Shown here: piece after piece, positions 1 through 33,841 of the stretch
How the letters are laid out: every line of letters starts with the position of its first letter
How positions within the stretch are numbered: the first letter of the stretch is position 1
Origin: a virus
DNA length: 33,841 bases
Strand: one strand, 5' to 3'
Virus record (IMG/VR): IMGVR_UViG_3300026320_000018
Span: 1 to 33,841 of that record
Notes under the pieces: model-generated
The model's database searches: none
What the model saw: only the letters and a program-made list of their open reading frames with translations
What the model was told of the DNA's origin: nothing
Made by a program: the position numbers and the translations under genes

Positions 1-846
1 GCATCCGTAACTGAAGCTGGAGAATATATCCCTTATACAAATATTGATCTTGCATTTGGTAAAGCTATTGAAACTGGAGTGCAATCAATATTCCTCCAGA
101 AAACTAGACAAGAAACTTTCTTTGATATGTTTCTTGCCTGGGATATGCCACTTAATGCGGCCCACCCAAAGGATCAACCAAAATCATTTGTTGATGCAGT
201 AATTGCTATTGAAAAATTTAAAATAATAAAGGATCAAACATTTCCTGGATGGGAAATAGCTTACTTCAAAGGTAAGCCCGCTATTGAATTAGCTATGTTG
301 ATTGATATTGAAACTGGACATTACTATGTTGGTCATGCTGATATTATTCTTTATCATCCTAAAGAAAGGCGCTATCGTGTACTTGAAATTAAGACAAGTG
401 GAAGCAAGGTTATTCATGAAGCCATGTATAAGAATAGTGACCAGGCAACTGGCTACAGTATCATGCTCGATTCAATCGCGGCAAACAGGGAAGAAGCAGG
501 AACCTTTGAAGTATTCTATCTCGTATTTGCCTCTTCGCTCGATACGTGGAAACTATTTGAATTCACCAAAAGCCGCAGTATGCGGGCCGGTTGGATTAAC
601 ACTATTCTACTTGACATCCAAAGAGTAAATATTTATAAAGAAGCTGGTTACTGGCCGAAGCGAGGTGGAAGTTGTTTTGAATACTTTAGGCCATGTGAGT
701 TCTTTAATATTTGTGATCTTGGATTTGAGCATTTCAATAAAGAAGGTGACTTTGATATTGTTACTAAAGAGGATCTTGATAAACATAAGTTTGATTTTAA
801 GTTTAAACTTTCCGAAATTATCCAAACTCAAAAGGAGTTAGTATGA
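1..846 (+). CDS. PD-(D/E)XK nuclease, Cas4/RecB-like (5' partial)
   Basis: The reading frame is open from base 1, so the true start lies upstream of the window. An internal GTG at 79 is not a convincing start, because the residues before it continue the same domain (AFGKAIETGVQ, typical of the N-terminal helix of this fold). The core shows GHADI followed by LEIKTSG, matching the D...(E/D)xK catalytic pattern of PD-(D/E)XK exonucleases. Near the C terminus, cysteines in GGSC...RPC...NIC resemble the last three ligands of a Cas4/AddB-type 4Fe-4S cluster; the first cysteine would be upstream of the window. Family knowledge suggests a DNA exonuclease that makes single-stranded ends. The neighbouring Sak4-like ATPase and putative ssDNA-binding protein suggest a phage recombination or replication module. 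It overlaps the next gene by ATGA. The fold is fairly certain, the exact role is inferred. Confidence 0.8.
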   Translation, partial: ASVTEAGEYIPYTNIDLAFGKAIETGVQSIFLQKTRQETFFDMFLAWDMPLNAAHPKDQPKSFVDAVIAIEKFKIIKDQTFPGWEIAYFKGKPAIELAMLIDIETGHYYVGHADIILYHPKERRYRVLEIKTSGSKVIHEAMYKNSDQATGYSIMLDSIAANREEAGTFEVFYLVFASSLDTWKLFEFTKSRSMRAGWINTILLDIQRVNIYKEAGYWPKRGGSCFEYFRPCEFFNICDLGFEHFNKEGDFDIVTKEDLDKHKFDFKFKLSEIIQTQKELV

Positions 847-1142
847 AACCACCAAAAATTGATTTAGATGCTGCCGCAAGTGCTGATGCAAGTGCTGATG
901 CAAGAGATCATCATGCCGATCAGGCAAAAATAGAAGAAATATCTCCCTTTGCTTATCCTCCATATCCAAAAACTAAAACAGCTTACTATGAGATTCTTCA
1001 ACGAGCAATTAACAAAGCTAAGGTTCAAGGATATAATGAGGGAAGAGAAACTACTAAAGAACACTATCAAGAAGCTATTCTTAATAAGCTTATAAATGCT
1101 CTTTGTAAAGTATCAACTGCACTTGCAGAAAGAAAATATTAA
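843..1142 (+). CDS. hypothetical protein (99 aa)
   Basis: The start codon overlaps the stop of the nuclease gene in an ATGA, with AAGGAG just upstream, so the start is well supported and translation is probably coupled. I do not recognise the protein. The N-terminal part is low complexity, with repeated Ala-Ser-Ala-Asp units from a 12-bp tandem repeat at 878-901. The C-terminal part looks helical and charged (YYEILQRAINKAKVQGYNEG), with no membrane segment. It ends where the ATPase gene starts (overlap of one base). A small accessory of the recombination module is possible but is only an inference from position. Confidence 0.7.
   Translation: MKPPKIDLDAAASADASADARDHHADQAKIEEISPFAYPPYPKTKTAYYEILQRAINKAKVQGYNEGRETTKEHYQEAILNKLINALCKVSTALAERKY
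878..901 (+). repeat. 12-bp tandem repeat inside the 99-aa gene
   Basis: The unit AAGTGCTGATGC occurs twice back to back and keeps the reading frame, encoding repeated Ser-Ala-Asp-Ala. It looks like simple slippage in a low-complexity N terminus and not a regulatory site. Confidence 0.7.
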
Positions 1143-2179
1143 TGGTTGATCCAACCAAACCAGAACTCCCAAAGATAGTTCCCAAACCAACTATAATTTC
1201 TCCTCCAAAACTTCTCACTTCTGCTGAACTCTCAGCAGGACTCCTCACGCTTCCATCTCTTCTTGAAACTTCAGTTGATGAAGTTGAGCACGTTATTATC
1301 TATGGTCCAAGTGGAACTGGTAAGACAACACTCGCTGGGCTTCTTTCTGAATTCTTTAATGTTCTTTGGTTCGATGGTGATAAAGGAATGACAGCGCTCA
1401 TTAATAACTTACCACCTGAATTACTAAAGAGAATCATTCCAATAAAGATTCCTGATAATACCATGAATCCAATTATGGTTGGTACGATGTTAAGAGTTAT
1501 AACTGGGAGACAAACTTGGATTTGCTATGAGCATGGTGCAGCACTTTGTCCTTATTGCCAATCAACTGAAAAACAAAAAATGCATGTGGCTTTAAATGAA
1601 CTTCCTAAGAATTGGGTCGCTGTAATGGATTCACAAACTCAATTTGTTGCAAGTGCAATGGCTCAAACTTATTATAAATTATTCCCCTCTAAACTTGGTA
1701 AGGATACTGATGAATTTTGGCGTCCAAAAGAAGGAGAAGGATTTGCTTATTGGGGAGGATTAAGAAATATTACTGAAAAATTTGGTAATTATACGAAGGA
1801 TCTTCAATGTCAATTTGTTTCTATTTCTCATGATCTTGCAATTACCGAAGGAACTGGAGAGAATGAACGAGTAGTTGGGAAAGTTCCTATTGCAGGGAGT
1901 GAAAATGCTTCAGTTAACTTCGCTAGATATTTTGGCACTGAAGTTTGTGCTAAGATAGTTAATCATAAACATTGCTATATCACTTCTTCAACATATAGCA
2001 ATGTTGAACAAACAAAGAGTCGTAGTAATGTTAAGCTTGAAGAACAAAAAGTTCCAAGTTTGCTTCACGTATTTCGTCCAAAAGAAGCACCTGAATTATT
2101 GAAAGGTTCCTATACTGAGTGGTATTTTAGTGATAGGAAATTACCCCAACCCAAACCTAAAGGAGTTTTGCCAGAATGA
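1142..2179 (+). CDS. P-loop ATPase, Sak4/AAA_24-like recombination protein
   Basis: A 345-residue ATPase. The Walker A motif GPSGTGKTT lies near residues 55-63, followed by LWFDGDKGMTAL, the segment that normally follows it in phage nucleotide-binding proteins of the AAA_24/Sak4 group. A Walker-B-like strand (WVAVMDSQTQF) and a later QFVSISHD strand complete the core. A short insertion with CYEHGAALCPYC looks like a metal-binding knuckle. Family knowledge links Sak4-like proteins to RecA-type single-strand annealing in phages, usually beside an SSB. Here it sits between a PD-(D/E)XK nuclease and a putative ssDNA-binding protein, which fits. The start is an ATG overlapping the stop of the gene before, and the end overlaps the next start by four bases. 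Confidence 0.8.
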   Translation: MVDPTKPELPKIVPKPTIISPPKLLTSAELSAGLLTLPSLLETSVDEVEHVIIYGPSGTGKTTLAGLLSEFFNVLWFDGDKGMTALINNLPPELLKRIIPIKIPDNTMNPIMVGTMLRVITGRQTWICYEHGAALCPYCQSTEKQKMHVALNELPKNWVAVMDSQTQFVASAMAQTYYKLFPSKLGKDTDEFWRPKEGEGFAYWGGLRNITEKFGNYTKDLQCQFVSISHDLAITEGTGENERVVGKVPIAGSENASVNFARYFGTEVCAKIVNHKHCYITSSTYSNVEQTKSRSNVKLEEQKVPSLLHVFRPKEAPELLKGSYTEWYFSDRKLPQPKPKGVLPE

Positions 2180-2466
2180 ATGCCCAAGATACTTTAAAAG
2201 CAAGACAAGAAAGATATGGGGAGTTTGTTGAGAATGCAGCAATTGCTCAAAATTTGAAAGATGAACTTCGTACTTATAAAGGATGGGATGGATTATCTCC
2301 AGATATGAAAGAAGCGCTGGATATGATCCAGACCAAAATTTCTCGTATTCTCTCAGGTAATAATGAGTATCCTGACAACTGGCATGATATTCAAGGATTT
2401 GCAAAACTCGTAGAGAATCGACTTCTTACTGGTTCAAGTTATAAGGAATCAGCCAAGAGGAAGTAG
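2176..2466 (+). CDS. DUF6378-like (MazG-like) protein
   Basis: A 96-residue all-helical protein starting in an ATGA overlap with the ATPase gene; AGGAG about 12 bases upstream supports the start. The pattern RYGEFVENAAIAQNLK, then MKEALDMIQTKISRIL, then DNWHDIQGFAKLVE matches what I know of DUF6378 proteins, which are common in phages and resemble MazG-type NTP pyrophosphohydrolases. The conserved acidic and His residues (D and H in DNWHDI) could bind metal. Family knowledge would suggest a role in nucleotide clean-up or metabolism, but activity is not shown for this family as far as I know. Complete by length. Confidence 0.72.
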   Translation: MNAQDTLKARQERYGEFVENAAIAQNLKDELRTYKGWDGLSPDMKEALDMIQTKISRILSGNNEYPDNWHDIQGFAKLVENRLLTGSSYKESAKRK

Positions 2467-2511
2467 TACTACTGTAATTTAATGTTAATTCAATAGAATG
2501 AAAGGAATACA

Positions 2512-2997
2512 ATGTTAGATGCAGCAAAACTTGGTGCATTAGCAGGAGTAGTTGCACGTGATTTAGATGATATTCCTGATCTTCCAGAGTTTCTTGCTCC
2601 ACATCCAGGAGTTTATAAACTCTTAATTTCTCTAGTAGAACAAAGAGAAATCAATAAGAAAACAGCTCTTGTTGTTGAATACGATGTTGTTGATATTATT
2701 CAACTTAACGAAGCTGAAGATCCCAATGATCCGAATGTTGTTCCTGGAAATAAGTTCTCTGAAGCTTTCTGGTTTAATGATCCAGAGAAAGTTGAGAATA
2801 CCACCAGTATTCTTAAGAAGAAATATGGAGGGCTTTCAGATGCTTGTGGATCAAAGAATCTTCTAGACATCATGACGAAAATGGAAGGAATGACAGTTAA
2901 AGCTATCATTTCTAATCGTGCTGATGAAAAGAAAGTTGATATTCATGGGAAGCCGCGTGTTTATGCGACAACTCATGATATCGTTCCGATGGTTTAG
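2512..2997 (+). CDS. putative ssDNA-binding protein
   Basis: A 161-residue protein with a good Shine-Dalgarno (GAAAGGAA) six bases before the ATG. I do not see a textbook SSB signature. It is beta-rich with an acidic middle (EAEDPNDPN) and an alternating-strand pattern (VYKLLISLVEQREI, ALVVEYDVVDIIQL) compatible with an OB fold. Proteins of this size and look commonly follow Sak4-like ATPases in phages, where they act as single-strand binding partners. Position is therefore the main argument for the name. It is the last gene before a strong terminator, so it closes the first operon. It could also be another small recombination accessory. Confidence 0.55.
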   Translation: MLDAAKLGALAGVVARDLDDIPDLPEFLAPHPGVYKLLISLVEQREINKKTALVVEYDVVDIIQLNEAEDPNDPNVVPGNKFSEAFWFNDPEKVENTTSILKKKYGGLSDACGSKNLLDIMTKMEGMTVKAIISNRADEKKVDIHGKPRVYATTHDIVPMV

Positions 2998-3017
2998 TTT
3001 TTCATCCGACTAGGATT

Positions 3018-3050
3018 CTGAGGGAGCCTAATAAGTTCCCTCAGTTTTTT
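3018..3050 (+). terminator. rho-independent terminator
   Basis: The stem CTGAGGGA (3018-3025) pairs perfectly with TCCCTCAG (3037-3044) around an 11-base loop and is followed directly by six T. It lies 20 bases after the stop of the putative ssDNA-binding gene and ends the first + strand transcription unit. Confidence 0.9.
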
Positions 3051-3054
3051 CATT

Positions 3055-3246
3055 ATGGTTAATGATATATACATGAGATTAACTCATGAGCAATATAAAA
3101 ATATGGAGAATCAATTAAAGAGATTTAATGAAATAGAAACTACACATAAAACTGTTGATGGGGGTTATCATAAAGCATTCAGATTACAAGTTACTGAAAC
3201 GCTCATAATTGAATTTATGGGACCACTTGTGAAAGCTCCTTTATGA
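3055..3246 (+). CDS. hypothetical protein (63 aa)
   Basis: A short ORF starting five bases after the T-tract of the terminator and ending in an ATGA overlap with thyX. The sequence is charged and mostly helical at the N terminus (LTHEQYKNMENQLKRF) and ends in short hydrophobic strands (LIIEFMG). No family recognised. There is no clear Shine-Dalgarno before the ATG at 3055, and a second ATG exists at 3073, so the start is uncertain. The overlap with thyX supports it being a real gene. Confidence 0.55.
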   Translation: MVNDIYMRLTHEQYKNMENQLKRFNEIETTHKTVDGGYHKAFRLQVTETLIIEFMGPLVKAPL

Positions 3247-4016
3247 GTTTTGGTGATGATACACTTGATACTTCTAATATTCCTTTACCAATAAAGCATC
3301 CTCTAATTGGAGTTCTCGATCATGGGTTTGTACGCCTCGTTAATAGTATGGGTAGTGACATTGATATTGTGCGTTCTGCTAGAGTCAGCTACAACGCCGA
3401 TTGGCGCAGTGAGCCAGAAACTTCTGACAGGGTTAGCTCCACATTTCAGAGCAAGGATGAGAAACTTATTAGTTACTTGCTACGTAACAAACATACTAGC
3501 CCTTTTGAGTCTGTGGTATTTACTTTTGAAATTAAATGTCCTATCTTTGTAGCAAGACAATGGCATCGTCATAGGACTTGGGCTTATAATGAAGTAAGTG
3601 CAAGATATACGGAGCTTCCTAATGAAGTTTATCTTCCTACTTATGATAAAATAACAACTCAAAATAAAGATAATAAACAGATGAGAACAGAAGAACAAAA
3701 TCCTCATGCGCATATTATTCTTAAATCTATAACAAATAATTCAGTTGAATCCTTTAAACGCTATCTAGAACTTCTTGGATTAGGATGCCCTCGTGAACTT
3801 GCAAGAATGGTATTGCCACTTAATACTTATACGCGCTTTTTTGCTACTGTTAACTTGCATAATCTATTACATTTTCTTCGCTTGAGACTTCATTCTCATG
3901 CTCAATATGAGATAAGAGTTTATGCGGAAGCAATACTTTCTATAATAGAACAAATAGTTCCAGTCACCTACAAACATTTTCTAGTTGATTTAGATAATTT
4001 AGGAATTCTTGTATGA
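3243..4016 (+). CDS. thyX: flavin-dependent thymidylate synthase ThyX
   Basis: A 257-residue protein carrying the ThyX signature RHR(x7)S at residues 109-119 (RHRTWAYNEVS), followed by ARYTEL. The N-terminal VRSARVSYN and the later RELARMVLPLNTYTRFF are also typical of the family. ThyX makes dTMP from dUMP with methylene-tetrahydrofolate, FAD and NADPH, and in phages it supplies thymidine for DNA synthesis. The gene starts in an ATGA overlap with the 63-aa ORF and ends in an ATGA overlap with an HNH-type gene. Length is normal for the family and the catalytic motif is intact. The first half shows more varied codon use than the second half and the AT-rich genes around it. Confidence 0.95.
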   Translation: MSFGDDTLDTSNIPLPIKHPLIGVLDHGFVRLVNSMGSDIDIVRSARVSYNADWRSEPETSDRVSSTFQSKDEKLISYLLRNKHTSPFESVVFTFEIKCPIFVARQWHRHRTWAYNEVSARYTELPNEVYLPTYDKITTQNKDNKQMRTEEQNPHAHIILKSITNNSVESFKRYLELLGLGCPRELARMVLPLNTYTRFFATVNLHNLLHFLRLRLHSHAQYEIRVYAEAILSIIEQIVPVTYKHFLVDLDNLGILV

Positions 4017-4360
4017 GTTTAAAAAGAAGATTACGTAATAAAGTTTATAGACCTAAAGCTTATATAAATCATAAATTAGCTTATACATCTTGGTGTGCTA
4101 TGAGACAAAGATGTAATAATAAAAATAATTGTCAATATAAAGATTATGGAGGACGAGGAATTACTATTTGTAATGAATGGAATTCATTTAAAAATTTTTT
4201 AGAGGACATGAATGATCCTCCAATAATATTTGGCCAAAGACTTTCTTTAGAGCGTAAAGATAATAATGGTAATTATAATAAGGATAATTGTATATGGGCT
4301 ACTCATACAGAACAAATGAATAATAAAAATGAATACCCAAAACATCGTATTCTAATTTAA
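4013..4360 (+). CDS. HNH-type homing endonuclease-like protein
   Basis: A 115-residue, very AT-rich gene overlapping the thyX stop by ATGA, with GGAA upstream. It has the familiar phage layout: YTSWCAMRQRCNN, then YGGRGITICNEWNSF, then LSLERKDNNGNYNKDNCIWAT and a terminal EQMNNK. The second half matches the HNH-like segment (LDRIDN-type, NGNY...NC.WAT) of small freestanding phage endonucleases and DNA-binding proteins. The first catalytic His is not obvious, so the protein may be a nicking enzyme, a DNA-binding remnant or an active homing nuclease. Its place directly behind a thymidylate synthase gene fits a selfish element, since thymidylate synthase genes are well-known homing targets. Confidence 0.7.
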   Translation: MSLKRRLRNKVYRPKAYINHKLAYTSWCAMRQRCNNKNNCQYKDYGGRGITICNEWNSFKNFLEDMNDPPIIFGQRLSLERKDNNGNYNKDNCIWATHTEQMNNKNEYPKHRILI

Positions 4361-4376
4361 GAAATATAATCATCCT

Positions 4377-4943
4377 ATGCAATATGTATGTGGTTTCATG
4401 ATGTCTTGGGATATGCAAGAATTTCTTCTTATAAGAAAAACTCATCCTGATTGGATGAAAGGAAAGTGGAATGGGATTGGAGGGAAGATTGAAGCATTTA
4501 CTTATAATACTCGAACTGGAAAAATGTTAATAGGATCTCCTGGAGAAATTATTAGAATTAAATGTGAAGCTGAAATAGGAGATTATTCTGTTGAAGAAGA
4601 AACTCCTCAAGAAGCAATGATTCGAGAATTTCATGAAGAAACTGGAATTCAAACAACAATAAAGCGTTGGCATTGTTTTTATATCGAGGAGTTTAAGAAA
4701 GATCATAATGGAGATAATGGAACAAAACTTTATTATTTCGCTGCATTCGGAGATGAAACTAAGCGAGAACAATTAAGTAGTCCAACTGATGAAGAAGTTA
4801 AAACTCATAATCTCATAGATGTATTTTGGGATCAAAAAGATTATATTTATAATCTTCCTTATATTATTCATATGATAATTTATAATATGAGAAAAGGAAG
4901 TTTCTATCAACTCAATCCACAAGGAGTTAATAGTGTCCAATGA
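4377..4943 (+). CDS. Nudix hydrolase with interrupted Nudix box
   Basis: A 188-residue protein. The Nudix box is normally a continuous Gx5Ex7REUxEExGU. Here the first part (GGKIE, residues 35-39) is separated from the second part (ETPQEAMIREFHEETGI, residues 75-91) by an insertion of about 33 residues. The metal-binding REFHEE core is intact, so it may still hydrolyse a nucleoside diphosphate derivative such as an oxidised or modified dNTP. The frame is continuous through the insertion, so it is not a frameshift artefact. It sits in the nucleotide-metabolism stretch after thyX and overlaps the following small membrane protein by four bases. The ribosome site before the ATG is weak. Substrate unknown. 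Confidence 0.82.
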   Translation: MQYVCGFMMSWDMQEFLLIRKTHPDWMKGKWNGIGGKIEAFTYNTRTGKMLIGSPGEIIRIKCEAEIGDYSVEEETPQEAMIREFHEETGIQTTIKRWHCFYIEEFKKDHNGDNGTKLYYFAAFGDETKREQLSSPTDEEVKTHNLIDVFWDQKDYIYNLPYIIHMIIYNMRKGSFYQLNPQGVNSVQ

Positions 4944-5083
4944 GAGATAAAATCCTTTCAGTTTGTTATGATCTCATGATTGGAGCAGGAATGATTCTTG
5001 GAGCTTCAGTTGCAATTTCTATTGCAATTACTATTCCATTTGTTGCATTTGGACTTCTTCATTCAGCATTTTGCAAACCTTAA
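4940..5083 (+). CDS. small membrane protein (47 aa)
   Basis: The ATG at 4940 overlaps the Nudix stop in an ATGA, with AAGGAG about 15 bases upstream. The 47-residue product has a short charged N terminus (MRDKILSVCYD), a long glycine/alanine/isoleucine-rich hydrophobic stretch (about residues 12-43) long enough for one membrane span or a tight hairpin, and a Cys-Lys-Pro end. It is followed by the ribosome site of the next gene. Function unknown; an inner-membrane phage protein is the simplest reading. Confidence 0.6.
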   Translation: MRDKILSVCYDLMIGAGMILGASVAISIAITIPFVAFGLLHSAFCKP

Positions 5084-5093
5084 AGGAATTAAC

Positions 5094-5351
5094 ATGGCAT
5101 ACAAAATTGTAATTACTAAAGTTGAATCTGTAGATTACACTGTTAAGGAATGGGTAAAATTATTTGATTATACTGAAGCAGAACAAAAAGAAATAAGACA
5201 TTTTCAAAATGAGAGGAAAGATTTTCCAGAACAATATGGGTACAGAGAAACTCCTGGTACTAAAAAAGTAGAAACTGAAATTTTATCTCAAGTAATTGAA
5301 TCAATTAATCTTATTAATGTTATAAAAGCGATTAATTCTATTCCTGAATAA
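5094..5351 (+). CDS. hypothetical protein (85 aa)
   Basis: I place the start at the ATG at 5094, which has AAAGGAA seven bases upstream; the longer in-frame extension to 4998 would run through the small membrane gene. The product begins with a strand (YKIVITKVE) and continues as a charged helical protein (EWVKLFDYTEAEQKEI), ending in a hydrophobic helix. No family recognised. It is tightly packed between two other tiny genes in the accessory part of the replication arm. Confidence 0.65.
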   Translation: MAYKIVITKVESVDYTVKEWVKLFDYTEAEQKEIRHFQNERKDFPEQYGYRETPGTKKVETEILSQVIESINLINVIKAINSIPE

Positions 5352-5352
5352 A

Positions 5353-5541
5353 ATGAAGATTGGTCATAAACTAACGGAAGATCAAGTATCTCAAGTTCTT
5401 CATATGCTTGAAGAAGGTAAGAGTCAAGAAGAGATTGCAGAAATTTTTAATATAACTCAAGGGATGGTTTCTCTTATTAAAAATAGAAAACGATGGTCAC
5501 AGCCATTTATAGTTTGGCGTACTTGGCCTTTTGGTAAATGA
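5353..5541 (+). CDS. small helix-turn-helix protein
   Basis: A 62-residue protein starting one base after the previous stop. Residues 7-46 read as a helix-turn-helix of the type used in small regulators and transposase-like domains: LTEDQVSQVLHMLEEGKSQ, EEIAEIFNITQGMVSLIKN. The tail is short and Trp-rich. A DNA-binding role is likely from the fold; whether it regulates phage genes is not visible. It immediately precedes the DNA polymerase. Confidence 0.7.
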   Translation: MKIGHKLTEDQVSQVLHMLEEGKSQEEIAEIFNITQGMVSLIKNRKRWSQPFIVWRTWPFGK

Positions 5542-5542
5542 T

Positions 5543-7009
5543 ATGGATTCCTCACCAATTCTCTTAATGGTGACTCCATTTGATGTTCCATATCTTTCAA
5601 CCTTACGTCCCCTTCTTAAGGGACGAAAGACTTATTGTATTGAAGCAAATCCTGACACTGCTGCGGAGATAGAACTTTATGCAAGGAGTAAAGGTATTAA
5701 GTATATCATCACCACAAATAATATTGTACTTAATAAGATTATTGAGAGCCAACGACATCAATCCCTCGATAACTGGGCTGGATCTATATATGAACGGGCG
5801 GGAATCACATATCTCTTCCTTAATCCTCTTAGACAGTTATATAGTGTTTCATATGGACGATTCTTGGCTGACAGATTCATTAGTAAGATCGTACAACCTT
5901 CATTATGGCCACGGACACCTCAATTCTCATGGGAATTGGCCAGAATTGAAACTATCGAAAGATGGTTTCATCTCTACTCGCAAACTGTGGTTATTGCAGT
6001 TGATATTGAAACTGTTTCGTTTGAGAATCCATCAAACGGGGAACTTGAAACTGCTATTCGTTGCTTAGCATTTACTGGTTTATGGAATGATGGGAATATT
6101 CATACGATAGTTATTCCAATCCTTGATGCCCCCGAGAAAGAACAACTTTTTTGGATTACTTGGATGAGGAAATTCCTTCTCCTCAAGATACCAAAAATTT
6201 TTCAGAACGGATTATATGATAACGCCCACTGCATTGGTTATTCATCGCCAGGATATGGATATTTCTTTGATACACAGAGTCTTTTCCATTCGTGGTACTG
6301 TGAGTTGCCAAAAAACCTTGCCTTTATTTCCGGATTTACAATTCACAATGTTTTCTATTGGAAAGACCTCGCCAAAGAAACTGGAAGATACTATGAGTAT
6401 AATGCTCGCGATGGCTGGGCGACACTTGTTTCCGCAATGGGACTTATTAAGGAAATGCCTAACTGGGCATGGACAAATTATTTACTTAAGTTCCCCATAT
6501 GGGTTCCTTGCTTATATTCCAACCTTGAAGGAATCAAAGTAAATGAAGCAATCCGAGATAAACTCTCAAAAGAATGCATTACAGAGTTTGAAGCTTCACG
6601 TAATAGATTGGAACGATGGTTCGGAGAAGGATTTAATGGAAACTCTTCAACTCAAGTTACAAAGCTTATACAGTTCTATGGAAGTACAGATATTACCAAT
6701 GCCGACGAAGATGCTCTTAATAAATTCGCCTTGCGTCATCCTCTCAATGCTCGATTTAGTAGAGAAATCCTCCATCTTAAAGCAATGGCTACAATTATTA
6801 GTAAATCGCTCAAACCTGAAAATTATAGTATCTCTAAGAAACCATCTAAACGGAAAAGTTATTTACTCCGATCTGGCAGATTCTACTATACTCTTAACCC
6901 CGATGGTACCGATACTACAAGACTTAGTTCTGGAGAAGGTTATAACTGGACGGGTGCAAATATTCAAAATCAAGATCCACGAGTAAAGGAAATGTATGAA
7001 CCGGATTAA
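5543..7009 (+). CDS. family A DNA polymerase, N-terminal part (3'-5' exonuclease and thumb)
   Basis: First piece of a polymerase split into two ORFs. The start is taken at ATG 5543; an in-frame TTG at 5531 is possible, and neither has a strong ribosome site. An N-terminal region of about 140 residues precedes a DnaQ-type proofreading domain: Exo I VIAVDIETVSF with Asp154 and Glu156, Exo II NGLYDN, Exo III YNARDG with Asp290. The rest is the thumb and start of the palm, ending with GANIQNQDPRVKEMYEPD, which in family A enzymes comes shortly before motif A (compare the NLQN segment). It then stops at TAA. Motifs A, B and C are in the ORF at 7166. The proofreading residues look intact. The two pieces probably assemble into one replicative polymerase. 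Confidence 0.88.
   Translation: MDSSPILLMVTPFDVPYLSTLRPLLKGRKTYCIEANPDTAAEIELYARSKGIKYIITTNNIVLNKIIESQRHQSLDNWAGSIYERAGITYLFLNPLRQLYSVSYGRFLADRFISKIVQPSLWPRTPQFSWELARIETIERWFHLYSQTVVIAVDIETVSFENPSNGELETAIRCLAFTGLWNDGNIHTIVIPILDAPEKEQLFWITWMRKFLLLKIPKIFQNGLYDNAHCIGYSSPGYGYFFDTQSLFHSWYCELPKNLAFISGFTIHNVFYWKDLAKETGRYYEYNARDGWATLVSAMGLIKEMPNWAWTNYLLKFPIWVPCLYSNLEGIKVNEAIRDKLSKECITEFEASRNRLERWFGEGFNGNSSTQVTKLIQFYGSTDITNADEDALNKFALRHPLNARFSREILHLKAMATIISKSLKPENYSISKKPSKRKSYLLRSGRFYYTLNPDGTDTTRLSSGEGYNWTGANIQNQDPRVKEMYEPD
6986..6998 (+). promoter_or_regulatory. ribosome binding site and start inside the polymerase N-part gene
   Basis: AAGGAA at 6986-6991 lies four bases before ATG 6996, all inside the last codons of the polymerase N-terminal ORF. 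It decides the start of the 57-aa gene and lets ribosomes reload before the polymerase stop at 7007. Confidence 0.65.
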
Positions 7010-7169
7010 AATTGTAGCTACTCTACATGATGGAAAGACACGAGAAATTGGATCATGGCCGTTACCTTTACATACAAAAGAAGATCAAGATGATGTTATA
7101 TATTATATTAGAAGTGAATTAGATGATCCTAAAGTATCTAGAATAGAAATAATCACTTATTCTGCATGA
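6996..7169 (+). CDS. 57-aa protein wedged between the two polymerase ORFs
   Basis: The ORF starts 14 bases before the end of the polymerase N-terminal gene, in another frame, with its own Shine-Dalgarno. Its TGA overlaps the ATG of the polymerase C-terminal gene in an ATGA. The product is 57 residues with alternating short strands and charged loops (RIKIVATLHDGKTREIG, DVIYYIRSEL, KVSRIEIITYSA), like a small alpha/beta protein. It has no HNH, GIY-YIG or LAGLIDADG signature, so it is not a recognisable homing nuclease. The DNA between the flanking polymerase codons is too short for a group I intron. It may be an inserted accessory gene, or a subunit bridging the split polymerase; both are inference. 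Confidence 0.7.
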   Translation: MNRIKIVATLHDGKTREIGSWPLPLHTKEDQDDVIYYIRSELDDPKVSRIEIITYSA

Positions 7170-7978
7170 GCAACTTTTTCTTCTGTGAACTTGATAATGA
7201 ACAAAGTGAATCAAGATGCACGGCTTATCTTAGCGGAGATGAAAATCTCATCTCAGCGGTGGAATCCAATAAAGATTTTCATGCGATTAACATTGAGAGA
7301 TTTTTTGGTGTACCGTACTCAGATATTATTGGACCGAATGGAGAGATTCTCAATAAAGAGTTACGTGATCTTAGCAAACGTGTTAATCACGGTGCAAATT
7401 ATAATATGGGTCCAGCCAAACTTCTTGAGACAATGGGAGAAGCAAATGTGGATAGAGCTAAAATTCTTCTTAATCTCCCTAAGCTTTGGACTCGTTTAAT
7501 GGTATGTGAATATTTATTGGATCTTTATGATAAAGCATATCCAGAAGTTAAAACGATTTGGTACTCAGCAGTTAAAGAACATATTAGATCCACGCAAAGA
7601 TTGGTATCACCTCTCGGATGGACGAGATACTGCTTTGGCAATCCAGATAAAAGCAAATCAGATCTTAATGCCTATGTTGCCCACCCGCCACAGAATCTTA
7701 GTGTTAGTATTATCAATGAAGGGTTTAAAGATATTTTCTGGAAAGTCCAGACTCTTAACTCAAAAGATTTGCGTCTTAAAGCTCAAATACACGACAGTAT
7801 CTTTTTGGAAATACGTATTGGCAAAGAAAAACTTATCGAAGAAGCCAGACAAATTTGTATTCGTCCGACATCTGTTATGGACTGTAAGGGTACAACAAGG
7901 ATAATGACAATTCCAGTTGCAGCAAAAATTAATATGAATAATTGGAAGGATATGAAAAAATGGACATTAAACTCTTAA
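7166..7978 (+). CDS. family A DNA polymerase, C-terminal part (palm and fingers)
   Basis: Second piece of the split polymerase, 270 residues. It begins almost exactly at motif A: CELDNEQSESRCTAYLSGD, where Asp, Gln, Glu and Arg match the D..Q.E.R pattern of DYSQIELR. Motif B is SKRVNHGANYNMG (K...NxGxxY). Motif C is QIHDSIFLE, with His-Asp kept but Ser in place of the usual Glu of HDE. It is in the same frame as the N-terminal ORF, and joining them would give EMYEPD directly before SNFFFCELD, a natural family A sequence. No Shine-Dalgarno precedes the ATG, so translation most likely depends on termination of the 57-aa ORF (ATGA). Catalytic aspartates of motifs A and C are present. Confidence 0.9.
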   Translation: MSNFFFCELDNEQSESRCTAYLSGDENLISAVESNKDFHAINIERFFGVPYSDIIGPNGEILNKELRDLSKRVNHGANYNMGPAKLLETMGEANVDRAKILLNLPKLWTRLMVCEYLLDLYDKAYPEVKTIWYSAVKEHIRSTQRLVSPLGWTRYCFGNPDKSKSDLNAYVAHPPQNLSVSIINEGFKDIFWKVQTLNSKDLRLKAQIHDSIFLEIRIGKEKLIEEARQICIRPTSVMDCKGTTRIMTIPVAAKINMNNWKDMKKWTLNS

Positions 7979-8232
7979 AACCAATTCCTCCTAAAGAACT
8001 TAATAAAGTTCAAGTAGTTATCAGTGAAGAATTAAAAGAATTCATAATTGAATTAGAAAAACTCCCAATCGGAATTCCCAAATTATTTGATTCTTCTGCA
8101 CGAAGGCTTATGGGTAATTACCGTTCTCATATATTCCATAATGAAGGAAAATTTCCATTTCTTGGAGGAAGAAGATTTCAAGGATTTGAAGTTCAAGAAC
8201 TTGAGAAATTCTTAATTATTCGAGTAAAATAG
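7960..8232 (+). CDS. hypothetical protein (90 aa)
   Basis: The start is ATG 7960, nine bases after GGAAGGA and inside the end of the polymerase gene; an upstream in-frame TTG at 7942 lacks a ribosome site. The product is charged and mostly helical, with KPIPPKELNKVQVVIS at the front and LGGRRFQGFEVQELEKFL near the end. No family recognised. It lies between the polymerase and the DUF3987-like ATPase, one base before the latter, so it probably belongs to the same replication operon. Confidence 0.65.
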   Translation: MDIKLLKPIPPKELNKVQVVISEELKEFIIELEKLPIGIPKLFDSSARRLMGNYRSHIFHNEGKFPFLGGRRFQGFEVQELEKFLIIRVK

Positions 8233-8233
8233 C

Positions 8234-9532
8234 TTGTCAAAGCAATCTCATTTTATATCCGAATACCTTGAATATCAAAAAGGTACGGAAGCTCCACTTA
8301 TCTATCATCGCTGGTGTGCAATCACCGGAATTGGTGCTCTCTTAGGGCGCCGTGCTTACCTAATTCATGGACATAATAAGATCTATCCTAATCAATATAC
8401 AATGTTAGTTGGAGAAAGTGGAGCAAGAAAAGATTCTGCCTTACGTGGAATCAAACGATTACTTATTGCTGCTGATTATAAAACTATAGCAGCAGATAAA
8501 ATTACTAAAGAGAAATTTCTTATTGACCTTGAAGAAGGTATGGACAAGGCCCATGATCCTGATGAACGATTTGATGTTACAAAAAATGAAAAAAAGAATC
8601 CTACAATGCGTGCATTATTTGGTGCTGAGAGAAGCAAAGAACCGGCAGAATGTCTTATTTATTCGGGGGAATTTAATTCATTCCTGGGCCACAGTAATGT
8701 TGAATTCATTGACTTACTCACGGCTCTCTGGGATTGGGAAGGAAATTTTGAGAATCGTATTAAGAATGGGCGTAGTGTTATTATACCTGATCCTACTATA
8801 TCTCTTCTTGCTGGCAATACTCCTACTGGTATTAGTATGGCTTTCCCCGTCGAAGTAATTGGTCAAGGATTCTTTGCAAGACTTATGCAAATTTATTCTG
8901 ATCCAACTGGAAGAAGAATAACTTTTCCTCCACCACCTCCACCAGAAGAAACAACAAGACTTGTATTGATGCTTCGAGAAATAAAATTGAAGATGATTGG
9001 TGAATTTGAAATTAAACCTTATGCTTTGGTAGCTCTTGATGATATTTATCAAACTTGGAAGGATTTGGAAGATGTGCGGTTTAAAAGTTATAGCTCCAGA
9101 AGGCTTACGCATCTCCTTAAAGACTGCCTCAGCATTGCTGCATCAAAACAAGAAAAATTTATTAATCTTTCAACTGTTATTGAAGCCAACTCCATCTTGC
9201 ACTATACAGAGTATTTCATGCCTAAAGCACTCGGAGAATTTGGTAAGGCTAGAAATAGTGATGTTACCGAAAAAATCCTTAAGCTCCTTGATAAAGCAGA
9301 AGCACCACTCAATTCGGTAAAGGATATTTGGCCACAGGTTTCAAGAGATTTAGATAATGCGAAACAACTTGCGGATATTCTTATGGGATTACAACAATCA
9401 GGAAAGATTGATACGACAACTGGAGGGGGAGTTGTAATTAAGAAGATTATTCCAGAATGGAATTTTGTTCATTCAAATATTACTGTACTGCCGGAGTATT
9501 TAGAAAATCAGGCAAAGCTTGACCGCCCATGA
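8234..9532 (+). CDS. DUF3987-like ATPase, putative replicative helicase/primase
   Basis: A 432-residue protein with a TTG start; the next in-frame ATG is 56 codons later and would remove the conserved N-terminal block, so TTG is favoured. The front (FISEYLEYQKGTEAPLIYH, then CAITGIGALLGRR) and the central TISLLAGNTPTGISMAFP with GQGFFARLMQIYSDP fit the DUF3987 group of phage ATPases. The Walker A position reads VGESGARKDSAL (residues 59-70): Lys is kept, but Arg replaces the preceding Gly and Asp stands where Ser/Thr is normal. Such proteins often fill the replicative helicase/primase slot of phage genomes, which fits its place after DNA polymerase. The C-terminal 120 residues look like a winged-helix-type region. 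Its last 53 bases overlap the opposing virion gene. Confidence 0.68.
   Translation: MSKQSHFISEYLEYQKGTEAPLIYHRWCAITGIGALLGRRAYLIHGHNKIYPNQYTMLVGESGARKDSALRGIKRLLIAADYKTIAADKITKEKFLIDLEEGMDKAHDPDERFDVTKNEKKNPTMRALFGAERSKEPAECLIYSGEFNSFLGHSNVEFIDLLTALWDWEGNFENRIKNGRSVIIPDPTISLLAGNTPTGISMAFPVEVIGQGFFARLMQIYSDPTGRRITFPPPPPPEETTRLVLMLREIKLKMIGEFEIKPYALVALDDIYQTWKDLEDVRFKSYSSRRLTHLLKDCLSIAASKQEKFINLSTVIEANSILHYTEYFMPKALGEFGKARNSDVTEKILKLLDKAEAPLNSVKDIWPQVSRDLDNAKQLADILMGLQQSGKIDTTTGGGVVIKKIIPEWNFVHSNITVLPEYLENQAKLDRP
9480..9532. other. tail-to-tail overlap of the two convergent transcription units
   Basis: The + strand ATPase gene stops at 9530-9532 (TGA) and the - strand giant gene stops at 9482-9480 (TAA), so 53 bp code on both strands. 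No hairpin with a T-tract is visible here in either direction. This is the boundary between the replication and virion arms. Confidence 0.9.
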
Positions 9533-12500
9533 TAACTTGCATTTGTTTTGCAAATGGACTTTGGAGATGTTGAGTTATACGATTAACTTGAGATTGATTT
9601 GCACCAAGTATGATATTCGAAAAGAATTTATTAAAGTTTTCAATTCTTCCTCCACTTTTAGCATATGAAGTTACAAAATCTTGAACTTGTTCTTCACTCG
9701 GAGTTCCACCACCAACAACAGTGGTCTTTATTGCAGTACCTAATTCATTTATGTTCGAGGTATCCTTTGCCTTATAAGCATTTATCCGATACATTGCATC
9801 AAGAGCGACTGCTTCATCAAAAGGTTTACCTCCAGCGATTCTTGATAAAGTTGCAATATTCCAGAAATCTTGAGAAGCAGTTAAAAGAGATGCTTGAGAC
9901 GTGGTTGTATAACCTTGAGCCACCTGAGCTAAACCTGCTAATGGACGTGATAGACCATTATGCTCAAGAGCTTGAGATAGTGCGGGCCACGCTGATCCAC
10001 CTTGGCCCAAACGCTCTGAAAGCTGATAAAGATTCTTTGCGAATTTCACTGAAGCATTTACTACAGGAATATCTGCAAAAGTTGTTGGAAGAACACTAAG
10101 TTGACGTGGATTAATATCTCCACGAGAATAAAGATTAACTTTCATGGATGGATCAACGAGTCCAAGAGCATTTGATCCTAAACCGTAGAGCATCCAATCA
10201 CCAAGACTCTTGCCAAATACACTATAACTTGCTTGATAGAGGTCTTTATGGTCAGTATTCCCAGAAGCATTTCCAACGATATGAGTGTTCAGAAAGTTGA
10301 ATGCTGGCAAGCCTTGCATTCCATAAATAGATCCTTGGAGGCCAAGAAGTATAGCGATGGATTTTTTATCTCCTTCGCTGACGTACCTGAACATCTGTTG
10401 CATAAGATTAAACTGATAGGTCTGGAAGAGCGAGATGGCTTGACCTACTACTCCTTGGAATACGATGGGACGCTGAGAGTGAAGATAGTTACCTTGAGTC
10501 CTATTAGTGAATAATTGAATATATTCATTCGCCTCACTAACATCTTTAAGAACTCCACTCTCAATTGCTAAGTCAGTAATTTGCCGCATAACATCTGCTG
10601 CGACAAATCGAGTCATCTCTTCTGCCATTCTATTACCAGTCCACTTTTTCCCAAACTCTACTGCATCTTTTAATTTTGTATCAACTTGTCCAGGAGTTTC
10701 TTTCCAATTAAAAGTCAACTTATCAAGCATCTGACGTTCTTGTTGAAGAATATCAGTAACTACTCCAATATCTTGATATCTTTTAAGAAATTTTCCATCT
10801 CCCATCCCATCAACTCGATAATTCTCAAGAGCATTTCGTAAGAGTTTTTGAGTTGTAGGAATTGTTACTTGATCTCCACTCTCAGGAACTGATGTTGTCA
10901 TTAATTTTGAAAGTTTTCCAGCAACTTGTTCATCCCCAGCCATTATTCCTTTTACAAGATTTGATACTTCAGCACTTGTAATTATAGGAGCCGAAACTGC
11001 ATTATTTATTGCATTGAAGAAATCAAGTTGCAGAAGTGTTGAACTCATTATTCCATTAGCTTTTGATATTCCTCTTGCAAGCCAAGGACGATCAGCAATA
11101 TTTCCATTTGCCACATTTGCTTGATAAGTTGTTTCAAATGGACGCCCCATTCCCATTCGATCTGAAATTGAATTAATTGTAGCAAGAGTTTCATCATTCA
11201 ATTCTGGAGCATTTCTAAAAACTTCTCTCATCTTATTGATTGGTTTTTCTATTGCATCTTTAATTGTATCATTAAAACTTCTCCACCATTGATAACGAGA
11301 CTCAGTTCCAGTTGAGATATCAAGAGCAGTTTTTACGACTTCATTATAAGGATCTTTAGTTCCAGTCTCAAGCCGCTGAGTAAGACTTCTGAATTGAGAA
11401 GTTGCAATATTAGTATAATCCTTCCCAAGAAGTTCAAGTTCCTGGAAAGCTTGAGAATAACGATGCTCAACCATTCGAGTTGTTAAGATTTCTTCTTGGC
11501 GCATATGCCAATCAAGAATATCTTGCATAACTCGATTTTTATCTACAGTTGGAAAGAATTCTCCCATTATACCTTTACGTTTGAGAGTAGAATCAACACT
11601 TGACTCATTAATCCCAAGAGAGAAATCATAATCACCAATTGCTTTATGCCAATCTTCCTTATCAACTTTTGTAATAACATTGAATTTATTTGAATCTACT
11701 TGAGCAATAAGTTTATTAAGTGTTGCTTCATCCTTAGCAACAATCATTCGTTTCTTATCAGCAAGAGCAATTTCTCTTGGTTCCACAAATACAAAATGTT
11801 TATATCGGGTTGTATCAATTGGAATTGGATACCAAACAGTTGCATCATTAGCATCTATTCCAACTCCAGAAGCTCCCTTAAGATTCTTAACATGAACTTG
11901 ATTCTCTGCATTTATTTGTGCTCTAGTCTGGCCCAAATTCCAGACATTCTCACTTTTAATAGCAAGTTCTTCAGAAGGTTGTCCTCCTTTTAATACTAAT
12001 CCATAATCCTTACGAGGAATAAGAGATTGCTTTCCTAATGGATATTGTACCCAAGCTTCTGGAGAAGAACGAAGAGTATTTTCAAGAAGTGCAAGTTCAA
12101 TTGTTGCTTGCTCTCCTTCTTGAACTACTGAAGCCATTAATGGATTGAGAGTTTCAGCAAGAACTGTTTTTCTAAGAGATTTTAATTTTGATGTTGCAAT
12201 CCCCACAACTTGTGCCCATCCACCAGCGGTACCATAATTTGCATTGGCAAATCCAAGTAATGAGGCTCCTGCGCCTTCACGAGTAGGAGTTCTTCCTGGA
12301 TCAGTCCAATTTGGAGCCGGAGGGAAGTCGCCAGTTCTTTCTCTAGCGAAGTTTCCAAAGTTTTGTTCATGACGAAGTTCTATAAGAGATTTCTGGAGTT
12401 CATAGTTTATTACTCCATCAAGTTGATTTGTACTATAAGTTTTTGCTGCATCAATTTCTGGGGAATAATCAATTCGTCCATAACGAGGAAGTTGATAATC

Positions 12501-14411
12501 TACTCCTGGTCGAATTTTAGAAATATCATCCGCTTCACCCTGTAACCATTTATCAGAAATGTTAAGCCGATATCCAATTTCATCAATGGGAACTCCGTTA
12601 AGCTTTTGTGCAAGTTGATATTTCTTGGATTGAATGAATTGGGACAATCTCTCACCAGTTGGAGCAAGAGAAGATTTTCCATCAACCGTCTTAATAAAAA
12701 AGCCCTTCGATTTATCACCATCATAATAAGCTCTTTCAAGAAGTGGAAGATCATTTTCTCCTATAACTTTATCTTTCCAATAAATATTCTTTTGTTCTTG
12801 AGCCCAAATTGTGCGAGCTTGGGCATCAAGATGACTCCCAGTTGTTGGATCATATTTTGTTGATTCTCCAATCTTTATTGGATCAATTGCTCCAGCTAGT
12901 ACAGTATTTCCTTGAACTCTAATTGGATTATCCTTAGTAGCAAAATCAGCAAGTCCTGCAGTAGCTTTATCAACGATTGTCCCACCTTGTTCAAAATCAA
13001 CTATTCTATTATTTCGAAGTCTACGAAATTCAGAACGCTTGAGAATCTCACTCTCAGGATTCACTGAGAAAGTTCCATTTGCATTTCGAAAGAGATCATA
13101 TTTCTGAGCAAATGCAGTTTCTTTATCTCCAATTTCTTTTCCGTAGGAAGCTATTCTTAATTTATTTATATCTCCAACTGCTCTATATCCTTGAGTTTCT
13201 TTAGTTGCTGAAGGAACAAAAAGATCAGAATACTTTCCTGCAGTTACTAAAGTATCAAAAGCTTCTTTAGCCATTTTATGTTGAGGAAATATTATATCTC
13301 CGTATTCAAGAGCTTCAGCTTGAGTTATTCTATTGAGTTCTCTTGTGTGTATAAGTGCTCCAGCAATATCTTGAAATGGTTGACTCTTTATGAATGTAGG
13401 AAGTTGACTACCTTTATCAAGAACATCAAATAATTGTTGACCAATTCTCCCATCTCCATGAGCCATATCAGTTAGTTCTTGACGAATCTGAATATCAATT
13501 CGATCAAGAGTTTTCTCACGAGCTTCGGAAATTAGTTTTAGACGAGCAGCAGGATCAAGATCCCCAGAATATCCTTGAGATAATTCTGGTTCACGCATAT
13601 TGAGTTTTTGTTCAAAGAGATTTATTATCTTGATATCAGGAGTAGCAGTTTCAGGAGGAACTTCAATATGCTTATAAGGAAAGAGTTCAACATCAATTGC
13701 TTTACCAGCTTTAATTATTCCATATCCAACTTTAGTTCCATGAAGAACACCACCAATTCCTCCACCAACTAAAGTACCGACCACAATATTACTAAAAATA
13801 TCCGCAAGACTATCTTCATTAAGAATTGGGGATTTATACATTGTTGCAGTAACAGCAGTCTCAAATGCCAACATATCAAGAGAGCTTGATCCAAGTCCCT
13901 GAGCAAGAGCTTTTACTGTATTAGCATTGAGAATTGAGAATGGGGAATTTCCCGATGCGAATTCAATCCTTGCGGCCTTGGCATAATCACGAGTAAGGGA
14001 ACTCATAAGTCCTGAAGAAGCTGCCATATTTTTTCCAATAAATCCAGCTTTAGCAGCTTGAAGAGCTTTAATACCAGCCATTCCTGGAATAAAAGATCCA
14101 AGAAGAAATCCCGCAGTTTCTACTCCAGCTTCATGCGCTTTATAGTATTCACCAAGATCATCATCAAGAGATTTCAATGTATCATAAGTGGAAACTGGTT
14201 CAAAATCAGCTCCGACAAAATTAGCAACGGCAATACCTGTATTAATAAAACTATTAACACCAGCAACAACGGCACCGACACTACCCTTAGTAATAGCTTC
14301 ACCAATATCTCCTAAGAATTCTCCAGTAGCTTCAGCTCTTTGAGAGAACCAGGATTCATCTCCATTAGCAACATTATGATTATCAACTGCCTGAAGAAGA
14401 TCATTTGCCAT
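9480..14411 (-). CDS. giant internal virion (ejection) protein, 1643 aa
   Basis: The last and largest gene of the virion arm. The ATG overlaps the previous stop (TAATG) without a clear ribosome site, suggesting coupled translation. The first 240 residues contain several glycine/alanine-rich hydrophobic segments (for example GAVVAGVNSFINTGIAVANF, FLLGSFIPGMAGIKAL and IVVGTLVGGGIGGVL) that could enter a membrane. The middle is a long polar, mainly helical region. Toward the C terminus, RPIVFQGVVGQAISLFQTYQ and neighbouring hydrophobic stretches recall other large phage internal proteins. Size, position after two helical virion-type proteins, and membrane-active-looking segments suggest an ejection protein like T7 gp16 in role, but I see no lytic transglycosylase motif. 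Its 3' end overlaps the opposing ATPase gene. Confidence 0.7.
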   Translation of the reverse strand: MANDLLQAVDNHNVANGDESWFSQRAEATGEFLGDIGEAITKGSVGAVVAGVNSFINTGIAVANFVGADFEPVSTYDTLKSLDDDLGEYYKAHEAGVETAGFLLGSFIPGMAGIKALQAAKAGFIGKNMAASSGLMSSLTRDYAKAARIEFASGNSPFSILNANTVKALAQGLGSSSLDMLAFETAVTATMYKSPILNEDSLADIFSNIVVGTLVGGGIGGVLHGTKVGYGIIKAGKAIDVELFPYKHIEVPPETATPDIKIINLFEQKLNMREPELSQGYSGDLDPAARLKLISEAREKTLDRIDIQIRQELTDMAHGDGRIGQQLFDVLDKGSQLPTFIKSQPFQDIAGALIHTRELNRITQAEALEYGDIIFPQHKMAKEAFDTLVTAGKYSDLFVPSATKETQGYRAVGDINKLRIASYGKEIGDKETAFAQKYDLFRNANGTFSVNPESEILKRSEFRRLRNNRIVDFEQGGTIVDKATAGLADFATKDNPIRVQGNTVLAGAIDPIKIGESTKYDPTTGSHLDAQARTIWAQEQKNIYWKDKVIGENDLPLLERAYYDGDKSKGFFIKTVDGKSSLAPTGERLSQFIQSKKYQLAQKLNGVPIDEIGYRLNISDKWLQGEADDISKIRPGVDYQLPRYGRIDYSPEIDAAKTYSTNQLDGVINYELQKSLIELRHEQNFGNFARERTGDFPPAPNWTDPGRTPTREGAGASLLGFANANYGTAGGWAQVVGIATSKLKSLRKTVLAETLNPLMASVVQEGEQATIELALLENTLRSSPEAWVQYPLGKQSLIPRKDYGLVLKGGQPSEELAIKSENVWNLGQTRAQINAENQVHVKNLKGASGVGIDANDATVWYPIPIDTTRYKHFVFVEPREIALADKKRMIVAKDEATLNKLIAQVDSNKFNVITKVDKEDWHKAIGDYDFSLGINESSVDSTLKRKGIMGEFFPTVDKNRVMQDILDWHMRQEEILTTRMVEHRYSQAFQELELLGKDYTNIATSQFRSLTQRLETGTKDPYNEVVKTALDISTGTESRYQWWRSFNDTIKDAIEKPINKMREVFRNAPELNDETLATINSISDRMGMGRPFETTYQANVANGNIADRPWLARGISKANGIMSSTLLQLDFFNAINNAVSAPIITSAEVSNLVKGIMAGDEQVAGKLSKLMTTSVPESGDQVTIPTTQKLLRNALENYRVDGMGDGKFLKRYQDIGVVTDILQQERQMLDKLTFNWKETPGQVDTKLKDAVEFGKKWTGNRMAEEMTRFVAADVMRQITDLAIESGVLKDVSEANEYIQLFTNRTQGNYLHSQRPIVFQGVVGQAISLFQTYQFNLMQQMFRYVSEGDKKSIAILLGLQGSIYGMQGLPAFNFLNTHIVGNASGNTDHKDLYQASYSVFGKSLGDWMLYGLGSNALGLVDPSMKVNLYSRGDINPRQLSVLPTTFADIPVVNASVKFAKNLYQLSERLGQGGSAWPALSQALEHNGLSRPLAGLAQVAQGYTTTSQASLLTASQDFWNIATLSRIAGGKPFDEAVALDAMYRINAYKAKDTSNINELGTAIKTTVVGGGTPSEEQVQDFVTSYAKSGGRIENFNKFFSNIILGANQSQVNRITQHLQSPFAKQMQVIMGGQALPDFLNTPAVQ

Positions 14412-16270
14412 TACATTGCTGCTCTTTTAGGTTTATTTCTATCCGCAGAAGGAGTTTCTGAAGGTTTATGGAGAATACCTTCTTCAACAACTGGAAGTCT
14501 TCGCTGATCTACTTCTGGCATTTCTTGCATTGCATTTTGTCTACGTTCACGAGCAAGAGATTGTTTTCTAGCAATTTCAGCAAGTTGTTCAGGAGTCTTA
14601 TTTTCCATATCTTCAAGGCCAACTGGCATCACCCAATTTCCAGTTTCTTGGTCTCGAAGAGCTTTACTTTGAATTTGAGTAGCAATTAGATATTTCGTTG
14701 CTTCTCCTGATTTAGTAAGATCGTAAGTTTCTCCATAAGTATAACCAAAAATTCTTCTTCTTATAGGAACAACATAAGAAGTTGGAGGAGCCATATTCAT
14801 TAAACTCATATTAAGAGATTTATTTCTTAATGCCATATTTGCTTGATAATATTGAGCAATCGCAACTCCAGCTTCAGTAGGATTCTTAAAATTCTTTGCA
14901 ATTGTTTCTATAACTGTATCAGTTGTTATTGATCCTTCAACATTTGCAAGTGGCTCAAGAATTTTTGCCATTTCGCTTCCTTGAGGAACTGCATTGGAAG
15001 CAATCATCTTAGCCGGAGACATTTCTACAAATACCTTACTTTGAGAAGGACGACGCATTTCCTTCTCAACATCTTCTTTTAGTTGTTTTGCAATTCTTTG
15101 TTCTTGAACTTTTGGCTCCAAAGCTGGATTTCTTAATATTTTGGCCTCAGCATTCTGTACAAAATCAAGAAGTCTACCAGTTTCTGCAGAAAGTTGTGGA
15201 CCAACATGTTTAAAATTCTTTAAGAATTCATATGGATTAGTTCCAGCGCTTCCAGCCCCAATTGCAGTTATATTCTCTCGCTCTCCCGCAGGCATACGAG
15301 TAAAACTTTGTCGATTAGTAGTATTCGGAGGATTCCCAACATTTCTATCATATTGCTTAAGAATAACATCAAGTCCAGCTTTATCAGCAAGTTCATAAAG
15401 AAGTTTTGCTGCACTTTCAAGTCTTGCTCCATGAGAATCAGCAAGACGAACTCCATTTATCAATGTTTCATATTTCAATCGTTCATTTGCTTGCTCAAGT
15501 TGAGTTGTTTCACGAGTTGCATGAGCAAGTGCAATATCCGCTGTAAGTTTCTTAGAAGCAAAATCAACACTTATAGTCGCCAAATTCTCATCTCGTTTTG
15601 CTTTTTCTTTCGCAGCTTCAGTAAGTGCAATATTAGCATTAGCAGCAGCCATAGATGCAGTAATCGTGGGAATGCCACGGTTATTAAGATCTCCCGCATT
15701 TTTCGCACTCGCAATTCCATCATCAATAGCTTGTTGGAGATTATTAACTTTTGTTACAGAGATATTATAATCCTCTGTTGCGCCTGGAAGCTCAAATGAA
15801 TTTAAAAGATAATCAATAGGATTATCAAAGAGGGAAACACTCTTTAATTTATTAACTCGATCAAGTTTTGCTTCCATTCCAGCACGAAGTTCTTTTTGTC
15901 TTGCAGCCGCAGCAGCAATTTCTGAATCTGGAGAAATATCCATTCCAAATAAGCGTTGATAATATTTATATCCAGCAGCTTCTTCTTGGCTTCGTACTCC
16001 CTCAGCAGTAGCCTTAGCTGCTTTAGCTTCTCCTTCTTTACCAATAGCAGCTTTTTCTTCTTGTGTTGCTGAGGTAAGAAGTTTTTGCATTTCATTAACA
16101 GTTTGTGCGTGTTCACCACCAGTTACTTCAGCTCGATTCAGAGTTTCTGTGGCCCGAGTTGTATCAACTGGAGTTGAAGTAGGAACTACTAATGGCTTGG
16201 AAAATTGGCCAATAGCTCCTTGAAGAAGATCATCAGCTTGACGAGTTGCTTCTTCAATATCAATTGGCAT
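14411..16270 (-). CDS. putative internal virion protein, helical (619 aa)
   Basis: The start is ATG 16270, preceded by GGAG eight bases upstream; an in-frame TTG at 16288 is less likely. It overlaps the 419-aa gene by 11 bases and its stop overlaps the start of the giant protein. The sequence is rich in Ala, Glu, Lys and Gln with long heptad-like stretches (roughly residues 50-110 and 200-290), so long coiled coils are likely. The C-terminal 100 residues are charged (LARERRQNAMQEMPEVDQRR). No enzyme motif is visible. Podoviruses usually encode two or three successive internal proteins that are ejected with the DNA; this is probably the second of three here. Role inferred from order and composition. 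Confidence 0.65.
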   Translation of the reverse strand: MPIDIEEATRQADDLLQGAIGQFSKPLVVPTSTPVDTTRATETLNRAEVTGGEHAQTVNEMQKLLTSATQEEKAAIGKEGEAKAAKATAEGVRSQEEAAGYKYYQRLFGMDISPDSEIAAAAARQKELRAGMEAKLDRVNKLKSVSLFDNPIDYLLNSFELPGATEDYNISVTKVNNLQQAIDDGIASAKNAGDLNNRGIPTITASMAAANANIALTEAAKEKAKRDENLATISVDFASKKLTADIALAHATRETTQLEQANERLKYETLINGVRLADSHGARLESAAKLLYELADKAGLDVILKQYDRNVGNPPNTTNRQSFTRMPAGERENITAIGAGSAGTNPYEFLKNFKHVGPQLSAETGRLLDFVQNAEAKILRNPALEPKVQEQRIAKQLKEDVEKEMRRPSQSKVFVEMSPAKMIASNAVPQGSEMAKILEPLANVEGSITTDTVIETIAKNFKNPTEAGVAIAQYYQANMALRNKSLNMSLMNMAPPTSYVVPIRRRIFGYTYGETYDLTKSGEATKYLIATQIQSKALRDQETGNWVMPVGLEDMENKTPEQLAEIARKQSLARERRQNAMQEMPEVDQRRLPVVEEGILHKPSETPSADRNKPKRAAM

Positions 16271-17519
16271 TGAGTTTCTCCAATTCAATTTTTGGATTGA
16301 TTGGATTAAGTGGAAATCGAGAAATAATCCAACAAAGACTATAAGTTACAAGAATTACTATCAATCCTTTGCAAGATTTCTTAGCACCACGTAATCCTTC
16401 CTTTGCAGCAAGATATTCTGCTCTTGCGTTAAAGCTGCTTTGAAGAAATCTTGAGAATAAAGAATTAGGATATTTCCTAAGCCAGCGGACACACGGAATT
16501 GCCCATAGATAGTAGGCTTGTTTTCCGTACTCTGGATATTTTGCAAAGGCTCTTGCTCCATAAATATAATACCTTATTGGCATTTTTCCTTGTTTTGTGA
16601 GTTCAGTACAAATGATCCAAGCTGCGGCTCCAGTTTCAGCAATAGTCTCTAATCCCAAACCTCCTTCAGCAGCAGTTCCAGCTTCTGCTGCTGTTCCTGC
16701 TGTAAATGAAGCATCAACAGCATCAGCACTTGCAGCAGCATCAGCAGCACTTATTCCAGCAGCTGTTCCTAATGAAGAAGTTTCTAAACCAAATTCAGTA
16801 CTTGATGCTTCAGGAGAAATTAATGCAGCAGTAGGTTCTTCTCCAAAAAGAGTAGAATCTGCTGGGATAATATCAGTTACTGATCCTGAATTAGCAGCAC
16901 TAGCAGCTTCAGGAGAAATTGGTTGAGTTGTTACTGAAGGAGTTCCCATTTCTTCATAATGAACTCCTTTAGTAGCATCCGGAGCAAAAAGATTATCAGT
17001 ATTCGTTTCTTTAGTTTTATTAAGTCCTAGTAATTTCTTTCCTTGACCAATTGCAGAAAGTGCTATAAGTCCTTTTCCAGCTGGAGAAATACCAGTTTGC
17101 TGAGTTACTTTTTTTGAAGCTTGAAGTTTCTCACTAGCAATTTGAGTAGCAAGTTTATTAGCATTATTTTTTGCTTCGAGAATTGCAGCAGCACTTTCCG
17201 CAGTAGCTTTAGCGGCCACGTTTCCTTGAATGAGAGCGAGAGAGCTATCTGAAGTTGCTCTAGCTCCAGACCCAATAGTTGCAGCAATCTCAGGCCCCAA
17301 AGCAGCTTTAGCTTTGAGAAGAATACCTTGGATAAGAGTTGAGAGAGCTTCTGGACTTGAGGAATCCTGAATACTCTTTATAAGTTCATCAGCTTGCTGA
17401 GAAGCTGCTTCTCCAGGTGTTGTTTCCGAAGTAGTTTTACCAGTACCTAAAGTACCAAGTAAGGAAAGAATTCCTTGAATTGGATCTTGTGCCGCAGGTA
17501 ATGGAGTTGCAGCAGCCAT
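16260..17519 (-). CDS. Ala-rich virion protein with conserved C-terminal Trp/Cys domain (419 aa)
   Basis: The first 150 residues are helical and Ala/Gln/Lys-rich, like an ejection or coiled-coil virion protein. A low-complexity Ala/Ser/Thr/Glu linker follows (about residues 190-290). The C-terminal 115 residues are different: AAWIICTELTKQGKMPIRYY, then YYLWAIPCVRWLRKYPNS, then NARAEYLAA, and a hydrophobic stretch IVILVTYSLCWIIS. I recall the WxxCTxLxxxG...LWAxPxVRxLRxxP pattern from the ends of virion-associated proteins of other podophages, without a known function. The start ATG at 17519 has GGAG about eight bases before it. It is the first of the three large proteins after the lysis cassette and probably travels in the particle. 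Confidence 0.62.
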   Translation of the reverse strand: MAAATPLPAAQDPIQGILSLLGTLGTGKTTSETTPGEAASQQADELIKSIQDSSSPEALSTLIQGILLKAKAALGPEIAATIGSGARATSDSSLALIQGNVAAKATAESAAAILEAKNNANKLATQIASEKLQASKKVTQQTGISPAGKGLIALSAIGQGKKLLGLNKTKETNTDNLFAPDATKGVHYEEMGTPSVTTQPISPEAASAANSGSVTDIIPADSTLFGEEPTAALISPEASSTEFGLETSSLGTAAGISAADAAASADAVDASFTAGTAAEAGTAAEGGLGLETIAETGAAAWIICTELTKQGKMPIRYYIYGARAFAKYPEYGKQAYYLWAIPCVRWLRKYPNSLFSRFLQSSFNARAEYLAAKEGLRGAKKSCKGLIVILVTYSLCWIISRFPLNPINPKIELEKLNAN

Positions 17520-17533
17520 TTCAATTCTCCAAG

Positions 17534-17719
17534 TTATTTACAGAATTTTCCAACATTGATATTGTGAGTAACAATTTCTTTTTCAGTCTCAAGAGTTAAT
17601 ACGTCATATTTTGATGTACCAATTTCTTGAACCCAAGCACATTCAGTCCCGCTGAGACTTGTGCAACTCTGTATCAAGCTCAGGCTTAGACATGTTATCA
17701 ACATTTTTACGAGTTGCAT
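17534..17719 (-). CDS. o-spanin, Rz1-like lipoprotein
   Basis: The start is ATG 17719, six bases after AAGGAAG, and it lies inside the i-spanin gene in a different frame, the classic embedded Rz/Rz1 arrangement. A short lipoprotein signal peptide ends in SLIQSC, giving a lipobox cysteine at residue 19. The mature part of about 43 residues has ECAWVQEIGTSKYDVLTLET and HNINVGKFC, a pattern seen in many Rz1-like proteins of Gram-negative phages. It would sit in the inner leaflet of the outer membrane and bind the i-spanin to fuse the envelope membranes at the end of lysis. Length and position support the call. Confidence 0.8.
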   Translation of the reverse strand: MQLVKMLITCLSLSLIQSCTSLSGTECAWVQEIGTSKYDVLTLETEKEIVTHNINVGKFCK

Positions 17720-17867
17720 CTGCTTCCTTTGCTTGTTTAAATGATTGAGCAAGTTGAGCTTGTTCAGCTTCTTTCTTACCAGAACGTTTTATTCCAAAGA
17801 AAGCTGCAACAAGTCCTAAAAATATTACTAATCCTCCAATTAATTTTAGCCACAAACCTTCAAACAT
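17643..17867 (-). CDS. i-spanin, Rz-like inner-membrane protein
   Basis: A 74-residue protein with one N-terminal membrane span (LWLKLIGGLVIFLGLVAAFF, residues 5-24), a basic stop (GIKRSGKKEAE) and a charged helical periplasmic part, the expected layout of an i-spanin, although short. It starts with ATG 17867 six bases after GGAG, overlaps the holin-like gene by eight bases, and contains the start of the Rz1-like gene. It should pair with the o-spanin across the periplasm. Confidence 0.75.
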   Translation of the reverse strand: MFEGLWLKLIGGLVIFLGLVAAFFGIKRSGKKEAEQAQLAQSFKQAKEADATRKNVDNMSKPELDTELHKSQRD

Positions 17868-18075
17868 TCTTTTCTCCTACAGGAGTTGTAGTTTTGAATC
17901 GAAGATAAGCAGCAAGAACTCCAAGCGTAATTCTTATTCCAGCATAAACTGGAACTGTTATATGCAATTGTTCTGGTGCATAAGCAAGAAATCCCAAAGA
18001 AATTGCATCTACCATTCCTGAAATTGCAACAAGATCAAGAGTCCTTGAATTTTTAATAATTCCAGTATAACTCAT
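17860..18075 (-). CDS. holin-like membrane protein (71 aa)
   Basis: The start is ATG 18075, overlapping the DUF5675 stop as ATGA, with AAGGA seven bases upstream. Two hydrophobic segments are visible (about residues 14-34 and 41-60) separated by a short loop, followed by a basic tail YLRFKTTTP. This is the shape of a small two-span holin, and RFKTT-type ends are common in phage holin-like proteins. It lies directly before the spanins, so it is the best holin candidate in the cassette. An alternative is an antiholin, with the 109-aa membrane protein as holin. Confidence 0.68.
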   Translation of the reverse strand: MSYTGIIKNSRTLDLVAISGMVDAISLGFLAYAPEQLHITVPVYAGIRITLGVLAAYLRFKTTTPVGEKNV

Positions 18076-18476
18076 TCGCAATCCTTTATCTCAAGAGTAA
18101 ATTTATCAACTGTAGTTGTAATACGTAAGAATTCTTCAAATCCTTCTTTAGAAGCTGCAATAGAAGGTTCATCCTGAAGAATACTAAATTGTTCTCCAAT
18201 AAGAATACAACCATGAGTATTATCTTCAATATTTCCTTTATGAATTTCTATTGCATTTCTTCCTGGTACACTCATTACTTGGAAAGTATTTCCAAATTTT
18301 GGAGATTGTATTCTTTTGCAAGTATAAGTTCCTATAGGAATACAAGAAACTCCACGTTCATTATTTCTCCATGGACGTTCCAAAGTTAATGCAAATGGAA
18401 TTTGTCCTTCGTGGAATAAAACTCCAAAAGTTGGAATTTCAGAATCTTTAGTAAGACGTTTAAGAATGAAATTCAT
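18072..18476 (-). CDS. DUF5675 family protein, candidate lysis enzyme
   Basis: A 134-residue protein that fits the DUF5675 pattern: FGVLFHEGQIPFALTLERPW near the front, RGVSCIPIGTYTCKRIQSPK in the middle, then VPGRNAIEIHKGN and DNTHGCILIGE. The conserved His, Asn and the HGCI segment recall a cysteine-type active site such as that of L,D-transpeptidases, but I cannot show homology. It has no signal peptide. It sits between a membrane protein and the holin-like gene, where an endolysin is expected, and no standard lysozyme, amidase or glucosaminidase is visible elsewhere in the window. The family call is good; the enzymatic role is inference. Confidence 0.75.
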   Translation of the reverse strand: MNFILKRLTKDSEIPTFGVLFHEGQIPFALTLERPWRNNERGVSCIPIGTYTCKRIQSPKFGNTFQVMSVPGRNAIEIHKGNIEDNTHGCILIGEQFSILQDEPSIAASKEGFEEFLRITTTVDKFTLEIKDCE

Positions 18477-18477
18477 T

Positions 18478-18807
18478 TTATCCTATAAGTTTAATAAGAG
18501 TTGGCCAACTTATAATTCCTAAACTTACAAGTATTAATCCAATGAGTCCAACAACAATAAGTTTGGTAAGAAATTTATATAAATCTTTTTTTATTTCTTC
18601 CCAAAATTTATTTTTAAGTATTAAATCGGCTTCTCTTGTATCAAGAAATTCTTTTATTTTTGGAATTGTTTCCAAATGATCTACTCGATGTTGATCCCCA
18701 GTTATACCAAAATACATTTCCATTTCATTACGAAAACTTTCTCTAACGATATTATAAATTAATTTTTCTTTTTCATCTAATTTCTCAAATAATATTCCAT
18801 TAGACAT
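18478..18807 (-). CDS. membrane protein with C-terminal span, possible holin/antiholin
   Basis: A 109-residue protein with AAGGA seven bases before ATG 18807. The first 80 residues are charged and helical (EKLDEKEKLIYNIVRESFRN, KNKFWEEIKKDLYKFL) and the end is a strong hydrophobic span (LIVVGLIGLILVSLGIISW). This C-tail-anchored form is found among phage lysis-region proteins. It begins the lysis cassette, one base before DUF5675. A holin, antiholin or lysis regulator is plausible; the family is not recognised. Confidence 0.62.
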   Translation of the reverse strand: MSNGILFEKLDEKEKLIYNIVRESFRNEMEMYFGITGDQHRVDHLETIPKIKEFLDTREADLILKNKFWEEIKKDLYKFLTKLIVVGLIGLILVSLGIISWPTLIKLIG

Positions 18808-18821
18808 AGTTTTCCTTTTTG

Positions 18822-19238
18822 TTAACGATAACTTATTGTGATATCCCCAGGAGTTACCCCAGCAGTTACAATTGTTAATCCTACTGTGAAAGTAATATCA
18901 AAACAATAAGCTCCAAGAATTGTAAGAGCTGTAGTTGTTGCAATAGTTGTTCCACTTGCAACAATGTTATCAAAGATTGTTATTACCCAAGTTGTACCAA
19001 GATTATTTATCGTTACACAATGGAGTTGTCCTGCACCACTCTTTACAACTGTAGTAGTACTTGTTTTTATATTAGAAAAAGAATACCCACTCCCTGACAT
19101 TTGTAAGACGCCATTAATACTTGAAAGATTCTTATAAACTCCAGCAGATTCTTCTCCTCTAAGAACTGCTCCCTGAGCAATTACTTGAGAAGAAAAAAGA
19201 AATGCAAGAAGAAAACTAAAGATTTTTAAGAGTTTCAT
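18822..19238 (-). CDS. secreted beta-rich protein with Sec signal peptide (138 aa)
   Basis: The start is ATG 19238, six bases after AGGAG; the longer reading frame to 19292 runs through the gene before it. The product starts with a clear signal peptide (MKLLKIFSFLLAFLFSSQVIA, cut after Ala21). The mature part ends in a pattern familiar from phage particle proteins: AGQLHCVTINN, then ITIFDNIVASGTTIA, then FTVGLTIVTAGVTPGDITIS. Usually this beta domain has no signal peptide. Two cysteines (HCV and YCF) could form a disulfide in the periplasm. It lies between small virion-type genes and the lysis cassette. It may act in the envelope, for example in lysis or superinfection exclusion, but no function is shown. 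Confidence 0.7.
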   Translation of the reverse strand: MKLLKIFSFLLAFLFSSQVIAQGAVLRGEESAGVYKNLSSINGVLQMSGSGYSFSNIKTSTTTVVKSGAGQLHCVTINNLGTTWVITIFDNIVASGTTIATTTALTILGAYCFDITFTVGLTIVTAGVTPGDITISYR

Positions 19239-19488
19239 CAGTAACTCCTGAAGAAGATCCATTTCCTTTTTCAGGATTTTTATTCTTTTCAATAACTTTT
19301 CTTACAACTGGTTGGAGACTTTTAACTTCTCCTTCTCGAACTCCAACTCCAAATTCGGGCTCAGTTACTGCTTTTTCAGTAAGATATTTAAGTTGCATTG
19401 GAGTAGGATGCTCAACTTTAGCATCTCCAGAATCTTTTGCAATTTTAGTTTGATAAAACTTTCCTTGTTGATCAATAAATACTGGCAT
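19216..19488 (-). CDS. hypothetical protein (90 aa)
   Basis: ATG 19488 has GGAG eight bases upstream. The N-terminal PVFIDQQGKFYQTKIAKD is strand-like. The rest is charged and polar, and the last 20 residues are rich in Gly, Ser and Asn. No family recognised and no membrane segment. It overlaps the secreted-protein gene by 23 bases. A minor virion protein is possible from position only. Confidence 0.65.
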   Translation of the reverse strand: MPVFIDQQGKFYQTKIAKDSGDAKVEHPTPMQLKYLTEKAVTEPEFGVGVREGEVKSLQPVVRKVIEKNKNPEKGNGSSSGVTDETLKNL

Positions 19489-19506
19489 TTCAATTCTCCT
19501 ATCTAA

Positions 19507-20079
19507 TTAATGTTGAATATACTGTCCAAGACTAATATCAATATAAGCAATTCCTGGAGCTACACCAATACCAAGAAATTGTTCAATTCTTCCTGCTGCA
19601 ACATCTGGAACTGTTGAAGCAACTCCATTAACATTTGAAAGATAAATTGCTTGTCCAGGATTCAAACCACCAATTGCTAAAATTCCTTGAGAAAGAATAA
19701 CTTCAGTAAAATTTCCAGCAGTTGCTCCATTAGGAATATTACAATATCCATGGGCTGGTTTTCCTACTGAATTTGAATTCTGAGCTTTACAAATTCCAGC
19801 ATCAAGAACAAGATTTACAAAAGCACCAAAAGCTAAAATTTCTTTTGCAATAACATAGAATCTTCCGAGATTCTGTCTTAATAGTGTATCAGATGGTTTT
19901 GATTGTGGCCATTGAGTAATGTCTCGGGTAGTTATTCCATTAAATTGTTCAATACCCTGTTGGAGATTTTTAAAAGCTGCAATAACAAATTCATAAAGTT
20001 CTCGTACTTCTGCATTCTTAATTCCATCGGGAGCACGATCTGGAAGCCCGAGAATAATTTGAGAATTAAGTGTTGCCAT
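19507..20079 (-). CDS. putative virion protein (190 aa)
   Basis: The ATG overlaps the previous stop by one base (TAATG) and has a strong GGAGG ten bases upstream. The first 100 residues are helical (VRELYEFVIAAFKNLQQGIE). The C-terminal half is beta-rich, with LNPGQAIYLSNVNGVASTVP followed by an FLGIGVAPGIAYIDIS strand, a pattern common to small beta-barrel domains of capsid-cement and tail-associated proteins (DUF2190-like). A structural role fits its neighbours: propeller-like tail protein before, small virion-type genes after. Confidence 0.65.
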   Translation of the reverse strand: MATLNSQIILGLPDRAPDGIKNAEVRELYEFVIAAFKNLQQGIEQFNGITTRDITQWPQSKPSDTLLRQNLGRFYVIAKEILAFGAFVNLVLDAGICKAQNSNSVGKPAHGYCNIPNGATAGNFTEVILSQGILAIGGLNPGQAIYLSNVNGVASTVPDVAAGRIEQFLGIGVAPGIAYIDISLGQYIQH

Positions 20080-21719
20080 TAAGCTCTACCTCCAGGATTC
20101 ATAGTCAATTCAAGACTTGAAAGATAAAATGTTCCTTTGGCAACAAGACTATGATTTTTTCCCCAAACATCACATTGATATTTACGAAATTTACCTGAAT
20201 TTTTTACAAGAGTTGGAGTAACCGCTGGAAGAAAATTTGATCCATCAATACTTGGTAAAATCTTTAAAGTAAAATTAGCAGTTTCCTGAATACAATCAAT
20301 TTCAATTTCATTAATATTAAGAAGTCGATCTCGTACATATTGATATCTCCCAAGAACACAAACTGCATTTTCTTGAGTTTGAGTTTGATCAAAAATAACA
20401 GTTTTAATCGTTCCATCAGCTTGAAGAAAAGCTAATGTTTCTTTAACATGCTCTGCTGGAAGAACTTGAGTAGCTAAATCACTCCAAACTGTATCTCCAA
20501 GATTATCCCAAGAAAGATTCTGGAGTTGATCCCAAGAAAGATCTCCATATACAGTTATAGCACTTAATTCAAAAGCAGCAACATGATTTATCTTTATCTT
20601 TCCCCATCTCTTGAAGAAAAGATCATAAACAAGAGCATGAGTAAATTGAGTTATTCCATAAGAAATTACAAAAAAACGTTTCTCAATGATATTTAATCGA
20701 ACAAGAAGATTAGAAGTAAGATTTGTTAATTGAAATACATCATTAATATCATCATAATCTTCAAATATTCTTTCCGAAAGAAAATCAGTAACATCAGTAT
20801 AAATTGGCATTGAAGCTGATTTATCCACTCGTTGGAGGCCCCCACGAGTCCAAATGAGGTGATAGTTGCCATTATACTGCCAACTAATTTGTTGAGGTGG
20901 AGTTAATCCTGCGCTACCAGCAATTTCAGTATATTGAAATGGCTGACGAATATTTTGTGTAAAAACTGCTCCAATTGCATTAGCACTTGTATAAATGATA
21001 AATCCACTTGGGAGTGGAAGGCAAATAAGAATTTTTCCTTTTATATCATTTGGAATATTAAATCCAGCACCACTTGTAATATCTGGAGTAAAATCAAGAG
21101 AATTTAATCCAGAAGAACGATAAACATTAAAATCATCCCAAGCAATTAAAAATCCATTTGAAGCTGAAATTCCATTAAGATTTGCAGCAACAACACCAGT
21201 TATAATAACTGGATCAAAAATCTTTGTTGCTGAATTATATTCAAATAATCCTGTTCGCTTATAGCAAATATAAGTATGTCCATTAATATAAGCAACAGTT
21301 ACTATATTAAAAGCTGGAATAGTAGGAGCTGAAATTGAAGTAAGTGGAATTGGAGACCAAATTCCTATATTTCCATCAAATACATAATTCTTTCCATTTG
21401 AGGGGGAGTAGAGAAATTTATTCTCATTAATATCACGAAGAGTATAAATTTCTTCAAAATCATGGATCCCAGGAAGTCCAGCAATTACTGGAAGAAATCC
21501 AACACTTTGAAGTCCTTCAGAACTTGGCATAACATTATGCATATAATAAGCTTGTGGAATACCAATTTCTCTATCATCATCTGAAGGATTTTGGATAACA
21601 TTTGCACGATAAGCAAATGCTTGATCTTGTTTCGGAACAATTATAGTTCGTCCGTGATGAACAGAAAGAAAAGGAAAATGCTGAGAAAGAGTATTAGCTC
21701 GATAAGAAATCGTTGACAT
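20079..21719 (-). CDS. propeller-like tail protein (546 aa)
   Basis: A 546-residue protein made of repeating short beta strands with many aromatic residues, for example DFEEIYTLRDINENKFLY, NGHTYICYKRTGLFEYNS and NGNYHLIWTRGGLQRV, as in propeller-type tail or stabilisation proteins of podoviruses. Near residue 400 there is a small WD-like repeat (LSWDQLQNLSWDNLGDTVW) backed by a 14-bp DNA repeat. No enzymatic motif. It follows the fibre gene by 11 bases and has only an AAAGAAA-type ribosome site before ATG 21719. It is probably part of the tail tube, hub or plug; the exact homologue is not identified. Confidence 0.62.
   Translation of the reverse strand: MSTISYRANTLSQHFPFLSVHHGRTIIVPKQDQAFAYRANVIQNPSDDDREIGIPQAYYMHNVMPSSEGLQSVGFLPVIAGLPGIHDFEEIYTLRDINENKFLYSPSNGKNYVFDGNIGIWSPIPLTSISAPTIPAFNIVTVAYINGHTYICYKRTGLFEYNSATKIFDPVIITGVVAANLNGISASNGFLIAWDDFNVYRSSGLNSLDFTPDITSGAGFNIPNDIKGKILICLPLPSGFIIYTSANAIGAVFTQNIRQPFQYTEIAGSAGLTPPQQISWQYNGNYHLIWTRGGLQRVDKSASMPIYTDVTDFLSERIFEDYDDINDVFQLTNLTSNLLVRLNIIEKRFFVISYGITQFTHALVYDLFFKRWGKIKINHVAAFELSAITVYGDLSWDQLQNLSWDNLGDTVWSDLATQVLPAEHVKETLAFLQADGTIKTVIFDQTQTQENAVCVLGRYQYVRDRLLNINEIEIDCIQETANFTLKILPSIDGSNFLPAVTPTLVKNSGKFRKYQCDVWGKNHSLVAKGTFYLSSLELTMNPGGRA
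20505..20542 (-). repeat. 14-bp direct repeat coding for LSWD units
   Basis: ATCCCAAGAAAGAT occurs at 20505-20518 and again at 20529-20542, in frame, encoding the repeated Leu-Ser-Trp-Asp of the propeller-like tail protein. It reflects a short internal protein repeat. Confidence 0.7.
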
Positions 21720-21730
21720 TTTTTATTTCT

Positions 21731-23056
21731 TTAGATTTCAGCATCAGCAGTCCAATGTACAGCAGCTAAATTACCAGCAGCACTTCCTGCATTTCCGGTA
21801 AAATCTATCCTAAATCCACTATCACGAACCGCTTGCACAACAGTCGCTGAACAGTCAGTATTATTTATAATATCTCTTGCTTGAGCATTTAAAGCAAGAG
21901 GATTATAAAAAATAATATTTGGAGCAATTCGCATTGTAGGATTTAAAGCAACTCTTGAAGAATGTCCTGCAACAGCTCCTGCAAGGATGATAGGAAAAGT
22001 TTGTTCTCCAGTATTAACTCCAATATTTTGAATTGGAGTAATTCCTTGAGCAAAAGTTTTTTGATAATATCTTTGGCATAATTGCAATTCTTCTTGAATT
22101 GTTCTTCTTTCAAACTCACTTGCAACATTTCCTGCTTCTAATTGTACACCTGTTATACGAAAATCAAGTGCTGCACCTTGAACTCCATTAATTTGATTTG
22201 CTGTAGCAGCAACTGGTAAATTCCAATTCTGTTTAATTCCTTGATTAGCTGTTCCACAAGCTAAAACAATTCTAAAAATTAACCCAAGTCCCGTGGTGTA
22301 ATTCCAAGTTCCTGTTGAAGGAGAAGGAGAAATAAGAGTTATTGTTTTCTTTTCCCAAATATTTGATGCATTAATTGTAAATTCATCCGTGTAAGCTCGA
22401 TCACTAACAGAATTCTGAAATGCTACACAATAAATTCCTGGGAGTGTTGCTTTTACCCAAAAAGAAAGAGTAAAAATTCGTTGAGCTAAAGCCCTCCAAT
22501 TATATCCTTCAATGAGTTGAGAGATTAAAGTGTAATCATTTACTCCAATTATGGCTTGAGGAGTTGTAAGATTTAATCTTATTGAATTAAGAAATAGTTG
22601 TCCCGCTTGAGCTACTGTTGGTACATCAGTATCCTGAGATACTGTATGTATCATTGTTCCAGCTTTTTGATAAATCCAGCGATCAAGAGAATAAGTACCA
22701 CTTACAATTGCAGGAAAATTTGTTCCTCTTTGTGCAATTTCCATTCCACCATTTATTATAGCATTTTTTCTATATTGATTTATTCCTGGTGCTGATTGAT
22801 CTCTTCGAATCCATCTTCCAATTGCTGAAGCAGGAGAAATCACATTTATATTATCATCAGGAAGAACTGAACTTGGATCATAGTAAAATATCCCTCCAAG
22901 TCCATCACCTTTAGTAATTCCTCCATCAACTGCAATTGAAACATTTGCATCCGATCTTGGATTGGTATATGTACGAAGAACTGCAAATGTTTCAGTTGCA
23001 AACATTTCTCGACTTGGACTAGTTGCTCCAAAACTACCCCATACACTATTTGGCAT
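21731..23056 (-). CDS. tail fibre / receptor-binding protein
   Basis: A 441-residue fibre. The N-terminal third (YTNPRSDANVSIAVDGGIT, then SAIGRWIRRD) resembles the virion-attachment part of tailspikes. From about residue 95, IINGGMEIAQRGTNFP and YSLDRWIYQKAG open the jelly-roll carbohydrate-binding type domain common in phage fibres, and ITGVQLEAGNVASEFERRTI with ELQLCQRYYQKT closes it. The final 110 residues form a separate beta tip domain ending in AVHWTADAEI. No lyase or peptidase motif is visible. The tip most likely contacts the host surface, so it should vary fastest between relatives. ATG 23056 has GGTAA eight bases upstream; the gene follows a small virion-type gene by six bases. Confidence 0.82.
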   Translation of the reverse strand: MPNSVWGSFGATSPSREMFATETFAVLRTYTNPRSDANVSIAVDGGITKGDGLGGIFYYDPSSVLPDDNINVISPASAIGRWIRRDQSAPGINQYRKNAIINGGMEIAQRGTNFPAIVSGTYSLDRWIYQKAGTMIHTVSQDTDVPTVAQAGQLFLNSIRLNLTTPQAIIGVNDYTLISQLIEGYNWRALAQRIFTLSFWVKATLPGIYCVAFQNSVSDRAYTDEFTINASNIWEKKTITLISPSPSTGTWNYTTGLGLIFRIVLACGTANQGIKQNWNLPVAATANQINGVQGAALDFRITGVQLEAGNVASEFERRTIQEELQLCQRYYQKTFAQGITPIQNIGVNTGEQTFPIILAGAVAGHSSRVALNPTMRIAPNIIFYNPLALNAQARDIINNTDCSATVVQAVRDSGFRIDFTGNAGSAAGNLAAVHWTADAEI

Positions 23057-23062
23057 GATTGA

Positions 23063-23509
23063 TTACCATTCTACAATTATACATCCAGCTAAAGCAATAG
23101 CAACTCCGTCAGTAAATCCCCAATAATTTATTGTAGGATATCCTTCATTATTCCCTAAAGCCACACCTCCAGCAGTTGTTAATTGACGAGAACCTGCACC
23201 AAAAGTTGTTTCCGGAGAAGTATTAGCTGCTCCTATAAAATAAGGAATTGATTCTCCAGGAATAACAAGTAATGGCAATAATATTTTTATTAAGGGAGGA
23301 GCCGCAATATTTGCAGAACGAACTAAAGTTACCCAAAGAATAAATACCCCATCAGGAACTACAAAATTTCCTGAAACAATTGGATCAGTAGCATTTACAG
23401 GAGGATTATTGGCTGCAATTAAAGCCTTTCCATGAACAACATTATTCGGAACATTCAGATAAGGATTTCCTGGAGCCGTATATTGACTTGGAGAAGGAAT
23501 TGCATACAT
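23063..23509 (-). CDS. hypothetical virion-type protein (148 aa)
   Basis: The start is ATG 23509, nine bases after AAGG and directly behind the previous stop; an in-frame TTG at 23530 is not favoured. The product is Pro/Gly/Ala-rich and beta-like: YTAPGNPYLNVPNNVVHGKA, then VPDGVFILWVTLVRSANI, and a hydrophobic end LAGCIIVEW. No known domain. Its place next to the fibre gene suggests a small tail or capsid-decoration component. Confidence 0.62.
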   Translation of the reverse strand: MYAIPSPSQYTAPGNPYLNVPNNVVHGKALIAANNPPVNATDPIVSGNFVVPDGVFILWVTLVRSANIAAPPLIKILLPLLVIPGESIPYFIGAANTSPETTFGAGSRQLTTAGGVALGNNEGYPTINYWGFTDGVAIALAGCIIVEW

Positions 23510-23510
23510 T

Positions 23511-23795
23511 TTAAGAAACCTTAGGAACAATAAACGCTGGAATAACTTCTGTCATTCCTCTAGTAAGACGATATTCATGTACAATAGTTGGGGAAAGAAG
23601 AGTACCATCAGATAAATAAATTCCAGTGCAAACATTATCAAGAATATCTTTTCCTACCTGTACTTGATCTTCAATCTTTTGATATCCTTTTTGTCCTGTT
23701 GTTCTTACATTTTTAGCATCAGAAGTTGCTTTAGGATCAGGATTATTTTCTGGAATAAGGAATTCAATTTCGAAATATCTTGGATTTGTGCTCAT
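23511..23795 (-). CDS. hypothetical protein (94 aa)
   Basis: The start is ATG 23795, with GGGAG about ten bases upstream and one base after the previous stop. A polar protein with RYFEIEFLIPENNPDPKATS near the front, a central charged helix and a beta end (HEYRLTRGMTEVIPAFIVP). No family recognised. Likely a minor virion or assembly protein from its position between two small structural-type genes. Confidence 0.62.
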   Translation of the reverse strand: MSTNPRYFEIEFLIPENNPDPKATSDAKNVRTTGQKGYQKIEDQVQVGKDILDNVCTGIYLSDGTLLSPTIVHEYRLTRGMTEVIPAFIVPKVS

Positions 23796-23796
23796 T

Positions 23797-24213
23797 TTAA
23801 TAATCTCCCGCATCAGGACAACTTACAGAATGGCCAGCAGCAACGGCTGTACCAATTGTATAAAGTAACTTATAACCCGCTTTAAGAATAATATTAAGAG
23901 GAATATCTAGAAAAATACTAGCTGCAACTTGAGAAAGAGTATTTGCTGGAACAGTAACTTCTGCAATAAGATCATTATTTGCAGGAGTTGCATTTGTAAG
24001 ACTATTATTCTCAAAGACACGAAGAACAGTTGCAACATTTGTTCCTCTATGTACAATTCTTACTCTTGGAACTCTTGTTCCGTTAACTCCTGCTGTAATA
24101 ATTGTTCCTACAGTTCCCGTACCATCAAGAGCTGTATTTGCAGAAACAAGAGGAGTTGGATTCCAACTGTCCGCTGGAGTTAATGGACTAATTGGATTAG
24201 TATTAGCAGGCAT
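23797..24213 (-). CDS. putative virion protein, beta-sandwich type (138 aa)
   Basis: A 138-residue protein with the pattern TALDGTGTVGTIITAGVNGT, then VPRVRIVHRGTNVATVLRVF, then LIAEVTVPANTLSQVAA and AGYKLLYTIGTAVAAGHSV. I recognise this as a widespread small phage structural domain, usually encoded among tail and decoration proteins, with no defined function. ATG 24213 has GGAA six bases upstream. The ORF is complete and follows the SPRY-like gene by nine bases. Confidence 0.68.
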   Translation of the reverse strand: MPANTNPISPLTPADSWNPTPLVSANTALDGTGTVGTIITAGVNGTRVPRVRIVHRGTNVATVLRVFENNSLTNATPANNDLIAEVTVPANTLSQVAASIFLDIPLNIILKAGYKLLYTIGTAVAAGHSVSCPDAGDY

Positions 24214-24222
24214 CAGAATTCC

Positions 24223-24921
24223 TTAAAAGGTAGGAAAAAATTGTTTAACAAATGTTACTGGAACGGTTGCCGCCACTGTGTTAGGAGAAGTAAATCCAGC
24301 CGGTGGCGAAAATGCAAATGGTTGTGCTCCAAAATTTACTGTATTTTGCTCTCCATTAACTTGCATACTTGCCATTGGAAGCCAAGCTTTTCCCGCTGTA
24401 ATAGCAATAATTCCTTGAGATACATTATTCTTAAATATTTGTAATTGAGGAACAGTAAGATCGAGAGCAAAACCAATTACATCTCCTTGAGCTGGAGCAA
24501 CACCAAATGCAACTCCAGCTCCATTGTTAAATCTATTTCCTAAATCGCCTCCATAACCAAAACCAAAAGTATCTCCACCAACGTAAGTTTCAAGTCCTGC
24601 ATTTATGGTACCAATACCAAATATTGGTTTTGGAACTGCAGCAGAATTAATTGTTATTTCCCAGTATATTTTTCCTGAAGCAAGTGATACATTTGCTCGC
24701 ACAGCATGATAAAGAAGATCAACATTATTCTTTACTGCTATAAGATTTCCTCCTGATAAAGCAATACTTGCACTCTTATCAAGAGGATTCCAATTTATAA
24801 TTGTACCAAGAATTGTTTGAATTAATCCTTTAAGAGCACGAAACTCCTCAGCTCCTTGGCGGGCAAATTGTGAGTTAAGAGGATGTGTTGGATCAGTTGG
24901 ATCAACTACATAATTTGCCAT
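24223..24921 (-). CDS. SPRY/concanavalin-like domain virion protein
   Basis: A 232-residue protein. A helical N-terminal part (AEEFRALKGLIQTILG) is followed by a SPRY-type beta-sandwich from about residue 50 to 210: SGKIYWEITINSAAVPKPIF, FGFGYGGDLGNRFNNG, GDVIGFALDLTVPQLQIFKN and VNFGAQPFAFSPP, the usual order of the family. SPRY modules bind proteins or sugars; in phages they appear on fibres and decoration proteins. It starts directly after the adaptor gene with zero spacing. Binding to capsid or host surface is inferred. Confidence 0.75.
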   Translation of the reverse strand: MANYVVDPTDPTHPLNSQFARQGAEEFRALKGLIQTILGTIINWNPLDKSASIALSGGNLIAVKNNVDLLYHAVRANVSLASGKIYWEITINSAAVPKPIFGIGTINAGLETYVGGDTFGFGYGGDLGNRFNNGAGVAFGVAPAQGDVIGFALDLTVPQLQIFKNNVSQGIIAITAGKAWLPMASMQVNGEQNTVNFGAQPFAFSPPAGFTSPNTVAATVPVTFVKQFFPTF

Positions 24922-25569
24922 TTACATAGCCTGTAAAGTAATATTATTTGTCTGAAGAGTAAGAAGTTCTTCTAATTCTTCTTCCATAGCCATTTTTGCT
25001 TCATCATCTTTTCCAATATCTTTAAATATTCTTCTTTTTGCAGTAGCAGCAATAAGTCCTGGATATTCACTAACTAACCAATCATTGATATTTGCAATTG
25101 GTTCAATTATTGGAAATGAATAATAACCAAGAAATACTTGACTAATTGGAGTTGAACTTCTTATTTTTATATCACTTCCTGAGCGATAAAATATATTCAA
25201 TTTATCAAATCCGTATCCATCAAAAGCCTTTTCTGGAGCTGTTTCAGTTAAATCTCCACCTTCAGTAGTTGGTGCAATTGGATTTCCATTAACATCAACT
25301 GTTTGAAATTTTCGCATATAGGATAATGAGCGGAAACGATCAAGAAGAGTTGTATCAATTACTTGTTCAGTATCTGTTGTGAGAAATGCATAAATAGTAT
25401 CAATATGATCTTTTTTATAAAAATCTTTAAAATGATGTTTCATTATAGCACGTTGGATACGCCGCTTTATTTCTTCCAACTTATCTCCTCGACCAGTATC
25501 ATCAATAATTAATTGTATGATATAGTCAATAGCAAAATTATTAGTTAAAGGAGCAAAAGTAAATGCCAC
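24922..25569 (-). CDS. head-tail adaptor-like protein
   Basis: A 215-residue protein with a GTG start (GGA eight bases upstream). The helical front (IDYIIQLIIDDTGRGDKLEE, RRIQRAIMKHHFKDFY) and the end (WLVSEYPGLIAATAKRRIF, followed by an acidic helix) are typical of podovirus adaptor or neck proteins that dock beneath the portal. The middle part is beta-like. Position after capsid and portal genes and before tail genes fits. Specific family not assigned. Confidence 0.68.
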   Translation of the reverse strand: MAFTFAPLTNNFAIDYIIQLIIDDTGRGDKLEEIKRRIQRAIMKHHFKDFYKKDHIDTIYAFLTTDTEQVIDTTLLDRFRSLSYMRKFQTVDVNGNPIAPTTEGGDLTETAPEKAFDGYGFDKLNIFYRSGSDIKIRSSTPISQVFLGYYSFPIIEPIANINDWLVSEYPGLIAATAKRRIFKDIGKDDEAKMAMEEELEELLTLQTNNITLQAM

Positions 25570-25591
25570 GGAGTATCCAATATTCTATAAA

Positions 25592-26086
25592 TTATTTTGA
25601 AACACTAGATGCAGCCCCGGGAATAACTGCTTGCGCCGCAGGGATTGGTTTAACAAGATTTGCTCCAGGTCCAACAACTTTTGGAGCATTTTTAAATACT
25701 GCAGCTTGCAATTCTTTATCTACAGTACTTTCATTTGGATTAGTTGGCATTCCTGCATTAGTATCTGGAGCACCAACTTCTTGAGCAGTTCTCCCAGGAA
25801 CTCCACGAAGAGCAGCTTCAGCAGCAGCTAATTCTGCTTCACTAAGAGCATTTTGTGGAACTTCTGGAAGCTTTTCTGGAGCTTTAGTAGGAAGAAAGAT
25901 ATTAGGATTCTTACCAAGAATCATATCAATTTCTTCTTGATGTTCTTTTATTCCAATATCAGCAAATCCATGAAGAAAATAAGTTTCAGTTCCATCTTCA
26001 TGACAAAACCTTGAACCAGAAACGCGTGCATAATATCGTTTTACTGGACATTTCGTTTGGGTAAATTTCTTAGGGGTTTCAACCAT
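25592..26086 (-). CDS. hypothetical protein (164 aa)
   Basis: ATG 26086 with GGAG eight bases upstream, just behind the strong terminator of the capsid gene. The first 60 residues form a compact domain (CPVKRYYARVSGSRFCHEDG, ETYFLHGFADI) with two cysteines; the rest is Ala/Pro/Glu-rich and probably disordered. No family recognised. It could be a minor head protein or completion factor. Its transcription must come from read-through of the terminator or from a promoter not seen here. Confidence 0.65.
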   Translation of the reverse strand: MVETPKKFTQTKCPVKRYYARVSGSRFCHEDGTETYFLHGFADIGIKEHQEEIDMILGKNPNIFLPTKAPEKLPEVPQNALSEAELAAAEAALRGVPGRTAQEVGAPDTNAGMPTNPNESTVDKELQAAVFKNAPKVVGPGANLVKPIPAAQAVIPGAASSVSK

Positions 26087-26113
26087 TTTGGATCTCCAAA
26101 GTTAGGACAAACG

Positions 26114-26155
26114 AAAAAGGAGGGACTCTTAGTTTTTAGCTAAGAGTCCCTCCTT
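26114..26155 (-). terminator. strong terminator after the major capsid gene
   Basis: A perfect 16-bp stem (26117-26132 with 26140-26155) encloses a 7-base loop. Read on the - strand it is followed by TTTTT. It lies ten bases past the capsid stop, so it should limit transcription from the capsid gene into the tail genes and raise capsid mRNA relative to downstream genes. Confidence 0.92.
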
Positions 26156-26164
26156 GTTTAAATA

Positions 26165-27358
26165 CTAACCAACAGCAGCAGCGGTAAAGTTATAGAGAAT
26201 TGCAAAAGCTTGGGGATTCTTTACCAAAGTAGTAAGTTCTGTGGTAAGAGTTCCTCCAATTGCATCAACTCCATCTTCACCAACAATATCAAATGCTTTG
26301 GTTTTTCTGTTACCAAGATAAGCAAGATTGTAAGAAGCAAGATCAACAATAATTGCCATCTTAGCATAAGAAGCAGCAGAACCAAAAGCATTCAGAAGTG
26401 GATGCTCTACAATTCTAAGAACACCACGAGTAAGTTTTGCAGTAGAAAACTGCAATCCATAACTCGTTTGACCATCTTCAACAAAATAAGAACTATTGAG
26501 ACGGAAGATATTGTTTAGAATCTTGCGAGCAATACCACCAACAAACATAATTCTTTCATTCCCAACCATTTGATCCGTGCGAACATTAAATACTGGATCA
26601 ATTGCTGTTTCAAGTTGAGAGAAAGTAGTTGTTGCACCAAGAGTTACAACATTTGCACCAGCTTGTGCTCCAACAATAGAAAGAATACCATCCATTGTAT
26701 GGAAAAGTTGGTTATTCCGCATTCCAAGGAATTTCTGTCCCCAGATGATACCTTTTTCAATATCTGCGGCATGCAAAGCAGCACAATCCATCTTGCTTTC
26801 ACCAACATTACCTTCACCAACAATCATCTTGGTTTCTGCAGCAGTACCAGAAACAGCCCAAGTATTTCTAAAGATTTGAGTGAAGTTATTTTGCAAGACA
26901 GCTTGAATACTTACTGCTAGAGGACGAGAAGATGCTTCCTCATTTGCATTTCCAACTTGGATACACAAAGTTGCATTGTTAATTGCAGCAGGAGCAACAT
27001 TACCAACACCACGTTGAACTGCAAGTTGTGTAGTACCAATAACTCCAAGTACCAACATAACTTCTGTGGCCGCTCCATCTGGCCGCAACAACATACCAGG
27101 GATAATATTCGCAGTAGAAGTAACATTGAGAATAGTATCCCCAATAAGAGCAGCAGCGGATAAGGTTACAGAAGGAAAGATCATGCTCTTACTGAAATAA
27201 CCATGCTGGAATTGCACAGCAGTTTCAGTTTTTAGCATACTCGTCATAGCGAAAATAGGCGCGTCGCCCATTGGCATGAAACGCGCAATCATTCCACTAA
27301 AACTTTTTGCTGCTTGATCTTTTGTGAAGAGATTAGAAGCAACAGTGCCGATAGCCAT
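26165..27358 (-). CDS. major capsid protein (DUF5309/SU10-like)
   Basis: A 397-residue protein with the length and texture of an HK97-fold capsid. The front reads FTKDQAAKSFSGMIARFMPM and GDAPIFAMTSMLKTETA, the centre IMFVGGIARKILNNIF, and the end VEHPLLNAFGSAASYAKMAI followed by YLGNRKTKAFDI, which agrees with the DUF5309 (SU10-type) capsid group as I remember it. An Ig-like insertion may be present around residues 65-135. It carries the best ribosome site in the region (AAGGAG eight bases before ATG), has more varied codon use than most neighbours, and is followed by a strong terminator, all fitting the most expressed structural gene. Order after scaffold also fits. Confidence 0.85.
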   Translation of the reverse strand: MAIGTVASNLFTKDQAAKSFSGMIARFMPMGDAPIFAMTSMLKTETAVQFQHGYFSKSMIFPSVTLSAAALIGDTILNVTSTANIIPGMLLRPDGAATEVMLVLGVIGTTQLAVQRGVGNVAPAAINNATLCIQVGNANEEASSRPLAVSIQAVLQNNFTQIFRNTWAVSGTAAETKMIVGEGNVGESKMDCAALHAADIEKGIIWGQKFLGMRNNQLFHTMDGILSIVGAQAGANVVTLGATTTFSQLETAIDPVFNVRTDQMVGNERIMFVGGIARKILNNIFRLNSSYFVEDGQTSYGLQFSTAKLTRGVLRIVEHPLLNAFGSAASYAKMAIIVDLASYNLAYLGNRKTKAFDIVGEDGVDAIGGTLTTELTTLVKNPQAFAILYNFTAAAVG

Positions 27359-27365
27359 TGTTTAT

Positions 27366-27371
27366 CTCCTT
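27366..27371 (-). promoter_or_regulatory. strong Shine-Dalgarno of the major capsid gene
   Basis: AAGGAG on the - strand, eight bases before ATG 27358 and overlapping the stop of the preceding gene. It is the clearest ribosome site of the virion arm and fixes the capsid start. Confidence 0.75.
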
Positions 27372-28104
27372 AGTTAGGTGTACCGCTACGGAGACCGCGA
27401 ACGGTAACTGTAGGAGTAAAAGTGACTGCGACATTAGATGCTGTTGCTGTAGAATTAACACTGAGAGTAACAGTTCCAAGGTCTCTGTTAATTGCTACAA
27501 CAACTGCCGCGGCACCAATACCAGCGCCAAATACACTCATACCAGTTGTAAGATTGTTGATAAGATTTGTATCAACATTGGTAAGAACTGCATTGGCATT
27601 AGTAGTAGTTGCTCCAATAATCGTAGTTGGAGTAGAATTCAGAATTTTAATAAGATACTCTCTCCAAGATGTTGCAGCAATAGTGGTAACACCAAGAAGA
27701 GAAACACCACTATTTGCAACAACAGCAATAGTAAGAAGCCCTGAATTAGCACTCCGAATTACTCTACGAAAAGTTGAGCCAGGAAGCAGAAAGTTGATAT
27801 TTGCTGGCCACGCAAGTTGAACTACTTGCGAAGGCAAGGTACCATAAAGACTATTATCAGGAGGAGAAATCTTATTAATACTCCCAATAAGAGCTTTTAC
27901 GATATTGTCTGCTGTATCAAGAGTATCAGTTACAGCAGCAGCGCCACTTCGATCAATATCTTGAGCCACCAATTGTTGAGCAGTAATATTAACACCTGCT
28001 GCATTTGCAATAGCAACTGGTTCGAGCTCCATTGTATTAATCAAATCACCAGGATACATTGGTTGCTCGATGGGCCCAATATTACCTGTCAATTGCATTA
28101 GCAT
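27370..28104 (-). CDS. putative capsid-associated protein (244 aa)
   Basis: ATG 28104 has GGAG eight bases upstream. The front is polar (IGPIEQPMYPGDLINTMELE), the centre shows LPSQVVQLAWPANINFLLPG and a helical/strand mix, and the last 120 residues are Thr/Val/Ala-rich beta repeats (AINRDLGTVTLSVNSTATAS). No known domain. It lies directly between scaffold and major capsid genes, 11 bases before the latter, and shares the capsid gene's codon style. A decoration or minor capsid protein is the likely role. Confidence 0.62.
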   Translation of the reverse strand: MLMQLTGNIGPIEQPMYPGDLINTMELEPVAIANAAGVNITAQQLVAQDIDRSGAAAVTDTLDTADNIVKALIGSINKISPPDNSLYGTLPSQVVQLAWPANINFLLPGSTFRRVIRSANSGLLTIAVVANSGVSLLGVTTIAATSWREYLIKILNSTPTTIIGATTTNANAVLTNVDTNLINNLTTGMSVFGAGIGAAAVVVAINRDLGTVTLSVNSTATASNVAVTFTPTVTVRGLRSGTPN

Positions 28105-28169
28105 ATATTGGCTCCAAAGTTAAAAAGAAATGTTTGGTGATTTGGTTTAGAATTAATTCAACTGAAATT

Positions 28170-28967
28170 TCAAAGAGCATTTCTTTTAAGCTCTTCTTCA
28201 ATCCATTTTTCCCAATCAGCATCACCAGCTCCTTTTGCAAGTTTCTTAGTATTATCTTCTTCAATCTTAACTTCAGGAGCAGTTGCAGTTTTTACAAATT
28301 CCTTAATATAAGCTTTAACTGCTGTTGTGATTTGAGTGGGAGTAGCTTTTGGAAATTTCTCTTGGTATCGTTGTCTAGCAGCTTCAATCATTGGAGAAAA
28401 TGCTGGATTTGACATAAGAGGATCATTTGCAGTCAAATCACTTTCAGTTATAATGTTCTTAACATGACCAGGGACTTTACCTAGAAATCTTCCCTCTGCA
28501 TTAGTAAGTCCCTGCTCGACAAGACGTTGTGCTACATTAAACATTGTTGCCATACTTTGTCGAAGAGACTTGTTAAGAACACTAAGATGTGCTGCTTGAG
28601 CACCTTCTCCGCCTGCTTTAATTGCTGCTGATTCTTCAGGAGTAATACTTTTGGAAAAATCAATCTTGCCAAGAGTTTCAGCTATTTTAGCAGGATCAAT
28701 TTTGGGGAGGAATGTTTCTGGTTCTTTTGGTTCAGGATGTTCTGGATCAACAGGAGGATTCTCCCATAACTTACTAAAATCCATCATGGGGTCATCACTC
28801 GTCGTTACTTTTTTCTTACCAGTTTTTGGATCAATTGCATCTATATTATCTTCTGGAGGAATAACTGTTGATTCAATTGGTTTCCCATCTACACTAGCAG
28901 GTTGAGGCTGTTGTTGTTGCTGAACTGGTTGTTTTGCAAAAGGATTCTGAAGAACTGCGCTAGGCAT
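28170..28967 (-). CDS. capsid scaffolding-like protein
   Basis: A 265-residue, highly charged, mostly helical protein with a disordered front (a run of glutamines, PVQQQQQPQPAS, and many Pro, Asp and Glu) and a helical end (DADWEKWIEEELKRNAL). The central part contains LSVLNKSLRQSMATMFNVAQ. These are the usual properties of phage scaffolding proteins, and its place between portal and major capsid genes is typical. No protease motif is visible. ATG 28967 has GGAG about nine bases upstream. The 65 bases after it hold only the ribosome site of the next gene. Confidence 0.72.
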   Translation of the reverse strand: MPSAVLQNPFAKQPVQQQQQPQPASVDGKPIESTVIPPEDNIDAIDPKTGKKKVTTSDDPMMDFSKLWENPPVDPEHPEPKEPETFLPKIDPAKIAETLGKIDFSKSITPEESAAIKAGGEGAQAAHLSVLNKSLRQSMATMFNVAQRLVEQGLTNAEGRFLGKVPGHVKNIITESDLTANDPLMSNPAFSPMIEAARQRYQEKFPKATPTQITTAVKAYIKEFVKTATAPEVKIEEDNTKKLAKGAGDADWEKWIEEELKRNAL

Positions 28968-28978
28968 TTTGGTTTCTC

Positions 28979-29332
28979 CTAAGTTTGGTTAACTAAAGCT
29001 GAAGCACGACTTGCAAGATTCTCTTGTTCAAGAGTTCCAGCACTTACATTTCCTGTTGCTTTTAATTCTTTATTTTTAGTAATTGCTGTTTTATGATCTT
29101 CAAATAATTCCTGAATAATTGCCATCTTTCCTTCTAATTCTCCTAATTTTAAAAGAAAACTTCTATCAAGATTTGATTCTTCAGGAATAATTGTAGATCC
29201 TTTTTCTTTAAATACTCGAGTAAATTTTGTTTGAAGCCAAGCAATTTGTAAAGGAGTAAGAGTTTTTGCTTGTAATTCTTCTTGCTCACTAAATACAAAT
29301 TCTTGAAATATTGAATCAGGACGCAACTGCAT
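28979..29332 (-). CDS. hypothetical protein (117 aa)
   Basis: The start is ATG 29332, six bases after AGGAG and inside the end of the portal gene; the longer frame to 29407 would add a compositionally odd extension. The product is helical and charged: QIAWLQTKFTRVFKEKGSTI, then a coiled-coil-like KLGELEGKMAIIQELFEDHK. No family recognised. It may assist portal or scaffold assembly, judged from position only. Confidence 0.65.
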   Translation of the reverse strand: MQLRPDSIFQEFVFSEQEELQAKTLTPLQIAWLQTKFTRVFKEKGSTIIPEESNLDRSFLLKLGELEGKMAIIQELFEDHKTAITKNKELKATGNVSAGTLEQENLASRASALVNQT

Positions 29333-31310
29333 TTGGAGCTCCTGGTTGTTTATTTGGGACTGATTTTGGTGCCTGTGGTTTTTGTGGAGGTTGAGGCATT
29401 GGACCAAGTATTTTTGCCATTTGTTCTGGAGTTAATTCTCCATATTTAGCATTTTTAGCAAGTAATCCTGCTGCACCTTCCCAAGCTTGCAATGCTCTTT
29501 CATATTGAATTTGTTCAGGAGCTTTTTCGAATTGATCAAGCTTATCAACTCCTTGAACTTTCATAAGATATGAAAACATTGGAGCGGGTTCATATCCTTC
29601 CATAATTTTAGGAACTGCTGAAATAGTTTGCATAGCTCCTTGCATAACATCAGTATGAACAAGTCGCTGAACTGGAAGAAGTCCATCTCCAACAACAAAT
29701 TCTGCTTCAGCTTCACGAAGTTTTACTGGATCAATTTCAACTTGTTTTGCTTCAGTTCTATTATAACGAGTTCCTTGGGGAGTATGTTGAAGATAATTAC
29801 TCTTTAAGATAACTTGAATTGGTTGAATACAGTATGAATGCCACATAAGAGCTTTAGTTCTTTCTCGATTAGAACCATTAGCCATTGTTTGTGCCCATTC
29901 ATCTTGAAGTTTATTTCCTTTCTGAAATTGTCCAAGCATTGGACGATTCTGTCCATTAGCTCTCATTGCCCATTCAGCAATTCCATTTGCTTCTTGTAAG
30001 AAATATTGAGAATTCTCATCTTTAAATTCTAGCACATGAACTGCTTCCTCAAGTTTCCTACCATAAGCTGTCGGACGAATTGGAATTTTTGCTGAAGGAT
30101 TTGGAGAGTTAATATGATCTGGGTCCACAAGAAGCGGATTATAAAGCATTCTATCAGTAGTTCTTCTTCTGGCACTATTGAGTTTTGCGGCCCAAAGAGA
30201 TGATACCATCTCTTGAAATGGTAACTGACTTTCTGCTGGAGACTTTGTTTGATGATCAAGTCCATCAACTTTTGACTGTCCAATAATAATGGGAAGATAA
30301 TCATGAGAATTTATCATTGGTTGAGCATAAACCATAACTCCATTTACTGAAATAAGTTTCCAAATATCTGGAGTTTGATCCCTTGGAGCAATAATTCCGA
30401 ATTCAGAAGGCATAAGACGTGCATATAGAGTAACTACTACATAAGTATTTCTATATGCAATATGTTCTTGAGCTTGACCAGTTACCCAAGCTGTCCAATT
30501 GAAAGAACCGTCAAGCCATTCCTTATTCTTCATTAAAACTCGTTTATTTATATGAGGAATATAATAAACAACCTCCCAAATTCCAGATTCAAAAGCTTTT
30601 TGATCGTTTTTAAGGCGAGAAGTACCAAGATTAGCAAGAAATCTCTTCAATTTCACTCTTGGCATCAATTCAATATAACCAATGAATTCTCCATCTTCAT
30701 GACATTTATGAATTTGAACTCGTGGATCATAAATTACATTATAAGGATCCAAATTTCTTACTTTATTGCCTTCCCAAATAACTTGTTCAAGAACAACTCC
30801 CGAAGTTCCATTCTTTGCTTTATAAAGTCTTTCTTTACACCAATCTACTTCAAGTGGAGCAAAATTATATTTTTCTGCATTCCGAAATGCTTGATTAAAT
30901 TCCCCAGCCCAACCATAATGAATTTGATCTTCACCAACAAGTGAATTCCACATAAGAGCAATATCTTCTTTAAGTGGATCACTTGCAAATTTGAACATTG
31001 GATAATCAGCAGCAAATACATTTGTAAGAAAACCAGTAGTATTTTCAACTGCCTCTTCAATTATTGGAACTTGCATATTCTGGAGTTTAGTAATATCTCC
31101 AGAACGATTAGCAATTTCAGCTTTTCCTTGTTCTTCAGTATAATCTCTTTCACGCATATAAGCACGATCAATATCTTCAAATCTATTCCTTAATTGCCAA
31201 CCTTCATCTCGAATAACTGCTGCTGCTTTTATATAAGAAAGTAATCTCTGTTGAGATTCTTCTTTTATTGTTAATGCAGGAGCAGCAGCTTGCGATACCT
31301 GAGCAGCCAT
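29316..31310 (-). CDS. portal protein
   Basis: A 664-residue protein with the features of podovirus portals: a helical front (YIKAAAVIRDEGWQLRNRFE, DIDRAYMRERDYTEEQ), a wing rich in short strands (PYNVIYDPRVQIHKCHEDGE), and a helical stem region where EMVSSLWAAKLNSARRRTTD is typical. The C terminus is Pro/Gln-rich (MPQPPQKPQAPKS). It would form the ring at one capsid vertex through which DNA is packed and leaves. It follows TerL by nine bases, with AAAGGAAA before ATG 31310, and precedes the scaffold gene, the standard order. Confidence 0.85.
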   Translation of the reverse strand: MAAQVSQAAAPALTIKEESQQRLLSYIKAAAVIRDEGWQLRNRFEDIDRAYMRERDYTEEQGKAEIANRSGDITKLQNMQVPIIEEAVENTTGFLTNVFAADYPMFKFASDPLKEDIALMWNSLVGEDQIHYGWAGEFNQAFRNAEKYNFAPLEVDWCKERLYKAKNGTSGVVLEQVIWEGNKVRNLDPYNVIYDPRVQIHKCHEDGEFIGYIELMPRVKLKRFLANLGTSRLKNDQKAFESGIWEVVYYIPHINKRVLMKNKEWLDGSFNWTAWVTGQAQEHIAYRNTYVVVTLYARLMPSEFGIIAPRDQTPDIWKLISVNGVMVYAQPMINSHDYLPIIIGQSKVDGLDHQTKSPAESQLPFQEMVSSLWAAKLNSARRRTTDRMLYNPLLVDPDHINSPNPSAKIPIRPTAYGRKLEEAVHVLEFKDENSQYFLQEANGIAEWAMRANGQNRPMLGQFQKGNKLQDEWAQTMANGSNRERTKALMWHSYCIQPIQVILKSNYLQHTPQGTRYNRTEAKQVEIDPVKLREAEAEFVVGDGLLPVQRLVHTDVMQGAMQTISAVPKIMEGYEPAPMFSYLMKVQGVDKLDQFEKAPEQIQYERALQAWEGAAGLLAKNAKYGELTPEQMAKILGPMPQPPQKPQAPKSVPNKQPGAPNAVAS

Positions 31311-31319
31311 TTGTTTTCC

Positions 31320-32810
31320 TTAAAAGTTACAATTCTCAGAAATAGAACGAGGAGCAACATTCCCAATCATTTGGTATTCTGCTTCATAAACCATTGTCAT
31401 CAATTCTCCATACTGCTCAACAACTTTCTTCATAAATGTGCAAAGATCGAGACAAGTATCCTGATTATTTTTCTTAAGAGGATTGAATTTAATAATTTCA
31501 TTGACAACAAGTGAGCGAACATCTGGTTTTACAAGAATCTCAGATTTCTCAAGTTCTTTAAGAGTTGACATGATTTTTGCATTCTTACTCTTGCCTCCAA
31601 CATTTAGAGGCATAAATTGAAATCCAGAAATCCCATTATCTCTACAGATTTTATCAAACCAGAAAAGAAGTGATGCTTGGTAAGCAACATTTTCAACACA
31701 AATTAATCTTGTTCCTGTTTCCATTGCAAGAATCATAGCAACTTTAATAAGTTCAAGCGGAGTATATCTTTTAAGTTTAACTTGTTCAAGAACTGGAATC
31801 CCATCATATAATCCCATAAGTCCAACTCCGTTATAATCTGAAGTTGGATTATCAAGTGAGGGATCAACAATTATTGCTCTTCCTTGAGGAAGTTCATCTT
31901 CATCAAAAGGAAATTGTGGAATTTTTGTAATATCAATTCCAGCTTTAATTCCTGCATTTTCATCATTTAATACTTCAGCAAGAAATACCTCTGGATGTCC
32001 AGCATTGAGATCTTTCTCATATTCAGCAAGAAGTTGTTCAAGTGGTTGAAGTTCTTCCCAAAGACTTACTCCTTCAGTAAGAATTCCACCAACAATAAAA
32101 CTTAACCAATCTTTATTATTTTTCAATTTTTTAAGAATACTTCCAGGAGTTGCATACATATTAGCAATAAAGATAAATAAACAACCAAAAGGACTCTTTG
32201 CTTTCATATGAGTCCCAATCATTTCTTTATAAAGATTTTCTGAAAGTAATTCATTCTCACTTTCAGTTTTTGTTTGATAATCTTCAAAAATCATAACATC
32301 AGGACGATCCAAACCAATATTCAATCCACGTACACTTCCTTTGGCCCCGAATCCTGCTAGTATGATTCTCCTACCTCTGAATTTAAATACCTTGCATTGA
32401 GCTTGATTTCTCTCCATGTTGATTGTATAATCTCCAAAGAGAGCAAGAATATTCGGCATTGAAAGCATATCACAACTATCTTTAATAATATTAATAGCAT
32501 GATCTTCATTACTTGAGATAACAAGAATAAATTTCTTAGTTGTAAAAAGAACACAAAAAACAATGAAGATTTTAACAAAAGTTGTCTTAGCAAAAGCTCT
32601 TGGAATTCCAATTGCAAGTTGAGAAAAATCTCTTATAAGAAAAACTTTATCCTTTAGAAATTGCCAGAGAGCAACAAACATTGGTGGAAAAAGATAAAGC
32701 ATATGTTCAGCAAGAACAAGAGCTGAAAGAAAATTAAGATCTTCTCTTGCAGTTTCAACTGCTTCTTGAGGATTAACCTTTATTGTATCAACAAGTTGTT
32801 CAATTTCCAC
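31320..32810 (-). CDS. terminase large subunit
   Basis: A 496-residue packaging motor. ATPase: a Walker A of the terminase type IPRAFAKTTF (residues 69-78) and a Walker B VMIFED (172-177). Nuclease: IIVDPSLDN with Asp316, CVENVAYQ with Glu373 and CLDLCTF with Asp455, in the order expected of the RNase H-like domain. It binds the portal, pumps DNA into the prohead and cuts concatemers. The start is GTG 32810, overlapping the end of the DUF6527-like gene; no Shine-Dalgarno is visible, so translation is probably coupled. Length is normal. Confidence 0.93.
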   Translation of the reverse strand: MEIEQLVDTIKVNPQEAVETAREDLNFLSALVLAEHMLYLFPPMFVALWQFLKDKVFLIRDFSQLAIGIPRAFAKTTFVKIFIVFCVLFTTKKFILVISSNEDHAINIIKDSCDMLSMPNILALFGDYTINMERNQAQCKVFKFRGRRIILAGFGAKGSVRGLNIGLDRPDVMIFEDYQTKTESENELLSENLYKEMIGTHMKAKSPFGCLFIFIANMYATPGSILKKLKNNKDWLSFIVGGILTEGVSLWEELQPLEQLLAEYEKDLNAGHPEVFLAEVLNDENAGIKAGIDITKIPQFPFDEDELPQGRAIIVDPSLDNPTSDYNGVGLMGLYDGIPVLEQVKLKRYTPLELIKVAMILAMETGTRLICVENVAYQASLLFWFDKICRDNGISGFQFMPLNVGGKSKNAKIMSTLKELEKSEILVKPDVRSLVVNEIIKFNPLKKNNQDTCLDLCTFMKKVVEQYGELMTMVYEAEYQMIGNVAPRSISENCNF

Positions 32811-33132
32811 GTTTTGGCCAATATTGTTCAGGAATATCAGGAAGTGGAATTACTTGATTAGTATATTTATGAGTAGTATCATTACAATAATTAAGAAGTC
32901 CTTTCTCAAGAGTATAATGACATTTTGTGAATTCTACCATTTTTCCATCAACTTCTTTTGAAGAAGTTATTTTAATACTTGGAGAAACTCCAGGAATATT
33001 AACTGTACCATTCATAGTCCAGATAATTGGATAATCTCCAAAAACTGGAATTTTATGAATACCTTCACAAGCTGGACAATAATGAATAAGACAACCACCA
33101 CGAAGTCCCAATTTATTACTTAATTTTTCCAT
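32800..33132 (-). CDS. DUF6527-like zinc-binding protein
   Basis: A 110-residue protein with HYCPACEGIHKIPVF near the front, a central IIWTMNGTVNIPGVSPSIKI, then KCHYTLEKGLLNYCNDTTH and a PLPDIPEQYWP tail. This is the pattern of DUF6527 proteins, often found beside phage terminase genes. Cys and His pairs probably hold one zinc. A helper in packaging or DNA binding is possible but unproven. It overlaps both neighbours by small amounts. Confidence 0.75.
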   Translation of the reverse strand: MEKLSNKLGLRGGCLIHYCPACEGIHKIPVFGDYPIIWTMNGTVNIPGVSPSIKITSSKEVDGKMVEFTKCHYTLEKGLLNYCNDTTHKYTNQVIPLPDIPEQYWPKRGN

Positions 33133-33310
33133 TGAGTTTTTTAAGAATGGATTTTTCTACAACTCGATAAGCTTCCAAATGAGACATTGCAGTCTCTAGA
33201 AGTTTTCTAGCTTTTTGTGCTTCTTCACTTTGAAGTCTCTTTACAATTTCCATTTTCTTCTCAATTTTATCAGAGATCAGAGAAGTCATCAATTGGTCGT
33301 TGTTTGCCAT
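33116..33310 (-). CDS. small coiled-coil protein (64 aa)
   Basis: A short, highly charged helical protein (SDKIEKKMEIVKRLQSEEAQ, then LETAMSHLEAYRVVEKS). AGAAAGAAAGA precedes ATG 33310. It overlaps the TerS gene by 41 bases and the DUF6527-like gene by 17. No family recognised; a small accessory of the terminase region. Confidence 0.6.
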   Translation of the reverse strand: MANNDQLMTSLISDKIEKKMEIVKRLQSEEAQKARKLLETAMSHLEAYRVVEKSILKKLNGKIK

Positions 33311-33841
33311 TCTTTCTTTCTAGTAACTCTGGTTTGGATTGCTCAATAGTAACTCTTTCTCTTCGTTCTTGCAAGAGAGAATCAAGAGATTTTGAATTAA
33401 GTGTGACAAGATTTTTACCATTGAGTGATACTACTTCCTGATTTGGATTAACAATGAAAACATTCTTAGCAACTATTGGAATTGCTAAGGATACTGGCGC
33501 AATAGCCATTTGATTTGATTCCGCATTCAATGGAACTTTTGGTTGTACTTTCTTTGGAATAGCACTTACAGTTTTAAGAGTTCTAGTTATTTGATCAACA
33601 TTAGTCATATAACCAGTCATATCTCTTAATCTTTTGGAAAGAAGTTTTTCAACTTCATTGTAATTATCATCAATCTGAATCGCAGCTTCGAAATCCTTTG
33701 AAAGCTTCTCTTCAATTTGTTTCTGAAAATCCTCTTCTGCACAAAGTTGAGAAACAAGACTTTCAGAAACTCCACAAGCATTAGCTGCTTGAATTGGAGT
33801 ACATCCACCACACAAAAACTTAAGAACTCTTCCTGCAACTC
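33270..33841 (-). CDS. terminase small subunit-like protein (5' partial)
   Basis: The frame is open to the right edge of the window, so the start is outside; the TTG at 33815 is not needed as a start. The visible front reads GRVLKFLCGGCTPIQAANAC, then GVSESLVSQLCAEEDFQKQI, a helix-turn-helix as in terminase small subunits. A helical oligomerisation-type part follows and a polar tail ending in RKNGKQRPIDDFSDL. Family knowledge: TerS binds the packaging site and regulates TerL. Order before TerL supports the role; sequence alone would also allow another HTH protein. Confidence 0.65.
   Translation of the reverse strand, partial: VAGRVLKFLCGGCTPIQAANACGVSESLVSQLCAEEDFQKQIEEKLSKDFEAAIQIDDNYNEVEKLLSKRLRDMTGYMTNVDQITRTLKTVSAIPKKVQPKVPLNAESNQMAIAPVSLAIPIVAKNVFIVNPNQEVVSLNGKNLVTLNSKSLDSLLQERRERVTIEQSKPELLERKNGKQRPIDDFSDL

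Follow-up and report, generated by a model that had tools for sequence, protein, structure and literature searches.

A phage family A DNA polymerase gene cut in two before motif A around a small overlapping ORF probably encodes a two-chain enzyme

Introduction

The family A DNA polymerases, among them Klenow, Taq and the T7 enzyme, have been studied as single-chain enzymes. The locus described here raises the question of whether some phages build such an enzyme from two chains instead. It lies in a virus record of 33,841 bases, which we refer to as the window. Here the reading frame of a family A polymerase stops just ahead of motif A and is taken up again downstream in a separate open reading frame (ORF). 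An initial annotation, made from the sequence alone, left two options: a polymerase of two chains, or the joining of the two pieces by some unseen step. A comparable arrangement was described in 2023 for MEP401 and MEP402, OM43 phages of the Zobellviridae in which the polymerase occupies two ORFs around a small unknown ORF, and the authors suggested an intron as the reason for the split (PMC10580990). We ask below which of these explanations the window supports, and how widely the same cut is found among other phages.

Results

The two parts of the polymerase gene, which we call polN and polC, are encoded on the same strand with a third, small ORF between them. The features that matter for the argument are as follows, with residue numbers referring to a read-through chain of both halves.

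5543 to 7009, plus strand: polN, 488 aa, with the exonuclease and thumb of a family A DNA polymerase together with its first palm strands; the last residues are VKEMYEPD, then a stop
6002 to 6412, plus strand: exonuclease motifs I to III in polN (D154/E156, N222/D226, Y286/D290)
6987 to 6991, plus strand: AAGGA, a putative Shine-Dalgarno sequence for the small ORF, with an identical motif upstream in the relative L001
6996 to 7169, plus strand: the small ORF of 57 codons, between polN and polC and overlapping both
7007 to 7168, plus strand: the interval whose removal would rejoin the frame; 162 bases in the window, 158 in L001
7166 to 7978, plus strand: polC, the catalytic half; its 270 aa cover everything from the motif A strand onward, including the C terminus
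7193 to 7210, plus strand: motif A in polC, from the catalytic D551 to E556
7364 to 7402, plus strand: motif B in polC (R608, K612, H616, Y620)
7790 to 7795, plus strand: motif C in polC (H750, D751)

The C-terminal end of polN reads RVKEMYEPD and is followed by TAA at 7007–7009, and polC opens at 7166 with ATG AGC AAC TTT (MSNFFFCELDNEQ), giving a protein that begins MSNFFFCELDNEQSE. Both halves match the DNA polymerase profile phrog_17 over consecutive stretches of it (632–984 for polN, E=2e-19; 1008–1236 for polC, E=4e-25), Pfam DNA_pol_A matches polC (E=3e-14), and a profile search using the family alignment finds Klenow, Taq and Bst. The catalytic residues of motifs A, B and C and of the three exonuclease motifs are conserved in at least 90% of 65 aligned rows. 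The initial annotation had read the locus as a family A polymerase split into two ORFs before motif A, with every catalytic motif kept on one side or the other, and both statements are borne out: the ORFs are separate, each is matched by the profile, and every exonuclease and polymerase motif is preserved. When the halves are aligned with E. coli Pol I, the cut lies in the turn that immediately precedes the motif A strand; after its start methionine, polC begins eight positions before the catalytic aspartate. A histidine in motif B (KRVNHGANYNMG, window 7388–7390) replaces Phe762 of E. coli Pol I and is likewise conserved in at least 90% of the 65 rows.

The 162 bases between the halves are no mere spacer: the interval carries the 57-codon ORF, which was missed in the initial annotation. 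This ORF shares 14 nt with the end of polN, where it starts, and 4 nt with the beginning of polC, where it stops. An identical cut and the same three-gene layout are found in L001, a separate IMG/VR contig whose halves are 81% identical to those of the window. Both junctions overlap in both contigs, the first as ATG..TAA and the second as ATGA in the window and TTGAGTAA in L001, where the start codon of polC is TTG. No good Shine-Dalgarno site precedes polC, and AAGGA precedes the small ORF in the window and in L001 alike. The small ORF is itself conserved in L001 (34 of 58 alignment columns identical), and its protein is predicted by AF2 to form a compact beta-beta-alpha-beta domain (pLDDT 93.7).

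Sequence searches with the 57-aa protein gave no significant relative, the phage matches reaching only E of about 0.3, and a profile of the small ORF found no homologue in any of the fetched loci. There was no match to a homing endonuclease in Pfam and phrog searches, and no significant match in fold searches, where the best hits were at E 0.13 in the PDB and E 0.002 in BFVD. Two candidate relatives were rejected: the match in L083 is a chance one of 20 aa inside another protein, and comparison with gp14 of MEP401 showed no relation. Within the gap, promoter-like matches occurred only at the rate found in shuffled sequence, and no terminator was found. Two other ORFs upstream deserve mention. 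A 115-aa ORF at window 4013–4360 has a C-terminal part (RLSLERKDNNGNYNKDNCIWATHTEQMNNKN) that resembles, by eye, phage homing endonucleases of the HNH/AP2 type, and it gave no Pfam match; a 62-aa helix-turn-helix ORF directly before polN (window 5353–5541) is weakly like the DNA-binding part of phage HNH endonucleases and has no match in L001.

The unsplit counterpart that the initial annotation suggested looking for is readily found. Among the best 80 of the 257 window-family stretches in the viral collection, a sample in which rarer splits may be missed, 78 of the 79 other loci read continuously through the cut site, and L001 is the only close relative with the three-gene layout. Single-chain polymerases of the same family, which align with both halves, are carried by PaP2 (Fredfastierviridae), Aeromonas phage P5, Polaromonas phage Tiera and EBPR podovirus 3; unlike the window, these phages encode the enzyme in one uninterrupted gene. 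L075, a close relative of L073, was considered as a further split relative and rejected, as it has a different arrangement, a short frameshift (L075:5960–6000); this lies exactly at the cut site and may be an error or a fresh break.

A single normal chain could still be produced if the interval were a mobile intron, or the remnant of one, that is removed from the mRNA. Phage polymerase A genes commonly carry group I introns (PMC11878797), and the junction is seamless in the window, where removing 7007–7168 rejoins the frame, as had been pointed out. The observation is correct for the window but does not extend to L001, in which the spacing is 158 bases; the in-frame spacing of the window is thus a one-in-three coincidence, and the spacing has changed by a number that is not a multiple of three while the ORF has been kept. 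Against an intron, too, is the size of the interval: phage group I introns contain roughly 350 nt that do not code (PMC11878797), far more than the 158–162 nt present here. Neither a gathering nor a permissive search against Rfam gave a match, and the interval is a conserved overlapping ORF whose RNA fold is unremarkable (z −0.01). We consider an intron very unlikely.

It could also be supposed that the polymerase gene is broken and decaying, and that the phage relies on another polymerase; the uninterrupted gene kept by nearly all close relatives (in the best 80 of 257) would be compatible with this. However, both halves are under purifying selection. In simple pairwise estimates between the window and L001, dN/dS is 0.18 for polN and 0.086 for polC, values similar to the 0.13–0.20 in four intact neighbouring genes (AAA_24 at 0.14, the 2176 ORF, the 2512 ORF and ThyX at 0.19) and 0.14 in the primase. 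With these low ratios, intact catalytic residues and a split that is kept in a relative 19% diverged, decay is highly improbable. For the small ORF the corresponding estimate is 0.31–0.37 (Fisher p 0.003), and low dN/dS together with conservation in L001 suggests that polN, the small ORF and polC, which all look translated, are also maintained. The dS values for the same pair are 0.75 for polN, 0.74 for the small ORF and 1.55 for polC, a spread that may be noise or may reflect recombination at the cut.

The halves might also be joined on the ribosome, whether by bypassing of the T4 gene 60 kind, by readthrough or by frameshifting, and the frame is indeed the same on either side of the interval in the window. 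Readthrough would nevertheless have to pass eight in-frame stops. A bypass would take off from GAT and land on a codon that does not match it, ATG in the window and TTG in L001; it would have to accommodate a spacing that goes from 162 to 158 in L001, and there is no special RNA fold to assist it, so that joining on the ribosome is extremely unlikely. Protein splicing, with the halves carrying split-intein pieces and being ligated after translation, has a parallel in the split intein reported in polymerase B of phage MIJ3 (PMC6892783), but neither half here extends past the natural boundary by any residues that could be intein pieces, and the probability of such splicing is close to nil. Misassembly, raised as a concern at the outset, or sequencing error is excluded in practice by the independent contig L001, which shares the layout at 81% identity. 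With no signature of an intron, bypass or intein, the unseen joining step is unlikely, and of the two options first put forward it is the two-chain polymerase that is favoured.

Structure prediction with AF2 used a read-through chain, in which an artificial linker some 54 residues long connects both halves, and 64 further rows of the alignment. The chain was predicted as one complete polymerase with a pLDDT of 89.2 and a pTM of 0.88, and only the artificial linker (491–540) was unstructured; the best PDB matches in Foldseek were Klenow and Bst, with a TM to target of about 0.7. Taken with the position of the cut in the turn before motif A, the model suggests that the two chains can fit together in the way the same parts do in the single-chain polymerase, and would presumably be so arranged on assembly.

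The same cut is found well outside the close family. MEP401 and MEP402 resemble the window in that one small ORF separates an exonuclease-bearing N part from a catalytic C part, and the alignment puts the MEP401 cut within about 3–4 residues of that in the window, but these phages belong to a distant clade and their small ORF, of 77 aa, is unrelated. A scan with the second half of the MEP401 polymerase yielded 80 contigs, of which 76 could be scored, and every one of the 76 has a split no more than a few residues away from that of the window. Measured from the stop, the spacing between the halves in these loci runs between −17 and +635 nt. The halves overlap by 17 bases in L156 and L162 and by one base (TAATG) in L140 and L142, spacings of 26–48 nt also occur, and other gaps hold one or two different small ORFs. 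One gap carries a 142-aa endonuclease (L175:2567–2995; phrog_3322, E=8e-29), and in MW202796 (L183, MW202796.1 6800–13500) a stretch of about 3.6 kb that contains seven genes separates the halves. Because the spacings range from overlap to 3.6 kb, neither an intron nor a bypass can explain the MEP401 clade as a whole; an intron would not fit distances of −17, −1 and 26–48 nt, or halves that are 3.6 kb apart.

The gap contents of individual contigs are varied. The gap ORF at L179:3782–3988 is an R67-type dihydrofolate reductase (PF06442, E=3e-22), and the polymerase half that follows it is interrupted at a run of A's, possibly through a sequencing error. In L099 a second small gap ORF, a winged helix-turn-helix protein (L099:3543–3764; PF14090), stands beside the usual gp14-like ORF, and the genes between the halves of MW202796 include a cytosine methyltransferase and a stomatin-like protein.

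Among annotated phages, QDWS535 (OK172329), MW202796 and MW202697 have polymerase A recorded as two CDSs and cut before motif A, as in the window. In the Alcaligenes phage vB_Af_QDWS535 the halves overlap by one base and there is no insert; of the two Caudoviricetes records, MW202796 has its halves separated by about 3.6 kb, and the halves of MW202697 enclose an R67-type dihydrofolate reductase ORF. MEP401, MEP402 and QDWS535, all with a split polymerase, are each recorded with a named bacterial host. Scans with the C halves of QDWS535 and PaP2 gave no viral contigs beyond PaP2 itself, and the HMO-2011 polymerase, compared with 2,668 phage records, gave no further split among the 60 matches listed; as most matches covered less than half of the query, this comparison is a weak test. 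A two-chain polymerase had been called rare, and this is so in the close family (78 of the 79 others unsplit) but not overall, as the distant MEP401 clade is uniformly split.

On a tree of 52 polymerases, split and unsplit, in which long branches are flagged between the two halves of the tree, the split state needs two changes, and these are forced by strongly supported branches. A tree constrained to group every split form together is rejected by the AU test (p = 5e-73), and this rejection of a single origin indicates that the polymerase was cut at least twice, in the lineage of the window and L001 independently of the MEP401 clade. Support for the placement of QDWS535 relative to the MEP401 clade is 76/70, leaving room for either a shared or a separate origin of their splits.

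Discussion

In all likelihood, the window phage makes a two-chain family A polymerase that is translated from overlapping cistrons. We propose that the ancestral gene encoded a single-chain polymerase, that a small gene was inserted at the turn preceding its motif A strand, and that this insertion may itself have caused the split. The result would be three overlapping cistrons, polN, the 57-aa ORF and polC, presumably carried on a shared mRNA and co-expressed. The polC cistron would most likely be translated by termination-reinitiation at the ATGA overlap, given the overlaps, the want of a clear Shine-Dalgarno site for polC and the AAGGA before the small ORF. The two chains might then assemble non-covalently along the interface of the single-chain fold to act as one polymerase with proofreading. 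This two-piece version of the enzyme very probably works, as a distant phage lineage has been cut independently at the same spot.

Some points tell against the two-chain reading. The absence of a good Shine-Dalgarno site and the TTG start in L001 make the amount of polC that is produced uncertain; furthermore, the model is of a single read-through chain with an artificial linker and not a true prediction of two chains, and only one close relative has the layout. A broader proposal is that family A DNA polymerases break preferentially at the turn before motif A, where stable two-subunit forms arise independently, that the gap serves as a landing site for small genes, and that the 57-aa protein acts as a third subunit, bridging the halves or regulating them. 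We regard this as speculative and, taken as a whole, unlikely.

What appears to be new is the lineage of the window and L001, its independent origin, the shared cut site and the varied contents of the gaps, including genes that are well separated, although our literature search did not extend to most subscription journals and earlier reports may exist. An independent origin, a shared site and varied gaps together make a strong case for two-chain family A polymerases. The shared cut before motif A in two lineages implies that the palm can be assembled from two chains. Phages with the split would thus hold natural two-part polymerases, and the cut site could be used in the engineering of split polymerases. 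The result also argues against the intron that was suggested for MEP401-type phages, and it warns that split genes may be dropped from surveys of phage polymerases or counted twice in them.

Core enzymes of other phages are known to be divided in a similar fashion. The ribonucleotide reductase of Aeh1, whose nrdA is split by mobE, works in pieces (PMC2988022). There, as proposed for the window, the insertion of a gene has divided a core enzyme into two functional chains; it is however a different enzyme, and the insert is a homing endonuclease, whereas the 57-aa protein of the window matches no endonuclease. With 43A and 43B of Aeromonas phages 25 and 44RR, a replicative polymerase is also made as two chains. 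These belong to family B rather than family A, and the gap between them is occupied by a seg homing endonuclease or by untranslated sequence, but in the case of phage 25 the two chains purify together and show activity (PMC2988022).
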